Part shown: one piece after another, positions 1 to 64,000 of the stretch
How the letters are laid out: every line of letters begins with the position of its first letter
How positions within the stretch are numbered: the stretch's first letter is position 1
Assembly (NCBI GenBank): GCA_030425385.1
Contig: JAUIAH010000013.1
Span: 62,001 to 126,000 of the forward strand
Length of the DNA: 64,000 bases
DNA from: Verrucomicrobiia bacterium
Lineage (GTDB): Bacteria > Verrucomicrobiota > Verrucomicrobiia > Verrucomicrobiales > DEV007
Direction: 5' to 3'
Translations under genes and position numbers: made by a program
The notes under the pieces: generated by a model
What the model was told of the DNA's origin: nothing
Databases searched by the model: none
The model's input: only the letters and a program-made list of their open reading frames with translations

Positions 1-366
1 CGTGCGCACCTTGGCCTCAACCAGATGGTGCGCCATCGATTTGCCGGGCCCCTCGGGCTCGGTGTCGAGCAACGTGCCATTGGTAGAGACGCCAATATCT
101 GTGAGTCCCTCGACTTGCGAAAGCTTGCGAAAGAAGGTCAGGACATCGCGCCGGGTGAGCGGCTCTCCACCGGTAACGCGCACCTTGCGGATGCCAAGCC
201 CCACACCCACCCGTAGAATTCGCAGGATCTCCTCATAGGACAGGATGCCTTCTCGCGGGAGCCATTCTTGAAGCTCCTGCGGCATACAGTAGTGACACCG
301 CTCATTGCAGCGATCCGTGATCGAGACTCGAAGATAAGAGATGCGATGGCCAAAGGCGTCTTCCAT
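1..366 (-). CDS. moaA: GTP 3',8-cyclase MoaA, N-terminal part (runs off the left edge)
   Basis: The minus-strand reading frame from the ATG at 366 is open to base 1 (122 codons). It reads YLRVSITDRCNERCHYCMP near the N-terminus, the CxxxCxxC motif that holds the radical-SAM 4Fe-4S cluster in MoaA, with the typical 'LRVSxTDRCN' lead-in. The 'VRVTGGEPLTRRD' SAM-binding motif and 'IGVSTNGTLL' follow in MoaA order. MoaA converts GTP to 3',8-cyclo-GTP, the first step of molybdopterin synthesis. The 4Fe-4S cluster of the C-terminal half lies outside the window. An in-frame TAG at 412-414 bounds the N-terminus, and the ATG at 366 places the motif at the usual distance. No other molybdenum cofactor gene is visible. 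Confidence 0.9.
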   Translation of the reverse strand, partial: MEDAFGHRISYLRVSITDRCNERCHYCMPQELQEWLPREGILSYEEILRILRVGVGLGIRKVRVTGGEPLTRRDVLTFFRKLSQVEGLTDIGVSTNGTLLDTEPEGPGKSMAHHLVEAKVRT

Positions 367-388
367 AAGAACGTGGGAAACCTTGTCT

Positions 389-458
389 CGGCCAAGGAGA
401 ATGACAAAGGCCTATTTGTTCCGGCCTGCCAGGCGTCGTAGCGGCCTTTCCCGTCGCA
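389..458 (-). pseudogene. Relic of the 3' end of a helical-repeat protein gene
   Basis: This stretch aligns base for base with 1775-1846, the end of the intact gene at 1798-2778 plus about 23 bases beyond its stop. Both share CTATTTG-TCC, GGCGTCGT-GCGG and CTTTCCC blocks at an offset of 1386, with a one-base deletion in the relic. Read on the minus strand the relic ends A-G-R-N-K-stop, against A-R-W-S-K-stop in the intact gene. The stop codon (412-414) matches and the deletion breaks the frame upstream. I see no further homology upstream of 460. It is most simply the leftover of a tandem duplicate. Confidence 0.6.
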
Positions 459-694
459 ATGGATAAAAAGAAAAAAGAGGGATCACTGTAAGCGTTCAAG
501 CAGCTGGACGAGGTGAGACGTCATTCAGGTCAGCAAGAAGTGTCGACGACGCACGAAAACCAGCTCCGAGGCCTGATCATTAGAGAAAACGAGAACTGCC
601 ATAATATTAATTATCGCTGGGTTTTATCTGAATTGCCCGAAAAAGCTAAATATCATTGGGTAATATCATGGCTAGAAGATCCGCCGGAATCTAA

Positions 695-708
695 ACCTTG
701 CCAAAGGT
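695..708. promoter_or_regulatory. Inverted repeat upstream of the toxin gene, candidate antitoxin operator
   Basis: The sequence is ACCTT-GCCA-AAGGT, a perfect 5-bp inverted repeat with a 4-base spacer, ending 34 bases before the toxin ATG at 743. MqsA-type antitoxins bind short palindromes with ACCT and AGGT half-sites in their own promoters (family knowledge), and this element has those half-sites with a slightly wider spacing. Its position downstream of the AT-rich stretch suits a repressor site. This is inference from similarity; a 5-bp repeat can occur by chance. Confidence 0.4.
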
Positions 709-742
709 ATCAATCGGCACCAGATTGGGCATTACCAACGCA

Positions 743-1108
743 ATGCCCAACCGACGCCCTGCTTCTGCTTCCATTCGGGAGCAAATCGCCCAATCTCTGC
801 AAGCGGGGCGTTACCGGGTATATGCCGATGGGCAACGCTACCTCGACTACCATGGTCTCAACACGAAAACCGTCGTCGCTGATCTTGCTCAAGAGATTGA
901 GCGTTTCGAAATCTTCGAGCTGCCGATTCAAGAGCCGGGAGCTAGGCGCAAGTATGACTATGTCATTCGCTACGATGATCCCGTCCTTCTGGTCTATGCC
1001 AAGATGACGCCTGTGGGTGAGCCACCACCCATGGTATTCCTGACCTTTCATAGTCACAACATCCCAGGGCCTCCGCTTCCCAAAATACCAATCGATCCAC
1101 CATCATGA
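743..1108 (+). CDS. Candidate toxin of an MqsA-type toxin-antitoxin pair, family not recognised
   Basis: The 121-residue protein is followed by, and overlaps by ATGA, an antitoxin-like gene. It does not show the MqsR pattern I know. What can be seen is an N-terminal basic stretch, a central 'VVADLAQEIERFEIFELPI' segment predicted helical, and a C-terminal half rich in beta-strand character with 'YDYVIRYDDPVLLVYAKMTP' and 'VFLTFHSHN'. Toxicity is inferred from gene order (toxin first, overlapping antitoxin second), from small size and from the partner. A TTG at 698 would add 15 residues, but it lies inside the palindrome and has no ribosome-binding site; the ATG at 743 is preferred, though its own Shine-Dalgarno is also weak. 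It could instead be an uncharacterised partner without toxicity. Confidence 0.6.
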   Translation: MPNRRPASASIREQIAQSLQAGRYRVYADGQRYLDYHGLNTKTVVADLAQEIERFEIFELPIQEPGARRKYDYVIRYDDPVLLVYAKMTPVGEPPPMVFLTFHSHNIPGPPLPKIPIDPPS

Positions 1109-1542
1109 ATGCAACCCCGATCAAGCTCCCATGCCCCGAGTGCGAAGAAGGCCAGCTCGTTTCTGTGATAGGAAATTTCGAAACCGCCTGTGATGGCCAA
1201 TCGGTCATCGTGCCTAACGTTGCCATGGAATGTTGTTCGTCGTGTGCTGAGAGCTTCCTAACACCCGAAGGCTCGCAGCAAGTGGCCGAACACCTAGCCA
1301 AGGTTTCTGGTAGTTTGGAACCGGCGGAACTGAAAGCGTTCTTAGAGAAGTATGAGCTCACTCATCGGGAAGCGGCGACGATCCTTGGAATAGGCGAGAA
1401 GAATTTCTCACGGTGGCTGAGCGGGAAGCAGCGGATTTCTACATCGATGAGTCGTTATATTCGGACGTTGCTAGTCCATCCGGATGCTTTCGAAACTCTG
1501 AGAACAAGAAACTGGATGTCGTCTGAGGTGGCAGCTTCGTAA
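1105..1542 (+). CDS. MqsA/YgiT-like antitoxin: N-terminal zinc finger and C-terminal helix-turn-helix
   Basis: The 145-residue protein has two CxxC pairs in its first half (CPEC at about residues 10-13 and CSSC at about 45-48), as in the structural zinc site of MqsA. The C-terminal half has an XRE-type helix-turn-helix: LTHREAATILGIGEKNFSRW, followed by SGKQRIS. This two-part layout is that of MqsA (131 residues in E. coli), whose N-terminal domain binds the toxin and C-terminal domain binds the operator. The start codon overlaps the toxin stop by ATGA, so the two are translationally coupled. It probably represses the pair through the palindrome at 695-708. Confidence 0.8.
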   Translation: MNATPIKLPCPECEEGQLVSVIGNFETACDGQSVIVPNVAMECCSSCAESFLTPEGSQQVAEHLAKVSGSLEPAELKAFLEKYELTHREAATILGIGEKNFSRWLSGKQRISTSMSRYIRTLLVHPDAFETLRTRNWMSSEVAAS

Positions 1543-1774
1543 GTTCAGAGCGAACGAAAATTAATTCACTCTCATTCATCCATGAAAGGGCGTTCACAAC
1601 TCGAGCCTTGGGGCGTAAAGGGCGCTTCTACTTGCTTTAGGCGTGGCCGGCTGTTGGAAGATGTTGCACGCACCGGGCCCAGGTCTTCTTCCATTGGCGG
1701 TCGGCCTCCTCAGTGATGTTGACAGCGGACAAGGCTCTGTTGCCGCATTTAAGGAGAGACTTGGGATACGGGTT

Positions 1775-1846
1775 CGGCGATAGGGATTGACGATGGTCTA
1801 TTTGCTCCAGCGTGCGAGGGCGTCGTGGCGGGCTTTCCCTCGTAAC
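1775..1846 (-). repeat. Intact copy of the imperfect direct repeat (partner of 389-458)
   Basis: This contains the last 15 or so codons of the gene at 1798-2778 and about 23 bases after its stop. It matches 389-458 at roughly three bases in four, including the bases after the stop. Weaker similarity extends a few more bases outward (ACTTGGGATAC here against ACGTGGGAAAC at 371). The two copies bracket the toxin-antitoxin pair. Confidence 0.6.
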
Positions 1847-2778
1847 TGATCCATGATGAGTGCGCGCGCTTGGGTGTGATCGATGTGATCGATGTGGGCG
1901 TTTAGGAATTCGGACGTGGTGGGGGCGTGATTCAGTTTGGCGAGGGATTCCACGATTTGGGGATAAAGGTCTTTGGGGATCTCTCGATGGGAGGCCAGGC
2001 CGTAGAGTGCTGCTTGCCGGTCCTCAGCGTGGGCGAGTTGTCGCCACCATTGCCAGACTTTCATAGGGCCGCCGTGGCGCTTCGCCTGCGCGTGGCTTTG
2101 GGCAAGGCTGGCGATGAGACGTTTTCGAAGCTGTCCTGGAGGGAGGGTGGTGATGCGTGCGGTGAGGGCATCGGATTGAAGCCAGAAATGGCGGAGAAGG
2201 GATGCGTAACCGCTCCTGTCTGGCTGGCATGCCAGGAGCTCTGCGTGCTCTTGCAGAATGGCGAAAGCGGCGCCTGGATCTTGGGAGTAGTGCGTGCCAG
2301 CGATCTTTAAGAGGGCGTCCGCTTGGTCCGGTTTGGGAAGCCTCTGCATCACTTGTATGGCGATGTCAGGGTGATGCTTGGCCAATTGCGCGATGGGGTT
2401 TAATCTAAACCTATAGCCAGGGGCTACGGAAATGTTCAAGGGTTGGGTCTCTGTCAGGTAGGTCACCAATCCTTCGGGATCGATCTCAGCCCACCGTTGA
2501 ATGAGGGAGGTGGTGGTATGTGAGAATCTGGGCCTACTTTCTAAGATGTGGGTAATTTCTAATTCTAACAGCATCCGTAATACGTCTGGATCCTTGATCA
2601 GGCTGAGTTCTAGCAGAGCCTGAAGATGATCAGCCTGGTGAGAAGAAGATTTCCTAGCCAGGTGGAGACGCGTGGGACCGGATGTGGAGGGGAACGAGTG
2701 GGATGTTGAAATGGTTCGCTGGCCAGAGAGATAACCGACTAGCAGGGATACAGCGATAATGGCGAGCGTGGATTTCAT
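1798..2778 (-). CDS. Exported or membrane-anchored helical-repeat protein
   Basis: The 326-residue protein begins with a hydrophobic segment (residues about 4-19) fit for a signal peptide or single anchor. The rest is predicted all-helical, with recurring 'DPxxxxxxL' units such as DPEGLVTYL and DPGAAFAIL, spaced like TPR/HEAT-type solenoid repeats. Such proteins are common in Verrucomicrobiota (recall), but no function is known to me. It overlaps the longer upstream homologue (2775-4526) by ATGA, so the two are co-translated and may form one complex outside the cytoplasm. A decayed copy of its 3' end lies at 389-458. No catalytic motif is visible. Confidence 0.7.
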   Translation of the reverse strand: MKSTLAIIAVSLLVGYLSGQRTISTSHSFPSTSGPTRLHLARKSSSHQADHLQALLELSLIKDPDVLRMLLELEITHILESRPRFSHTTTSLIQRWAEIDPEGLVTYLTETQPLNISVAPGYRFRLNPIAQLAKHHPDIAIQVMQRLPKPDQADALLKIAGTHYSQDPGAAFAILQEHAELLACQPDRSGYASLLRHFWLQSDALTARITTLPPGQLRKRLIASLAQSHAQAKRHGGPMKVWQWWRQLAHAEDRQAALYGLASHREIPKDLYPQIVESLAKLNHAPTTSEFLNAHIDHIDHTQARALIMDQLRGKARHDALARWSK

Positions 2779-4526
2779 GGCGCGGTGGCATGAAGGAACC
2801 GTTTCTCAGCGGGCGAGAGTTCCGAGGTGTCGATCCAGGCGCGGGCGTGTTCTGGATCCGACTGTGCCCAGGTAGTCACGATGGAAGTGAGGGTCTGGAG
2901 GCGGCCTTGTTTGTCTGCAATGCTCGTGGCCCAGGCAAAGGCGGCCTCGGGATCATCCGCTGTCAGATGTTCTGCTAGGACGGCGACACCCGCGTCGCGT
3001 TCCGGGCCGGGGGTGAGATTGCCTAGCCATTGGGAGGTGGCAAACGGATCGTAGCTGACCCAGCCCTCCGTGATTCCCGCAGTGGCTGCAAGGCGATCGT
3101 GCTCGGGTAGGGCGTCGAGCCAAGAAAGGGCCTCGTCGGCGTCGGTGTGCGCCATGGTCACGGCGTGTTGTTGGTAGGCTTCCTGTCGGGCAGGGGATTC
3201 TGCTAGGCTTTCCAAGAGTTCGGCTGTGAGATTGGGATGGGCTTGCCCAAAGCCGGAAAGGAACGATTCCGGAAGCGTGTCGATTTCTAACGCGGTGACG
3301 AAACTCTTGACGGCGTCTGGATCCGTGTGGCGCTCGATGCTGAGGAGGGCCTTCTGGTGCCAATCCCTCTCTTGATTGGGGTGCTCTTGGAGGAAGGCTT
3401 GGACGCCCTGAAGATCAGATCTTGCCCACAAACTGAGAGCCTGAGCAATGAGGTCGTGTCTGACCGGGCCCTCATCGGTGGTCAGTAGGGACGTCACGAG
3501 TTCCGCGTGGTCCGTCTCTGACCAGGGGAGTCTCCGTAGAAGCGTTTCGTAGTGAGGGGAATCACGGAGTTTGGCGAATGTGGCGTGGATGGCTTTGGCG
3601 TCTTGATAGGGGAGAGCCAAGGCGATGCCAGAAAGCATCACGTCGCGGATCTCATCTCGGCGTGTGCGGCTCGTTTCCGATCGGGTGCCCCAGCGTTCCA
3701 CAAACGCGAGGGCTTCGTGAACATCGTGCTCAGCGAGCCTACGACTGATAGCAATACGCGCATCCCCACGATTGGGAGCGCTCGCCTTGGGAGGGATCTG
3801 AGGAAGGTTCTCCGTGAGTGATTCGTAGAGTTTGGCTGCTTTCGGTGCATTCGTGAGGGCGGTGACATTTAAGAGCTGGTGAAAGGCCTCGAGTCGCTCG
3901 TCGTCTTCCAAGGACTTGGCCCAGAGGAGCATGGCGTTAGGGTCCTGTCGGGCCCAGCTTTCCGCGAGCCCAACCAGGAGGTGGGTGCGTAGCGTGCCAT
4001 TTGCTTGGTCAAAGATTTCTCTGGCACGCCTGAGATCGGTATCAGCCAGACGCTCCATGGCTTGCGTCTTGAGGTAGTGGATGTCCCAGGTGACTTTGTT
4101 GTCTAACAAGAGTCCAAGGAATGCGTTAGGGTCAGCTTCGGCCAGATGCGTTAGCATGGTGTGCTTGAGGAAGGGCAACGGGTCGTCGAGTGCCTGGTAG
4201 GCTTCCATCGCCGCGGTGGGATCGTGGGCGGTCCAATACTTCCAGGCCCAGCCGTAGAGGGGATGATCCCGATGGAGATGGGCCATGGCGGCGTCAGGAT
4301 CACGTTCGATCCAATGCTGGAGCAGGATTAGGCAGCGAACTTCCTCATGAAGTGTCTCGGGATGCTCGGGAAAGGCTTCGAGTGCCTTGGCGAAATGGAA
4401 AGCCCCCACTGGTTGGGCACCCAGTGGGGGCTGAGAGGGCGTTATCTGAGCGGCGGGCCATTTGGAAAGACCGAAACCGACAGCGTAGGCGGCGATTGCC
4501 AAGGCAGTCGTTGCGATCCAGCCCAT
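2775..4526 (-). CDS. Membrane-anchored helical-repeat protein, larger paralogue
   Basis: The 583-residue protein has one N-terminal transmembrane segment (residues about 3-19) and then a long helical solenoid. A recurring unit has the form D-P/A-x-x-A-x-x-W/F: DPNAMLLWAKSL, DPTAAMEAYQAL, DADEALSWLDAL, DPFATSQWLGNL, DPEAAFAWATSI and DPEHARAWID. It is probably a protein-interaction scaffold facing the periplasm. It overlaps the smaller paralogue downstream by ATGA and starts 16 bases after the secreted protein gene upstream. A strong hairpin lies within its 5' coding part at 4401-4432. No enzymatic motif is seen. Confidence 0.75.
   Translation of the reverse strand: MGWIATTALAIAAYAVGFGLSKWPAAQITPSQPPLGAQPVGAFHFAKALEAFPEHPETLHEEVRCLILLQHWIERDPDAAMAHLHRDHPLYGWAWKYWTAHDPTAAMEAYQALDDPLPFLKHTMLTHLAEADPNAFLGLLLDNKVTWDIHYLKTQAMERLADTDLRRAREIFDQANGTLRTHLLVGLAESWARQDPNAMLLWAKSLEDDERLEAFHQLLNVTALTNAPKAAKLYESLTENLPQIPPKASAPNRGDARIAISRRLAEHDVHEALAFVERWGTRSETSRTRRDEIRDVMLSGIALALPYQDAKAIHATFAKLRDSPHYETLLRRLPWSETDHAELVTSLLTTDEGPVRHDLIAQALSLWARSDLQGVQAFLQEHPNQERDWHQKALLSIERHTDPDAVKSFVTALEIDTLPESFLSGFGQAHPNLTAELLESLAESPARQEAYQQHAVTMAHTDADEALSWLDALPEHDRLAATAGITEGWVSYDPFATSQWLGNLTPGPERDAGVAVLAEHLTADDPEAAFAWATSIADKQGRLQTLTSIVTTWAQSDPEHARAWIDTSELSPAEKRFLHATAP
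4401..4432 (-). other. Terminator-like 12-bp hairpin inside the 5' end of a coding region
   Basis: AGCCCCCACTGG (4401-4412) and CCAGTGGGGGCT (4421-4432) form a perfect 12-bp stem with an 8-base loop. On the minus strand the stem is followed by TTTCC. It lies about 110 bases after the stop of the secreted protein gene at 4543-6576 and about 30 codons into the helical-repeat gene. It could act as an attenuator or partial terminator between the two. The stem also encodes protein in frame (SQPPLGAQPVGAF), so structure alone does not prove a role. Confidence 0.5.
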
Positions 4527-4542
4527 GCCTTTGAGAATCGTG

Positions 4543-6576
4543 TTATTCGATAATCAGATCGTCGATGTACCAGCCCGCGCCGTCGTCGGCATCGATGTCG
4601 TCACTGAGGAAGCGGAATTCGATGCGGATCTTCTGGCCAACGACATTGGCACTCGTGTCGCCAAAGCGTAAGAGGCTGAGGGAAAGCTCCTCCCAATCGG
4701 TACTGAGGCCGTTGAAGACTTCGCTGAAGCCGAGCACTTCGTCGCCAGCTTCGTTGAGGATGCGAATCTGACCACCCTCTTGGTCGGACGCTTCAATGTA
4801 ATGCCAGAGTTTGAGCGATCCACGCTCGACGTTGGTGAGGTCAATGACAGGACTCGTGAGGGTGAGATTCCCGAGCGTTCCATAGTTGGCGGCGAGGTTC
4901 GTCCCGTAGACGTTGTCGCCAGAATGGGCGGCGGCAGGACCAACGGTTGAAGGGGTGCCAAGTTCCCATTGAGTATTCCCGCTATCGGGAAACGGATCGT
5001 CAAGAGTGGCGAGGGTCCATCCCTCAGCACCAGATTCGAAGTCTTCGGAGAAGATGTTGCCCAAACCGATCCTAGCGAACGTCTGGCCTTGCGCGGGATC
5101 GATGGCAAACGTGGCCGTCGTGACGCCATCATCGCTACCAACGATGCTATTGGCCACGGTCTGCCAGGAATCGGAGGTGAGATCGCTGGACGTTTGGATT
5201 TGATAGAATTTCCCCGTCTCGGATTCCCAGGAGAGGGAGGCTTCTTCGTTAGAGGTGCGCTGGATGTCCGTCACGACAATGGGCTTGGGTGCGAAGTCGA
5301 GGATGTAGCGACCGTACCCGTAGGCCCCACTGTGCCAGAGCAGCTCGGCTTGGCCAGGGCGCATGCCAGGCAGAACATTGATGTTCACTTTGCCCAAGGT
5401 GCCGTGCCAGAGAGCGGTGCCGCCGACGAGTTCGTCGGCCTCTGTGATGTCGATCTTGTGGAGCCCCACCAGTTCGGCCAAGCCTTCACCCGTTTCGACG
5501 TCGACCGCCTCTGGATCGTAGAACTGATCGTGAACGGCGATCCAACCTGGAGCCGGGGGATCCACGCCAACGGCTGCGCTATTCCAACTCGGAGTGCTGT
5601 AGGAAACCACGTAGGGGAAGTCCGGATGCACGTCGGCATCCGTGACGAAACTAGCGGTGTAGCCAATCTCTTCATCGATCTGAATGCGATACTCGCTGCC
5701 GCCGAAGGGCTCATCCTTGGCACGATCCCTGACATTGCGCAACAGGCTGGTGTCTTTTCCATTGCTACCACCAGGGTAGAGCGAGCCATACATGTATTCC
5801 TGTGTGGAGGTGTCTCCAGCGGGCGCGGGCACGATGCTGCTGCCGCCGCCTTTGAAACCAGTCACGCCGTCTTCCGTAGCCGTGAAGGTAAGGCCATCAG
5901 TGGTGACGAGTTCGCGGTAGCCTTGGCTAGGACGCCAGGTCTTACCGCCAGCGATGAGGACCGTGTCGGCCCCTGAGCCACGAGCGCGAAGCGTTTCGTA
6001 ACGCCAGCTGTTCCAGTTCTCGCTGCCATCATTCTCTTGGGTGTAGGCGATGGTGGGGGCTTCGAATCCGCCGTTCCCGTCGGGGGCATAGCGGGCGATG
6101 CGATTGCGGTAGTTCACATAGATCACGCCGGAGTCGTCGACGGCGAATGTGAGGTAGTATTCCGTGGTGGAGCCACCCGCAGCGGTGAACGCAGGATCGA
6201 CCTCAATGGGTGTGTGCCCGACGTTGAGCGCCACGCCCATGGGGGCGCCAGTGGTAGGATCGATCCAGATGAGAGAGCGGTCAGGATACTGCGCCGCAAG
6301 ATCGGCATCATGGTTAGGATCCGTTTCATTGATGCCATTCTCGCGAATGCCGAGGAGGAGACGATCGGCGTCGTAGCGCTCGAGCCCGCCGTAGGAATCC
6401 ATGGTCCATGTCCCGTCCCAGGTTTCCAAATCGGGGTTCTGATCCGTCTGCAACTTGAGAATGGGGAGGGGATTCTCTTTGTTGGCAAGGTGTTCGAATG
6501 CCACTTCGACATCAGCCGAGGCGAGCCCGGCCGAGGCAGCAAGTGAGAGCACAGTGCGTTGGAAGGTTGTCTTCAT
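4543..6576 (-). CDS. Large secreted protein with C-terminal beta-sandwich (MAM/immune-inhibitor-A-like)
   Basis: The 677-residue protein has a signal peptide (residues 1-21, cleavage near ASA/DV). The long first part has many Gly/Asp/Tyr-rich strands and is probably a beta-propeller ('DRSLIWIDPTTGAPMGVAL', 'GVIYVNYRNRIARYAPDGNG'). Residues of about 430-500 resemble the fibronectin-like domain often found in verrucomicrobial secreted proteins ('GKFYQIQTSSDL'). The C-terminal 150 residues look like a jelly-roll domain ending in 'GWYIDDLIIE', typical of MAM-like or immune-inhibitor-A C-terminal domains. A role in binding extracellular substrate is inferred. It is the first gene of a three-gene minus-strand set. 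No protease or glycosidase motif was recognised. Confidence 0.65.
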   Translation of the reverse strand: MKTTFQRTVLSLAASAGLASADVEVAFEHLANKENPLPILKLQTDQNPDLETWDGTWTMDSYGGLERYDADRLLLGIRENGINETDPNHDADLAAQYPDRSLIWIDPTTGAPMGVALNVGHTPIEVDPAFTAAGGSTTEYYLTFAVDDSGVIYVNYRNRIARYAPDGNGGFEAPTIAYTQENDGSENWNSWRYETLRARGSGADTVLIAGGKTWRPSQGYRELVTTDGLTFTATEDGVTGFKGGGSSIVPAPAGDTSTQEYMYGSLYPGGSNGKDTSLLRNVRDRAKDEPFGGSEYRIQIDEEIGYTASFVTDADVHPDFPYVVSYSTPSWNSAAVGVDPPAPGWIAVHDQFYDPEAVDVETGEGLAELVGLHKIDITEADELVGGTALWHGTLGKVNINVLPGMRPGQAELLWHSGAYGYGRYILDFAPKPIVVTDIQRTSNEEASLSWESETGKFYQIQTSSDLTSDSWQTVANSIVGSDDGVTTATFAIDPAQGQTFARIGLGNIFSEDFESGAEGWTLATLDDPFPDSGNTQWELGTPSTVGPAAAHSGDNVYGTNLAANYGTLGNLTLTSPVIDLTNVERGSLKLWHYIEASDQEGGQIRILNEAGDEVLGFSEVFNGLSTDWEELSLSLLRFGDTSANVVGQKIRIEFRFLSDDIDADDGAGWYIDDLIIE

Positions 6577-6694
6577 GCGTTATGGGAATGTATTTGGTTA
6601 ATGGGGTCGGTGCACGAAACATGGGCTCTGGGGGAGAGTCCACCAAATGGTGACGCAAATGAGATTTCGAATCCGTGTGCGTGGGTACACGAAA

Positions 6695-6722
6695 AGCGCC
6701 ACTCCTGGAGAGGAGTGGCGCT
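6695..6722 (-). terminator. Intrinsic terminator of the EF-G paralogue gene
   Basis: AGCGCCACTCC (6695-6705) and GGAGTGGCGCT (6712-6722) form a perfect 11-bp stem with a 6-base loop. On the minus strand the stem runs into TTTTC. It begins 32 bases past the EF-G paralogue stop, as expected for a rho-independent terminator. Confidence 0.85.
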
Positions 6723-6753
6723 CGCCTTGCTAGAAGGATTTGGGGAAAGGGCC

Positions 6754-8847
6754 TTACTTCTTCTCTTTCTCAGCCTTCCGCTTCTCTGCGGCCTCAATCA
6801 CCTGATCGGAGATGTTGCGAGGGCAGGGGGCGTAGTGGGAGAACTCCATAGAGAACTGGCCACGGCCAGAGGTCATGGTGCGAAGGTCGCCGATGTATCC
6901 GAACATCTCAGCGAGCGGGGCCTCTGCCTTCACGCGGATCCCAGTGGGGCCAGTGTCTTGCGCACTGATCATGCCGCGGCGCCGGTTGAGGTCACCGATG
7001 ACATCACCCACGTTGTCCTCAGGACAGAAGACGTCGAGCTTCATGATAGGCTCAAGAATCTGTGGGCCTGCTTTGGGGATGGATTGACGATAGGCTGCGC
7101 GAGCGGCCAGTTCGAAAGCGACAGCTGAGGAGTCCACCGCGTGAGAGGCACCATCAATGAGCGTGACTTTAAAGCCAAGGATGGGGTAACCCGCGAGCAC
7201 ACCTTTCTCGGTAGAGGTGCGGAAGCCTTTCTCAATGGCAGGCCAGAATTCCTTGGGAACGTTGCCGCCAACGACCTTGGATTCGAATTCGAAATCGGAA
7301 CCCACTTCGAGAGGCTCGATGATGTAGTCAATCTTCCCGTACTGACCGGAACCACCACTCTGCTTCTTGTGCGTGTAGCTGTCCTCGATCTGCTGCGTGA
7401 TCGTCTCGCGATAGGCCACCTGAGGGGCACCCACTTCGACTTCCACCTTGTGGGTCCGTTTGAGGATATCCACTTTAATATCGAGGTGCAGCTCGCCCAT
7501 CCCCTTGAGAATGGTTTCACCAGAATCCTGATCTGTCTCCACGCGGAAGGAAGGATCTTCGCGAACCATCTTCCCGAGGGCGACGCCGAGTTTCTCAGAG
7601 GCACTCTTGTCTTTGGCGGAAACCGCCATGGAAATGACGGGATCAGGGAAGACCATGGGCTCAAGCGTGGCGGGATTGCTAGGGTCACAGAGGGTGTGCC
7701 CCGTCTGCACGTTCTTCAAGCCTACCAGAGCTACAATATCTCCAGCGACCGCGCGGTCGAGATCCTCGCGAGAATCGGCATGCATTTCCACAATACGGCC
7801 GACGCGCTCTGTCTTGCCGGTGAACGTGTTCAGGATGCTCGTGCCTTTCTCTAACACACCCGAATAAACGCGTGTGAATGTCAGAGCGCCGTATTGATCG
7901 TCCATGATCTTGAAGGCCAAGGCACGGAGGGGCTTGGACTCATCCACGATCGCGTATTCGCCGCTAGGATTGCCCTCAAGGTCGATCTCAGGCTGCGGAT
8001 TCACCTCAGTTGGATTGGGGAGGTAGTCGACCACCGCGTCGAGCACGAGTTGGACGCCCTTGTTCTTGAAAGACGACCCGCAGTAAGTGGGGAAGAACTC
8101 CAGAGCGATCGTTCCCTTGCGGATGCACTTCTTGATCGTGTCAATGTCAGGCTCCTCGCCTTCGAGATATTTCTCCATGGCATCGTCGTCCTGTTCCACG
8201 GCGGTCTCGATCAGTTCTTGGCGATACTGCTCGATCTTGTCCGCCATGTCTGCTGGCGGATCCTGGACCTCGTAATTGCGGGGATCGCCCGAGTCGTCCC
8301 AGATCCAAGCCTTGCGAGTGAGAAGGTCCACAACCCCTTTGAAATCGTCTTCGATCCCGATCGGCAGCGTCATCACGAGCGGCTTGGCTGCCAGGATGTT
8401 CTTCACCTGGTCCACGACGCGATAGAAATCAGCGCCCAAGCGATCGAGCTTGTTCACGTAGATAATACGGGCGACCTTCGAATCGTTGGCATAGCGCCAG
8501 TTGGTCTCGGACTGGGGCTCCACCCCGCCGGATCCACAGAAGACACCCACACCGCCATCCAACACTTTAAGAGAGCGGTAAACTTCGATCGTGAAGTCCA
8601 CGTGGCCCGGGGTGTCGATGATATTCAAGCGATGATCGTTCCAGAAGCACGTCGTGGCGGCTGACTGAATCGTGATCCCACGCTCCTGCTCCTGCTCCAT
8701 GAAGTCCGTCGTGGCGGCACCATCGTGCACCTCGCCAATCTTGTGGATCTTGCCCGTCAGATTCAGAATCCGCTCGGTCGTGGTGGTCTTACCGGCATCC
8801 ACGTGGGCGAAGATTCCGATGTTCCTGTAGCGTGATAGGTCAGTCAT
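6754..8847 (-). CDS. Elongation factor G paralogue (EF-G2 type)
   Basis: The 697-residue translational GTPase has G1 [10 protein letters not shown]3 DTPGHVDF and G4 NKLDR, followed by domains II-V of EF-G, including the switch ('[17 protein letters not shown]') and the domain IV motif '[10 protein letters not shown]'. By recall it is much closer to the EF-G2 found in some Gammaproteobacteria such as Vibrio ('[22 protein letters not shown]', '[15 protein letters not shown]') than to the canonical EF-G encoded at 10161-12317. Duplicate EF-Gs can divide translocation and ribosome recycling or act under stress. It is transcribed away from the str operon and has its own terminator at 6695-6722. 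The last residues are Lys/Glu-rich. Confidence 0.9.
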
Positions 8848-9251
8848 TTCTGTGTTGTAGCGTTGCCTTCAATTGAGAGCCGGTATCGCTAGTGCATTTC
8901 TCCCGTTTGGCAATCGGACAAATGCGTCTTCTTCCTCGACGAAATCTCGAATTTCTGTTAAGGCGACACGCTTGTCTGGTGATTGGCCAGATCTGCCATA
9001 TTTATCGGGTCAAATAGAGAGAAATCAGGAGGTTTCGGGCTCTCTTAAAAAATCTTTCAAATAGTGTGAAATGTTCTTGCCACGGAGGGTTCGGCTCCTA
9101 TAGTTCGCGCTCCTTCCCGGGAGGAAGCGGTTCGCCGTCTTCACGTGGGAAGGACGATTATCGGGCGCATCCCGGAGAATAAGGCATCCTATTGTAGGTG
9201 ACTTACGTACCCGCGTCGCTCGGTTTCCTTGAAACCACGTAAGATCACCGC
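8848..9251. other. Divergent regulatory region between the EF-G paralogue and rpsL
   Basis: There is no gene in these 404 bases. They carry the 5' regions of two divergent translation genes. A candidate sigma-70-type promoter for the ribosomal operon is at 9077-9104. A short hairpin follows in the leader at 9112-9126 (CTTCC-CGGGA-GGAAG). The remaining leader of about 125 bases to the rpsL ATG is long enough for regulation, but I recognise no known riboswitch or protein-binding element. I could not place a promoter for the minus-strand gene. Confidence 0.6.
9077..9104 (+). promoter_or_regulatory. Candidate sigma-70-type promoter of the rpsL operon
   Basis: TTGCCA (9077-9082) and TATAGT (9099-9104) are separated by 16 bases and sit about 148 bases upstream of the rpsL start codon. 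Each box differs from consensus at two positions. The assignment rests on sequence pattern and position only. Confidence 0.45.
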
Positions 9252-9626
9252 ATGCCAACCATCAATCAACTCGTTCGCAAAGGGAGACTGAAACAGGTCG
9301 AGAAGTCCAAGTCTCCCGCTCTTTCCAATTGTCCACAGCGCCGGGGAGTCTGTCTCCAGGTGATGACGCGGACGCCGAAGAAGCCTAACTCGGCTCTCCG
9401 GAAGGTGGCAAAGGTGCGTCTAACGAATGGCCAGGAGGTGATCGCCTACATCGGGGGTGAGGGCCACAATCTTCAAGAACACTCCGTCGTCCTCGTTCGT
9501 GGCGGCCGGGTGAAAGACCTTCCGGGTGTCCGCTACCACGTCGTCCGTGGTGCCCTGGACACCTTGGGTGTGGATAAGCGCCGCTGTGGTCGATCCAAGT
9601 ATGGGGCGAAACGGCCTAAGGAGTAA
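9252..9626 (+). CDS. rpsL: 30S ribosomal protein S12
   Basis: The 124-residue protein is full length for S12, which lines the decoding centre. The two conserved segments around the classical streptomycin-resistance positions are wild type: [11 protein letters not shown] with Lys43 and [13 protein letters not shown] with Lys88 (Met counted as 1). Asp89 is the residue that RimO methylthiolates in many bacteria. It is the first gene of a long plus-strand run of translation genes that reaches map at 24978. Confidence 0.97.
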
Positions 9627-9654
9627 CCAACCATTAATTTAAGGAAATAGAGTC

Positions 9655-10128
9655 ATGGCACGTCGAAAGCGCGTATATCACAAGCCGGTCTACCTGGATC
9701 CTCGTTACGAGAGCCCCATGGTCGCCAAGCTGATCAATCGTCTGATGAAGAACGGGAAGAAGTCGTTGGCCGAGCGCATCGTCTACAAGGCGATCGATCA
9801 CTCCAACGAGGGGTCGGACAATGTGGATCCGTTAGAAGTCCTCAATCGGGCGATCGAGAATGCGAAGCCCCGTGTTGAGGTGAAGTCTCGCCGCGTGGGC
9901 GGGGCGACCTATCAGGTGCCCATGGAAGTGACGACGGAGCGGCAGGAATCGCTCGCGATGCGTTGGATCCTCGGCTTCGCACGCGGACGGAAAGGTGTTC
10001 CCATGCACGTGGCCTTGTCTAACGAGATCAAAGAAGCCGCCAAGAACCAAGGCAACGCGGTTCGCAAGCGCGACGAAACCCACAAGATGGCTCAAGCCAA
10101 CCGTGCCTTCGCGCACTTCCGTTGGTAG
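9655..10128 (+). CDS. rpsG: 30S ribosomal protein S7
   Basis: The 157-residue protein matches S7, the primary 16S-binding protein that nucleates the 30S head and reaches the E site. The segments 'VAKLINRLMKNGKKSLAERIVY' and 'GGATYQVPMEV' are diagnostic. The ATG is preceded by AAGGAAA, one of the better Shine-Dalgarno sequences in the window. The order rpsL-rpsG-fusA is that of the classical str operon. Confidence 0.97.
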   Translation: MARRKRVYHKPVYLDPRYESPMVAKLINRLMKNGKKSLAERIVYKAIDHSNEGSDNVDPLEVLNRAIENAKPRVEVKSRRVGGATYQVPMEVTTERQESLAMRWILGFARGRKGVPMHVALSNEIKEAAKNQGNAVRKRDETHKMAQANRAFAHFRW

Positions 10129-10160
10129 TCGCTTACTGTTAGAGTCTTTCTTGCCCACCG

Positions 10161-12317
10161 ATGAATATGCCTAGCAATCCCAATTCTCCGAAACGCTCCT
10201 ATCCCTTGGAGCGTACGCGGAATATTGGTATTGCGGCGCACATCGACGCTGGCAAGACCACCTTGACGGAGCGTATTCTCTTCTACACCGGGATGATTCA
10301 TCGTCTCGGCGAGGTCCATGATGGCAATGCCACCACGGACTGGATGGAGCAGGAACAAGAGCGCGGGATTACGATCACATCCGCTGCGGTCACCTGCGTG
10401 TGGAAGCAGCAGCCCGAAGAGGGGATCTTGAAGCTTTGTGAGGGTGAGAACATCCGGGTCAATATCATCGATACCCCGGGCCATGTCGACTTCACGGCAG
10501 AGGTTGAGCGTTCCTTGCGGGTGCTCGATGGCGCCATTGCGGTGTTCTGTGGAGTCGCCGGTGTGCAGCCTCAGTCAGAGACGGTCTGGCGCCAAGCGGA
10601 TAAGTACGGCGTCCCACGGGTTGCCTTCATTAATAAGATGGATCGTGTGGGAGCGAACTTCCAGGCCGCGGTCGAGGACTTGCGCGACAAGTTGGATGCC
10701 AATGCCTGGCCCGTCTTGATCCCCATTGGCTCCGAAGAGAATCTTCGTGGGCAGGTGGATGTGCTCAATCAGCGAGCAATTGTTTATAAGGATGACGATG
10801 TGTTAGGCTCCACCTACGAGGTGCAGCCGATTCCGGGGGAGATGCAAGAGGTGGCGGAGGCAGCGCTGGAGGCGATCCGCGAACAATTGATCGATCTCGA
10901 TGAAGAGATTGGAACGAAGTTTTTAGAGGAAGAAGAGATCACCACGGAAGATCTCAAGCGCGCGATACGCCGCGCCACTATTGCCAATCGCTTTGTGCCC
11001 GTGGTTGGGGGATCGGCGTTCAAGAACAAGGGCGTCCAATATTTGTTGGATGCGGTGGTCGATTACTTGCCAGGTCCGCTCGATATCCCATCGGCTGAAG
11101 GGATGGACCCTGCCGATGAAAGCAAGACCTTGGAGGCTATCACGAACGACAATGAGCCGTTCTGTGCCTTGGCATTTAAGTTGTGGTCCGATAAGTTTGG
11201 GAAGTTAGTCTTCTTCCGTGTCTATTCGGGTTCCATTTCCAAAGGAGACCAGGTGTACAACCCGCGGACACGTCGCAAAGAGCGGGTCGGACGGTTGATC
11301 CAAATCCAAGCCGATCGGCAGACGGATATCGATACCTGCTATGCAGGTGAGATCGCCGCCATGGTGGGCGTGAAAGACGTCGTTACGGGGGATACCCTGT
11401 GCTCACAGCGTCGGGAGATGATGTTAGAGCCGCCTTCCTTTCCGGAGCCGGTGATTTCCATGGCCATTGAGCCTCGCACGACGGCGGACAGCGAGAAGAT
11501 GGCTATCGCCCTCCAGCGTTTGTCGGATGAAGATCCCACGTTTGTCGTGAAGACGGATGAGGACACGGGGCAAACGATCATTTCAGGGATGGGAGAGCTT
11601 CATTTGGAGATTCTGAAAGACCGCATGAAGCGGGAATTCAAAGTCGAAGCCAATGCGGGCAAGCCGCAGATTGCTTATCGCGAAACCATCACGGGCGAGG
11701 CTCGTGGGGAAGGGAAGTTGATCAAGCAAAGTGGAGGCAAAGGACAGTATGGCCATGTGGTCTTGCAAGTGCGTCCAAGTGAGCGAGGTAAGGGCCTCAC
11801 GACCGAAGATAAAGTGGTAGGGGGCGCCATTCCTAAAGAGTTTATCAACCCATGCATGACTGGCATCCGTGAAGCCATGATGAACGGCATGGTCGCGGGG
11901 TATCCTGTGGTGGATCTCCATGTTGATCTGCTCGATGGATCCTCTCACGAGGTTGATTCTTCTGAGCAGGCGTTCAAGATGGCGGCCATCTTCGCCATGC
12001 GTGATGCGTTCAAGAATGCTGGCTGCATTCTGTTAGAGCCCGTCATGTCTGTCGAGGTGACCTGTCCTGACGAATTTCAAGGAGATATCATGGGTGATCT
12101 CAATCGTCGACGCGCCCGTATCTCCAGTATCGAGAACCGCAATAAGCTTAGTGTGGTAAAGGCTGAAGTTCCGCTGGCGGAAATGTTTGGCTATGCTACA
12201 GACATCCGCTCGCTGAGTCGCGGACGGGCAGATTATTCCATGCTGCCTTCTCGCTTCGAGCCCGTTCCCCAGACGGTTACCGATCAACTCACCGAGCAAT
12301 ATGGGAGCGCCTATTAA
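10161..12317 (+). CDS. fusA: Elongation factor G, canonical str-operon copy
   Basis: The 718-residue GTPase catalyses ribosomal translocation. It has G1 [10 protein letters not shown]3 DTPGHVDF with the catalytic His, and G4 NKMDR, then domains II-V ending with '[13 protein letters not shown]'. Between the switch region and G3 lies a short insertion (about 12 residues, '[13 protein letters not shown]'), known in PVC and some other EF-Gs by recall. It follows rpsG by 32 bases. No tuf gene follows; rpsJ comes next after 31 bases. A second EF-G is encoded divergently at 6754-8847. Confidence 0.96.
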
Positions 12318-12348
12318 TTAGGCAGAAACAATTCGACCTTTCGAACAC

Positions 12349-12657
12349 ATGCAAAACCAAACCATTCGCATCAGACTCCGGGCTTACGACCATCGCATTC
12401 TCGATAAGTCGACCCTGGACATTGTGGAGACGGCCAAACGGACCGGTGCCAAGGTGTCGGGTCCCATCCCGTTGCCGACGCGCATTGAGAAGTTCAGTGT
12501 GAACCGTTCACCGCATGTGAATAAGAAGTCGGCTGAGCAGTTTGAGATCCGCACGCACAAACGTTTGTTGGACATTGTGGACCCCACCGCACGGACTGTG
12601 GATGAGTTGAAGAAGCTCAACTTGCCAGCCGGTGTGGACATTTCGATCAAGATCTAA
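12349..12657 (+). CDS. rpsJ: 30S ribosomal protein S10
   Basis: The 102-residue protein carries '[29 protein letters not shown]' style S10 sequence and '[22 protein letters not shown]'. Besides its place in the 30S head, S10 is NusE in transcription antitermination. The gap to fusA (31 bases) leaves no room for the long L4-binding leader that regulates the E. coli S10 operon, so that control is unlikely here in the same form. Confidence 0.97.
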
Positions 12658-12680
12658 CCTGACCGGAGAAAGCAGAGACC

Positions 12681-13337
12681 ATGAGTTTAGGACTTTTAGG
12701 AAAGAAGCTAGGCATGACGCGTGTCTACAACGAGGATGGTGAGGCCATTCCGTGCACGGTCGTCGATGTTAGCGGGAACCAGATTCTCCAACGCAAGACC
12801 GCGGATAAGAACGGATACTCCGCCGTGCAGGTCGGATATGACGATCAGAAAGAAGCGCGTCTGACCAAGCCAGAGAAGGGGCACGTTGCCGCGCACAGTG
12901 GTTCGCCCAAGAAACACGTGGAGGAGTTTCGTTTTGAGAACGATGAATCCTTGCCTGCAGAGGACGTGAAGGACTTGGGTCCTGCCTTGTTTCAAGCCGG
13001 TCAGTGGGTCGACGTCATTGGTACGACTAAAGGCAAAGGCTTCCAGGGGGTCGTCAAGCGCTATGGCTTCGGTGGCTTGCCGCAGACGCACGGGTCGATG
13101 ATGCATCGCCGCCCTGGTGCTGTCGGTTGCGGCACCTGGCCTGGACGGATTTGGAAGGGGCGGAAGATGCCCGGTCGTCACGGCAATTATCGTCGCACGG
13201 TCCAGAATTTGAAAGTGGTGCAGGTTCGCGAGGACGATGGCGTGATCCTGATCAGCGGGGCCCTTCCGGGTTCCAAAGGAAGCTACGTCACGGTACGTCC
13301 TTCCAAGAAGAAGCCCTTACCCGAGAACGCGAGCTAA
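12681..13337 (+). CDS. rplC: 50S ribosomal protein L3
   Basis: The 218-residue protein starts 'MSLGLLGKKLGMTRVY', typical of L3, and has the loop 'GFGGLPQTHGSMMHRRPG' that reaches toward the peptidyl-transferase centre. L3 is one of the two 50S assembly initiators. It is preceded by a purine-rich GGAGAAAGCAGAG ribosome-binding region. Confidence 0.96.
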   Translation: MSLGLLGKKLGMTRVYNEDGEAIPCTVVDVSGNQILQRKTADKNGYSAVQVGYDDQKEARLTKPEKGHVAAHSGSPKKHVEEFRFENDESLPAEDVKDLGPALFQAGQWVDVIGTTKGKGFQGVVKRYGFGGLPQTHGSMMHRRPGAVGCGTWPGRIWKGRKMPGRHGNYRRTVQNLKVVQVREDDGVILISGALPGSKGSYVTVRPSKKKPLPENAS

Positions 13338-13364
13338 TCAGGCGCGCTAACCGATTCATCAATC

Positions 13365-13976
13365 ATGGCAGGTTCAGTTTTAACCACAGATCAAGCAGCG
13401 GCTGCAGACATCTCTTTGGCATCGCCAGAGCAGGGCGGTCAGGCTGTCCATGACGTCGTCACCGCTTACCGCGCCAATCGGCGTTCCGGTACTGCCCACA
13501 CCAAGACCCGTGGGGAAGTGGCAGGCACCAATAGCAAACCTTGGCGTCAGAAGGGGACAGGCCGCGCACGCGCTGGCCGCGTCACCTCGCCCATTTGGCG
13601 AGGTGGTGGCACCGTCTTTGGGCCACGCAACCGGAGCTACGCGAAACAGGTCAATAAGTCGACTCGCAAACTTGCCCTGCGCGCGGCACTGGGTGCCCGC
13701 ATCGAAGCTGGCGATGTCATCAGTGTGGATGACTTTGCGATCAGCGATGGGAAGACAAAGAGCTTTGTGAGCGAACTGCGTAATCTCGCTGGAACACCCA
13801 AGGTGCTCGTGGTGAGTCAGGCATTCGATTCTTCAACCTACCTTGCAGGCCGCAACGTGGGCCCCGCTCTCCTCATGACCGCAGACGAGGTGAACGTGGA
13901 GCAGATCTTGCATTACGACAAGGTCGTCCTCACTCAGAGCAGCTTGCCGATCTTAGCCCGGAGGACGCAGAAATGA
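13365..13976 (+). CDS. rplD: 50S ribosomal protein L4
   Basis: The 203-residue L4/L1e family protein has the extended-loop motif 'KPWRQKGTGRARAGRVTSPIWRGGG' region that lines the exit tunnel (residues about 53-80). Its stop codon overlaps the rplW start by ATGA. L4 also represses its own operon in some bacteria, but no matching leader is visible here. Confidence 0.96.
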   Translation: MAGSVLTTDQAAAADISLASPEQGGQAVHDVVTAYRANRRSGTAHTKTRGEVAGTNSKPWRQKGTGRARAGRVTSPIWRGGGTVFGPRNRSYAKQVNKSTRKLALRAALGARIEAGDVISVDDFAISDGKTKSFVSELRNLAGTPKVLVVSQAFDSSTYLAGRNVGPALLMTADEVNVEQILHYDKVVLTQSSLPILARRTQK

Positions 13977-14257
13977 GGGACCTATACCAAGCCATCAAAA
14001 CCATCCGTTTGACTGAGAAAGCCACGTATCTCCTCGAGGAGAACAACGAATACGTGTTTCAGGTCGATCGCTCAGCGAATAAGCTCGAAATCAAGCGCGC
14101 GGTGGAACGCCTCTTCAAGACTGAGGTCGAGTCCGTCCGCACCTGTAACTATAAAGGCAAGAAGAAGCGCGAGCGACGCGCGGACTTTGGCCGCACGGCG
14201 CATTGGAAGAAAGCCGTGGTGAAACTGAAAGAAGGCGAACAGATCGAACTCGTCTAA
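13973..14257 (+). CDS. rplW: 50S ribosomal protein L23
   Basis: The 94-residue protein is L23, which sits at the tunnel exit and docks trigger factor and SRP. Recognised by 'LTEKATYLLEENNEYVFQVD' and the 'CNYKGKKKRERR' loop. Overlaps rplD by four bases, implying coupled translation. Confidence 0.95.
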   Translation: MRDLYQAIKTIRLTEKATYLLEENNEYVFQVDRSANKLEIKRAVERLFKTEVESVRTCNYKGKKKRERRADFGRTAHWKKAVVKLKEGEQIELV

Positions 14258-14303
14258 CTAACCCCCTTTGTCACTCGAGGATAACTTCTAGAAAGAGGAA
14301 GCC

Positions 14304-15146
14304 ATGCCTTTAAAGTCTTATAAGCCAGTCACACCGTCCAACCGCTACAAGATGTGGTCGGACTTCAGTGAGATCACCAAGAAGGAGCCTGAGAAGTCCC
14401 TGTTAGAGCCACTCAAGAAATCGGGTGGACGGAATAACCGTGGACGGATCACTTGTCGCCACATCGGTGGAGGCCACAAGCGCAAGTACCGGTTGATCGA
14501 TTTCAAACGGAAGCGCCGTGGTGAAGCCGCTAAAGTGGTGGCGATCGAGTACGATCCCAATCGCTCCGCGCGGATTGCCTTGTTAGAATACAAGGACGGT
14601 CAGAAGAGCTACATCCTCGCGCCTTCCGGTTTGGAAGTGGGTTCCCAGGTGGACGCCGGCGAGCAGGCCGCTCCTGAAGTCGGCAATGCGTTACCTTTGA
14701 AGGCTATCCCGTTGGGGAGTTCGATCCATAACGTGGAATTGCAGCCCGGCCGCGGAGGCCAAGTCGCGCGCAGTGCGGGGCAATCCTGCACCTTGACGAA
14801 CCGCGAAGCGGGGTATGCTCTCGTCCGCCTGCCATCTGGGGAAATTCGCAAGATTCACGAAGAGTGTTATGCCACCATGGGCGTGGTTGGGAATATCGAG
14901 CACATGAACGTTGTCAGTGGCAAAGCGGGCCGCTCGCGTTGGCTCGGTGTCCGTCCGACCGTCCGCGGAATGTGTATGAACCCTGTCGACCACCCGAACG
15001 GTGGTGGTGAGGGTAAGAGTAAGTCCGGTGGTGGTCGCCAGCACTTGAAGAGTCCTTGGGGACACACCAAGGGGCAACGCACTCGGCAGAAGAAGAAGGC
15101 GAGTGATGCCTTCATCGTCTCCAGCCGCCGCAAGAAACGCCGTTAA
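14304..15146 (+). CDS. rplB: 50S ribosomal protein L2
   Basis: The 280-residue protein has the hallmark C-terminal '[11 protein letters not shown]' containing the conserved His near the peptidyl-transferase centre, and the RNA-binding '[19 protein letters not shown]' segment near the N-terminus. It ends in the usual Lys/Arg-rich tail. An AGAGGAAG Shine-Dalgarno precedes the ATG. Confidence 0.97.
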
Positions 15147-15172
15147 TCCTCACGCTTATCCCATTCTAAATC

Positions 15173-15442
15173 ATGGCTAGATCCCTTAAAAAAGGTCCAT
15201 TCGTCAACTACAAGCTGTTGGCAAAGGTCGATAAGCAGACTGAGGAGAACAATAAGAAGCCGATCAAGACTTGGTCGCGCAACAGTCTCATCATCCCTGA
15301 TTTCGTCGGACACACGTTCCTCGTCCACAACGGCAAGGCGTTCACGAGCGTCTACGTGACGGAGAACATGGTCGGCCACAAATTGGGCGAATTCTCTCCC
15401 ACCCGTAAGTTCTTGGGCCACGGTGGCCAAGGCAAGAAGTAA
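15173..15442 (+). CDS. rpsS: 30S ribosomal protein S19
   Basis: The 89-residue protein begins [10 protein letters not shown] and contains '[21 protein letters not shown]' and '[12 protein letters not shown]', all diagnostic of S19 in the 30S head. It is followed after 26 bases not by rplV, as in other S10 operons, but by an unrelated exported protein gene. Confidence 0.97.
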
Positions 15443-15468
15443 CCTTTCCTGAACCTCACATCCATCCC

Positions 15469-16272
15469 ATGACGATCTCTCACACAGCATGCTGGCTAGC
15501 GGGCGCTTTTGCGGCGATCCCGATGGCAGGGCTGTGTCTCGCGCAGCAAGAGGTGGCCGAAGACAAGGTGCCTCACCTGCAGATGATCGAGGAGTTGGAG
15601 AAAGATTTGGATGCGGCCATGGTCGAGAACTTGGATTTGCAGTCCAAGGTCAAGAACCTCAGCAGCGCCAACGGCGTGCTTGCCGAGAGCCTATCCGAGT
15701 CCAAGCGGGAATTGGAAGCTTTACGGGAGAGTTACCAAGAGGCGCTCGTGCGCCTGGAGTTGCTCAGTGGTGTGTTAGAGCGCGAGGACGAATCGTTGGA
15801 GGATCGCCTTTTAAAGGCGGCCTCCGATCTGCGGCTCGCGGAGGAAGAGAAGGAGCAGACGACCCAAGCCTTGGTGGAGTTGATGCAAGCGTCCGAAGCC
15901 TTCGCGGCAGCTGTTCCTGAGACCGATGAACAATCGGAGATACGAGCGGCGCTGAAAGCAGCCCTGACCGCCTCCGAAGAGGCTCTCGGGTTATTCGCCG
16001 ATGATTCCCAATTGGAAGAGCGGACTCTCGATAAAGCCCGCGTCATCACGGTGAACAAAGAATACAATTTGGTCTTGGTCGACGTTGGACGCGATCAAGG
16101 ATTGCGAGTGGGCACGCCAGTAAGCTTCCATCGCAAGGATCGCATCATTGGTTCCGCGCTTGTCATCAGTGTTCGAGCTGATTTCTCCGGTGCCATCCTC
16201 CTCGAACTGACAGACCCCAACGATCAAATCATGGTGGACGATCGCATGCGTATCGCCCCCGAAGGTGTGTAG
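15469..16272 (+). CDS. Exported coiled-coil protein with MreC-like beta domain, inserted in the S10 operon
   Basis: The 267-residue protein has an N-terminal signal peptide (residues 1-25, hydrophobic to AGLCLA, then Gln-Gln-Glu). Residues about 35-145 form a long Glu/Leu-rich coiled coil ('LEKDLDAAMVENLDLQSKVKNL'). Residues about 190-265 form a small beta domain ('ARVITVNKEYNLVLVDVGRDQGLRVGTPVSF', 'IGSALVISVRADFSGAILLEL'), resembling the C-terminal barrel of MreC and of other coiled-coil envelope proteins. It lies in the same direction between rpsS (26-base gap) and rplV (22-base gap), so it must be co-transcribed with ribosomal proteins. Function unknown; a cell-envelope or shape role tied to growth rate is a guess. 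It does not replace any ribosomal protein. Confidence 0.75.
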   Translation: MTISHTACWLAGAFAAIPMAGLCLAQQEVAEDKVPHLQMIEELEKDLDAAMVENLDLQSKVKNLSSANGVLAESLSESKRELEALRESYQEALVRLELLSGVLEREDESLEDRLLKAASDLRLAEEEKEQTTQALVELMQASEAFAAAVPETDEQSEIRAALKAALTASEEALGLFADDSQLEERTLDKARVITVNKEYNLVLVDVGRDQGLRVGTPVSFHRKDRIIGSALVISVRADFSGAILLELTDPNDQIMVDDRMRIAPEGV

Positions 16273-16294
16273 ATAGCCATTTATTGAGAACGTC

Positions 16295-16642
16295 ATGAAA
16301 GTTGTTTCGACTTACAAATCAGCACGGATTTCGCCTCTCAAGGCGCGAGACGTGGCGCGGGAAATCCAGGGACTGCCTGTTTCCGAAGCGATTAATATCT
16401 TGAACTTCACGCCTCGGAAGGCAGCGCATCTTGTGGGCAAGACCCTCAAGGCAGCAGCGGCCAACGCGGAGAACAATCACGATACCGATCCTGAAAGCAT
16501 GATTGTGGAAGAGGCCACCGTCACTGATGGACCTTCCTATCGCCGTTTCAAACCTCGTGCTCGCGGTTCCGCAAGTGCCATCAAACGCCGGACAAGTCAC
16601 ATTCGTATTGTGCTGGCACCGAATGAAGACGAAGACGCCTAA
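16295..16642 (+). CDS. rplV: 50S ribosomal protein L22
   Basis: The 115-residue protein matches L22, whose beta-hairpin lines the exit tunnel. Recognised by 'ISPLKARDVAREIQGLPVSEAINIL' and the hairpin 'YRRFKPRARGSASAIKRRTSHI'. Separated from rpsS by the inserted exported-protein gene; 14 bases separate it from rpsC. Confidence 0.96.
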   Translation: MKVVSTYKSARISPLKARDVAREIQGLPVSEAINILNFTPRKAAHLVGKTLKAAAANAENNHDTDPESMIVEEATVTDGPSYRRFKPRARGSASAIKRRTSHIRIVLAPNEDEDA

Positions 16643-16656
16643 AACAGAATTTCATT

Positions 16657-17325
16657 ATGGGACAGAAAGTTAATCCAATCGGCTTCCGCCTCGCAGTCCA
16701 GAAAGACTGGTCTTCGAAGTGGTATGCGAGCGAAGCAGATTTCCCGGCTTACCTTCATGGAGACCTTGCTATTCGCGAGTATCTCAAGAAGCGCCTACAG
16801 TTTGCGGCACTCTCTCGGGTTGTCATTGAGCGCGCTTGGAACAGTGTTCGGGTGACTCTGCACACGGCACGTCCCGGTCTCGTCATCGGTCGTAAAGGCT
16901 CGGAGATTGAGCGTATGACCAATGACATTTCCAAGATGACGGGAGACCGTCAGGTGAAGATCGATATCTATGAGATCAAGCAACCCGAAACTGATGCCCA
17001 ATTGGTCGCCGAGAATGTAGCGCTTCAACTAGAGCGCCGGATTTCGTTCCGTCGCGCCATGAAGCGTGCGGTCCAGACCTCGCTCGATTTCGGAGCCGAC
17101 GGCATCAAGTTGCGCTGCGCCGGGCGACTTGGCGGAGCGGACATTGCTCGGGCAGAGTGGTACCGCAAAGGGAAAGTGCCTCTTCAAACTCTCCGCGTTC
17201 CCATCGATTATGGCTTCTGTGAGGCCAAGACCACATGGGGTATCATTGGGGTGAAGTGTTGGATCAATAAGAAACCTGAAGAGCCTCAAGCTGAGGGCGA
17301 TAAGAAGTCGTCCAATTCCAAGTAA
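16657..17325 (+). CDS. rpsC: 30S ribosomal protein S3
   Basis: The 222-residue protein starts MGQKVNPIGFRL, has the type II KH domain GxxG loop in 'VIGRKGSEIERM' (residues about 73-85), and the C-terminal 'GRLGGADIARAEWYRKGKVPL' motif that lines the mRNA entry tunnel. The Glu/Lys/Ser-rich tail is a usual variable end. Confidence 0.97.
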   Translation: MGQKVNPIGFRLAVQKDWSSKWYASEADFPAYLHGDLAIREYLKKRLQFAALSRVVIERAWNSVRVTLHTARPGLVIGRKGSEIERMTNDISKMTGDRQVKIDIYEIKQPETDAQLVAENVALQLERRISFRRAMKRAVQTSLDFGADGIKLRCAGRLGGADIARAEWYRKGKVPLQTLRVPIDYGFCEAKTTWGIIGVKCWINKKPEEPQAEGDKKSSNSK

Positions 17326-17372
17326 GCGATCAGCGATTCGAACCATTTATCATTTAAAGAAGGAGACTTGTT

Positions 17373-17783
17373 ATGGCCTTGATGCCCAGAAAAGTGAAAT
17401 ACCGGAAATCTCAGCGCGGCAGCCGCGCCGGGACCGCTCAGCGTGGCAACGCCGTGAGCTTCGGTGAATTCGGCCTGCAAAGCCTCGGTCGGGGTTGGGT
17501 GACGAACAACCAGATCGAAGCCTGCCGTATTGCGATCAACCGCTATCTCAAGCGTCGTGGTAAGGTGTGGATCCGTATCTTTCCTCATAAGCCCGTGACT
17601 CGCCGTCCCCCTGAAACCCGGATGGGTAAAGGTAAGGGTGCTCCTGATAAGTGGGTCGCTATCGTGCGCCCCGGCACCATGATGTTCGAAGTGGCCGGTG
17701 TCCCCGAGTCCGCTGCGCGTGAGGCCATGCGTCTCGCCGCTAACAAATTAGGCATCCGCGTTCGTTTCGTGGTCCGCCACTAG
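17373..17783 (+). CDS. rplP: 50S ribosomal protein L16
   Basis: The 136-residue protein has '[13 protein letters not shown]', 'AARI'-like core (here [22 protein letters not shown]) and '[19 protein letters not shown]', the L16 signature near the A-site tRNA elbow. The ATG at 17373 follows AAGGAG by seven bases; starting there adds three residues (M-A-L) before the usual MPRK start. Confidence 0.96.
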
Positions 17784-17808
17784 TCCAATTCCTACGAACT
17801 GTTTGACG

Positions 17809-18021
17809 ATGAAGATCACTGAACTAAGGGAACTCAGCAGCGATGAACTAGCGGCCAAACGTCGCGAGTTCAAAGAAGAAATGGTCACTCACCTGCGCGT
17901 TCAGCAACAGAGTGGCCAGCTAGAGAATTCTGCGCGGATCCGCTTCGTTCGGCGTTCCGTTGCTCGGATCGAAACCATTCTCTCAGAGCGTCGTCTCCAG
18001 GCGGAGACTGCTCAATCCTAA
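17809..18021 (+). CDS. rpmC: 50S ribosomal protein L29
   Basis: The 70-residue two-helix protein reads MKITELRELSSDEL and ends with 'IRFVRRSVARIETILSERR', the standard L29 pattern at the tunnel exit beside L23. A TTG at 17803 would add two residues, but the ATG at 17809 gives the family start. Confidence 0.93.
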   Translation: MKITELRELSSDELAAKRREFKEEMVTHLRVQQQSGQLENSARIRFVRRSVARIETILSERRLQAETAQS

Positions 18022-18058
18022 CGCCTTCGTTAATCATTTCCCTTTTCAAAACACATCC

Positions 18059-18337
18059 ATGAGCGAGAACACAGACACTCAAGACGAAAGCAAGCGTGGC
18101 CTCCGCAAGTCACGTGTGGGCGTGGTCGTATCCGACAAGATGGACAAGACCATTGTCGTCGCCGTCGTCCGTCGCGTGCCCCATCCTCGGTTTCGCAAGA
18201 TCATCAAGGTGACATCGAAATTCTATGCGCATGATGAGAAGGGCGAAGCTGCCGTCGGTGATCGTGTTCGCATCACGGAAATGCGTCCTATCAGTAAGAC
18301 CAAGTGCTGGCGCCTTGATGAGGTGCTTAGTCACTAA
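18059..18337 (+). CDS. rpsQ: 30S ribosomal protein S17
   Basis: The 92-residue OB-fold protein has '[25 protein letters not shown]' and 'KKFYAHDE'-like text (here [20 protein letters not shown]). It has an acidic N-terminal extension of about 16 residues before the conserved fold. The ATG at 18059 is preferred over upstream starts that would run into the rpmC gene. Confidence 0.95.
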
Positions 18338-18384
18338 CGCTCCAACAACAATCATTTAACTCTCACACAGGAAGGTTCCTCACC

Positions 18385-18750
18385 ATGCTACAGATGGAGT
18401 CCAAAGTACATGTGGCCGATAACACCGGTGCACGTGTCGCGAAGATGATCAGCGTTCTGGGTACCCGCTCGCGTTCTGCAGGCGTGGGTGATGTCATCAC
18501 AGCTCACGTGCGTGAGTCCACCCCAACGGCCAACGTGAAGAAGGGCGAAGTGGTTCGCGCCGTTGTGGTCCGCACCGCAGCACCCATCAAGCGCCCGGAC
18601 GGTTCCGTCCTCCGCTTTGATCGCAACGCGATCGTCATCATCGATAAAGATAAGAATCCACGCGGCACGCGTATCTTCGGCCCCGTGGCTCGCGAACTGC
18701 GCGAGAAGAACTTTATGAAGATTGTGTCCCTCGCTCCCGAAGTGTTATGA
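18385..18750 (+). CDS. rplN: 50S ribosomal protein L14
   Basis: The 121-residue protein begins [16 protein letters not shown] and contains '[13 protein letters not shown]' and '[13 protein letters not shown]', diagnostic of L14 at the subunit interface. ACAGGAAGGT precedes the ATG as a ribosome-binding site. Its stop overlaps rplX by ATGA. Confidence 0.97.
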
Positions 18751-18989
18751 AGAAGACTCACGTCAACCGCGACGACATCGTCGAAGTCATTTCCGGTGCC
18801 CATAAAGGCCGCACCGGGCGCGTTCTCCAAGTCCTCCGCGCCAAGGATCAAGTCTTGGTGGAGGGCGTGCGCATGATCAAGAAACACGAGCGCAAATCTC
18901 AGGATCGTCCTGAAGGGGGGATCGTCGAGAAAGAGGGCCCCATCCACATTTCCAACGTCAAATTGGCGACCGCCAAGAGCGATTCCTAA
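18747..18989 (+). CDS. rplX: 50S ribosomal protein L24
   Basis: The 80-residue protein has the KOW motif '[19 protein letters not shown]' near its N-terminus and '[20 protein letters not shown]' after it. L24 is an early assembly protein of the 50S subunit. It overlaps rplN by four bases. Confidence 0.95.
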
Positions 18990-18998
18990 CGCATTGTC

Positions 18999-19562
18999 AT
19001 GAAGCCTGAGCTCCAAACCTTTTACGAGAACACCGTCAAACCAGCCCTCCGCGAAGAGTTGGGTCTGAAGAACGTGCACCAGGTGCCGCGGATTGAGAAG
19101 GTGGTATTGAACTGCTGCGTGGGCTCCGCTCCCGACCGCAGTCAGGCCGTGGAAGACGCGGTCAATGAGCTGTCCACTATCACGGGGCAAAAGCCCATCG
19201 TGACCGTGGCCAAGCAAAGTGTGTCGAACTTTAAACTCCGTGAGGGGCAAGAGATCGGTGCCAAAGTCACCCTCCGCCGTCTCTACATGTGGGAATTCCT
19301 CTCACGTCTCATCAACACGGCCATTCCAAGCATCCGTGACTTTCGCGGGATTTCTCCCAAGGCTTTTGATGGACGGGGCAACTACACGCTCGGTATCACG
19401 GACCAGAGCATCTTTCCCGAGATTGAGTTGGATAAGATCAAGCGGAATCTTGGGTTTGATATCACCATTGTCACCAGCGCCAACACGAACGAGGAAGCCC
19501 TCGCATTGCTCGATAAGCTCGGCATGCCTTTCCGCAAACAGACCAAAGCCGCTGCTGCTTAA
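18999..19562 (+). CDS. rplE: 50S ribosomal protein L5
   Basis: The 187-residue protein binds 5S rRNA and contacts the P-site tRNA. Recognised by 'VPRIEKVVLN', 'ITGQKPIVTVAKQSVSNFKLREG' and 'GRGNYTLGITDQSIFPEIE'. In most spc operons rpsN comes next, but here rpsH follows after only 21 bases. Confidence 0.97.
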   Translation: MKPELQTFYENTVKPALREELGLKNVHQVPRIEKVVLNCCVGSAPDRSQAVEDAVNELSTITGQKPIVTVAKQSVSNFKLREGQEIGAKVTLRRLYMWEFLSRLINTAIPSIRDFRGISPKAFDGRGNYTLGITDQSIFPEIELDKIKRNLGFDITIVTSANTNEEALALLDKLGMPFRKQTKAAAA

Positions 19563-19583
19563 TCGAACCGTTACTCTGACACC

Positions 19584-19982
19584 ATGGCTGTTTTAACTGA
19601 TCCCATTTCTGACTTTCTCACGCGCTTCAAGAACGCAAGCCGCGCGCGGAAAGACGGCTTCACGGCTCCTTATTCCAAGATCAAGGCAGAGATTGCCCGC
19701 ATTCTTCAGGAAGAAGGTTATGTGTGGTCGTATGAAGTCGATACCTCGGGAAAGTTTCCCGAGATCAAGGTCAAGACCAAGTTTGTTGATCGCAAGCCCG
19801 CGCTCACCGATGTGAAGCGCATGAGCCGTCCAGGGCTTCGTCACTACGTCAACTCTGAAGAGATCCCTCGAGTCCTGAATGGTCTCGGGATTGCGATTCT
19901 CTCGACATCCCGTGGGATCATGACTGGTCATGCCGCCCGCAAAGCCAAGGTGGGAGGCGAATTGCTCGCCCTCGTTTGGTAG
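19584..19982 (+). CDS. rpsH: 30S ribosomal protein S8
   Basis: The 132-residue protein starts 'DPISDFLTRFKNASRARK' and ends 'GIAILSTSRGIMTGHAARKAKVGGELLALVW', the S8 pattern of the 30S platform. In E. coli S8 also represses the spc operon at the rplE start; I did not find that mRNA site here by eye. Confidence 0.96.
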   Translation: MAVLTDPISDFLTRFKNASRARKDGFTAPYSKIKAEIARILQEEGYVWSYEVDTSGKFPEIKVKTKFVDRKPALTDVKRMSRPGLRHYVNSEEIPRVLNGLGIAILSTSRGIMTGHAARKAKVGGELLALVW

Positions 19983-20026
19983 AAACTTTCATTCAGCTAG
20001 AAACGCACTAACCAAGGTCCACGATC

Positions 20027-20566
20027 ATGTCTCGTATCGGAAACAAATCCATCGAACTCCCCGAAAAGGTGAAGGTCTCGGAAGACGGAGGCCACGTCAC
20101 TGTGGAGGGACCCAAAGGGAAATTGGAATGGGAACTTCCTGCAAACATTGAGATCAAAGAAGACGATGGCACCCTCACGGTGACCCGTCCCAATGACTCC
20201 CGTTTGTCGAAGTCCATGCACGGCACGGCTCGCGCCATGGTTAATAATATGGTCGTGGGTGTCTCTTCAGGCTTTGCGAAAGATCTGGAGATTCAGGGCG
20301 TTGGTTTCCGTGCCGCTGTGAAAGGGTCCGCTCTGGATCTGAATCTGGGTTTCTCCCATCCCGTGCTTCACCCCATTCCTGAAGATTTAACCGTTACGGT
20401 TACCGATAACACCAAGATCAAAGTCGAGGGCATCGATAAGCAGCGTGTGGGTCAGTTTGCTGCCGAAGTCCGCGCCTACTATCCGCCCGAGCCCTACAAA
20501 GGCAAAGGCATCCGTTTGGCTGGTGAATACGTCCGTCGTAAAGCCGGTAAGAGCGTCCAAAAGTAA
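20027..20566 (+). CDS. rplF: 50S ribosomal protein L6
   Basis: The 179-residue protein starts MSRIGNKSIELPEKV and contains the two L6 repeats and the C-terminal 'RAYYPPEPYKGKGIRLAGEYVRRKAGKSVQK'-type motif near the factor-binding site, where EF-G docks. Confidence 0.97.
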   Translation: MSRIGNKSIELPEKVKVSEDGGHVTVEGPKGKLEWELPANIEIKEDDGTLTVTRPNDSRLSKSMHGTARAMVNNMVVGVSSGFAKDLEIQGVGFRAAVKGSALDLNLGFSHPVLHPIPEDLTVTVTDNTKIKVEGIDKQRVGQFAAEVRAYYPPEPYKGKGIRLAGEYVRRKAGKSVQK

Positions 20567-20599
20567 TCTCGTTAGTTTGTTTGTTAGAAAGGTATTATC

Positions 20600-20965
20600 A
20601 TGAGTCATTTAGATCGTCGAATTGTTCGCAAGAGAGTGCATCGCCGTATCCGCAAGAAGATTGTGGGAACCGCCGAGCGCCCACGTCTCAGCGTCTACTT
20701 CTCTAACAAGAATGTCTACGCCCAGCTGATTGATGATGACGCGGGGAAGACCCTCGCAGCCGCGTCGACGGTTGATAAAGAAGTGGGTCAGCGGGGCAAG
20801 GCGAATAAAGAGTCAGCCTCCAAGGTCGGTGAAATCATCGCCAAGCGTGCGACGGCCATGAACGTCAGCACGGTGCTCTTCGATCGCGGTGGGCATTACT
20901 ATCATCAGGGAGGCAAGGTCGCGGCGCTCGCCGATGCGGCGCGCGAAGGTGGCCTCCAGTTCTAA
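20600..20965 (+). CDS. rplR: 50S ribosomal protein L18
   Basis: The 121-residue protein binds 5S rRNA. It has the basic N-terminal tail, '[21 protein letters not shown]' and the closing '[28 protein letters not shown]', standard for L18. Preceded by AGAAAGG. Confidence 0.96.
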
Positions 20966-20986
20966 CTTATTTCTCAACAACACATC

Positions 20987-21514
20987 ATGTCTCAGCATTC
21001 TGCAAAACCTGACGCCGCCTCTTCGGAGGAAGGTCCCGAGTTGGCCGAGAAGGTCGTCTACATCAACCGTTGTGCCAAGGTCGTGAAAGGTGGCCGTCGT
21101 TTCAGCTTCAGTGCCCTGGTGGTGACTGGCGATCGTGAAGGCAAGGTCGGTTATGGCTTTGGCAAGGCGAACGAGGTGGCGGAATGCATTCGCAAGGCGA
21201 GTGATATTGCCAAGAAATCGATGAAATCGGTTTCCCTGGCCGAGCACACGATTCCCCATGAGATCACGGCGGAATTCGGCGGTGGTCGTGTCATGCTCCG
21301 GCCAGCTTCTCCCGGGACGGGTATCATCGCTGGGGGCGCGATGCGTGCCGTGCTGGAAGCCGCTGGCATCAAGGACATTCTCGCGAAGTCATTGGGTTCG
21401 AACAACCACGCCAACGTGGTCAAAGCCACCCTGACGGCATTGCGTTCTCTGCGGACGCGAGACGAAGTTTATCAACTGCGCGGCAAGAAGACAGCCGCTC
21501 AACAATCTATCTAA
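20987..21514 (+). CDS. rpsE: 30S ribosomal protein S5
   Basis: The 175-residue protein has '[24 protein letters not shown]' and the '[13 protein letters not shown]' loop where spectinomycin-resistance changes cluster in other bacteria, then '[24 protein letters not shown]'. A 20-residue variable N-terminus precedes the double-stranded RNA-binding fold. rpmD does not follow; rplO starts five bases after the stop. Confidence 0.96.
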
Positions 21515-21519
21515 GCATC

Positions 21520-21978
21520 ATGAGACTCAACAATCTCAAACCCAATCCCGGCGCCAAGCATCGTCGGAAGCGGCTCGGCTCTGGGGAGAGTTCTGGCCTT
21601 GGCAAGACCTGTGGACGCGGGCATAAAGGTCAGCGTTCGCGTTCAGGTGGGAGCATTCGCCCAGGTTTCGAAGGTGGGCAGATGCCCCTCGCACGGCGCT
21701 TGCCTAAGAAGGGCTTCAGCAATGTCGCTTTCGCGAAGAAAGGTGCGGTCGTCAATGTCGCTGATTTGGAAGCGCGCTTTGAAGCCGGACAGGTGGTCAA
21801 CGAGGCCGCCTTGCGCGAATCGGGCTTGCTCAAAGGATCATGTGATTATGTGAAGCTGTTAGGTAATGGTGACGTGACTAAGGCGTTTACCATTGAGGGC
21901 TTGCGCGTGAGCGGATCTGCCCGGGAAAAGATCGAAAAGGCTGGAGGAAGCGTTGCAGAATCCGAGCCCGACTCTTAA
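21520..21978 (+). CDS. rplO: 50S ribosomal protein L15
   Basis: The 152-residue protein begins [20 protein letters not shown] and has the Gly/Arg-rich '[13 protein letters not shown]' and '[18 protein letters not shown]', typical of L15. The usual rpmD (L30) between rpsE and rplO is absent. Confidence 0.96.
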
Positions 21979-22034
21979 TAGATAGGATTCCTTAAATAAA
22001 GGCACCAAGCGGTTAGAACCTCGGGCAATTCATC

Positions 22035-23558
22035 ATGATTTCTGCATTCACCAACACCCTGAAGATTCCGGAACTCCGGGATCGTATTCTTTTCACAATC
22101 GCGATGATTGCGATTGTCCGGATTGGCGCGGCGATCACATTGCCAGGGGTGGATGCGACCGTCCTCCAGATCTGGGTGGACGAAATGATGGAAAGTTCTG
22201 ATCGCGGAGCGGCCGCGGTGACGGCACTCCTCAATGTGTTTAGTGGTGGCGCGCTCCAGAATGCGGCCATCTTCGCGTTGGGGATCATGCCCTACATCAG
22301 TGCATCGATCATGATGCAGCTTTTGTCTGCGGTGGTTCCCCGCCTTAATAAGCTGCGGCGCGAGGACGGTGGTCAGCAGAAGATCAACCAGTACACCCGC
22401 TACATCACGATTGCCTTATGTGTCTTTCAGAGTTTCATGCTCGCCAAGACACTCCAGAATCCTGGCAGCAATCCCTTGATGCCCGGATTGGGCAATGTGA
22501 TCGACCGTATTGGATTGGAGCTGGTTCCCAATCAGGGAATGAGTTTCATTCTCACCACGGTGCTCGTGATCACCGCCGGAACCTTGCTACTGATGTGGAT
22601 CGGTGAGCAGGTGACTGAGCGGGGTATCGGCAACGGGATCTCTCTTATCATCACGGTGAATATCATCGCGGCCCTGCCGGGTAGTCTGGTGCAAGTATGG
22701 CGGACCTACATCGGTGGCGGTGGCAGTGATACTGCCCATAGTCCCATGGTGTTGGTGATCATGGTAGGCTTTCTGCTCTTGGTGATTGCTGGAGTGATTT
22801 GTGTCACGCAGGCACAGCGGCGCATAGCGATTCAGTATGCCAAGCGTGTGGTGGGACGGAAAGTTTATGGCGGACAGTCGACCTTCCTTCCATTGAAGGT
22901 GAACTACTCAGGGGTGATGCCCATCATCTTCGCAGGCGCCATCCTGATGTTTCCAACACAGATCGTTGGGTGGGCCTTCAAGGACCAGGATTGGGCGAAT
23001 AAGTTTGTGAACATGCTTTCCGGTGATCACTGGCTTTATTATGCCCTGTCCGCGCTGATGATCTTCTTCTTCAGTTACTTCTGGGTGGCGACCATGTTCC
23101 AGCCTAATCAGATTGCGGACGACTTGAAGCGCAATGGTGGTTACATCCCAGGGATCCGTCCGGGCAAGCCCACCGCGGATTTCCTAGACTTCACCATGAG
23201 TCGCTTGACCTTTGCCGGCGCGGTCTTCCTCACGGTGCTGTTCCTCATCCCAGCAGTGGTATCGGCTATCCTTAAAGTTCCTCCGCAAGCGGCCCAGTTC
23301 TTTGGAGGCACCAGCCTGCTCATCTTGGTGGGTGTGTTGTTAGACATCATGCGCCAAGTCGAGACTCACTTGTTGCAGCGGCATTACGACGGCTTCCTTC
23401 GTAAAGGAAAGATTCGTGGACGCTCCGACCGGAAAGTGGCCACGGGGGGCGGGGCTACCGCCGCGCAGCGTTCCTCCGGCCTGCTTTGGCTCTATGTGGT
23501 CCTTGCGATCATCATCGTTCTCGGCATGTGCTACCTGATCTACCAGAACATCGGGTAG
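22035..23558 (+). CDS. secY: Preprotein translocase subunit SecY
   Basis: The 507-residue integral membrane protein is the SecYEG channel core with about ten transmembrane segments. Seen motifs are 'FSGGALQNAAIFALGIMPYISASIMMQLL' region (plug and TM2), 'GIGNGISLI' and 'QIADDLKRNGGYIPGIRPG'. It is longer than E. coli SecY (443), with extra residues in cytoplasmic loops and the C-terminal tail. Linked to rplO as in spc operons. secE is not in the window. Confidence 0.96.
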   Translation: MISAFTNTLKIPELRDRILFTIAMIAIVRIGAAITLPGVDATVLQIWVDEMMESSDRGAAAVTALLNVFSGGALQNAAIFALGIMPYISASIMMQLLSAVVPRLNKLRREDGGQQKINQYTRYITIALCVFQSFMLAKTLQNPGSNPLMPGLGNVIDRIGLELVPNQGMSFILTTVLVITAGTLLLMWIGEQVTERGIGNGISLIITVNIIAALPGSLVQVWRTYIGGGGSDTAHSPMVLVIMVGFLLLVIAGVICVTQAQRRIAIQYAKRVVGRKVYGGQSTFLPLKVNYSGVMPIIFAGAILMFPTQIVGWAFKDQDWANKFVNMLSGDHWLYYALSALMIFFFSYFWVATMFQPNQIADDLKRNGGYIPGIRPGKPTADFLDFTMSRLTFAGAVFLTVLFLIPAVVSAILKVPPQAAQFFGGTSLLILVGVLLDIMRQVETHLLQRHYDGFLRKGKIRGRSDRKVATGGGATAAQRSSGLLWLYVVLAIIIVLGMCYLIYQNIG

Positions 23559-23569
23559 CCGCACAGTTG

Positions 23570-24208
23570 ATGGGTTTCCCGCGCCAAATCCTTCTGTTAG
23601 GGCCTCCGGGGGCGGGGAAGGGGACCCAGGCGAAACGTCTCAGCCGTGAGCTTGGCCTTGCGTATTGTTCCACTGGAAGCGTGCTTCGCCGCGAGGAAAC
23701 ACGCCCGACGGAACTTGGGGCTGAGATCCATGGCTTTCTCAAAGAAGGTCATTTCGTGCCCGATGAATTGGTCCTCAAGATCGTCTATCATTGGCTTCAA
23801 GCGGTGCGTGCTGAGTTTGTGCTCGATGGATTCCCGCGAACGCTTGCTCAGGGCAGTGCTCTCGATGCTTTTCTCGCGGAGAGTGAGCGCCCAGCTGCGA
23901 CCGCCATCTATCTTGATGTCCCCGATGAGGTCCTTGAATCCCGCGTCTCCCGCCGAGTGTGCTGCGATCCTTGTGGAAATGTCTGGGTGAGAGGTGAGGC
24001 TCCACCGAAGTGCCCTGACTGCGATGGCCTCGTTGGACCGCGAGGGGATGATTCTCTTGATCTCTATCGATCGAGACTAGCAGAGTATCAGAATAAGACG
24101 CTGCCGTTGCTGCCCTATTACGAGGGGCATGCGCGGCTTCGTCGGATCTCGGGAGAGGGGTCGCCAACGGAAGTATTCACACGTATGATGACGGCATTGC
24201 AGCCATGA
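23570..24208 (+). CDS. adk: Adenylate kinase
   Basis: The 212-residue enzyme interconverts ATP+AMP and 2 ADP. P-loop GPPGAGKGTQ is near the N-terminus (residues about 10-19), the AMP site 'FVLDGFPRTLAQ' is mid-protein, and the lid is of the zinc type, with CDPC followed by CPDC. The ATG at 23570 lies 12 bases after the secY stop and gives the family N-terminus MGFPRQILLLG. Stop overlaps map by ATGA. Confidence 0.95.
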   Translation: MGFPRQILLLGPPGAGKGTQAKRLSRELGLAYCSTGSVLRREETRPTELGAEIHGFLKEGHFVPDELVLKIVYHWLQAVRAEFVLDGFPRTLAQGSALDAFLAESERPAATAIYLDVPDEVLESRVSRRVCCDPCGNVWVRGEAPPKCPDCDGLVGPRGDDSLDLYRSRLAEYQNKTLPLLPYYEGHARLRRISGEGSPTEVFTRMMTALQP

Positions 24209-24978
24209 CGAAGGAGAAGATCAATATCCGCACCGGCCATCAGGTGGACATGATGCGTAAAGCAGGTGAGACGGCGAGCGAGATCCTTCAGAAGGTTGCC
24301 GCTTCCATTCAGCCAGGCGTTACCACGAAAGAAGTGGATCTCTATGCCGCGCAATTGATTGCTGAGCGTGGCTGTAAGAGCGCCTTTCTCGGTTACCGCA
24401 ATTTCCCTGGCAATATCTGCATTTCCGTGAACGAGGAAGTGGTCCATGGCATCGGCGGACCTCGCAAGGTCAAGTATGGTGATATTGTGAAGATCGATGT
24501 CGGAATCGTGCGCGAGGGCTGGGTAGGGGATAACGCCTTGACCGTGCCCGTAGGCACGGTGACTCCCGAAGTGCAGCGTCTGCTTCTCGCCACCGAGGAA
24601 TCATTGCACGTGGCCATTGATCATGCGCGGCATGGGGAAATGTTAGGAACTCTCTGTCATTCGGTAGAGGACTATGTGGTGAATTGCGGCTACACCGTGG
24701 TTCGAGAGTTTGTGGGACATGGGGTCGGTCGCAATTTGCATGAAGCGCCTCAGATTCCCAATTATGGCAAGCCTGGAGGCAAACCCCGCTTGCGAGAAGG
24801 CATGATCCTTGCCATCGAACCCATGGTTAATGAAGGGACCGCCCGTGTGAAGGTACTTTCGGACAAGTGGACGGTGGTAACAATGGATCGCAAGCCCTCT
24901 GCACACTTCGAGCACACGGTCTTGGTTCGAAAGGGAGAACCAGAGATCCTCACGCCCAGACCGCGTCTTACCTTTTAA
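24205..24978 (+). CDS. map: Type I methionine aminopeptidase
   Basis: The 257-residue enzyme removes the initiator Met. The five metal ligands are visible in family context: Asp in KIDVG, Asp in WVGDNA, His in 'EFVGHGVGRNLHE', Glu in 'MILAIEPM' and Glu in 'HFEHTVLV'. The N-terminal 'MRKAGETASEIL' is typical. It overlaps adk by four bases and closes the secY-adk-map set. infA, rpmJ and the alpha operon (rpsM-rpsK-rpsD-rpoA-rplQ) do not follow. Confidence 0.95.
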   Translation: MTKEKINIRTGHQVDMMRKAGETASEILQKVAASIQPGVTTKEVDLYAAQLIAERGCKSAFLGYRNFPGNICISVNEEVVHGIGGPRKVKYGDIVKIDVGIVREGWVGDNALTVPVGTVTPEVQRLLLATEESLHVAIDHARHGEMLGTLCHSVEDYVVNCGYTVVREFVGHGVGRNLHEAPQIPNYGKPGGKPRLREGMILAIEPMVNEGTARVKVLSDKWTVVTMDRKPSAHFEHTVLVRKGEPEILTPRPRLTF

Positions 24979-24997
24979 ACGGATCGATTCAACGAGC

Positions 24998-25201
24998 ATG
25001 GCGTGTGGGATCCAGAGAAGTAAGAAGCTCTGGGAGTATCGTCTTCTCGCCTTGGGGATCGCACCATTAATTGCTGTGTTAGTATTGGGGGGATTTGAGG
25101 GATCTGATAGGAGAAGCCGAGGCGCAAGGGGCTTGAGTCTCAGCGATGGGAAGAGCGCCAATGTTAGAATCGATGGGGCCTTTGGAGGAAAGTGCCGTTG
25201 A
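24998..25201 (+). CDS. Possible small membrane protein or gene relic
   Basis: The 67-residue frame has one clear hydrophobic segment ('YRLLALGIAPLIAVLVLGGFEG') and an Arg/Gly/Ser-rich tail with no known feature. The hydrophobic part recalls the N-terminal anchor of PVC proteins that join a membrane segment, an SGNH-type domain and TPRs (recall). It overlaps the start of the TPR gene in another frame. It may be a leftover of the 5' end of a larger ancestral gene, or not translated at all. Confidence 0.3.
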   Translation: MACGIQRSKKLWEYRLLALGIAPLIAVLVLGGFEGSDRRSRGARGLSLSDGKSANVRIDGAFGGKCR

Positions 25202-25781
25202 GTGGGAGGCCGTGGTGAAGGCGATTCCGCGCGACCCTCATTCCTGGTATCAGTTAGGCGCCGCCAGGAATCGGCTCAGCGATTGGGAAGCGGCAGAGAA
25301 CGCCATGCGACGAGCATTGGCGCTTCGTGAGCAACACCCCAAGGCGTGGAATAGTCTGGGTATCACCCTCTCACGGCAGAAGCGGTTTGCCGAATCTTAC
25401 GAAGCGTTTCGCCGAGCCACGGAGCAATCTCCCAAGATGGCGGAAGCCTGGAGAAACTGGGGGCTCGTGCTTCAGAGTGAAGGAAAGACGGAAGTGCCTC
25501 AGTCGCGCTTTGAGCAAGCGGTGAACGTGGACCCCGCGCATGTCCCATCTTGGGTGGATCTGGGAAGGATTCTCACGAAAGCAAAGGCCTTTGCTGCCGC
25601 TGCCGAAGTCTATGAGAACGGGGTGGCGCTCGTGCCGGAAGATCCCGGAGCCCATCTCAATCTGGCCTTAGTGCTGGCCAAACTGGAAAAGCGTGCCGAG
25701 GCTGTGCGATCCGTTCAGAAATGCCTTCAGCTCGATCCTGCCAATACCATTGCGAGGCTATTGCTAGAGCAACTCCAGTAA
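25146..25781 (+). CDS. Tetratricopeptide-repeat protein
   Basis: The 211-residue protein consists of about five TPR units with the usual W/Y-L-G...A...P pattern, e.g. 'DPHSWYQLGAARNRLSDWEAAENAMRRAL', 'HPKAWNSLGITLSRQKRFAESYEAFRRA' and 'DPGAHLNLALVLAKLEKRAEAVRSVQKCL'. TPRs bind other proteins, and no catalytic part is present. The start is uncertain: ATGs at 25146 and 25161 both lack a good ribosome-binding site and an in-frame TGA lies at 25134. It may be the C-terminal remainder of a larger TPR protein whose anchor is the frame at 24998. Confidence 0.65.
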   Translation: MGRAPMLESMGPLEESAVEWEAVVKAIPRDPHSWYQLGAARNRLSDWEAAENAMRRALALREQHPKAWNSLGITLSRQKRFAESYEAFRRATEQSPKMAEAWRNWGLVLQSEGKTEVPQSRFEQAVNVDPAHVPSWVDLGRILTKAKAFAAAAEVYENGVALVPEDPGAHLNLALVLAKLEKRAEAVRSVQKCLQLDPANTIARLLLEQLQ

Positions 25782-25783
25782 TG

Positions 25784-25818
25784 GTTGCCCCGAGACGGTT
25801 CCAACGCCTCGAGGCAAC
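25784..25818. terminator. Hairpin between convergent genes, candidate bidirectional terminator
   Basis: GTTGCC-C-CGAG-A-CG and CG-C-CTCG-A-GGCAAC pair with two single mismatches around a 7-base loop. It begins three bases after the TPR gene stop and ends 18 bases before the stop of the minus-strand gene. U-tracts are short on both sides, so termination strength is uncertain. Confidence 0.55.
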
Positions 25819-25835
25819 GGGACTTTGTTAATGAG

Positions 25836-26270
25836 TTAGGCTTGGTGCTGGGGAAGCACCGTGAAACGCAGGCGCGCAACCCGTTTGCGATGCGTCGCTG
25901 CCGCCACGGCGGCACGCAGGATACCCTCGATCGCCGCAAGGCGATCATGGCAAGCTTGGAGCGCGCGGACGTCCGATTCACTTGAGGTTAGGATCACCTC
26001 CAGGAGGGAACATCCCTGCACGGGCCGCACTTCTAGAAGCACGAGATCTCGCAAGCTGGGATCACCGACATCGCAGGAAAGCGAAGCGTCGATGGCGTGT
26101 TGTGCTTGCTTTGCATACTGAAGCGATCGGTGCCGTGCACCATCGCGTCTACGACGCTCACGAACCCGCCGATCCTGCTGGCAGACCTCGTTGGGTGAAA
26201 TCCCATCTTCCGGATCGGAATCCTCACAAAGATCCCAGGGATCATTGTTGGCAAATGGCATGATTGACAT
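25836..26270 (-). CDS. Ribosome-binding factor A-like protein
   Basis: The 144-residue protein has an acidic N-terminus, a run of Arg/Glu ('RVRERRRRDGARHRSLQYAKQAQ'), and then a KH-like pattern 'LSCDVGDPSLRDLVLLEVRPVQGCSLLEVIL' followed by 'LAAIEGILRAAVAAATHRKRVARLRFTVLP'. This order (helix, 'DPxLxDLxxxxVxP', strand, helix, 'LRF') matches RbfA, which matures the 16S 5' end, and specifically the divergent RbfA-like group I recall from planctomycetes. The start is uncertain (ATG 26270 or 26261, GTG 26300). It may be an extra RbfA paralogue rather than the main one. Confidence 0.5.
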   Translation of the reverse strand: MSIMPFANNDPWDLCEDSDPEDGISPNEVCQQDRRVRERRRRDGARHRSLQYAKQAQHAIDASLSCDVGDPSLRDLVLLEVRPVQGCSLLEVILTSSESDVRALQACHDRLAAIEGILRAAVAAATHRKRVARLRFTVLPQHQA

Positions 26271-26362
26271 GATATCATGATCGGTATTCGTTAGGCACAC
26301 TGTGAAATTGGTTCACGAGTGCGCGTTTCTCCACCAAGGACAGGTGGCTGATCAATGAGATG

Positions 26363-26397
26363 GCGAAGCCCTGCGTGTTGACGCATAGAGGCTTCGC
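26363..26397. terminator. Hairpin downstream of the symporter operon
   Basis: GCGAAGCC (26363-26370) and GGCTTCGC (26390-26397) pair perfectly, and an inner TGCGT/ACGCA stem extends the structure. On the minus strand it lies about 165 bases past the symporter stop and about 90 bases before the RbfA-like gene start. It could end the symporter operon. There is no good U-tract. The rest of 26301-26562 shows nothing recognisable. Confidence 0.4.
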
Positions 26398-26562
26398 TTC
26401 ATGCCATGACGGCGATAAGCGAGGCGGCTGAGAATGCTGTCAGGAAATGATGCATGTCGACCTCCGTTTGGACCCGCTTAAGGTCGCTGCGAAGAGCGGC
26501 TTGTCAAGCCTTCGTCCAAATGGAGATATCGACGGCATTCGTTGTTCAGAGGGCCAGCGCCT

Positions 26563-28245
26563 TCACGCGCGGAAGAACTTGGCGAGGGTTGCCTCTGAAG
26601 GAGGTTTCGTCATCAGAGAGATGACGATCAGGGCCACCGTGCTTGCCAGCACACAGAAGGTCACGGGCATAATGCCAGGTCCAACGGTGTACTCGCTTCC
26701 ACCAGCGATGATGAAGAAGACGAGCCAGGTGGCCGTGCCTGCGAGAATCGAGGCGACCGCACCTGCTGTGGTGGTGCGTTTCCAATAGAGTGCTCCGAAG
26801 ACGAGAGGTGTTAGCATCGCAAAGCCGCTGAAGCACCATACCGCTAGGTCGAACACGTTCTTGTTCGCAGCCCAGAGAGAGAGGAAGTAGGTGATCGCCA
26901 CGATGCCGATAATGAAAGCGCGTGCGATGAGAATAATCTGTTTGTCAGTGAATCGGTCTGGGCCGGTCTTGTGAAGGACGATGTCATTGGTGAACATGGT
27001 TCCCAGACAGAGAAACTGTGAGTCTAGTGAAGACATGATGGCGGCCAGAACACCCGCGGTGAGGAGCCCCGTGAGAATCGGGCTATGCACCAGATCACTC
27101 ATCATCTTGGACAGGACAGCGGCGGGGGGCACGCCTGGAGGGATCAGCCCAGTAGCCCAGGCACCGATGAGGACACAGGGAACCCAGACGATCATGATGC
27201 ATAAGGGATGCGCCACGAGTGTGAGCTTAAAGGTGTTTGCACTCTTGGCCGTGAGCCAGTGCTGAAAGAGGTGTGGAAACATGCCCACGCTAAGTGGGAT
27301 GAAGAGATACGTGAGGAACATCCACGGAGGAATGCCTAGTTCCCGATGGGCATCGATCAATTCACCGTTGGGGCCGGGACGTTTGTAGTCCATCTCCAAC
27401 GTTTTCCGTCCAAGGTGAGGTTGATAACCCGCGAGGCTTGGATCCGCCTCGCCTCGCACTTTCCCTCGAACGAGGGGTTCCGTTAGCTCTTCTACTTGCC
27501 CATCGACGATCCCGTAGTTCTGCACTAACAAACCCTTATCATTCACCGTCAAGGGGACTTTGCTGGCTTGCTCCAAACCGCCAAGGCTTTTGACAATGAC
27601 AGTGAAGGCGACGATCCCCATCGCCATGAAGACAAGAGTTTGGAAGGTGTTCGCCCACGCCGCACCTCGAGAGCCTCCCGCGAAGATGTAGGCCAGGACG
27701 ATGAGGCAAATGCCCAAACCCGAGAGCCAGGGAGGCACGCCTCCATTCCACAACGGATTGGCGTGTGGAAAGAGGTTGGGAAACGCCCCAGCGGTCACGG
27801 GGAGAATGGTTTTCCCGGCGCCGATGACTCCAATCAAGAGGTAGGGAATGACGAGCCCAACCAAGATAGGGAAGAGAAGGTAGCCGATGCGATTGGACTC
27901 GAAACGCGCGCGAAAGAACTGAATCTGAGTCACAAAGCCGTGCTTCACACCCAGACTCCAAAGCTTGATGCCGATGGCAAAGAAACAGATCACATGGACC
28001 AGGCCGGAAATGGAAGCCATGAGTCCATAGACGCCGATACCGCGCTCGAAGGACTTCCCGGTAGAACCAACCAGGGCAAAAGCCGTCATCGTGGTGCCGA
28101 AGACGGACATCAGGAGAAGGAATGGGCCGATCGAGTGGCTGGCGACAAAGTAGTCCTTGCTTGTGCCGCGAGATTTGCTCCCACTGAGCATGCCCAGCCC
28201 TAGCAGAAGACTGAGATAGATGAGGATGACGACGAGAACGGTCAT
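26563..28245 (-). CDS. Sodium:solute symporter (SSS family)
   Basis: The 560-residue membrane protein has about 13 hydrophobic segments and family landmarks, e.g. 'DYFVASHSIGPFLLLMSVFGTTMTAFALVGSTG' near the N-terminus (the SSS 'xxRxxG...TxxSA' region), 'GVLAAIMSSLDSQFLCLGTMFTNDIV' and 'WCFSGFAMLTPLVFGALYWKRTT'. It would import an organic solute with sodium. A soluble insert of about 100 residues between mid-protein helices ('ELTEPLVRGKVRGEADPSLAGY') is unusual. The DUF3311 gene upstream by nine bases is its usual small partner. Substrate unknown; context suggests a sugar-derived or sulfated compound. Confidence 0.85.
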   Translation of the reverse strand: MTVLVVILIYLSLLLGLGMLSGSKSRGTSKDYFVASHSIGPFLLLMSVFGTTMTAFALVGSTGKSFERGIGVYGLMASISGLVHVICFFAIGIKLWSLGVKHGFVTQIQFFRARFESNRIGYLLFPILVGLVIPYLLIGVIGAGKTILPVTAGAFPNLFPHANPLWNGGVPPWLSGLGICLIVLAYIFAGGSRGAAWANTFQTLVFMAMGIVAFTVIVKSLGGLEQASKVPLTVNDKGLLVQNYGIVDGQVEELTEPLVRGKVRGEADPSLAGYQPHLGRKTLEMDYKRPGPNGELIDAHRELGIPPWMFLTYLFIPLSVGMFPHLFQHWLTAKSANTFKLTLVAHPLCIMIVWVPCVLIGAWATGLIPPGVPPAAVLSKMMSDLVHSPILTGLLTAGVLAAIMSSLDSQFLCLGTMFTNDIVLHKTGPDRFTDKQIILIARAFIIGIVAITYFLSLWAANKNVFDLAVWCFSGFAMLTPLVFGALYWKRTTTAGAVASILAGTATWLVFFIIAGGSEYTVGPGIMPVTFCVLASTVALIVISLMTKPPSEATLAKFFRA

Positions 28246-28254
28246 GGGGCTTGA

Positions 28255-28506
28255 TTAATGAATGTCGTATTTCTTGTCTTTCAGATTGGCTTTCACATCC
28301 TGGCCGGTGGCCCAACGGATGAGATCATGCGGCCAAGCAAATTTGATCGCTAAGGTGGCGAGGATGGCCACAGCGATGGAGAAACAGGCGTGGTAAGCGA
28401 GTCCAACGGGGATGAAGCCTAAGACAAGATTGGTGTTATCCCAGAGCCAGAAATCCTGGTGGAGCACAAGCATCGCGATGGCGATGAAGATGAGGAGAGC
28501 CTTCAT
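28255..28506 (-). CDS. DUF3311 small membrane partner of the symporter
   Basis: The 83-residue protein has two transmembrane segments with a conserved 'HQDFWLWDN' and 'GFIPVGLAYHACFSI' between them, the DUF3311 pattern. DUF3311 genes sit next to SSS symporters and probably form a small subunit (family knowledge). It starts 12 bases after a strong hairpin at 28519-28544 and ends nine bases before the symporter. Confidence 0.8.
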   Translation of the reverse strand: MKALLIFIAIAMLVLHQDFWLWDNTNLVLGFIPVGLAYHACFSIAVAILATLAIKFAWPHDLIRWATGQDVKANLKDKKYDIH

Positions 28507-28518
28507 GATGAAATGACA

Positions 28519-28544
28519 GAGGCAGGTGCAAGAGCACCTGCCTC
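28519..28544 (-). other. Intercistronic 11-bp hairpin between the PQQ-like and transporter genes
   Basis: GAGGCAGGTGC (28519-28529) and GCACCTGCCTC (28534-28544) form a perfect stem with a 4-base AAGA loop (read on the plus strand). It lies between the stop of the propeller gene (28577) and the DUF3311 start (28506). The U-tract after it on the minus strand is weak (TGTCATTTC). It may reduce or stabilise expression of one side of the operon rather than end it. Confidence 0.6.
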
Positions 28545-28576
28545 CGTGAAATGGAGTTTGTTAGGGTGATCAAGCG

Positions 28577-30151
28577 TTACTTGCTCTCGCCCTTCACCGG
28601 CGTGCCTTCCGCGCTGAACGCATAGAGGTGCGATTGTGTCGTGATGTAGAGAGTACCGTTGGCAACGACTGGGCTCGAGTAGATGGGGCCGTTGAACTCC
28701 ACTGCGGGCGCAGCCCCGTCTTCTCCCCGGATCACATTGAGCTCTTTGCCAGTGCCAAGGACGATGAGTTCGCCTTCTTCCGTGCCTAGATACATCTTGC
28801 CATCTGCCACTAGGGGGCTGCCCCAGATGTGGCCAAAGGTGTCGTACTCCCAATACTTCTCGCCCGTATTCGCATCGAAGCAGTAAGCGAAACCGCGGTA
28901 ATCAGCGGTGTAGAGAAGGTCATCGACGATCGCAGGGGTGGTCATGGAGCGCTCAATGCCTTTGAAAGTCCATTCGGCCTTGCCCGAGATATCGCCCTCC
29001 TTGGAGGGATCGATGCAGCTCAGCATGCCAAGGCCTTCGCCGTGCTCGGGGTCCTGGCCAGTGAGCACGTAGACCTTGTCTTTGTAGAAGACTGGAGTAG
29101 CCACCACTTCGTTAGGGCCCTTTGGCTTGGGATACTTCACTTTGCGGTACTCCGGTGGATTGGCGTCATAGCGGAAGAACTCTTGCAGAACACCAAAGGT
29201 TTCACCGTCTTCTTCCTCTTCCACCGGCTTGGGATCAAAGCCGTAGAGCCAGCCATCACCAGCGCCAAAGATGATCATATCTTGACCGTTCAAATTGCCC
29301 ATGGCGGGTGAGGCCCAGGAACAATGAAGGACGCGCGAACTGATGTCAGACATCTCCTCCGCCACGAGTTCGCCCGTCTTGGCATCGAGCATGATGAGGC
29401 TCGGTGCAGAAGGCGCGGGCAGGTTGAGGTGGGACCAATCCACACCGTTCGACGTGGTTGCGATCACGTTGCCATCGTGGACGATGACAGAGCTACTGGC
29501 GACATTGTGAGGGAACACGCCAAGCTCGCCACGCATGTCGTAGACCCAAATAATGTCGGCGTCTTTCGGGCCGACCTCGACGGGCTCATTCCCAGGGCCA
29601 GCCATGTATTTGCCCTCGTCTTGCATGCCTTGGTTGCCGTTCTTCTGACCCTCGACATCGAAGCAGAGGATCTCGCATCGGTTGGTCACGACATACCCGC
29701 GGTCTTCCACGATCGTCGCGCTAGAACAGATTCCGAGGAATTCCCAATCGGATACTTTCCCTGCGCCTAACTTGGGCACCACCAGTTGCCAAAGATACTC
29801 ACCGGTCTGCTCGTCGAAGCACATGACGTTGCCACGATCGCCAATGTGCTTGGGATCCCGCGGCGACTCATTGTTCGTACCGACAAACACTTTCCCATTG
29901 GCGATGGTCGGTGTGCCATACGTTTGCGAACCGACCTTGGCGACCCACTTGACTTGGCTGGTGGTCGACAGATCAACCTCTTCCGTACCTTTCTTGAAAT
30001 CACCTGGCTCCATCTTGGCACCGGGGATGTTCTTCTCATCAGAGATCATGTTGCGATCGTCGCTGCCACCCCATTGGGTCCAATCAGCAGCCAACGCGCC
30101 GGACAGCCCAAGGCCGCTGACGAGTGAGAGTAGTGTGAGTCTTGATTTCAT
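28577..30151 (-). CDS. Exported PQQ-like beta-propeller protein
   Basis: The 524-residue protein has a signal peptide (residues 1-21, ALAAD) and repeated blades of the PQQ/quinoprotein type: 'SQTYGTPTIANGKVFVGTNN', 'DEQTGEYLWQLVVP', 'DANTGEKYWEYDTFGHIWGSPLVADGKMYLGTEEGEL'. The AxDxxTGxxxW motif that docks in PQQ propellers recurs. No residues for an actual PQQ dehydrogenase (Ca-binding Glu/Asn/Asp set) could be identified, so it may only bind, like many verrucomicrobial 'PQQ-like' proteins. It follows a second propeller gene by 39 bases. Confidence 0.8.
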   Translation of the reverse strand: MKSRLTLLSLVSGLGLSGALAADWTQWGGSDDRNMISDEKNIPGAKMEPGDFKKGTEEVDLSTTSQVKWVAKVGSQTYGTPTIANGKVFVGTNNESPRDPKHIGDRGNVMCFDEQTGEYLWQLVVPKLGAGKVSDWEFLGICSSATIVEDRGYVVTNRCEILCFDVEGQKNGNQGMQDEGKYMAGPGNEPVEVGPKDADIIWVYDMRGELGVFPHNVASSSVIVHDGNVIATTSNGVDWSHLNLPAPSAPSLIMLDAKTGELVAEEMSDISSRVLHCSWASPAMGNLNGQDMIIFGAGDGWLYGFDPKPVEEEEDGETFGVLQEFFRYDANPPEYRKVKYPKPKGPNEVVATPVFYKDKVYVLTGQDPEHGEGLGMLSCIDPSKEGDISGKAEWTFKGIERSMTTPAIVDDLLYTADYRGFAYCFDANTGEKYWEYDTFGHIWGSPLVADGKMYLGTEEGELIVLGTGKELNVIRGEDGAAPAVEFNGPIYSSPVVANGTLYITTQSHLYAFSAEGTPVKGESK

Positions 30152-30190
30152 AAATGATTGCTGTAGGAGGTTTGTTAGTTTGGGCGTGGG

Positions 30191-32473
30191 TTATGAATTG
30201 GGTGTGATGGAAATATTATCCACGAAAACAGGTTTCTGACTTTGAGGTGAGAAACCGAAGATGCCAGGGGCACCGTGCGTGTTCGCGTGTTGATGCTCGA
30301 ACTCAATGGTCCATTCTTCGGGCTCGGGCTGGCCTTTCTCCCACGCCTTGGCGCGAACGACTCCAGAACCGTCTTCATTCACATCCACCCGAGACTTGAT
30401 GGTATACCAAGCTTTTGCCTTAATGGCAAAGGGAACGCTATGCTTGATCCGTTCGTGGTTGCTGCTGATTTCGATCTGCTTAGGATTCCCGCGCAGGGAA
30501 ATGAGATAGCGCTGATTGATCACCCCGATATCACCCTTGATGCGTCGATTGCCATCGGTCATCACATCAGCCTGTAAGGTGTAGTTCTTCATATCTTCCG
30601 TTCCGATGAACGAGGTGGCGCGTTGGAAGAGAACACGGTCTAACGTCTTTCTTAGAACCTTGCCGCCTTCATGGTCGCGGATCTCCCATTTCAATCGGGC
30701 ACCGATCCAAGGGAGGGGAGGGAAGGCGTAATTCACGCCGTCCATCTCATGAGGCACACTGAGCTCGAACGATTCGAAATCTTGAGTGTATGGCAGATTG
30801 CCTAACAAACGGCCGCGAACGAACCCGCTCTTGCCATCGGCCGTGCCTTTGAACATGCCAGCGGACTCTTTCGAACTCTTGGCGGTCACCAGTTTGGCAC
30901 CATCGACGGTGGCGTCGAGGCGCGCTTTCACTTTGGCGGTGGGAGGGATGAAGGCTTCGAACGAGGGCGTCACCTCTTTGCCACGCACGCCAACGGCATC
31001 GATCTCGTAGGCTTTGAGACTCACGGACTCACCAGCGGTGAGTCGGAGTTCGTTTGGCACGACAGCAAGAGCCGTCGGGGTGCCCATTTCCAAGGGCTTA
31101 TCCTCAGGGATGTCGAGGTAGTTGATCTTGGAATAGCCCATCTTGAAGCAATAGAGCTTCGAAGTGGTATGCACATAAACGTGACCATCCCAAATGGCTG
31201 GGGCACCCAGACAGGCACCTTCCATTTCCATTTCCACCAAGCGCTCGGCTTTCTCGTCACTGGGCTTGATCACGAAGAATTTCCCATTGTGTGTCGGCAC
31301 ATAAAGGATGCCGTCTGCATAAGTGGGAGAGGCGTGAATGTTATCAGAATCAAGTTTCTCGCGCCAGAGCACATTCCCATTGGTCACATCGACGTTGCAG
31401 AGGTGGCCTGTCTTATCGACAACATAAGCGCGATCTCCCACGAGGCAGGGTGAACTCGTGAAGGCGATCAGGTCATTTCGCCAGAGTTCGCAAGATTGAT
31501 CGAGCACTGCTTGCTCTTCGCCGGGACCAATCAGCTTCTCGGGAAGCTTGAGCCCGATCATCCGACCTTCATTGGTGGTGTCGTGGTTCTCTTTGCCATG
31601 AATGCAAATAAGGGTTCCGCTAGGCTCGTGGATGGAGAGCGTGCTGTTGACGCCGCCTTTGGAGAAATGATAGCGCCAGAGAGGTTGACCCGTATTCGCG
31701 TTGATGCAAACGACGTTGCCACAGCCTGTGCCGGCATAGAAGACGCGTTTGCCGTCTCGTGTTTCAAAGACCGGAGTGGAGTTGGAGCTATCCTTCGGTG
31801 GGGTGCCGGGCTCGGAAGACCAGAGCGGTTCGCCCGTGTGTTTGTCGAAGGCGTAGAAGCGGTCGCGGGCCGGCCCTTGATTGCCCCAGAAGCTGGTGAT
31901 TCCGCGAGTGATCACCATGTCACCATCGATGACGGGGGCACCAGTGCGGCCATTTGGAAAGGTCAGGCGACCGAAAGACTCCATCAGGCTGTGTTGCCAG
32001 AGCAGTTTGCCCGCGTTGTCGAAGCAACTAAAGAGCCCGGTTGAGGTGAGCAGGTAGACGTTGCGTGTTTCCTGATCAACCTTCGGGCTGCCGGTGCCAT
32101 AGCGGCTATAGACGGTGTCACTGATGAAATCATTGAAGCGCTGTTCCCAGATCTTGGTGCCCTTCTCCGCGTCGAGGCAGGAAAGGATGATACGCTGCTC
32201 GGGTCCGTCCGCATCCCCGTTGTAGGCGAAGGAGTAGAGCTTGCCATCGACGATCACGGGACATCCGCGACCGGAGAGCGGATACGTCCATTTCAAATTC
32301 TTCTCTCCCTCGAAGGACCACCCTTCGTAGGTCTCCGGGCTCACACCGGTTTGAAACGGGCCGCGCCAATCAAAGAGGTTGGCTTGTTCCTCACTTTGGG
32401 CGAGGAGGGTAGACGTCCCCGCCGCCAGAGCGAGAAGGAACGATGAGGTCTTGGCAGGGAGCAGCTTGTGCAT
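30191..32473 (-). CDS. Exported PQQ-like beta-propeller with C-terminal jelly-roll domain
   Basis: The 760-residue protein starts at ATG 32473, giving the signal peptide MHKLLPAKTSSFLLALAAG ending at LLAQ; a frame continuing to 32527 would hide it. The first 470 residues have propeller blades such as 'LDAEKGTKIWEQRF', 'DKHTGEPLWSSEPG', 'NANTGQPLWRYHF' and 'VTNGNVLWREKL'. The last 170 residues form a beta-sandwich ('LPYTQDFESFELSVPHE', 'ENYTLQADV'-like, 'RAKAWEKGQPEPEEW') that resembles a DUF1080/LamG carbohydrate-associated domain. It is the first gene of the operon with the second propeller, DUF3311 and the symporter. Confidence 0.8.
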   Translation of the reverse strand: MHKLLPAKTSSFLLALAAGTSTLLAQSEEQANLFDWRGPFQTGVSPETYEGWSFEGEKNLKWTYPLSGRGCPVIVDGKLYSFAYNGDADGPEQRIILSCLDAEKGTKIWEQRFNDFISDTVYSRYGTGSPKVDQETRNVYLLTSTGLFSCFDNAGKLLWQHSLMESFGRLTFPNGRTGAPVIDGDMVITRGITSFWGNQGPARDRFYAFDKHTGEPLWSSEPGTPPKDSSNSTPVFETRDGKRVFYAGTGCGNVVCINANTGQPLWRYHFSKGGVNSTLSIHEPSGTLICIHGKENHDTTNEGRMIGLKLPEKLIGPGEEQAVLDQSCELWRNDLIAFTSSPCLVGDRAYVVDKTGHLCNVDVTNGNVLWREKLDSDNIHASPTYADGILYVPTHNGKFFVIKPSDEKAERLVEMEMEGACLGAPAIWDGHVYVHTTSKLYCFKMGYSKINYLDIPEDKPLEMGTPTALAVVPNELRLTAGESVSLKAYEIDAVGVRGKEVTPSFEAFIPPTAKVKARLDATVDGAKLVTAKSSKESAGMFKGTADGKSGFVRGRLLGNLPYTQDFESFELSVPHEMDGVNYAFPPLPWIGARLKWEIRDHEGGKVLRKTLDRVLFQRATSFIGTEDMKNYTLQADVMTDGNRRIKGDIGVINQRYLISLRGNPKQIEISSNHERIKHSVPFAIKAKAWYTIKSRVDVNEDGSGVVRAKAWEKGQPEPEEWTIEFEHQHANTHGAPGIFGFSPQSQKPVFVDNISITPNS

Positions 32474-32621
32474 AGTGGCTTGAATCATCCTGGGGTTCAA
32501 CGGTTGCGGTGAATCACCGGGTCCCATACGGGGCGGAGGTCACCACGGGACTGTGAACTGCCCCCTACACGTGTCAATGATTCCTCTCCTCAAAGGCGAG
32601 GGGTTCTGCTACCTCATCGTC
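32474..32621. promoter_or_regulatory. Divergent promoter region of the propeller/symporter operon and the cytochrome gene
   Basis: These 148 bases separate the minus-strand propeller gene from the plus-strand cytochrome gene and must carry both promoters. A GTCCC/GGGAC inverted repeat spans 32520-32551 around GC-rich sequence. No clear -35/-10 pairs were recognised. Confidence 0.4.
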
Positions 32622-34796
32622 ATGCGTCGCCTCCTCGGTTTCTATCTCCTCATCGTGCCCATTGCTCTCGCGGAACCACGATTGGCGGGGCTGTCTCGGC
32701 TCCATGGCGATCTCCCTCAAGCCTTGGTGGGACAGGCGCTCTTGAATGAGCTCCATTGCCATCGCTGCCACGATCCCGAGGAGGCCTCTGTGCCGACTCC
32801 AGATCTCTCCGAAGTGGGATCGCGCCTGCATGCAGAGGGCATTCGCGCCCGACTAGAGCACCCCGCCATCACGATGCCCGATCCGCTCCATGCCCTCTCG
32901 GAGGAGGAACGGGCCGCCACCATCACCTCGCTGGTGCATTATCTTAGCTCGTTGCGAGCCTCGGAGGAGGCAACTCCTCTCGAGGGAGACCCAGCGCGAG
33001 GGGCGCTTCTGCGCCAGCAGGTGGGCTGCACGGCCTGTCACGGGCCGACCAACGAATCGTTTCGGGCTGCGCACTACCAACCGGAAGGCTTGACGACCTT
33101 TCTCCTCGATCCGCACCAGGCACGCCCTGCTGGACGCATGCCCTCTCTCCAACTCACGCTGCGCGAGGCAGCTGACCTCACGGCCCATTTGCAGGAACTC
33201 AGGCCGCCTGCCGCTTCCGCTCCCCCTCGCGGTGGAAAGGGCATCGAGGCGGGTCGTCTGGCCTTTGAGCGGCACCGCTGCGCTCAGTGTCATTCGCAGG
33301 AGCCAATCTGGGAAGCCACCGCACCGTCATGGCGTTCTGCCGATCTTGAGAGTGGATGCCTTTCCGTGACCCCTCCGGCAGCGAGTCCGCGATACACCCT
33401 TGCGCCATGGCAACGCGAGGCCCTCGTGGCGGCGTTGAAGGAATCAGCTTCAACCCCAGCACGAAAAGATGACGCTCCCGAACGCCTGCACACGCACCTG
33501 GCGCAGTGGAACTGCGTTGCTTGCCACGAGCGCGACGGGCTTGGAGGCGTCATGCCCGATCACGATCCACAGTTCACGTCTACCAATCTGAACCTCGGTG
33601 ATCAGGCACGCTTGCCGCCCACACTTACTGGCGTCGGCGCCAAACTGCATCCCTCGTGGTTGCGCAAAGTGCTCGTGGAAGGGGCGTCCGTGCGCCCTTA
33701 CATGCACACAAGAATGCCCGTCTTCGCGCGAGGCCCCATGGAGACCCTGTCAGAATCCTTGAGTCAACAAGACGCCGTGCTGGAGCCATTTCCACAGCCA
33801 CAGATTGAGGAACGCGAGGCTCGCGAAGCGGGCCATGCCCTCGTAGGAGAGAAAGGCTTCGGTTGCATCGCCTGCCATCCTTACAAAGGTCGCAGTGCCA
33901 CCACTCTAGCAGCAGTAGAACTCACTTCCATGACGGCGCGCCTGCAGAAGGGCTGGTTTCAGCAATACGTTCGAGAGCCTAGCCGATTCCAGCCCCTCAC
34001 CATCATGCCAAGCTACTGGCCCAATGGGCAGTCCACCCGACCTGAGATCCTTGGAGGAGATCCTGACAAACAGATCGAGGCTCTTTGGAACTACCTCTCC
34101 AGGGGACGGGAGGCGCGTCCACCCCAAGGCGTGCGCCGCGACCCGATTCTCCTTCACGTCGCGGAAGAGGCGGTGATGCTTCGACGTCAATATCCCGGCG
34201 TGGGCAAGCGCGGCATTGGAGTCGGTTACCCTGCTGGCATCCATCTCGTCTTCGATGCTGGGCAACTGCGCCTCGCGGCGCTGTGGACAGGAGAATTTGT
34301 CGATGCCTCGGGCGCCTTCCGCGGGCAAGGCTCTGGCAATGTCCAACCGCGTAGCCGTCAGGTAGTCTCCTTTCCCACTGGACCAGCCATCGCTCGCCTG
34401 ACTTCTCCAGAAGAGGCCTGGCCTGACAATGAGGCCAAGAAAGCGCCGGGCTTCCAATTTCAAGGCTACGACCTCGATGCGAAACGGCGCCCCACCTTCC
34501 GCTATCAGTTTGGCGATAGTGCGTTCACGGATGGATTCGTCGATCAGCTCAGCGATGCGGGAGAACCCACCTTGGTCCGAACGCTTACGGTGTCGCAACC
34601 TTCAGCGGCCCTCTATCTTCGCGTCGCCGCGCACGCCTCGATCACCTTTACAGACGGGCAGTATCGCATCGGTGATCAACTTACCCTCACACCCTCGCGC
34701 CCTGGAATCATCCAACCCGCCGCTGATGAGAAGTCCATCTTGATGATCCCTCTTTCCAAAGCCACCCTCACCATCGTCTACGAAATCACCCCGTAG
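32622..34796 (+). CDS. Exported multiheme c-type cytochrome with DUF6797-like C-terminal domain
   Basis: The 724-residue protein starts at ATG 32622 (MRRLLGFYLLIVPIALAEP), which gives a signal peptide. Five CxxCH heme sites occur at about residues 46 (CHRCH), 136 (CTACH), 220 (CAQCH), 298 (CVACH) and 415 (CIACH), so it is probably a pentaheme periplasmic electron carrier. Residues from about 500 on ('VGYPAGIHLVFDAGQLRLAALWTGEFVDASG') resemble the DUF6797-type domain also found in the large protein at 37832-42400, which binds no obvious heme. It may accept electrons from dehydrogenase-type propellers encoded divergently. Confidence 0.8.
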   Translation: MRRLLGFYLLIVPIALAEPRLAGLSRLHGDLPQALVGQALLNELHCHRCHDPEEASVPTPDLSEVGSRLHAEGIRARLEHPAITMPDPLHALSEEERAATITSLVHYLSSLRASEEATPLEGDPARGALLRQQVGCTACHGPTNESFRAAHYQPEGLTTFLLDPHQARPAGRMPSLQLTLREAADLTAHLQELRPPAASAPPRGGKGIEAGRLAFERHRCAQCHSQEPIWEATAPSWRSADLESGCLSVTPPAASPRYTLAPWQREALVAALKESASTPARKDDAPERLHTHLAQWNCVACHERDGLGGVMPDHDPQFTSTNLNLGDQARLPPTLTGVGAKLHPSWLRKVLVEGASVRPYMHTRMPVFARGPMETLSESLSQQDAVLEPFPQPQIEEREAREAGHALVGEKGFGCIACHPYKGRSATTLAAVELTSMTARLQKGWFQQYVREPSRFQPLTIMPSYWPNGQSTRPEILGGDPDKQIEALWNYLSRGREARPPQGVRRDPILLHVAEEAVMLRRQYPGVGKRGIGVGYPAGIHLVFDAGQLRLAALWTGEFVDASGAFRGQGSGNVQPRSRQVVSFPTGPAIARLTSPEEAWPDNEAKKAPGFQFQGYDLDAKRRPTFRYQFGDSAFTDGFVDQLSDAGEPTLVRTLTVSQPSAALYLRVAAHASITFTDGQYRIGDQLTLTPSRPGIIQPAADEKSILMIPLSKATLTIVYEITP

Positions 34797-34805
34797 CTGA
34801 GTCTA

Positions 34806-36173
34806 TTAGGATTCGTTAGCTCTCACCCAACCGTGACCAATGGGAATCTTCGTGACTGAATTGTTAGGTAGATCAGGCACTTGCGCTAGAGGCGCAAGCG
34901 TTTCCCTCCACCGCGCGTGCGCCTCAGCCATTTGAGTGACGATGTCAGGGTGCTGCGCAGAGACGTCCAGGGTTTCTTGCGGATCCGTTTGCAAGTCGAA
35001 GAGTTGCCAACGATCTTCCTCGTATTTCTTGTACAAGCGCCAGTGCTTCCACCGTGCCGCGATAAGGTGTCGGCGAACGGCGTCATCCGGTTGATTGTTG
35101 AGCCAGAACAGATGCGTGTGTGCAGGACCAGTGTGCTTGCCTTGAAGGTAAGGAAAGAGATCCACGCCATCACAATGCTCGGGAATGGTGCCACAGGTGA
35201 GAGAAGTGATCGTTGGGTAGAAATCAAAGTTGGCGATGAGGCCATGGTGGGACTCGCCTTGAGGCACGATCCCTGGGAGAGAGAAGATCGTAGGCACGCG
35301 CACCCATCCCTCCTTCTGCGTGCCCTTGCCTTTGCCCCCAGTGTAGGGCGTGGAAGTACCGCCTTCGGCTCCATTGGCTCCATTGTCGCTTGAGAAGATG
35401 ATGAGAGTCCTCTTGCGGAGGTCATGCTTCTCGAGAGAGGCTAACAATTTGCCCACCTGGTCATCGACGGAAACAATCGCCCCGGCAAGCTTGCGCCGTT
35501 TGCCAATGGCCGTTGTGCGATCAGCCAGCCGGTCGGGGACCTCTTTGTTAGAGGAATGCACGGCTTCTGGAGACCAGTAGAGAAAGAAGGGATCTGCTCG
35601 ATGCCGATTGATGAAGTCCAGCATGGCATCGCCGTCGTGGTCGGTAAGCCAGACCGTATCTCCCTCTTCGTTCAGGCAGAAATACTTGGAAACTTGCTGT
35701 TTCTCATGCGGATATCGCTTCTTCGGCGGGACCTTGGCAACCTCAGTGAAGCCAACTTGCAGGGGGCCTTGCTGTTTCGATCCGATGTCCCATTTGCCAA
35801 TCTGGCCGGTTGCATAGCCGTGATCGGCAAGGACCTGTGCGAGGGTGGGGCGATCCTCGGGAATAGGGAGTCCACGCGACATCCCATATTTCCCAAAGCG
35901 CTGCGCGTACTGGCCCATCATGAGGCTGCAACGGCTCGGGCAACACGGAGGATTGGGAATATAGGAAGCCGTGAAGCGAACACCTTCAGCGGCAAGTCGA
36001 TCAATGTGAGGGGTCGGAATGTCCTTGCTGCCATAGCAACCGAGATCACCGTATCCAAGATCGTCGATGTAGATGAGGACAATGTTCGGTTTGGAGGCAT
36101 CTGCCAAGCCCACCGACGATATCGCGGCCGCCACCACGATCCGCCATAGTGAGAGTAAGGTGAAGGTTTTCAT
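34806..36173 (-). CDS. Exported sulfatase (arylsulfatase family), formylglycine type
   Basis: The 455-residue hydrolase has a signal peptide (1-25), the metal site 'KPNIVLIYIDDLGYGDLGCYG' with Asp37 and Asp38, and the activation motif C77-C-P-S-R81, whose first Cys would become formylglycine. The doubled Cys and 'SLMMG' instead of the usual LxTG are atypical. 'GGKGKGTQKEGWVRVPTIF' and 'SSDNGANG' are family landmarks for substrate and metal binding. It cleaves sulfate esters, probably from polysaccharide. It is tail-to-tail with the cytochrome gene, and a second sulfatase gene is 63 bases upstream. No sulfatase-activating enzyme is seen in the window. Confidence 0.88.
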   Translation of the reverse strand: MKTFTLLSLWRIVVAAAISSVGLADASKPNIVLIYIDDLGYGDLGCYGSKDIPTPHIDRLAAEGVRFTASYIPNPPCCPSRCSLMMGQYAQRFGKYGMSRGLPIPEDRPTLAQVLADHGYATGQIGKWDIGSKQQGPLQVGFTEVAKVPPKKRYPHEKQQVSKYFCLNEEGDTVWLTDHDGDAMLDFINRHRADPFFLYWSPEAVHSSNKEVPDRLADRTTAIGKRRKLAGAIVSVDDQVGKLLASLEKHDLRKRTLIIFSSDNGANGAEGGTSTPYTGGKGKGTQKEGWVRVPTIFSLPGIVPQGESHHGLIANFDFYPTITSLTCGTIPEHCDGVDLFPYLQGKHTGPAHTHLFWLNNQPDDAVRRHLIAARWKHWRLYKKYEEDRWQLFDLQTDPQETLDVSAQHPDIVTQMAEAHARWRETLAPLAQVPDLPNNSVTKIPIGHGWVRANES

Positions 36174-36236
36174 ACGCTTTCTTGCGAGAGGGATTCCATG
36201 CGAGGGAGATCGTGAAACAACTCGTGTCGGACTCCC

Positions 36237-37658
36237 TCATTCCGTCGTCCAGGGGGCTCGCGCGTTCTCGGTGATCTCGCGATCCAGGGCTTCCATCCGG
36301 GTTTGGAGCCTGGCAACGATTTCTGGGTGTTGCTCGGCGAGGTTCGTTTGCTCGCCGATGTCCTCACTGAGATCGAACAGCAAGATCTGTGGCGGTTTGG
36401 CTTCATTGTTAGGCGCATTCTGATTTCTCCGAGGCCGCGGTTTCTTGATGAGAAGCTTCCAGTTGCCTTGGCGGAGCCCTTCTAGATGTCCGTTAGACGT
36501 GTAGTGGATAAACTCTGTGCGAGGTGATTCTTCCGTGGTTCCCTTCCAAAGATCGGAGACATCAAGGCCGTCGACTTTCTTGTCTTCGGGCAATGGGGTT
36601 TCTGTGAGGGCAGCGATGGTGGGGAGGATATCGATGGTGCCAGTGAGGGCGTTGCTACTGGTTCCGGCAGGGATGCCAGGACCACGGACAAGACAGGGCA
36701 CGCGCTGGCCGCCTTCAAACGTCGTTCCCTTGCCATTGCGGAGCGGGCCTGCGGAACCTCCGTGATGCCTGAAAGGAAGCCATGGACCATTGTCTGTGGT
36801 GTAGATGACATACGTGTTGTCCGTGAGTTTGAGGTCATCAAGGGTGTCTAACAAGCGCCCTACCTCAGTGTCGATGTGCTCGATGGTGTTGATGTAAGCA
36901 TTCTTGGGATCGGGGTCGCGCACATCATCTGGCACGTAGAGGGGTATGTGAGGCATCGAATGCGGGAGGTAGACGAAGAACGGATCATCCTGGTGTTCCT
37001 TGACGAAATCGATCGCCTTCTGAGTGCATCGCCGGGTGATCGTGCGCTGGTCCACCGGCCATTCCACCATCTTCTCATCCTCGAACAGTGGCGTCTTCCA
37101 TTTGATTAGGGTCGATTCAGGATCTTTCCAGAGGATGTCCATCCCGGCATGGCCGCCCTTCGGCTTGCCCTTGTTGTCCGGGTGATTCATGTCGTTCGAG
37201 TAGGGGATGCCGAAGTAGGTATCGAAACCATTCGCCGTTGGGAGTACTTCGGGATGATGCCCTAGATGCCATTTCCCAAAGCACCCCGTGGCATATCCCT
37301 GCGCTTTCAAATGGTCGGCAATGGTGTGCTCTTCAGGGTGGAGGCCTTTCTTGGAGGCCGGGAAGAGCACATGTTGATGCATGCCGACTCGCTTGGGATA
37401 GCAGGCCGTTAGGAGGGCAGCGCGCGATGGCGTGCAGACCGGGGACGCGACCATGAAGCTCGTGAACTTTCGGCCTTCTGTTGCCAATCGATCAATGTGA
37501 GGCGTCTTGATGGTTTCGGATCCAAAGCAACTGAGGTCGCCATACCCTTGGTCGTCCGTGAAGATGAGGATGAAGTTAGGCTTGGCGGCCAAAGTCTGGC
37601 TGACCAGAGCTGATAGGAGGATGAATCCGGACAATAGCGGTGACAGGCGAGCGATCAT
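36237..37658 (-). CDS. Exported sulfatase (arylsulfatase A-like)
   Basis: The 473-residue enzyme has a signal peptide (1-25), the metal-binding 'KPNFILIFTDDQGYGDLSCFG' (Asp35, Asp36) and the canonical motif C75-T-P-S-R79 followed by AALLTA, where most family members have LxTG. 'TTDNGPW' and 'HHGGSAGPLRNGKGTTFEGGQRVPC' are the usual substrate-site landmarks of arylsulfatase A-type enzymes. It belongs to the S1 sulfatase type, acting on sulfated glycans. It heads a two-sulfatase operon, divergent from the multidomain protein gene at 37832. Confidence 0.9.
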   Translation of the reverse strand: MIARLSPLLSGFILLSALVSQTLAAKPNFILIFTDDQGYGDLSCFGSETIKTPHIDRLATEGRKFTSFMVASPVCTPSRAALLTACYPKRVGMHQHVLFPASKKGLHPEEHTIADHLKAQGYATGCFGKWHLGHHPEVLPTANGFDTYFGIPYSNDMNHPDNKGKPKGGHAGMDILWKDPESTLIKWKTPLFEDEKMVEWPVDQRTITRRCTQKAIDFVKEHQDDPFFVYLPHSMPHIPLYVPDDVRDPDPKNAYINTIEHIDTEVGRLLDTLDDLKLTDNTYVIYTTDNGPWLPFRHHGGSAGPLRNGKGTTFEGGQRVPCLVRGPGIPAGTSSNALTGTIDILPTIAALTETPLPEDKKVDGLDVSDLWKGTTEESPRTEFIHYTSNGHLEGLRQGNWKLLIKKPRPRRNQNAPNNEAKPPQILLFDLSEDIGEQTNLAEQHPEIVARLQTRMEALDREITENARAPWTTE

Positions 37659-37831
37659 GGGATGAGCCTATAGCAAACCAGGGAGCGCGTTGGCGAGCCA
37701 ATCCGCCAGGATCTGAGGAAAGTGGGGGTAGAAGGTGTGTGCGAGCGTTCCTGATGCGCATAAACGTCAGTTTCATCGATTTCGGCTATCCACTTGCCCC
37801 GGTCAATCATAGTCTGAACCATCTTCCGCCC

Positions 37832-40800
37832 ATGAATGCCCTCCGAATTCTCTCGATTCTCGCTCTCGTGACCCTCGTGACTCTCGTCTCCTCGAGCATG
37901 GCAGCCGCGCCACGTGTCGTCATTCTCCATGGGGAGAGCGAATACGGTTCGGAACGAACCATGCCCGTGCTGGCGGATTGGATCCGGTCAAGCAGAGACT
38001 ATGACGTTTCCGTGCACACCTCGCCTGCGGGCACTCAAGATCTTCCCAATCTGGATGTGTTAGAATCGACCGACCTGTTAGTGCTTTGCTTGCGGTTCCG
38101 TGAGGCGACGCCTGAACAGATGGCTCAATTGAAGGCTTACCTTGATGAAGGGAAGCCGGCGATTGCTTTTCGAACGACCAGCCATGCGTTTCTCGAGGAT
38201 AAGGGCTGGTTCCCGCCGATCTTTGGCGGTCACTACAAAGGGCATGCGGGAAACCGTGAGGGCACTCAGGTGGTGGTCCCCACGTCAGCGCTGGGGCATC
38301 CCATTCTGAAGGGCGTGGCGCCGCGATTCTCTCCTGGATACGGCGGTGCCTATTTCGCACAGCCGTTAGCGGATTTCGCCCGGCCGCTGTTGTTAGGCAA
38401 GACAGCAGACCTCCCAGCGGAACCCGTCGCTTGGACAGCGAGTCCTCTCCCGAATCAACGGCTCTTCTACACGTCGCTGGGGGCGGAGGATAACTTTGAG
38501 AATGAGAACTTTCGCAAACTGATCTTGAATGCGTGTCAGTGGTGTCTTGGTGAGGGTTCAGGAGACGTAAGAGCTGAGTCAACAGAGGTGCCTGCTCCCC
38601 CTCAGCACGACGCCGTCTTGGAAGAAACGGTGCTCTTTGGCGGCGAGGCGGATCGCTCCCAATGGCGTCACTGGGATCCCGGCATGCCTCCTCGCGCGAT
38701 TGAGATCGATCGCCGGGCTGACACGACTTCTGGTGGTCCCACCTACGAGGCCCCTCGGTGGCCCGTGGACGAGAAGACCGTCATCGCTCGGCCTGGATAT
38801 GGAGACATCCTCACACGAGACGTCTTCGGAGATTCGGTCTATCACATCGACTTCTTGATTCCCAGGGAACCACGTCACCTGAGAGGAGCGTTTCGGGGCA
38901 ATAGTGGCGTCTATGTTGATGGGAAGTGGGAAATACAAATCATCGATTCCTACGGGCAGGATCGCGTGGATGCTCAACGAACCTGTGGAGCCATCTATGG
39001 CGTGGCCGCGCCCTTAGTGAATGCGTGTGGTGAGCCTGGGACCTGGCAGAATCTCGAAATCGCCGTCAAACACATCGACGATCATGCTGCCCATCTATCA
39101 GTTTGGCTGAATGGTGTGCAGATACATGATCGTGTGAGAGTGGAGGGCCGCACGCTTCACGGATTCGCTGTGGAAGAGGCGAGCGATGCCGAGGATGGGC
39201 CGCCTCCAGTGCCTCTCTTCACCTCGACGGAAGCTGAGGGCAAGCGGTGCGCCATGGATACGGATTTCACGGCGATGGTGCGCTTTCGCACAGAGGACGA
39301 GGGGCCGTTGTTTGGGAAAGTGAGTGAGGATGGCGAGCACCGGGAGAATGACAAAGTGCTCTTCATCGACGATGGTCGCTTACATTATGACATTGGCTAT
39401 GTCGGCGTCATTGATGCAGATCGAGAGGTGGCGGATGGCGATTGGCATACCGTCGCCCTGCGGCAGCAAGGGAAGCGAGTGGAACTCTATCTTGATGGAG
39501 AGAAGCTGCTTGAGGACGCCTTCACCTCTCCTGACAATGCCGTGAGTGTCCTTCGCGTAGGAGCGGGGGCGGACAACTTTCCTGACGGCGGTGCGCGTCG
39601 TTGGGAAGGCGATATCGAGAGCTTCCACTTCTATAACGAGGCGCTCTCTGATCAAGATCTTGAACTGGCAGCAGGAAGCGAGCCCATCGAAAGAGTGAAA
39701 CCTGTCCTCCATTGGCAAGTCGATGAGGATGAGACTAGCGAAGTCGCCAAGGCAGAGGAGGAGGAGTGGGTGGGCTTTCTTGACTTTGGCCGCGCAGGCG
39801 CGGGTCCGTTACGCCTGCAGGCGGACTCCAGTGAGGTGCGCTTCGCTAATGTCACGGTGCGACCTCTCGCAGAGGTCGATCACGCCAGCATCATCAAGGC
39901 GTGGGACGAGGCCGCCTTTCAACGGGGGGAAAAGATCTACGCCGGCATCTGTTTCGCCTGTCACGGGAATTTGCAGCAGAAGGGGTCGCTCCCCACGTCT
40001 CGCCCTTTCTGGGAAGAGCCCTTTAAGAATGGCAAAGACCCCCATAGTCTCTATCTCACGCTGAAGAATGGCTATGAACAAATGCCTCCCCAGCCTTGGC
40101 TCACGCCTTCCGCGGCGTATGATGTCATTCACTACATCCGTGAGGCGTTTGTCAGGCCTAACAATGCCGCGGAATACACGGAGATTACGGATGATTATCT
40201 AACGAGCTTGCCCAAAGGCATGGGTACGGAAGGTAAGCTGACCCAGGAACAGATCGATTATGCCCGTGGGCCCAAGTATCTTCGCATGAACTTCGGCCCC
40301 ATGCTTGACTGGACGTTTGAGGTGGCTCCAGATAACATAGCCTACAAAGGGATCGCCATTCGGCTAGACCAGGGGCCTGGTGGCGTGAGTAAAGGGCGCC
40401 ACTGGATGGTTTATGATCACGACACGATGAGGGTGGCAGCCGCCTGGTCGGGCAGTCAGTTTGTCGACTGGAAAGGAATCGCCTTTGATCAGTCGCACAA
40501 TTCCCACACGAGCATCGTCGGCGACAAGACGTTGGTGAATCCGGTAGGGCCAGGCTGGGCCCATCCAGAAACGGGTTCGTGGGAGGATCCTCGTTTCCTG
40601 GGCCGCGATGGCAAACCCTACGGCCCCTTGCCGCGCGATTGGGTGCAGTTCAAGGGGCAATATGTCCACGGTCATCAAGTCGTTCTCCGCTACACTGTTG
40701 GCGACGCAGACGTGCTGGAAATGCCAAGCCTGGTGCAAGGTGGTGAGCAGCCCGTCTTCGCGCGCACCTTGAATATCGGCAAATCAAGTCATGATCTCCG

Positions 40801-42400
40801 TTTGCGCGTGTCTCCGGCCGCAGTCACCGCACAAGTGCTAGGAGGTGAGGCTTCGCTGGACATCATCGAGGGCTATCAGGTCATGACCGTGCTCGCGCAA
40901 GATACCCCCATCAGAGTCAATGTGCTTTCGACGACCGCTCCGGCAGAGAGTCTCACCATTGCCGCTCTGTTAGCGGCTGAGCCAGAAGATCTCATGCCCT
41001 ACACGGAAGGCGGCCCAAGGCAGTGGACGGAAACGGTCGTGACTCAGGGGAAACGTGGCCATGACGGCGATCCCTTCGCCATCGATGAGATCACTTGCCC
41101 GGCCGAGAATCCCTATCACAGCTGGATGCGTATCGGAGGATTTGATTTCCTGCCAGGGGGCAATCGAGCGGCAGTCGCCACGTGGTTAGGCGATGTGTGG
41201 TTGGTCGATGGGATCGATGGTGCCTTTGGCCAGCACACGTGGAAACGTATTTGCACCGGCTTATTTCAGCCGTTAGGCGTGAAGGTAGTCGATGGCACCA
41301 TCTATGTGACTTGTCGGGATCAGTTGGCCAGGCTCCACGACCTCAACGGTGATGAAGAGATCGACTACGTGGAGTGCTTTAATAACGACCACCAAGTCAC
41401 CGAGCACTTCCATGAGTTCGCCATGGGACTGCAGACGGATGACGAGGGCAATTTCTACTACGCCAAGTCCGCTAGGCATGCGCTGAAAGCGCTCGTCCCG
41501 CATCACGGCACGCTCTTGCGAGTGCGTAAAGATGGGTCCAGGACCGATATTCTCGCAACAGGCTTTCGCGCCGCCAACGGTGTTTGTCTCAACCCCGACG
41601 GGACTTACATTGTCACCGATCAAGAGGGCCACTGGAACCCCAAGAACCGGATCAACTACGTCAGAGAGGGCGGATTCTATGGCAACATGTATGGCTACCA
41701 CGAGGTCACTGATCCTAGCGATGAGGCGATGGAACAGCCGCTCTGTTGGATCACAAACGCCTTTGATCGCAGTCCTGGTGAACTGCTTTGGGTTCCAATG
41801 GATGCGAATTGGGGGGCTCTCAATGGCTCCCTGCTCAATCTAAGCTACGGTCGCGGCCGCGTCTTTGTCGTGCCGCACGAGAAGCTGCCCGACGGCCAGG
41901 CACAAGGAGGCATGGTGAGTCTGGGACTCGATTTCCCTACGGGAATCATGCGCGGCCGCTTTCATCCTGACAATGGCCAACTTTACACCACGGGTATGTT
42001 TGCCTGGGCTGGGAGTAAGCACCAGGACGGTGGCTTCTACCGCGTACGGGCCACGGGTGCAGCCCCCAATCTTCCCATCGCGTTGAAGGCGCGCCCGTCG
42101 GGAATTGAGTTAGGGTTCACTGATCCGTTGGATAAGGCGTCCGGTAGCGATGTGAGCAATTATCAGATCAAGGTCTGGGGCCTGAGACGGACCAAGAACT
42201 ACGGCTCGCGGCACTATGATGAGCGCACCTTAGAAATCACCAATGCGGACATTTCCGATGATGGAAAGACAGTCTTGCTCACTGTCCCGGAGATCGCCCC
42301 GACCTGGTGCATGGAGATCAAGGTGAATGTCAGAGACGTTTCTGGCGCACCCTTAGAACGCGTCATCCACAACACCATTCATCAGCTAGGCGACTCGTGA
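37832..42400 (+). CDS. Giant exported multidomain protein: ThuA, DUF1080, LamG, cytochrome c, DUF6797, propeller
   Basis: The 1522-residue protein starts at ATG 37832, giving signal peptide MNALRILSILALVTLVTLVSS. Domains in order: ThuA-like glutamine-amidotransferase fold (about 27-250, 'RVVILHGESEYGSERTMPVLADWI'), DUF1080/3-keto-disaccharide-hydrolase beta-sandwich (about 330-415, 'FRGNSGVYVDGKWEIQIIDSYG'), LamG-type sandwich (about 470-620), a monoheme cytochrome c with C707-F-A-C-H711, a DUF6797 domain (about 790-1040), and a C-terminal propeller of the membrane-bound dehydrogenase/sorbosone-dehydrogenase kind (about 1090-1420, 'GGFDFLPGGNRAAVATWLGDVWLVDG'). Single polypeptides of this make-up are found in Verrucomicrobiota and planctomycetes (recall); ThuA and DUF1080 point to 3-keto-sugar metabolism. 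Confidence 0.85.
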   Translation: MNALRILSILALVTLVTLVSSSMAAAPRVVILHGESEYGSERTMPVLADWIRSSRDYDVSVHTSPAGTQDLPNLDVLESTDLLVLCLRFREATPEQMAQLKAYLDEGKPAIAFRTTSHAFLEDKGWFPPIFGGHYKGHAGNREGTQVVVPTSALGHPILKGVAPRFSPGYGGAYFAQPLADFARPLLLGKTADLPAEPVAWTASPLPNQRLFYTSLGAEDNFENENFRKLILNACQWCLGEGSGDVRAESTEVPAPPQHDAVLEETVLFGGEADRSQWRHWDPGMPPRAIEIDRRADTTSGGPTYEAPRWPVDEKTVIARPGYGDILTRDVFGDSVYHIDFLIPREPRHLRGAFRGNSGVYVDGKWEIQIIDSYGQDRVDAQRTCGAIYGVAAPLVNACGEPGTWQNLEIAVKHIDDHAAHLSVWLNGVQIHDRVRVEGRTLHGFAVEEASDAEDGPPPVPLFTSTEAEGKRCAMDTDFTAMVRFRTEDEGPLFGKVSEDGEHRENDKVLFIDDGRLHYDIGYVGVIDADREVADGDWHTVALRQQGKRVELYLDGEKLLEDAFTSPDNAVSVLRVGAGADNFPDGGARRWEGDIESFHFYNEALSDQDLELAAGSEPIERVKPVLHWQVDEDETSEVAKAEEEEWVGFLDFGRAGAGPLRLQADSSEVRFANVTVRPLAEVDHASIIKAWDEAAFQRGEKIYAGICFACHGNLQQKGSLPTSRPFWEEPFKNGKDPHSLYLTLKNGYEQMPPQPWLTPSAAYDVIHYIREAFVRPNNAAEYTEITDDYLTSLPKGMGTEGKLTQEQIDYARGPKYLRMNFGPMLDWTFEVAPDNIAYKGIAIRLDQGPGGVSKGRHWMVYDHDTMRVAAAWSGSQFVDWKGIAFDQSHNSHTSIVGDKTLVNPVGPGWAHPETGSWEDPRFLGRDGKPYGPLPRDWVQFKGQYVHGHQVVLRYTVGDADVLEMPSLVQGGEQPVFARTLNIGKSSHDLRLRVSPAAVTAQVLGGEASLDIIEGYQVMTVLAQDTPIRVNVLSTTAPAESLTIAALLAAEPEDLMPYTEGGPRQWTETVVTQGKRGHDGDPFAIDEITCPAENPYHSWMRIGGFDFLPGGNRAAVATWLGDVWLVDGIDGAFGQHTWKRICTGLFQPLGVKVVDGTIYVTCRDQLARLHDLNGDEEIDYVECFNNDHQVTEHFHEFAMGLQTDDEGNFYYAKSARHALKALVPHHGTLLRVRKDGSRTDILATGFRAANGVCLNPDGTYIVTDQEGHWNPKNRINYVREGGFYGNMYGYHEVTDPSDEAMEQPLCWITNAFDRSPGELLWVPMDANWGALNGSLLNLSYGRGRVFVVPHEKLPDGQAQGGMVSLGLDFPTGIMRGRFHPDNGQLYTTGMFAWAGSKHQDGGFYRVRATGAAPNLPIALKARPSGIELGFTDPLDKASGSDVSNYQIKVWGLRRTKNYGSRHYDERTLEITNADISDDGKTVLLTVPEIAPTWCMEIKVNVRDVSGAPLERVIHNTIHQLGDS

Positions 42401-42492
42401 GCCGATCTTTTAAGGACATTGATGAGAGTGATGATCGAGACAAAGAATCGATGAGGAATAGGGCTCGGCGAGTGTAGACTTCAGAGGAAGCC

Positions 42493-42855
42493 ATGGCCGC
42501 ATTCTTTCAACATCTGACGGATGAACAGCTCCGACACGAGTTGCGAGGCTTTCCTTCGATTACGGTGGAGGCTGCGTTGACCTTGCAAGCGAATGCGGCC
42601 CCCGCGCAAGTGAGCGCGGTGGTGGTCCGTATCTTGTCGTTCTATCTCCCGAGAGGTGCCGAGGCGGATCTCACCACGCAGCCGGATGCGGCGCGCTTGC
42701 GTGAGGATTTGGGAATCGATTCGTTGGCCCTTTCCGAGGCAGCGTTCAAGCTGGAGGAACTGTTCGACATGCGGGTGGAGAATGCGGAGCTAGCCGAGAT
42801 GCAAACCTTGGGCGATTTGCGGAAGTTTGCCGAAAGACGTTTGTTAGACCGATGA
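42493..42855 (+). CDS. Acyl carrier protein-like protein
   Basis: The 120-residue protein has the phosphopantetheine site 'LGIDSLALSE' with Ser77, then the acidic helix 'AAFKLEELFDM'. About 40 extra residues precede the four-helix fold, so it is not the housekeeping AcpP. GAGGAAG lies a few bases before the ATG. It overlaps the ketoacyl synthase gene by ATGA, so the two are partners. It would carry acyl or ketoacyl groups for a dedicated pathway encoded by this operon. Confidence 0.85.
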   Translation: MAAFFQHLTDEQLRHELRGFPSITVEAALTLQANAAPAQVSAVVVRILSFYLPRGAEADLTTQPDAARLREDLGIDSLALSEAAFKLEELFDMRVENAELAEMQTLGDLRKFAERRLLDR

Positions 42856-44108
42856 GCGGTGCCGAAGTCGTCATCACGGGGATCGGTGTGGTCTCACCCA
42901 TCGGCAGTTCCCTCGAGGCCGCGACCGCTTCATTGAAGCATGGACGGCATGGCCTTTCCAAAGTGTCCTTGGTGCCTGGACGAGAAGAGAGTGCGAGAGT
43001 GGTCGGGAAAGTGAGCGGGTATGCGTTTCCTTCTCCTGACGTGCGGGATTGGGTGGTGCCGGATGATTCTGCGGTGGATCCCGTGAAGGAGCCGACTTTG
43101 GCACCTCACGGTGTCTTTGCGGTGGATGCGTTAGAGCAGGCGCTGGATCAAGCGGGATGGGAGGCCCGTGATTGGCAGGATCCACGCACCGGTCTGGCTG
43201 CGGCTTCTTCGGGTTCTCCCATGCTACTCAAGCATCACCTCGATACCCTGGAAGCCACGGCTTGGCGTCGCGGACATCCCTACGGCGTGGTGCGGTCGGT
43301 GGCGGGAACCTTGAACTTCAATCTCGCCGCCCGCTACGGTATCCAGGGTGCGAGCACGGGTTTCGTTTCGGCCTGCGCCTCTAGCAGTCATGCATTGGGT
43401 TATGCGGTGGATGAGATCAAGCTGGGACGTCAGGAGCGGATGATCGTCGTGGCGGCAGAGGAAGTCTTTGTGGAATCGGTCCTTCCCTTTGATGCCATGC
43501 GCGCCCTGACGCTTTGTGAGGATCCGAATTCGGCGAGTCGACCATTTGATCGGGGTCGCGATGGGTTTGTCATGGCAGAGGGAGCTGTTGCCATGGTGTT
43601 AGAAGCTTCCTCCACGGCGATTGGGAAACCACTAGCAAAGATATGCGGGTGGGGGCAGGCGGCTGATGGTTACCATGTGGCGAGCCCCGATCCCGAGGGA
43701 AGGGGACTTTGTCGGGCGATGCGCCGCGCCTTAGGCGATGCGGAGGTGTCTGCCGATGACATCGATTACGTGAATGCACATGCCACCTCGACGGTGGCGG
43801 GTGATCGGGCGGAGGCGCTGGCGTTGCGCAGCGTCTTTGCTGAGGGAGGAAAGGTCCCGAGAATCGTAAGCACGAAAGGTCTCACCGGGCATGGGCTCAG
43901 CTATGCGGGATTGTTAGAAGCCGCCATCGTGGTGATATCGTTGAGTGAAGGATTTGTTCCGGGAAACGTGAATCTACGCGAGCCTGATCCTGCCTGTGAA
44001 GGCCTGCCCTTGCCCATCTCGGCAGAGGCGGTTCCATGTGCGTTGGCTCTCACGAATAGCAGTGGCTTTGGAGGTGCCAACGTTTGCCATGTGTTGGCCC
44101 GAGTGTGA
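42852..44108 (+). CDS. Beta-ketoacyl-ACP synthase II family enzyme
   Basis: The 418-residue condensing enzyme has the Cys-His-His triad in FabF spacing: C175 ('VSACASSSHALG'), H310 ('VNAHATSTVAGD', with Ala in place of the usual Gly of NAHGT) and H347 ('STKGLTGHGLSYAG'). It extends acyl chains carried by ACP. The first 60 residues are diverged. It overlaps the ACP gene and stands apart from a typical fabF operon, so it may serve a secondary lipid or polyketide. It is followed after 26 bases by the membrane protein gene. Confidence 0.88.
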   Translation: MSGAEVVITGIGVVSPIGSSLEAATASLKHGRHGLSKVSLVPGREESARVVGKVSGYAFPSPDVRDWVVPDDSAVDPVKEPTLAPHGVFAVDALEQALDQAGWEARDWQDPRTGLAAASSGSPMLLKHHLDTLEATAWRRGHPYGVVRSVAGTLNFNLAARYGIQGASTGFVSACASSSHALGYAVDEIKLGRQERMIVVAAEEVFVESVLPFDAMRALTLCEDPNSASRPFDRGRDGFVMAEGAVAMVLEASSTAIGKPLAKICGWGQAADGYHVASPDPEGRGLCRAMRRALGDAEVSADDIDYVNAHATSTVAGDRAEALALRSVFAEGGKVPRIVSTKGLTGHGLSYAGLLEAAIVVISLSEGFVPGNVNLREPDPACEGLPLPISAEAVPCALALTNSSGFGGANVCHVLARV

Positions 44109-44134
44109 GATCATTTCAACTGACGACAAACGAC

Positions 44135-44527
44135 ATGCCTGATGAGATAACGATTTGGATGCTGAAAGTGATATGGGGAGGGATGCTGCTGGGCGTGGTG
44201 TCCGGCGCCGTGATCGGTCTCTTCTTTCATCGTGAGGACTGGATGGGTGGCTATCAAAGTTATCGGCGACGCCTGACGCGGTTGGGCCACATCTCGTTCT
44301 TCGGATTGGCCTTCGTGAACATGGCTTTCGCGCTGACACAACACCTGCTCTCCCTAGAAGCGCCTTGGGCTCACTGGGCTGCGGTGAGTTTCACGGTGGG
44401 CGCGATTGCCATGCCGACGTGTTGTTTCTTGTCGGCGTGGCGGAAACCCTTCCGGCACGCATTCTGTATCCCGGTGGGAGGCGTCTTGTCAGGGATCATC
44501 TGCACCATGTTAGGCTGGCCATCATGA
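44135..44527 (+). CDS. Small membrane protein of unknown function
   Basis: The 130-residue protein starts at ATG 44135 (MPDEITIWMLKVIWGGM) and has four hydrophobic segments (about 9-29, 50-70, 75-97 and 104-125). A Tyr/Arg-rich loop lies between the first two ('YQSYRRRLTRLGH'). I do not recognise the family. It overlaps the radical SAM gene by ATGA at 44524-44527 and lies in the ACP-ketoacyl synthase operon, so a role in handling or anchoring the operon's lipid product is plausible but unproven. Confidence 0.7.
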   Translation: MPDEITIWMLKVIWGGMLLGVVSGAVIGLFFHREDWMGGYQSYRRRLTRLGHISFFGLAFVNMAFALTQHLLSLEAPWAHWAAVSFTVGAIAMPTCCFLSAWRKPFRHAFCIPVGGVLSGIICTMLGWPS

Positions 44528-45858
44528 AAGTGGGGTTCATTGCCATGAGCGGCGTGCGTTGTCACAATCAGGAACTCATGGAAATGGGCCTGAATCTTCC
44601 TGGGTTCGTGGAACGCAGCCAAGTCATCGCATCGCTTCCCAGTCTCGGGTTGCTCACCCTGGCAGGGCTCACTCCTGAGCACGTGGAGGTTTCTTATTGG
44701 GAGGTGCCCGATATTCACGCGCTGGACGGCTTGCCGGGAAACTTCGATGTGGTCGCCATCTCCAGTTTCTCCGCGATGATCAAAGACGCCTACACTCTAG
44801 CAGATCGTTATCGTGAAGCGGGAGTCACTGTGATCTTGGGAGGGCTGCACGTGACGTTGGCTCCCGGTGAGGCGCGTGCGCATGCGGACGCCATCGTCAT
44901 CGGGGAGGGAGAGCCCGTCTGGGCGGAACTTCTTCGCGATTTGGAGAGGGGGCAATTGCAGCCCTGTTACGACGCACGCGGTCGCCCGTTTGATCTGGCA
45001 GAAGCACCAATGCCGCGGTTTGATCTGTTAGACATTTCGACGTACAATCGGCTCACCGTGCAGACGCAGCGTGGATGTCCCTATCATTGTGATTTCTGTG
45101 CGGCATCTATCCGCTTGGCTCCTGGTTTTAAGACCAAGCCGGTGGCCAAGGTCCTGGCCGAGATTCGCCAGATCAAGAGCCTTTGGAAGCATCCCTTCAT
45201 TGAGTTCGCGGATGACAACACCTTTGCCGACAATCGGCATGGACGGGCGTTGGTCGAAGCCTTGGGACCCGAGGGGTTGCGTTGGTTCACGGAAACAGAT
45301 ATTTCCGTCGCGCGGGATCCCGAACTGCTGAGATTAATGAAAGCGTCAGGCTGCGCGCAAATCCTCATTGGGCTCGAAAGCCCGACAGCAGAGGGCCTGA
45401 CAGGTGTCGAGACGAAAGCTGATTGGAAACGGAGGCAAGCGGACCATTACCGCAAGGCGATCGCGACGATCCAAGATGCCGGCATCACCGTGAATGGCTG
45501 TTTCGTGTTAGGGTTAGATCATACCGACACCACTTCCTTCGAGGCTGTCTTTGATTTCGTGAAAGAGACGGGACTCTACGAGGTCCAGATCACCATCATG
45601 ACACCCTTTCCGGGCACGCCGCTCTATGAACGTCTCAAGGTGGAGAAGCGTCTCTTGCAGGAAGGCGCGTGGGAGCTTTGCACGTTGTTTGATGTGAATT
45701 TCCTTCCTGCCAAGATGTCCGTCGAAGAGTTAGAGACGGGGTTTCGTGAACTGGGACGTCGTCTGTATGATGACGCCTTCATTGAGGAGCGCCGTCGCGC
45801 CTTCTTTCGCCGACAGAGTGACCTGCGCCAGGCTCGGGCCCTGGCAGAAGGCGCTTGA
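44524..45858 (+). CDS. B12-binding-domain radical SAM enzyme
   Basis: The 444-residue protein starts at ATG 44524 (MKVGFIAMSGVRCHNQEL). Residues 1-150 form the Rossmann-like cobalamin-binding domain ('DVVAISSFSAMIKDAYTLADRYREAG', 'VILGGLHVTLAPGEARAHADAIVIGEGEP'). The radical-SAM cluster motif is C185-P-Y-H-C189-D-F-C192, followed by a TIM-barrel ('FIEFADDNTFADN', 'ILIGLESPT'). It resembles enzymes that methylate or otherwise modify unactivated carbon in lipids, hopanoids or natural products. The cobalamin DxHxxG motif is not evident, so B12 dependence is uncertain. Overlaps the membrane protein gene. Confidence 0.85.
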   Translation: MKVGFIAMSGVRCHNQELMEMGLNLPGFVERSQVIASLPSLGLLTLAGLTPEHVEVSYWEVPDIHALDGLPGNFDVVAISSFSAMIKDAYTLADRYREAGVTVILGGLHVTLAPGEARAHADAIVIGEGEPVWAELLRDLERGQLQPCYDARGRPFDLAEAPMPRFDLLDISTYNRLTVQTQRGCPYHCDFCAASIRLAPGFKTKPVAKVLAEIRQIKSLWKHPFIEFADDNTFADNRHGRALVEALGPEGLRWFTETDISVARDPELLRLMKASGCAQILIGLESPTAEGLTGVETKADWKRRQADHYRKAIATIQDAGITVNGCFVLGLDHTDTTSFEAVFDFVKETGLYEVQITIMTPFPGTPLYERLKVEKRLLQEGAWELCTLFDVNFLPAKMSVEELETGFRELGRRLYDDAFIEERRRAFFRRQSDLRQARALAEGA

Positions 45859-45887
45859 GCCCTCGCGAATCCGTGCGTCACTCCAGC

Positions 45888-46628
45888 ATGATTCTGGAAA
45901 TGTGTATCGATTCCGTGGAGAGCGCGATTGCATCGGCCGAGGGGGGGGCAGATCGCGTTGAATTCTGTGCCAACCTCCTTGAAGGAGGCACGACGCCCAG
46001 CCTAGGCGCGATTCGTGAGACCAAGAAGCGGGCGAAGATCGATCTCTCGGTGATGGTGCGACCGCGGGGAGGGGACTTTTGCCACACCGAAGAGGAATTC
46101 GCCGTCATGCAGGAAGACGTCCGCATCTTCAAGGAGGAAGGCGTCGACTGCGTCGTCTTCGGGTTGCTCAACCCCGATGGCACGGTCAACGCCGAATGGA
46201 CGGCCGCTTTGTTAGAAATCGCTCGGCCGTTGCCGGTGACCTTTCACCGTGCTTTCGACATGTGTCGCGATCCCTTCGAAGCCTTGGATACACTCATCGA
46301 TCTTGGCGTGGATCGGATCCTCACCTCAGGCCAGGAACCTTCCGTCTTCGAAGGAACTGAACTCATTCAGGAGCTTATCGCGAAAGCAGAGGATCGCATC
46401 GTGATCATGCCCGGATGCGGGATCACTCTCAAGAACGTCCATCGGGTGGTCGCCGAAACGGGTGCGAAAGAAGTCCACGTCGCTGCCCCGGCCCCCCAAC
46501 CGAGCCTCATGCACCATCGCAACGAGGCCGTCTTCATGGGAACCGCCTTACGATCGGAAGAATACATGCGCTACGTCACCCCAGTCGCCGCCGTGCAAAG
46601 CTTCCGCCAACGCTTGGAAAAGCTTTAA
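45888..46628 (+). CDS. cutC: CutC family protein
   Basis: The 246-residue TIM-barrel protein begins MILEMCIDSVESAIASAEGGADRVEFCANL and contains 'MVRPRGGDFCHTEEEFAVM' and 'VVFGLLNPDGTVN', the CutC family pattern. It was linked to copper tolerance in E. coli, though the direct role is disputed. An ATG at 45855 overlaps the radical SAM stop and would add 11 residues before the family start; 45888 is preferred. It closes the ACP/radical SAM operon. Confidence 0.88.
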   Translation: MILEMCIDSVESAIASAEGGADRVEFCANLLEGGTTPSLGAIRETKKRAKIDLSVMVRPRGGDFCHTEEEFAVMQEDVRIFKEEGVDCVVFGLLNPDGTVNAEWTAALLEIARPLPVTFHRAFDMCRDPFEALDTLIDLGVDRILTSGQEPSVFEGTELIQELIAKAEDRIVIMPGCGITLKNVHRVVAETGAKEVHVAAPAPQPSLMHHRNEAVFMGTALRSEEYMRYVTPVAAVQSFRQRLEKL

Positions 46629-46711
46629 GCGTGGTGGCGGTGCACGGTCGACTGCCTAGCCACGACGATTTCCTGTAAGGTTTCCTTCACCGGGAGGCTA
46701 TCTCTTAGGTG

Positions 46712-48832
46712 ATGAAGACTTCATGGAATTCTTGGATGCCAACGTGTGCCATCGTGCTGGGAACAGCGCTCTGGTTGAATGGATGGGCGAACGCAGCATT
46801 TCCCGACCCGGGAGATTGGAAGCCGGTGTGGCCGAATCCGACGCCGAACTATGTCAACGCGGTGGCTTATGGAGACGGTCTATGGGTGGCGGTGGGCGAC
46901 TTCGGCTACATCGGGACGTCCGAGGATGGTCTGACGTGGACTCAGCAGGAATCTTCTGCCCCGACAGATTGGCCGGTGGATCTGGTCACGGGCTACGAGT
47001 TGACCTCGGTCGTCTACGGGAGCGATCGCTGGATCGTCGCGGGTGAAGATGGGCGGCTATTCAGTTCGACCGATGCAATCCATTGGTCTCACATTCTCAC
47101 CGACGAGGCCGCCTACTGGGAGAAGGTAGTGCATCATGAGGGGCGCTGGATGGTAACGGGAACTTCTCAATCAGTGCTAGTGTCTGCGGACGGCGTGCGC
47201 TGGCGAAACCAGGCGATTGGGGAAAGTGATTGGATATGGGCATCGAGTTGGGGGAATGGTCTTTGGGTGGTGGTCGATGCCACTGGGAAAGTATTTGCCT
47301 CGACAGATATGAGCGCGTGGGAGGTGCGGGGAACCATCGTTGCGGATGGCATCATTGACGACATTCACTATGCCGAGGGAAGATGGATGGCGGTGGGCGA
47401 GTATGGGGAGGTGCTCACATCAGTGGATCTTGCCGAGTGGGACCAGGTGTGGACAGCACCCCGCCAGAAGTTATTCGAAGAGGGGCCGTCTTTTCCAATT
47501 CAACTCTACTCGGTGGCGCATGCGGAGGGCCGCTGGGTCATTGCTGGCGGGGTCGATCCGTATGTGGATGTGGGATTCATCGCTACATCAGTAGATGGGA
47601 TGGCATGGGAATCCGTGAGCATGGAGGGGAGCCACCTGTTTGTGATCGATGTTGCCTATGGAAATGGCCGCTGGGTGGCGGCTAGTGCGGGCCTCGGGGG
47701 ATTGCCTTACTCTGACAATGGTGTGCAATGGAAGACTCACCCGCAGTACGATATCGAGGCGGCTCCCTATCTCTACGATCTTGAGATTCATGATGGCCTA
47801 TACATTGCGAGTGGTCAGAATGGTGTGATTCTGCAATCCTCAGATGGCCAGTCGTGGAGCAGCCGAACGATTGATGAGCGGAGGAATCCGGATTGGCTCA
47901 CGGCAGTACACTATTCCGAACGGCTGGGGCATTGGCTACTGGCGGGAGATTTCGGTCGCGTGTGGCTTTCTCCTGACGGAAATACATGGGAAGCCGTGGA
48001 CTCGGGCATGCGCGGCATTGATGGCCTGGCTGAAAGCTCGGATCAGTTCATCGCAGTGGGACGTGGATGGGATCTTGCCTCCTCCGTGGATGGGCGCCAA
48101 TGGGAGGTCCGTGAACATCCTAACACTGGTAAGCCTGAAGAAAGGCTAGAAGCTATCACTCATGCGAACGGCGTGTGGGTGGCCGTGGGCGGGGAAGGCA
48201 CCATCCTTTATTCGAATGATGAGGGCGCCACCTGGAGCAAGGTGCTCACAGGGAGCGACCAAGCGTTGCAGGCGGTCCACCATGCGCATGGGCGCTGGGT
48301 GACAGCTGGCGAGGAAGGCGACGTCTTCTGGTCTGACAATTTGACGAACTGGACGCGGGGAACCATTCCCATCGATGTGAACAGCGAAATACCGTTCTTT
48401 CGCCACGTCACCACGATGGGTTCGCGATGGTTCCTGACGGGGTATCCTGCAGGACGTGTCTACACTTCAGAGAATGGCGAGGAGTGGGAGCAGCAGGCAC
48501 CCTTCGCCTTTCCTGAAAGGGGCGGGATTCAACACTTCCATGTCCACGGAAGCCGACTCTTCGCGGTGGGACAGACGCCCTTTGGCGGGGCGCTCATCAT
48601 GACCGCGTCCCAGGCGACGGATCCTCCGTTGCTGTCGATTGAACCCTCTCCGAGCGGCAATCTCATGGTCAAATGGCCGCACGACCTTGGTCCTGAAGCG
48701 CTTGAGGTGAGCACGGATCTCGAGAGCTTCACGACGGTGACTCAAGGCATCAGCATTCTAGGTGATCGGGGCGGCTATGAGCACCACTTTCGTCGAGAAA
48801 AGCCTAACAAATACTATCGACTCAAGAAGTAG
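46712..48832 (+). CDS. Secreted BNR/Ycf48-like beta-propeller protein
   Basis: The 706-residue protein has a signal peptide (about 1-28, ending GWANA). Most of the chain is repeats of about 50 residues with 'W-x-A-V/T-G-x-x-G-x-x-x-x-S-x-D-G/x-x-x-W' logic, e.g. 'YGDGLWVAVGDFGYIGTSEDGLTW', 'AEGRWMAVGEYGEVLTSVD' and 'ANGVWVAVGGEGTILYSNDEGATW'. They match Asp-box/Ycf48-type propeller blades. The C-terminal 70 residues form the 'STDLESFTTV...KYYRLKK' domain common at the ends of verrucomicrobial secreted proteins (recall). Function unknown. ATG 46712 is used rather than GTG 46709. Confidence 0.7.
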   Translation: MKTSWNSWMPTCAIVLGTALWLNGWANAAFPDPGDWKPVWPNPTPNYVNAVAYGDGLWVAVGDFGYIGTSEDGLTWTQQESSAPTDWPVDLVTGYELTSVVYGSDRWIVAGEDGRLFSSTDAIHWSHILTDEAAYWEKVVHHEGRWMVTGTSQSVLVSADGVRWRNQAIGESDWIWASSWGNGLWVVVDATGKVFASTDMSAWEVRGTIVADGIIDDIHYAEGRWMAVGEYGEVLTSVDLAEWDQVWTAPRQKLFEEGPSFPIQLYSVAHAEGRWVIAGGVDPYVDVGFIATSVDGMAWESVSMEGSHLFVIDVAYGNGRWVAASAGLGGLPYSDNGVQWKTHPQYDIEAAPYLYDLEIHDGLYIASGQNGVILQSSDGQSWSSRTIDERRNPDWLTAVHYSERLGHWLLAGDFGRVWLSPDGNTWEAVDSGMRGIDGLAESSDQFIAVGRGWDLASSVDGRQWEVREHPNTGKPEERLEAITHANGVWVAVGGEGTILYSNDEGATWSKVLTGSDQALQAVHHAHGRWVTAGEEGDVFWSDNLTNWTRGTIPIDVNSEIPFFRHVTTMGSRWFLTGYPAGRVYTSENGEEWEQQAPFAFPERGGIQHFHVHGSRLFAVGQTPFGGALIMTASQATDPPLLSIEPSPSGNLMVKWPHDLGPEALEVSTDLESFTTVTQGISILGDRGGYEHHFRREKPNKYYRLKK

Positions 48833-48952
48833 TGAATCCCGCGGCGCGATCTTCTCTCGCTTGCGTGTCGAATCTGATCAAGGGCTCAAGGGCTCGACGC
48901 TTCAAGCCATTTAAGTTATCGGAAACTTGGAATCTACGGAAATGATGGTTCT

Positions 48953-50839
48953 ATGAAACAACGGCTTGGGATGTTCCGGCTGTTGGATCATGATATGAAG
49001 ACTCAGCAAGCTTCCTTGCAGGACCTCCTCGTCGCCTCACAGCCGCATACAACGTTCCATATCCCTCTCTACCAGAGAGCATTTGTCTGGCAGAGCGTTT
49101 CTTCCAAGTCGGCGCTGAATGGGCGCGCGATGGGACCGTTGATTGATTTCTGGCAAGACCTTCTCGATCGTGTCTGGAGGGAGGAAACGGAACACTTCTT
49201 TGGAACGATCATCCTCCAGAGAAAGGTCGGTGAGATTGGCGCGACCACACTTGAGATCGTCGATGGCCAACAGCGTTTGATCAGTTTCGAACTGCTGCTG
49301 AGAATTTCGTGTAAGCTGATGGAATCTCACGGCTGGGAGAGTGAATTGTGTGAAAGCTTGCAAGAATTTGGAGAAAGCTGCCCCATTCTTCCCAGTGAAG
49401 ACTCGGAGGATAGTGTCGTCCTCGAGGCCATTCGCGAAGGACATCTTCATCGCCTGCCCGATGAGACGCGCTCAAGCAATCACATTGCCATCGCGTATGG
49501 ATTCCTGGAGAAGCAAATCAAGGAAGATTTGAATAGTTTTGAAGAGCTTGAGGAATTGGTTGAGAGAGTTCTTTCCCAATCCTGGTTCATCGTGGCTACT
49601 CTGGACGAGCGTGATAATGGTGAAACCATCTTTGAAGTCATCAATAGTCGGGGGATGCCGATGGCGGCTTCGGATATGGTTAAGAATCTATTGCTTGGAT
49701 TGGGAGAGCATAACGCGTCAGTGAAAGGCCGAGCCGAGGCGTTATGGAATGATCTGGCGTCTGCTTTTCCTAAAACGACTGAGCGCGAATCTTGTCTGCG
49801 GGCGATCGCGACTCGTCATGCGGAGATCGACTATTCTCTAGGTCTATACGAGTTGCTTCGTGGAGTCGTGGCGACTGCAAAGGAAGAGGACCATGTCAAT
49901 TCGTGGATCTACGGCAGCAGACTAGCTGTTGACGTCTACAAAGACATCTGTGAACCGCGGGCGAATCAAGGGCAACTGGAGGCTTTCCTCAGATTGGAGG
50001 TGGTCGGAGGACCGCTCGATCGCTTACTTGTCCGGCTGGTAGAATTGGATGGGGCTGATAGTCCCTTGCTTGGATTGCTTGAGAATCTCATTGTCCGATT
50101 CTACATTTGTCGGCCGTCCCTGGCACCTCACTTGAAGCGGATCGCCAATAAGGGATGTGGATTTCTCGGCGGGAAACGCCTCTCGATAACTTGGCGCGAT
50201 GAATTGAAAGAATTGCTTGTGGCCGAATGTTGGGAACATGCGCTCGATGACGCGGCCTTTGCAACGTGCTTTGCGGAGAAGAAGCTTTATCGCGGGAAGC
50301 GCTCGCGCTTGCTTTATATGCTTGAGAAGATCGAGAATTCGCTGAACCCGAAGCAGCCAGTTCGAATGGTATTGGACAATGAATGTCAGATTGAGCATGT
50401 GATGCCCCAAAAGCTGACAGCCGAGTGGAGGACAGAACTAGCGAGAAACGCCGAGGGGTTTGAGGCCCTGAAGGCGTTGCATGGAGAATGGCTCCATACC
50501 ATAGGGAACCTGACAATTCTCACGGGACCGGTGAATGCGTCAATTGGAAACAAGGCGTATGCGCTCAAGCGCAAATACTACCTGGATCCAAACAACAGAG
50601 ACGTTCGGAAAGAGCTGGGCATCGACCAAGATGGAAGTGCGACGACATGTGTCCTGAATCAATATTTCGAAGCGCATACGCATTGGACCTTTCCCAAGAT
50701 CAAGAAGCGTGGAATGGCGCTGGCAGAAAGAGCTTCGCAGATATGGGCCATTGATGGCAGGTCTAGGAAACCAGGTGTCGAGGAGAAACCTGAGTGTGGA
50801 CGCGGCGCGAATGCAGATTCAGTTGTTCTAGCTCCGTAG
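48953..50839 (+). CDS. GmrSD-like protein: DUF262 and DUF1524 (HNH) domains, candidate defence nuclease
   Basis: The 628-residue protein has the DUF262 NTPase-type domain in the first half: 'FHIPLYQRAFVWQ', 'EHFFGTIILQRK', 'LEIVDGQQRLISFELLLRI' (the VDGQQR motif) and 'LFEVINSRGMPM'-like text. DUF1524 follows, with the HNH-type nuclease 'CQIEHVMPQ' (His482), 'LHTIGNLTILTG' and 'NASIGNKAYALKRKYY'. Fused GmrS-GmrD-type proteins restrict phage DNA with modified (glucosylated hydroxymethyl) cytosine in E. coli. It stands alone in this window, with no other restriction or BREX gene. An alternative start is ATG 48995. Confidence 0.85.
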   Translation: MKQRLGMFRLLDHDMKTQQASLQDLLVASQPHTTFHIPLYQRAFVWQSVSSKSALNGRAMGPLIDFWQDLLDRVWREETEHFFGTIILQRKVGEIGATTLEIVDGQQRLISFELLLRISCKLMESHGWESELCESLQEFGESCPILPSEDSEDSVVLEAIREGHLHRLPDETRSSNHIAIAYGFLEKQIKEDLNSFEELEELVERVLSQSWFIVATLDERDNGETIFEVINSRGMPMAASDMVKNLLLGLGEHNASVKGRAEALWNDLASAFPKTTERESCLRAIATRHAEIDYSLGLYELLRGVVATAKEEDHVNSWIYGSRLAVDVYKDICEPRANQGQLEAFLRLEVVGGPLDRLLVRLVELDGADSPLLGLLENLIVRFYICRPSLAPHLKRIANKGCGFLGGKRLSITWRDELKELLVAECWEHALDDAAFATCFAEKKLYRGKRSRLLYMLEKIENSLNPKQPVRMVLDNECQIEHVMPQKLTAEWRTELARNAEGFEALKALHGEWLHTIGNLTILTGPVNASIGNKAYALKRKYYLDPNNRDVRKELGIDQDGSATTCVLNQYFEAHTHWTFPKIKKRGMALAERASQIWAIDGRSRKPGVEEKPECGRGANADSVVLAP

Positions 50840-50896
50840 GCTTTCGGCCGTCGGAGCACGGGAAGCGGGAAATGTTCCTTTCTGGAGGGATTGCGG

Positions 50897-51193
50897 TCAC
50901 GCGCGGCCTTGGCGACGGCGGGTGCGCTCCTGCTTCTGAAACTGGGGCACTATGGTTTCTAGAAACCATTGGCGGGCCGAGTCCAAGCCCTCAGCCTTGT
51001 AGAGGCGGCCAATCTCGGCCTCCACCTTGGTGGGATTGCCGAGCGTCGTCAGAAAGCTGTTCGACGTCATGTTCTCGAACGTGCGCGAACTCACCTGACC
51101 GTCTTGTTCCAGTAACCATTCGCGCGCGCAGAGTGCGAGGACGGCATCGCCAATCCAGGCTTCGGCTTGCAGAACTTTCGGGTCAGGCGTCAT
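50897..51193 (-). CDS. Small RNase III-domain protein
   Basis: The 98-residue protein has 'EAWIGDAVLALCAREWLLEQ', the RNase III signature region, and 'MTSNSFLTTLGNPTKVEAEIGRLY', typical of mini-RNase III-like catalytic domains without a double-stranded RNA-binding domain. A role in rRNA maturation would fit, as for Mini-III. It is shorter than MrnC (about 130 residues). Its start lies 11 bases inside the end of the MFS/acyltransferase gene upstream, so it is coupled to it. Confidence 0.7.
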   Translation of the reverse strand: MTPDPKVLQAEAWIGDAVLALCAREWLLEQDGQVSSRTFENMTSNSFLTTLGNPTKVEAEIGRLYKAEGLDSARQWFLETIVPQFQKQERTRRRQGRA

Positions 51194-54155
51194 GAGTGGG
51201 AGGCGCTAGGAATCCTTCGGAGTCGAGTTGGCCGGGGAAGGTGAATGCCGTCGTGGCTGGGTGCTCTGCGCGGACTTCTCCATTCTCTTCTATGAGGCAG
51301 GTGCCAGGGAGACTCTTGCCGTAGGCGCCGGGGCGATGACCTGGCTGGATGAGATCGTGGAAATGGACATCGGGGTAGGTGAGCGTCGTGAGCACGCTCT
51401 GACCAGGCGCTAGGTGCGTGTGATAGAGGTGATCGTCCTGGAGCGGGGCATCGGCAGTGAGGCGATAGACATCGCTACGCGCATTCTCAAAGACCTTGAG
51501 GGTTTCCGCATCGGCTACCACCAGGCGAAGATCCTCCGCACGCAGCAACACTTCCGGCGTGGTGGGAGCGGCGCTCATCGCGGGGACGAGAGCCACTTGA
51601 CGATGCATGAGCGGGAGCCAGATACCGAAGTGTTGCCCCATGGGATGCTCGCTTCCATAGAGAACGAGAAGGTTGTCGCCTTCATGAAGGAGATGGACAT
51701 CGGCAATTTGGGCCGCTTGCGTGAGAATCTGCCGGTGGGTCAGAGGGGCGCGTCCGTCGATGAAATGAACCGCGATCGAATCTGGATCTTTGTTAGGGAG
51801 ATAACGTCGCTGCAACCATTTCGCGCATCCCCAGCGTGCGGTGAGATAGGCGAGGATGCGAGGCAGGCCATTGAGGGCTCGAAGTTCTTCCGTGAGGGTG
51901 ATGACGTCATCGGGCCACGGAAACGTCGCGAGACCCGAATGCACGCCCTTGGTTGTGATGACGGTTCGCAAGCCTAGCTGTTGGATGCGGGTGATCTCTT
52001 CGGGACGAGGTTGCAAGGGGAGAGGAACGATCTGTTTGCCGGCGAGGGCGAGTCCAAGATGCGCGAGAAGGCTCGAACTGCTAGGAGGCAAGACCACACC
52101 GACGCGTTCGTCGGCGATGGATGCTCGCCATCGCTTGCCTAACAAGAGACCCGTGATCAACACCGTGCGCCGGTTGAGAACCGAGTGCCGATCGCTGCCT
52201 TTGGTGATGATGCAAGGCTTGCGGCCACCCCGTTTGAGCCTGGCGATGCAAGCGTGCCCCAATGATTGATACAGTTCGGGTCGCCCTTGATACGCATCAC
52301 GACCGAGTTCGGCGAGAGCCCGTTGGACCGTGGCGTGTTTCGCCTCTTTGGGAGGGAGAGGCTCGCCAAAGCGAATGCTCACGTCATAGGGAATGCATCG
52401 AGGACGTTTACGGAAGAACTTGCCATTGGCATAGGAAAAGATGCTTCCCCAAAGCCGATCGAGATGGACGGGAATGACGGGAGCGCCGTCCAGTTGGCGG
52501 GCGATCAATTCGAATCCTTTCTGAAGTTCGTTCATGGTGCCCGTGCGGGTAAGCGTGCCTTCGGGAAAGAGGCAAACGACCCCGCCGGCATTCACTTCTG
52601 CAGCCGTTGTCTTGATGGCTTGCCTGGCATTCTTCGACGAAATGGGGACCACATTGAAGAGGCGCAATCCCCATGCGACGATTCCTTTCTTAAAGAAATT
52701 ATCATGAGCCACGAATCGAATATCGCGTGGGCTTGCCGCGGAGAGGAGAAGACCGTCGATCCACGTGACATGATTGGCGAGAAGGAGGGCGCCGCCTTCG
52801 CTAGGCAAATGATGATCGCCAGACATGCGAATCCGATAGAGAAGGCGGAGGAGAAACTTGAACGGAATCCTGACAAACTGCGACGGGAGGAGCTTGAGTG
52901 CGTATAGGCCGACTCCGAGACTCAAGATGCCTACGACAAGAAATTGCGCTTTGCTAGACATGCCGATGGCCTGGCAGAAGGGCTGCAAGGCGAGCGACGC
53001 CGAGAGGGAGGCTGCCGAGTTCAGCATATTGCTCGCAGCGAGGATGCGACCGCGGCGCTTGGGATCGGCGCGGTCTTGCAGAAACGCATTCTGGGGGACG
53101 AGGAAGATGGCGGAGGTGGCTCCCAGGAGGAAGAGCCCCAGGTAGAACCACGCGGACTGGACTGGGCAGATGGCGCACAGAAGGAGACTCATGGCCAAGC
53201 CAAGCCCTCCGACAGGGACCAAGCCGAGTTCGAAACGGTTTCCAGAGACAAAGGCGACAAAGACGCTCCCTGCGGCAATGCCGAGGCTGGTGGTGGCAAG
53301 ATAATAAGAGGCAAATGCTGCTGCCGTGGCCCCATCATAATGTTCCTGCGCCACCTGGGTGAAGGTGGCCATGGCAAATGCGCCTGAGAACCAGAAGTAG
53401 GCGATGCCGATACAGGATAATGTCAGGAAGCGATGGCGGAAGATCTCGCCGAGATCGGTGAAGTGACCAAAGAAAGTGCGAATCGAAAGCGGCTCAACAG
53501 GATGAGAAGGTGTTTCTGATAGACCACGAATCACCCAGAGAGCGAAGAAAGCGCCGAGGCCGACCATACCGACGGGAATGAGTCCTGCGACCCAGGGATC
53601 GGTCGAAACATGGGCCACGGCCTGTTTCAAACCTTCCCCACCAGCGACCGCCCCAACGACGATTGCGAGAATGGTGAGCATCTGCATCAATCCCGCCGCC
53701 CGAGAAAGCTGGCGACTCCCGACGAGCTCTTTGATAATCCCAAACTTGGCCGGGCCAAAGAAGGCGGATTGTACTGCCAGGATGAAGAAGCCTGCCGTGG
53801 CGAACCACAGATTCTTCATGAGCATCGCCACGATGATCAAGCCGATGATGCCTATCTGGAAGTAGAGGCAGGTGCGGATGACTTGGCTCTTGGGATAGCG
53901 ATCAGAGATCCATCCGGCAATGGGAGCGAAGAGGACGAAGGGTAGGGAAATGAGCCCGGCGATGATGTTCTTGTAATAATCAAAGACCCACGTGCCCTTT
54001 TCCAGGATCATCAGGGCGACACCCAGAAGTGCGTAGCGGACGACATTATCGTTGAAGGCATTCTGCGTTTGCACCGCGAGCACGGCCCGGAGCGAGCGGC
54101 GCGCCACCGGACCGGGAGCATCGTCGCTCATGGCTTCCGTGGGAGGAGCGGTCAT
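51183..54155 (-). CDS. MFS/acyltransferase/acyl-ACP-synthetase fusion of LplT-Aas type with degenerate AMP-binding domain
   Basis: The 990-residue protein joins an MFS transporter of LplT type (about 1-430, 12 segments, 'FNDNVVRYALLGVALMIL', 'GWISDRYPKSQVIRT'), a PlsC acyltransferase (about 440-640, NHxxxxD motif with H462 in 'NHVTWID', 'FPEGTLTRTG') and a region colinear with AMP-binding acyl-ACP synthetase (about 650-990). The last has no TSGTTG-type ATP-binding loop where expected ('AVHFIDGRAPLTHRQIL' lies there) and ends in a shortened 'GKSLPGTCLIEENGEV' part. It would take up and re-acylate lysophospholipid, but activation of fatty acid here looks unlikely. It overlaps hemB by one base (TAATG) and the RNase III-like gene by 11 bases. 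Confidence 0.85.
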   Translation of the reverse strand: MTAPPTEAMSDDAPGPVARRSLRAVLAVQTQNAFNDNVVRYALLGVALMILEKGTWVFDYYKNIIAGLISLPFVLFAPIAGWISDRYPKSQVIRTCLYFQIGIIGLIIVAMLMKNLWFATAGFFILAVQSAFFGPAKFGIIKELVGSRQLSRAAGLMQMLTILAIVVGAVAGGEGLKQAVAHVSTDPWVAGLIPVGMVGLGAFFALWVIRGLSETPSHPVEPLSIRTFFGHFTDLGEIFRHRFLTLSCIGIAYFWFSGAFAMATFTQVAQEHYDGATAAAFASYYLATTSLGIAAGSVFVAFVSGNRFELGLVPVGGLGLAMSLLLCAICPVQSAWFYLGLFLLGATSAIFLVPQNAFLQDRADPKRRGRILAASNMLNSAASLSASLALQPFCQAIGMSSKAQFLVVGILSLGVGLYALKLLPSQFVRIPFKFLLRLLYRIRMSGDHHLPSEGGALLLANHVTWIDGLLLSAASPRDIRFVAHDNFFKKGIVAWGLRLFNVVPISSKNARQAIKTTAAEVNAGGVVCLFPEGTLTRTGTMNELQKGFELIARQLDGAPVIPVHLDRLWGSIFSYANGKFFRKRPRCIPYDVSIRFGEPLPPKEAKHATVQRALAELGRDAYQGRPELYQSLGHACIARLKRGGRKPCIITKGSDRHSVLNRRTVLITGLLLGKRWRASIADERVGVVLPPSSSSLLAHLGLALAGKQIVPLPLQPRPEEITRIQQLGLRTVITTKGVHSGLATFPWPDDVITLTEELRALNGLPRILAYLTARWGCAKWLQRRYLPNKDPDSIAVHFIDGRAPLTHRQILTQAAQIADVHLLHEGDNLLVLYGSEHPMGQHFGIWLPLMHRQVALVPAMSAAPTTPEVLLRAEDLRLVVADAETLKVFENARSDVYRLTADAPLQDDHLYHTHLAPGQSVLTTLTYPDVHFHDLIQPGHRPGAYGKSLPGTCLIEENGEVRAEHPATTAFTFPGQLDSEGFLAPPTHDA

Positions 54156-55129
54156 TATCCTAACAGACGCGCCGCATCCTTCGCGAAATAGGTGAGGATC
54201 ATGTCTGCACCAGCTCGTTTGATGCTGGTGAGCGTCTCAAGAATGATCTTCTCCTCATCCAACCAACCCGCTTCTGCCGCTGCCTTGATCATGAGATACT
54301 CACCGCTCACTTGGTAGGCGGCGATGGGTAAAGAAGTCACTTCACGCATGCGTTGGATGATGTCCAGGTAGGCACCTGCAGGCTTCACCATGAGAATGTC
54401 GGCGCCCTCATCCTCATCCAGGTGCGCTTCGCGAATGGCCTCGCGGCTGTTCGCATAGTCCATCTGATAGGTCTTCTTATCCCCTGATTTGGGGGCAGAA
54501 TCGAGCGCACCTCGGAAGGGGCCGTAGAAGGCGGAGGCATACTTGGCTGTGTAGGAGAGAATGGAGACATCCTTGAAGCCTTCCGTGTCTAACGCATTGC
54601 GCAAGACGCCGACCCGGCCATCCATCATATCGCTGGGAGAGACGACATCCGCCCCTGCTTGCGCATGGCACAACGCTTGGTTGCAGAGGACCTCGATCGT
54701 CTTGTCATTGCGAATCCTGCCGTCCTTGGCCACGATGCCATCGTGCCCATCGCTGTTGTACGGATCGAGTGCGATATCCGTGATGACATTGATGTGAGGG
54801 TGCGTTTCCTTAATCGCCCGAATCGCGCGCGGGACGAGTCCTTCGGGATTGAAGCACTCCTCAGCCTTGGACGTCTTGAGGGCGTCATCGATGGCTGGGA
54901 AGAGAACGATGGAATGAATCCCTACCTTCTGCGCATCGTCAATTTCTCCTAACAAGCCTTCAATGTCCCATCGGTAACAACCGGGCATGGATGCGATGGC
55001 GTCATGGTGCGGTTGATCTTGAATGAAGAGCGGGTAGATGAAATCTCCAGGACAGAGAAGCGTCTCGCGGCAAAGCGCGCGGATGGCTTCCGACTGGCGA
55101 TTGCGCCGGGGACGAATGGGGATATTCAT
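54155..55129 (-). CDS. hemB: Porphobilinogen synthase (delta-aminolevulinic acid dehydratase)
   Basis: The 324-residue enzyme joins two aminolevulinate molecules in heme synthesis. The two Schiff-base lysines are in 'LSYTAKYASAFYGPF' and 'ADILMVKPA'. At the catalytic metal site 'DIALDPYNSDGHDGIV' has Asp/Ala where zinc enzymes have three Cys, so it belongs to the Mg/metal-independent type. The ATG at 55129 overlaps the cysS stop by ATGA and gives the family start [11 protein letters not shown]; a longer frame to 55177 is unlikely. It feeds heme for the c-type cytochromes encoded in this window. Confidence 0.95.
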   Translation of the reverse strand: MNIPIRPRRNRQSEAIRALCRETLLCPGDFIYPLFIQDQPHHDAIASMPGCYRWDIEGLLGEIDDAQKVGIHSIVLFPAIDDALKTSKAEECFNPEGLVPRAIRAIKETHPHINVITDIALDPYNSDGHDGIVAKDGRIRNDKTIEVLCNQALCHAQAGADVVSPSDMMDGRVGVLRNALDTEGFKDVSILSYTAKYASAFYGPFRGALDSAPKSGDKKTYQMDYANSREAIREAHLDEDEGADILMVKPAGAYLDIIQRMREVTSLPIAAYQVSGEYLMIKAAAEAGWLDEEKIILETLTSIKRAGADMILTYFAKDAARLLG

Positions 55130-56547
55130 GAGTTGGGCTCCAAAGTGTAGCCTTCTTTGCCATCTTTCACAACCCAACCTGCCTCAGCGAGTTGGTCGCG
55201 CAGGGCATCCGATTGTGCCCAGTCTTTCGATTGGCGAGCAGCCCAGCGTTCCTCAGCTAAGGCGTGAATAGCGGCGGGAATGTCCGTTGGTTCCTCGTCA
55301 GCGGTCAGCATCAATCCAAGGGCGGCGAGGACGAAATGCCACTGCTGATAGCAGGTCGCTGCTTCGTCTGGAGAAAGCGTCTCCGGCTGGATTTCCTTGA
55401 TCGCGGTGAAGATCTTGCCGAGCGCATCTGGTGTGTTGAGATCGCGGCACAGGCCCTCGAAAGCGGGGGCGAATGGGCCGATGGCCTGCAATCCACGCAG
55501 AGTCTCCCACGCGGGCGGCGCGTCGGCTCCAGCCCGGATCGCGAGAGCCGTCTCGAATTTGCTGAGGCGCTTCATGGCAGCGCGCGCTGCTTGCAAGGAG
55601 TCGAGGGTGAAATTGAGAGGATGACGATAGTGTCCTGACAAATACACGTAACGCAACTCCATGGGCGTGTATCCCTTTTCCTGCAAATCCGCTAGTGTGT
55701 AGAAATTTCCGAGACTCTTGGACATCTTGCCGCCGTCAACGAGGAGGTGGGTGATGTGGAACCAGTGATGCGCAAAGGTCGTGCCGGAACAGCACTCACT
55801 TTGGGCAATCTCGTTCTCGTGGTGAGGAAAGATCAGATCCACGCCGCCCGAGTGCAAATCGAACGTTTCGCCCAAATACTCCAAGCTCATGGCGCTACAT
55901 TCCAAATGCCAGCCGGGCCGACCGTCACCCCAGGGACTAGGCCAGTAGTTCTCGCCATCTTCGGGTTTGCGTCCTTTCCACAGAGCGAAGTCTGCTAGAG
56001 CGTCTTTCTCGTATTCATCCGAATCATTCACTGTTTGAGCCGCGCCCAACTTCAGTTCGCGATCTGCCACCCGCGAGAGCCGTCCGTATTCTGGGAAGGA
56101 AGCGACGTTGAAGTAGACGGAGCCATCCTCCTTGGCGTAGGCGTGCCCTTTCTCGATCAATTGCCCAATCATCTTCACCTGGTGTCCAATGTGATCGACT
56201 GCACCTGGTTCCACGTGCGGCGGGAGAAGATGGAGTGCCTCGCAATCAGCTTGAAACTTGGCTTTCCAATGGGCTGTGAATTCTTGCAGGGTCTGTCCAG
56301 CGGCCTGTGATTCACGGATCGTCTTGTCATCGACATCTGTCACATTGCGGACATGGCGATTGGCCATCCCAAGGCATTCTAACACCCGCCGAAAGGTGTC
56401 TTGCATGACAAAGGTGCGAAAGTTGCCGATGTGAGCCGGGCCATAAACGGTGGGGCCGCAGCAGTAGAAACGATAGGTCTGGCCGTCCTCGGGCGTCACC
56501 TCGCGCAGTTCACGCGCCATCGAATCATACAGAGTTAGCGTGGGCAT
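55126..56547 (-). CDS. cysS: Cysteinyl-tRNA synthetase
   Basis: The 473-residue class I synthetase has the HIGH motif 'GPAHIGNFR' (zinc ligand Cys in [10 protein letters not shown]), the '[10 protein letters not shown]' and '[10 protein letters not shown]' zinc ligands, and the KMSKS motif '[15 protein letters not shown]'. Start at ATG 56547 ([13 protein letters not shown]) is preferred to a frame beginning at 56583. It overlaps hemB by four bases and is 42 bases downstream of the EEP hydrolase gene. Confidence 0.96.
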
Positions 56548-56589
56548 AGGGCAGTCTCTGCCCTGTGATGCGCGCCTTTTCAAAGGAAA

Positions 56590-57573
56590 TCAGCTCTCTT
56601 GGGCGGCTTCTTTCGCCGACTCCAGGGCCACATCCACGACGATGGGTCGGTGATCCGACCCCAAGTAGGGGCCAATGGTTTGCCGCAAGAGCCTGGCCGA
56701 GCCATTGCCCAGGGCGTGATCAATGGGGTGGGCAAAGCAGAGGGTCTGGGGGAGCAGAATGCTATGGGTGCCCAGTGGCAGCCGTGCGGCGGGCGCATGA
56801 TGCCACCCTGTGGTCTTGAGCAATTCGCGGAAATAGGGCGACCAAGTGCTTGCATTGAAATCGCCCAGCACGACGAGAGGACTCGTTTCGTCCATATAGC
56901 GCTCTGCTAGAGCAGCAAGTTGATCATTGCGCCAGACAAAGCCTTGCTCGCCAAAGGTGACCGGTGGATGGGTGTGATTGAGAATGACGGTGACCGGCTG
57001 CAGCTCGGTATCAATCGCGCACGCCACAAATCCGCGATAGTCGCCGATGCGATGCACCTGGTGATCACGGATAGGGTCTTTGCTAAAGATATCCATGTCC
57101 AAGTCGTCGATGCGCAAATGATGGCTCCACGTGTCCGTCAGTTCGTAGAGCGCGCTCGGCCAGTGCTTGATCGATTCGAAACAGCCTATCACATCCGGAT
57201 CGATTTCACGGAAATACGACACCGTTTCCGCCGCACGGCGATTGCTATGGAGGACATTGAAGGCAGCGATGCGCAACTGCGGAGCCTCAGACTGGGAAGT
57301 CGGTGGCGATGATGGGAGAGGCATCAGTGGGAGGATCCAATAGAGCTGATGACCGATCACGCCTACCGAGGTCCAGGCGGCGAGCCTTTCGACACTGCCT
57401 CGACGAACCACCGTCAAGACGGCCAGAAGAAGTGTCGCTCCAGCGAGGAGTTGCCAGCGGTAGCCCGTCAGCCCATCAAGGTAGCGGTGATGCTTGGCGA
57501 ACAGGGTGAGACCATCTGCCGTCGCCAAGAGAAGAGCGAGCAGGGCACAAAGGGCCACCAAGACGCGATACAT
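56590..57573 (-). CDS. Membrane-anchored endonuclease/exonuclease/phosphatase (EEP) family protein
   Basis: The 327-residue protein starts at ATG 57573 (MYRVLVALCALLALLLATADG) and has about three N-terminal transmembrane segments. The C-terminal 220 residues form an EEP domain with 'LRIAAFNVLHSN', 'EIDPDVIGCFES', 'PLVVLGDFNAST' and the closing 'GSDHRPIVVDVAL', which hold the metal and catalytic His. Such anchored EEP proteins probably act on lipid or nucleotide phosphodiesters outside the membrane; the substrate is unknown. It leads the minus-strand cysS-hemB operon, divergent from the AlkD-like gene. Confidence 0.8.
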   Translation of the reverse strand: MYRVLVALCALLALLLATADGLTLFAKHHRYLDGLTGYRWQLLAGATLLLAVLTVVRRGSVERLAAWTSVGVIGHQLYWILPLMPLPSSPPTSQSEAPQLRIAAFNVLHSNRRAAETVSYFREIDPDVIGCFESIKHWPSALYELTDTWSHHLRIDDLDMDIFSKDPIRDHQVHRIGDYRGFVACAIDTELQPVTVILNHTHPPVTFGEQGFVWRNDQLAALAERYMDETSPLVVLGDFNASTWSPYFRELLKTTGWHHAPAARLPLGTHSILLPQTLCFAHPIDHALGNGSARLLRQTIGPYLGSDHRPIVVDVALESAKEAAQES

Positions 57574-57700
57574 ACGAGAAAAGTAGGCAGCCACGCGGGT
57601 GAATCCAGTGAATGCCGGGATCTCGCAGGGAAAAGTCCCGAAACTGACATGGGAAAAGAGGCTTTCGGCTGGCCTCAGCAATCGTTACGGTGCCACTAGC

Positions 57701-58432
57701 ATGAACGAGTCATCCATCGAAATCACGTGTCGGCAGATCATGGGAGAGCTGGAGGGATTGGGAAAAGAGTCGAACCGCAAGACTTTTGTCAGGCATGGGG
57801 CTCCCAAGGATGCTCTCTATGGTGTCGCTGTGGCGGACCTGAAGGTCATTCAAAAGCGGCTTAAGAAGAATCATGCGCTCGCTCTATCATTATACGAAAC
57901 GGGAAATGCAGACGCACAATACTTGGCGGGGTTGATTGCGGACGAGGCCCAGATGACGAAGACGGATCTCAATCGGTGGGTCAAGGGCGCGTCTTGGAGC
58001 ATGATCAGTTCCTACACCGTTCCTTGGGTCGCAGGCGAGTCGCCCCATGCCTTGGCGCTCGCCACGAAATGGATCGATCGGAAGGATGAAATGGTGGCCA
58101 TGAGTGGGTGGGCGACATTCTCCAGCTATCTTTCAGTGGCTCCGGATGAGGAGGTCGACAAGGCGTTCTTTGAGAGCCTGCTAGAGCGCGTGGTCCGGGA
58201 TATTCACGAGGAAAGGAATCAGGTGCGCGACGCCATGAATCACTTCGTCATCGCGTTAGGCAGTTACGTGCCTGATCTCACGGCCAAGGCAATCGAGGCC
58301 GCGAAGACGATTGGAGAAGTGCAGGTCGACAAGGGAGACACCGCTTGCAAGGTGCCCGATGCCGCCACCTATATCCAGAAAGTCAAGGATCGTGGCCGTA
58401 TCGGCAAGAAGCGGAAGAGTGCGCGGTGTTGA
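57701..58432 (+). CDS. DNA alkylation repair protein, AlkD-like HEAT-repeat family
   Basis: The 243-residue protein starts at ATG 57701 (MNESSIEITCRQIMGELEG). It has 'HGAPKDALYGVAVADLKVIQKRLKKNHALALSLYETGNADAQYLAGLIAD', the AlkD/AlkC HEAT-like pattern, and 'MISSYTVPWVAGESPHALALATKW'. The catalytic Asp and Trp of AlkD cannot be verified by eye, and many relatives of this type lack glycosylase activity. The C-terminus is Lys/Arg-rich. It converges on the hydroxylase gene with an 8-base gap. Confidence 0.8.
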   Translation: MNESSIEITCRQIMGELEGLGKESNRKTFVRHGAPKDALYGVAVADLKVIQKRLKKNHALALSLYETGNADAQYLAGLIADEAQMTKTDLNRWVKGASWSMISSYTVPWVAGESPHALALATKWIDRKDEMVAMSGWATFSSYLSVAPDEEVDKAFFESLLERVVRDIHEERNQVRDAMNHFVIALGSYVPDLTAKAIEAAKTIGEVQVDKGDTACKVPDAATYIQKVKDRGRIGKKRKSARC

Positions 58433-58440
58433 GCGGTAAG

Positions 58441-59208
58441 TTAGCGTTTCTTGCGAAAGGGATCTAACAAAAGCCCGGGATACGAGTGCGCCATGGGTTC
58501 CTTCACGCCGAAGGCTTCGGGCTCGTGACCCGGATGCCGGTAGGTGCCGAAGAGGAGATCCATGAGTGGTGAAAGGTTGGCGTAATTGCCTGCATCGCGC
58601 GCGCGATCATGATGCCAGTGATGCAACTCGGGCGCACCGATCAGCATGCGTAGCGGGCCCAGCGGTAGGTTCACATTGGAGTGGATGTAGATGGCCCAGA
58701 GTCCGCGGAAAGCGACGAGTCCAGCAAGCGTCTCCAAGGGGAAGCCTAACAGAAAGGCAGGCAAATTGATGAGGCCCACCGTGTAGAGGGTGTCGAGGGG
58801 GTGCTCGCGATGCGCCGCCAACCAGTCGAGGTGCTCAGCGCTGTGGTGGACCGCGTGGAAACGCCAGAGAAAGCCGATGCGATGCTGCAGTCGATGGCCC
58901 CAATAGATGAGGACATCGCTCAGGACAATGACTTCAAGAGCCTGTGCCCACCAGGGTTGCTCGCGAACGGCAGCGTGGAAACCGTCTGGAATGAATGCGG
59001 TGAGATGATTTCCGAGAAAGGCGAGCGTCGCGAAGACCATGCCTGTCCAGAAGAGGTATTGCCCTAGCATGAAGGCGAGATCAGTGAGCCAAGCGGGCCG
59101 AAAGAAGGCCTGCTCTTTGGCCGGAAAGCACCTTTCCAGCGGACGAAAGATAAGGACAAGGACCAAGAAGCTAATGCCCGTCGACAGCATGGAAAGGGCA
59201 ATCGTCAT
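58441..59208 (-). CDS. Fatty acid hydroxylase/sterol desaturase superfamily protein
   Basis: The 255-residue membrane protein has four transmembrane segments and the eight-histidine diiron pattern: 'HRLQH' region, 'FHAVHHSAEHLDWLAAHREHPLD' and 'HHWHHDRARDAGNYANLSPLMDLLFGTY'. It probably hydroxylates or desaturates a lipid acyl chain in the membrane. Its start overlaps by ATGA the small anchored protein upstream. Substrate unknown. Confidence 0.85.
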   Translation of the reverse strand: MTIALSMLSTGISFLVLVLIFRPLERCFPAKEQAFFRPAWLTDLAFMLGQYLFWTGMVFATLAFLGNHLTAFIPDGFHAAVREQPWWAQALEVIVLSDVLIYWGHRLQHRIGFLWRFHAVHHSAEHLDWLAAHREHPLDTLYTVGLINLPAFLLGFPLETLAGLVAFRGLWAIYIHSNVNLPLGPLRMLIGAPELHHWHHDRARDAGNYANLSPLMDLLFGTYRHPGHEPEAFGVKEPMAHSYPGLLLDPFRKKR

Positions 59209-59654
59209 GGCGTGGTCGAGCGTTGCAGGAACGGCGGAGGCGGAGGCACTTCAATCGCGTCTTCCGCGCTGCTGAGTGGAACAGGGAGCCACCTTCCAGA
59301 CTTCGATGATGGCATCAGGCTGTGAGGCTCTACGGTGAAGGATTTCGACCCTGGCAGAAGTACCTTGTCTGAGGGCTTCACGTCTCCCTCTTCGGAGTTC
59401 CGAGTCGAGAAGATGGGGCGCCCGATGGACTTTGACCCTGAAATCATTCCGAATCCGCTATTTGCCGAGTCCAGAACGAACGAAGGCGTCGTTTCGGTTT
59501 CGGCCTCCGTTAGAGGCGAGGTGGACGCGCTAGCCGTGTGGAGGGCAGGGGACGCCTGGCGGTGGTTCCACCAAACGAGAACACTTCCCAAGGCGAGAGC
59601 ACTTACAATGGCACCAATCCCGAGGAGGCGTTGCCTCAAAGACCTTGTCTTCAT
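59205..59654 (-). CDS. Small membrane-anchored protein of unknown function
   Basis: The 149-residue protein (start at ATG 59654, MKTRSLRQRLLGIG) has one N-terminal transmembrane segment (residues about 10-29), then a Ser/Thr/Pro-rich, low-complexity region and a Pro-rich C-terminal 'EVPPPPPFLQ'. No known domain. It overlaps the hydroxylase gene by ATGA, which argues that it is translated. The frame could start six residues earlier at 59672. Confidence 0.6.
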   Translation of the reverse strand: MKTRSLRQRLLGIGAIVSALALGSVLVWWNHRQASPALHTASASTSPLTEAETETTPSFVLDSANSGFGMISGSKSIGRPIFSTRNSEEGDVKPSDKVLLPGSKSFTVEPHSLMPSSKSGRWLPVPLSSAEDAIEVPPPPPFLQRSTTP

Positions 59655-59724
59655 AATCGTGAAGCCTACCAAGGACGACTGCCTCTGGCAATCAATCGAT
59701 TGTCAGAAAGATGTCAGCAGCAGA

Positions 59725-60495
59725 TCACTCCACAATGAACCAGGGATTGAGTAGGTTCTCTTTATTGTATTGCAAGGGTTGCATTGTTTCGCGGTTGAGA
59801 ACCTGTCTTCCCGCCTCTAGAACGATCGCGTGCGCCGCGCCGGTATCCCATTCCATGGTCGGGGCAAAGCGCGGGTAGACATCGGCATCGCCCGCCGCCA
59901 CCATGCAGAGCTTGAGCGAACTGCCAGAGGAGGTCAGCTCCACCTGCTTGCCGGAACTCTTCAGGTCCTCCACAAAGGCCTCCGTCTCAGGAGACATGTG
60001 CGAGCGGCTCGCCACCACGCGAACCGTGTCTTTGCTGGCATAGTGGGAGTCATTGCGAAGAACCGTTTCGTGGCCATCTGCATCGATCTTGCGAGCACCC
60101 AGGCCTTTGGCAGCATGATAGAGTACCTTGGCGGCCGGTTGAAAGACCACTCCAAGCGTGGGCACGCCGCCTTCTACAAGCGCAATGTTGACGGTGAATT
60201 CCCCATTCTTCTTAATGAATTCTTTCGTGCCATCGAGCGGGTCGATCAGCCAGAAGCGTTGCCAGTGTTGGCGTTCTTGATAGTCAGTGGCTTTGGTTTC
60301 CTCTGAAATGTAGGGAATGTCAGGGTAAGCTTCTTGCAGTCCTTGCAGGATGATCGCATTGGCGCGTTCATCCGCTTCGGTGAGCGGAGAGCGATCTTCC
60401 TTCTCAGCGACGGAGAACTCGCGCTGGTATACCTCAAGGATTTCTTCCCCGGCAGTGCGAGCAATGGCGACGATACTGGCTAAGTCAATGTCCAT
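59725..60495 (-). CDS. cysQ: 3'(2'),5'-bisphosphate nucleotidase CysQ (inositol-monophosphatase family)
   Basis: The 256-residue enzyme has the metal-binding 'EETKATD' region Glu, 'WLIDPLDGTKEFIKKNGEFTVNIALVE' (DPxDGT motif) and the third site 'MEWDTGAAHAIVLEAGR'. The Lys-Glu-Phe-Ile-Lys after the motif is typical of CysQ, which removes phosphate from PAP formed by sulfation and sulfate reduction. This suits a cell with active sulfate metabolism. It is the first of three minus-strand genes. Confidence 0.9.
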   Translation of the reverse strand: MDIDLASIVAIARTAGEEILEVYQREFSVAEKEDRSPLTEADERANAIILQGLQEAYPDIPYISEETKATDYQERQHWQRFWLIDPLDGTKEFIKKNGEFTVNIALVEGGVPTLGVVFQPAAKVLYHAAKGLGARKIDADGHETVLRNDSHYASKDTVRVVASRSHMSPETEAFVEDLKSSGKQVELTSSGSSLKLCMVAAGDADVYPRFAPTMEWDTGAAHAIVLEAGRQVLNRETMQPLQYNKENLLNPWFIVE

Positions 60496-60591
60496 GGCAG
60501 CCCCTAAGGGGCATCCGTGACTCTGGCAAGAGGAGAATGATTGACGCCGTAAGCGCTATTTGAAAGCATGCGCAGTAACCCTGATCACTCC
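60496..60591. promoter_or_regulatory. Divergent promoter region of cysQ and the TSP3 surface protein gene
   Basis: These 96 bases lie between the cysQ start (60495) and the large surface protein start (60592) and must hold one promoter in each direction. I could not place either with confidence. Confidence 0.35.
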
Positions 60592-63500
60592 CATGAAACC
60601 TCTCATGAACTGTACGTTGGGAATGGGCTTAATGGCTCATTTGGTGGCTGGATCGCTGCAAGCGGCGACAACGGTCGAGATCGAAGCAACCCGCGCGTTT
60701 CACATGAACTCCGGAAATCCCGATACGGCACCGCGTATGCTTGCCGGTGGTTGGCCGGACAATGCCAGTTGGGGCATCATGCGGGGCTTGATGGCCTTTG
60801 ACCTCTCTGAGGTGCCGAAGGACGCCGCGGGCATTGCCTCGGCATCGCTTTCGGTCTTCACGCGCAAGACGGGTTTCTCGGTCACCAATCCAGAAGGCAC
60901 GCCTGGCGATATGGCGATCAAGGATGTGGGCAATTTAGAAAGCGATGCCAATTTCGATATCGAGACGGCGGTTTGGGATGCGTTGACGCCCGCGGGTGGC
61001 GATGTGTCAGGGCCCAATTTGTCGACTTTTGCGAGGGCCGATTATGATCCTGAGTGGCCGCATGCCACAGAGTTTGTCTTTGAAACTTCAGACGCCTTCG
61101 CTGCGGCAGTGGCGCGCGCTATCGCCGACGGGCAAGAGATGCTCTATCTTGTCCTTCATTGTCCTGCATTCGAAGCGAACCCGATTGATGGTAAGCATTT
61201 CTACCGCTTGGGTGGCGGCGAATCCTTACCCAAACTCCGCGTCACGGCGTTGGGGGCAGACACGGATCAAGATGGCTTGGAAGATGAATGGGAGGAGCAA
61301 TTTGCTCCAGGTGAGTTGACGTTACTGTCAGGTAATGGTGATGCCGATGGAGATGGGCTCATTGATAGAGGCGAGTTTCTGGCAGGGTCTGATCCTACCA
61401 ATCCCGATAGCGATGGCGACACGATCTCCGACGGTGCGGAGGTGGTCAGTTGGGGATCGGATCCGACGAGCGATGACAGCGATGGGGATGGCGTGAAGGA
61501 TCAAGATGAGATCGCGCGGGATCCGAGCACCAATCCAGCGAAAGCCGACACCGACGGCGATGGTCTCAATGATGGCGATGAGATTGCTGCGAACACAGAT
61601 CCCACTCTGCCGGACACCGATGGCGATAGCTATGAGGACGGGCTGGAGACGCAGTTTGGTTCGGATCCTGCGGACAGTGCCAGTGTGACTGGATCGCTCG
61701 TGCGTGGTGGGGAATGGCGCGTGGAAATGGCCTTGGCCGATGCCACGCCCACCAGTGTGGACGAGGTGAAAGCGCTCCTCGATGATGGCGTGGGGCGGGT
61801 GAGTGAGGTGCAAACCACAGAGTGGGATGTGATTAATTTCCAGATCACGACGAGTGTGGATGCCTTCTTTGATACCCTCACGACGTATCCCATTCTGGAG
61901 AATCCGGTGGCCCAGCCGATGGGGATGCGTGTCTCGGGTGGCATCTTTGTGAGGGAAACAGGGGCAGTGACGGTGGGATTCGATTCCCATGGAAATCAAG
62001 GGAGCCTCTTCATCGATGGGCAAGAAGTGGAACTTGTAGCGGGAGCCGCGCACAATACCGGGCGTGCTCCCATGCTCGCCTCGGTGGAATTGGAGGCCGG
62101 CCCTCACGACATGGTCCTGTATCATTGGACGGGTCGCGACACGGGGATCTACTTATTCTCATCCTTACAGAATGGCGAACAAGACGACTACGATCCGTCG
62201 GTGATGGAGTTGATGCCCGCCTTTGACATTGCCAATGTGATGACGGAGGACTCCGATGCAGATGGCCTGGATGATTTCTGGGAGAGCTTCTACTTTGGAG
62301 ACCTTTCTCGCGATGGCACGGGCGATCAGGATGGGGATGGCCTCTCGGACGCCGCAGAATCGGAGAATCGCGCAAATCCAACGAAGAAAGACACCGATGG
62401 GGATGGCTTGGAAGACGGACCGGAAGTCACGGAACACCAGACGGCTCCCCATCTCTTTGACACGGATGGTGATGCGTTAGGCGATGGCGACGAAGTCACG
62501 GTGCATCAAACAGATCCCAACCGCACGGACACGGATGAGGACGGCATCGCGGACAATATCGAAGTGACGTTAGGTTCCATTCCCAATGACCCAGCCAGCG
62601 TGCCCGATGTGATTGTGCTTCTGCGAGATCAACCCACCTCGCGCGGTTGGTCGGACGGCGCTTTCTGGTCGAATGGTCAGGGCGTGAGCGCAGGGCTCGA
62701 TTATCAAGTGGGCGGCGTGCCCGGATTGGGGACGATTGTGAGAACCCCAACCAATGGTGACCCAGTCTTCGCGGGAAATGCACTGACCTTGGATGGCGGC
62801 ACCTTGCGACTCAAACACACCGGGACGGCGCAGTTGCCCGCCACGCTTGCCAGGAATGCCATCATCCAGCAGGGACAGGCAGGGATCACCATTGGACTCG
62901 ATGCCGCGCTGACCGTGGAGGAAAGCCTCACCATTGATGTGCAGGGTGAGAATCGGCGCTTGGCTATGACAGGGAGTTTGCAAGGTTCTGGGCAACTCAT
63001 CCTCACCGGTGTCCTGGGAGGAGAATTGGATTTGCGCATGCCTAACAGTACGTTCAACGGAGACATCGCGATTGATGACATCACCGTGATCAACGTGGCC
63101 CCAGGAAGCTTGGGCAATGGAAATGTGCGCGTGTCAGGGCAGCTCTGGAGTGATTCCGCTCTCAATCTGGCGGGCAAACGCCTGACATTGGTGGGCACGG
63201 AAGTGGCGCTGCAATTGGATCACGACATCTATGTGAAGGAACTCTATTTCCAACCAGATCGCGAAGCCGATGCTGAGTTTGATCTCGATGGTTTGTTAGG
63301 TGATGCGCCAGGCACACCGATTGCCGCGGAGTGGTTTCAGAATGGAGACCTCGGGTCACTCAACGAGCTCGTGCAATCGGTGGATGGCGATCCCTCAGGC
63401 CGGATCATCTTCTCGGATGATGCCGACGCCGATGGCATGCCCGATATTTGGGAAGCCGAGAATGGCTTGGATGTCTCGCTGAATGACGCCGATGGTGATT

Positions 63501-64000
63501 CCGATGCCGATGGGCTGAGCAATGTGCTCGAATTCGCCCTCGGTACGGATCTTGCCAACGGAGATTCAGACGGAGACGGCTTGCCGGACGGGGATGAATT
63601 CACCCTCTATGGATCGGATCCCTCGAACACGGATAGCGATGGGGATGGGTTGTTAGACGGCGCCGAAGTGAATGAGCACCTCACCAATCCGGCCTTGGCA
63701 GACAGTGACGGCGATGGCCTTTCCGATCCAGCGGAGTTGAATGAACACGGCACCAATCCTTCCAATGCCGATAGCGATGGGGACGGCGTGTCCGATGGAT
63801 TGGAAATTGCCAACAACCTCGACCCGCTCGATCCGGATAGTAAGATCGGTCTCTGGACGGTGAGGACGGCGCTTTCCACCGGGACCGTGGGTAGTTTGGA
63901 CCAAGCGGAAGCCGTCTTGGCAGGGGAGAATCTGGCGCGTGAAGTCGTCACATATCACCCGTGGATCAATTTCCATGGCACGGGTGGGGACGGCAACTAT
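60592..64000 (+). CDS. Large secreted/surface protein with TSP3 calcium-binding repeats (runs off the right edge)
   Basis: The frame is open for at least 1136 codons. A signal peptide (MKPLMNCTLGMGLMAHLVAG... ending SLQA) starts at ATG 60592. Residues about 25-215 resemble a DNRLRE-type beta domain. Three clusters of thrombospondin type 3 repeats, 'DTDGDGLNDGDE' style, span about residues 223-350, 554-657 and 940-1070 and would bind calcium. Between the first two lies a PA14-like stretch ('GSLFIDGQEVEL'); between the second and third an autotransporter-associated beta-strand region ('LDGGTLRLKHTGTAQLP', 'LILTGVLGGELDLRMPNSTFNGD'). It is likely a cell-surface adhesin or part of the outer layer. 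The C-terminus is beyond the window. Confidence 0.85.

Follow-up and report, generated by a model that had tools for sequence, protein, structure and literature searches.

The rpsS-X-rplV locus and its predicted product

The window, the whole stretch of 64,000 nucleotides that was analysed, comes from a Verrucomicrobiia bacterium with a genome size of 8.0 Mb. Between about 12.3 and 19.6 kb the gene order is rpsJ, rplC, rplD, rplW, rplB, rpsS, X, rplV, rpsC and rplP, followed by a short ORF at the place of rpmC and then by more genes of the S10/spc series. The order of genes in the S10 operon is among the most conserved in bacteria, and X is the sole extra gene within this S10 stretch of the window. 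In the ORF list of the window it is a 267-codon gene with an ATG start at 15469-16272 on the + strand. Its neighbours rpsS (ribosomal protein S19; 15173..15442, +; TIGR01050, E 2.8e-40) and rplV (ribosomal protein L22; 16295..16642, +; TIGR01044, E 3e-35) were identified by profile; the remaining operon genes were named from the sequence and the standard order. The preliminary description of this DNA had placed X in the same direction as, and closely spaced between, rpsS and rplV, and so it lies: all three genes share one strand, with gaps of 26 nt from rpsS and 22 nt from rplV, comparable to the rplB-rpsS (26 nt) and rplV-rpsC (14 nt) junctions of the same operon. A consensus scan of the + strand, which is weak evidence, detected neither a promoter-like site (11-20 kb) nor a terminator-like hairpin (13.0-20.0 kb). 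Elsewhere in the window, two long ORFs at 46709-48832 (+, 707 aa) and 4543-6576 (-, 677 aa) had no Pfam match at E 1e-5, and a 1586-aa protein at 37640-42400 (+) carries ThuA, 3-keto-disaccharide hydrolase, laminin-G-like and cytochrome c domains together with DUF6797.

X is predicted to be an exported or membrane-anchored coiled-coil and beta-barrel protein. The N-terminus (about residues 1-26; 15469..15546, +) resembles a signal peptide, a weak one in the window, with a hydrophobic core from about residue 13 and no preceding Lys or Arg. Across the family a hydrophobic segment is found in 57 of 58 N-termini and a positive n-region in 47 of 58. The signal peptide proposed earlier is thus better founded on the family than on the window's own N-terminus, and X is probably exported. 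A lipoprotein was rejected, as visual inspection of the window protein showed no proper lipobox (...MAGLC). Nor does X look like a ribosomal protein: ribosomal proteins are small and basic and carry no export signal, whereas X has 267 aa, an acidic pI of 4.45 and a hydrophobic N-terminal segment.

In the AlphaFold2 model the helices span residues 8-24, 34-103, 110-147 and 154-173, and a single barrel is formed by six strands within residues 190-262. Both the coiled coil and the one C-terminal beta domain of the preliminary description therefore appear in the model, the long helices or predicted coiled coil at residues 34-173 (15568..15987, +) and the six-stranded beta-barrel at residues 187-263 (16027..16257, +). 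The mean pLDDT is 80 and that of the barrel about 90; the low pTM of the whole model, 0.36, makes the relative placement of the parts unreliable. The barrel is the part present in every form of X, and its conserved residues are G207, G211, G215, P217, R222, D234, R236, G257 and D258.

Foldseek gave no match to the model under E 0.001. The best matches were the N-terminal barrels of F1/V-ATPases (1.7e-3); FlgT (3w1e) ranked fifth, with E 2.8e-3 and an rmsd of 8.7 across 129 columns, and Listeria MreC (2j5u) twelfth, with E 5.7e-3. VIA-align scored F1-ATPase barrels at Z 10-11 over about 68 residues, which ties with the Z of 10.5 over 73 residues for 8z5n chain 0, taken as an LPHT-ring protein from its title. 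The search for solved relatives by sequence returned coiled-coil noise only. The barrels of the FlgT C-domain, the F1 N-domain and adaptor proteins share a common topology with no discernible sequence homology (PMC4446572, review). The modelled fold of X would be this common small barrel, so the fold itself shows no function. As far as the profile searches indicate, neither Pfam nor NCBIfam covers the X family.

Conservation and history of X

Same-place orthologues of X were found in 56 of the 57 genomes of the order, at 58 loci, the sole miss being an 83% complete draft. When X, rpsS, rplB, rplV, rpsC and rplP were placed, X stood immediately 5' of rplV at 58 of 58 loci, and the order rpsS-X-rplV was found in all 55 loci whose contig includes rpsS, with median gaps of 33 nt (rpsS-X) and 24 nt (X-rplV). 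For the most diverged loci, the placement of X used its ORF and the whole-genome match instead of tblastn. Two genomes (G003 and G033) hold two different S10 loci each, both with X, which is likely contamination. A scan of genome contigs located X in named Verrucomicrobiales loci, including a MAG titled Akkermansia muciniphila and one Akkermansiaceae; the gut bacterium Akkermansia is apparently among the carriers of X before rplV. The Akkermansia-like genomes, so called for their size and kinship, are 2.2-3.5 Mb in size and several are closed.

The dN/dS of X is about 0.1, with values of 0.03-0.16 in most close pairs and 0.35 in one very close pair with few changes, which shows purifying selection. 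A chance ORF is ruled out by the conservation together with the dN/dS. Within a genus X retains 48-53% identity, as against about 90% for its ribosomal neighbours.

A search profile built from 42 X proteins matched 214 of the 286 genomes of the class at E 0.001, the weakest of these matches being paralogues. The rpsS-rplV junction was then measured with a fused S19-L22 query in 61 genomes, mostly one per family. Where the gap is long, full-length X lies inside it in most families. A short form of 105-130 aa, consisting of the signal peptide and the beta domain alone without the coiled coil, occurs in nine genomes of eight families and belongs to an Opitutales-like clade. The remaining genomes read have a gap of about 3-150 nt and no X, with the exception of one (G101; L127, about 553-1104) whose 552-nt gap holds no recognisable X; a six-frame comparison of this gap for a decayed X gave no match. 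Outside the class, seven Kiritimatiellae-like genomes hold an X of 172-321 aa in the rpsS-rplV gap. The insertion first noticed in a single genome thus recurs in other Verrucomicrobiota, throughout the order, in most sampled families of the class and in families of the Kiritimatiellae-like group.

In many Lentisphaeria-like genomes rpsS and rplV are found at separate places. In 16 of 23 such split-operon genomes a homologue of X lies 12-101 nt upstream of rplV, and in the other 7 of 23 there is no X before rplV. The retention of X directly before rplV in 16 broken operons indicates that the link between X and rplV outlived the operon, and that the constant partner of X is the downstream rplV and not rpsS. 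The S10 break in these genomes falls exactly after rpsS (L183, L185, L187, L266-L285; G333, G330, G354 and 20 further genomes).

The homology of the different forms was assessed by profile. Small test sets without filters gave E values of 7e-14 to 2e-8 for the short forms, 4e-26 to 8e-13 for the Kiritimatiellae-like forms, and 9e-14 and 1e-9 for two split forms; further split forms were matched by an order-level profile at 6e-17 to 5e-5. The hhalign probability among short, long and split forms was 97-99.7%. By these comparisons, the short, long and split forms of X are homologous.

The history was followed on a ribosomal-protein tree of 80 genomes (fragments of S19, L22, L2 and S3), made by a quick method and with many weak branches. 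The tree separates the class from the other group, and X is found on both sides. The state of X requires 12 changes on this tree as compared with 33 in shuffles. The short form is restricted to one supported clade of 11, and the genomes lacking X fall mainly into another supported clade (16 sampled families), with further cases at scattered tips, a reduced genome of 0.9 Mb being one of these. Methylacidiphilum-like genomes and part of the Kiritimatiellae/Lentisphaeria-like group are likewise without X. The reduced genome (G072; L137) has an rpsS-rplV gap of 148 nt, and its 2.5 Mb congener (G131; L142) keeps X. On the simplest reading of these sequence distributions, there was one ancestral insertion before rplV with phylum-wide ancestry and several losses; the coiled coil would have been lost once and the operon broken 5' of X. 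Repeated gain of X at one site is less likely, and a recent or local insertion is ruled out by the phylum-wide occurrence. The absence from several lineages indicates that X is not universally needed. The survey covered the Verrucomicrobiota.

Relocation of X in lineages that lack it was considered and rejected: when 36 genomes, including a few with X, were searched, most of what was found belonged to a separate related family and not to X. These non-operonic paralogues have a transmembrane anchor, a long coiled coil and the same beta-barrel (L221, L222, L229, L234, L235, L239; L213, L215). In some genomes the paralogue adjoins a gene resembling ribonuclease Y, and tandem copies sometimes occur (L215).

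Relation of X to MreC

The preliminary description had called the beta domain of X MreC-like. The architectural side of this likeness stands: as in MreC (PF04085), a membrane-proximal N-terminus is followed by a coiled coil and a C-terminal beta domain, with a predicted envelope location. In sequence the likeness is weak. X scored 12.2 bits against PF04085, where the cut-off is 28, and the 25 Pfam families that matched most members of the X protein set do not include PF04085. A profile-profile comparison of X with real MreC, proposed in the preliminary description as a check, went against it, with an hhalign probability of 29% over 56 columns. A few X members match MreC weakly in NCBIfam (E 0.0012-0.013). 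X has one beta-barrel in its model as compared with the two of MreC, does not lie beside mreB, and is structurally matched by FlgT ahead of MreC.

In the source genome a canonical MreC (E 4.6e-30) is encoded beside mreB on contig C8, the two profile matches being 418 nt apart. MreC was detected in 21 of 29 genomes tested; the eight without it are all Akkermansia-like, and all keep X. No PF04085 match was found in these eight (G036, G043, G047, G049, G052, G055, G102, G106), seven of which have a strong MreB match, and at one of their loci (L211) no MreC-like ORF follows mreB. All 15 tested X-bearing genomes outside the Akkermansia-like group have both MreB and MreC, so X adds to MreBCD and is not a copy of a part of it. 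Membership of X in the MreC family is ruled out by profile, gene place and domain count. At the level of sequence and gene content, X is neither MreC nor tied to MreC.

Possible function of X and comparison with known systems

Why, then, would a predicted envelope protein be fixed before rplV? The position suggests a joint supply for envelope growth and ribosome production. In the explanation that we favour, which in our judgement has about an even chance of being right, X is an envelope factor that forms oligomers and is expressed together with the ribosomal proteins, its supply following growth rate. As an envelope protein X would date back to the ancestor of the Verrucomicrobiota, and it would be translated from the transcript of the S10 operon. 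The signal peptide would carry it across the inner membrane, a transmembrane anchor serving instead in some Kiritimatiellae-like forms. The coiled coil probably assembles X into an elongated oligomer that presents the small six-stranded beta-barrel in the periplasm, in a manner resembling MreC, FlgT or periplasmic adaptor proteins, and X may thereby scaffold or tether envelope-building machinery. With X placed before rplV, we infer that its supply tracks ribosomal-protein synthesis, which would keep envelope growth in step with biomass growth. In favour of this explanation stand the conserved place of X, its retention with rplV in split operons, the homology of its forms, the small number of changes on the tree, the purifying selection, the signal-like N-termini and acidic pI, the confidently modelled barrel, a codon usage like that of the ribosomal genes, and the presence of MreB and MreC beside X in the 15 genomes outside the Akkermansia-like group. 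Several observations qualify this picture. X is missing from several lineages and the pTM of its model is low. The faster divergence of X than of its ribosomal neighbours is unexpected under tight functional coupling to the ribosome, and the absence of the coiled coil from the Opitutales-like short form means that an oligomeric stalk is not essential everywhere. Rapid divergence and multiple losses together argue for a useful but replaceable part.

The same position could also reflect expression level only. X would then be an abundant structural envelope protein that uses the strong S10 promoter, and its pairing with ribosomal genes would have no regulatory meaning apart from high output. We regard this as possible, with appreciably less confidence than the co-expressed factor. 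Abundant exported structural proteins need strong expression, and fast sequence divergence fits a structural role. In codon usage X ranks 23rd among the 63 ORFs of the window, inside the range of the ribosomal genes, but codon bias is weak in the window and the measure separates genes poorly. The retention of X with rplV after the operon split suggests more than promoter access, although the split unit may itself be strongly expressed. It speaks likewise against a neutral relic, an ancient insertion caught inside an essential operon and without any function connected to its position, as do the purifying selection and the one place kept across class-level groups; the clean short junctions left after losses indicate that removal was possible. 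A relic would accord with the several independent losses and with the existence of related non-operonic paralogues, but we consider it quite improbable.

A diverged MreC paralogue acting in the elongasome, perhaps as a replacement for MreC in Akkermansia, is unlikely on balance. The order of parts, the weak MreC profile matches, the 2j5u structural match and the Akkermansia-like genomes with X and MreB but no recognised MreC all point toward it; the score far under the cut-off, the low hhalign probability, the single barrel, the equal or better matches of FlgT and F1 barrels, and the true MreC in 15 other X-bearing genomes point away. We also considered an action in cis. As X is translated midway along the S10 transcript, its signal peptide might bring the polysome to the membrane; alternatively, the export state of X might act back on how rplV and the genes that follow are translated. 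Such an action would fit two observations: the signal peptide and small barrel are kept whether or not a coiled coil is present, and X keeps its place before rplV. If true, envelope export capacity would gate ribosomal-protein synthesis, but we rate the idea as very improbable.

No earlier account of this insertion was found in the open-licence PMC literature. As a conserved, selected and uncharacterised protein of predicted envelope location, X is a synteny marker for Verrucomicrobiota and gives a tangible way into the question of how surface growth is matched to ribosome synthesis in cells. A genetically tractable organism for such work is Verrucomicrobium spinosum, for which targeted deletion and saturating transposon data exist, the latter giving 644 essential genes and 100 essential proteins of unknown function (PMC12283558).

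Among known systems, the C-terminal domain of FlgT (PF16538; 3w1e) has a six-stranded barrel comparable to the one modelled in X. Of 42 X proteins, 8 matched PF16538 weakly, with E 0.0089 at best, and the window protein did not match at E 0.1. The rest of FlgT is unmatched in X. FlgT is a component of the flagellar H ring of Vibrio, whereas X has a predicted coiled coil and lies in a ribosomal operon. Periplasmic adaptor proteins (MacA, MexA), like the model of X, combine coiled-coil helices with the barrel topology common to FlgT-C and the F1-ATPase N-domain, and Foldseek matched X weakly to MacA. In contrast with the adaptors, the X model has no lipoyl-like domain, the stretch from helix 154-173 to barrel strand 190-196 being free of strands, and no transporter gene adjoins X. 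In gene organisation, the nearest parallels are the non-ribosomal passengers of ribosomal operons, secY, adk, map and rpoA, which resemble X in being fixed inside a ribosomal-protein operon. Whereas these passengers are near-universal and their products cytoplasmic or inner-membrane, X is a phylum-level gene for a predicted envelope protein, seated in the S10 part.
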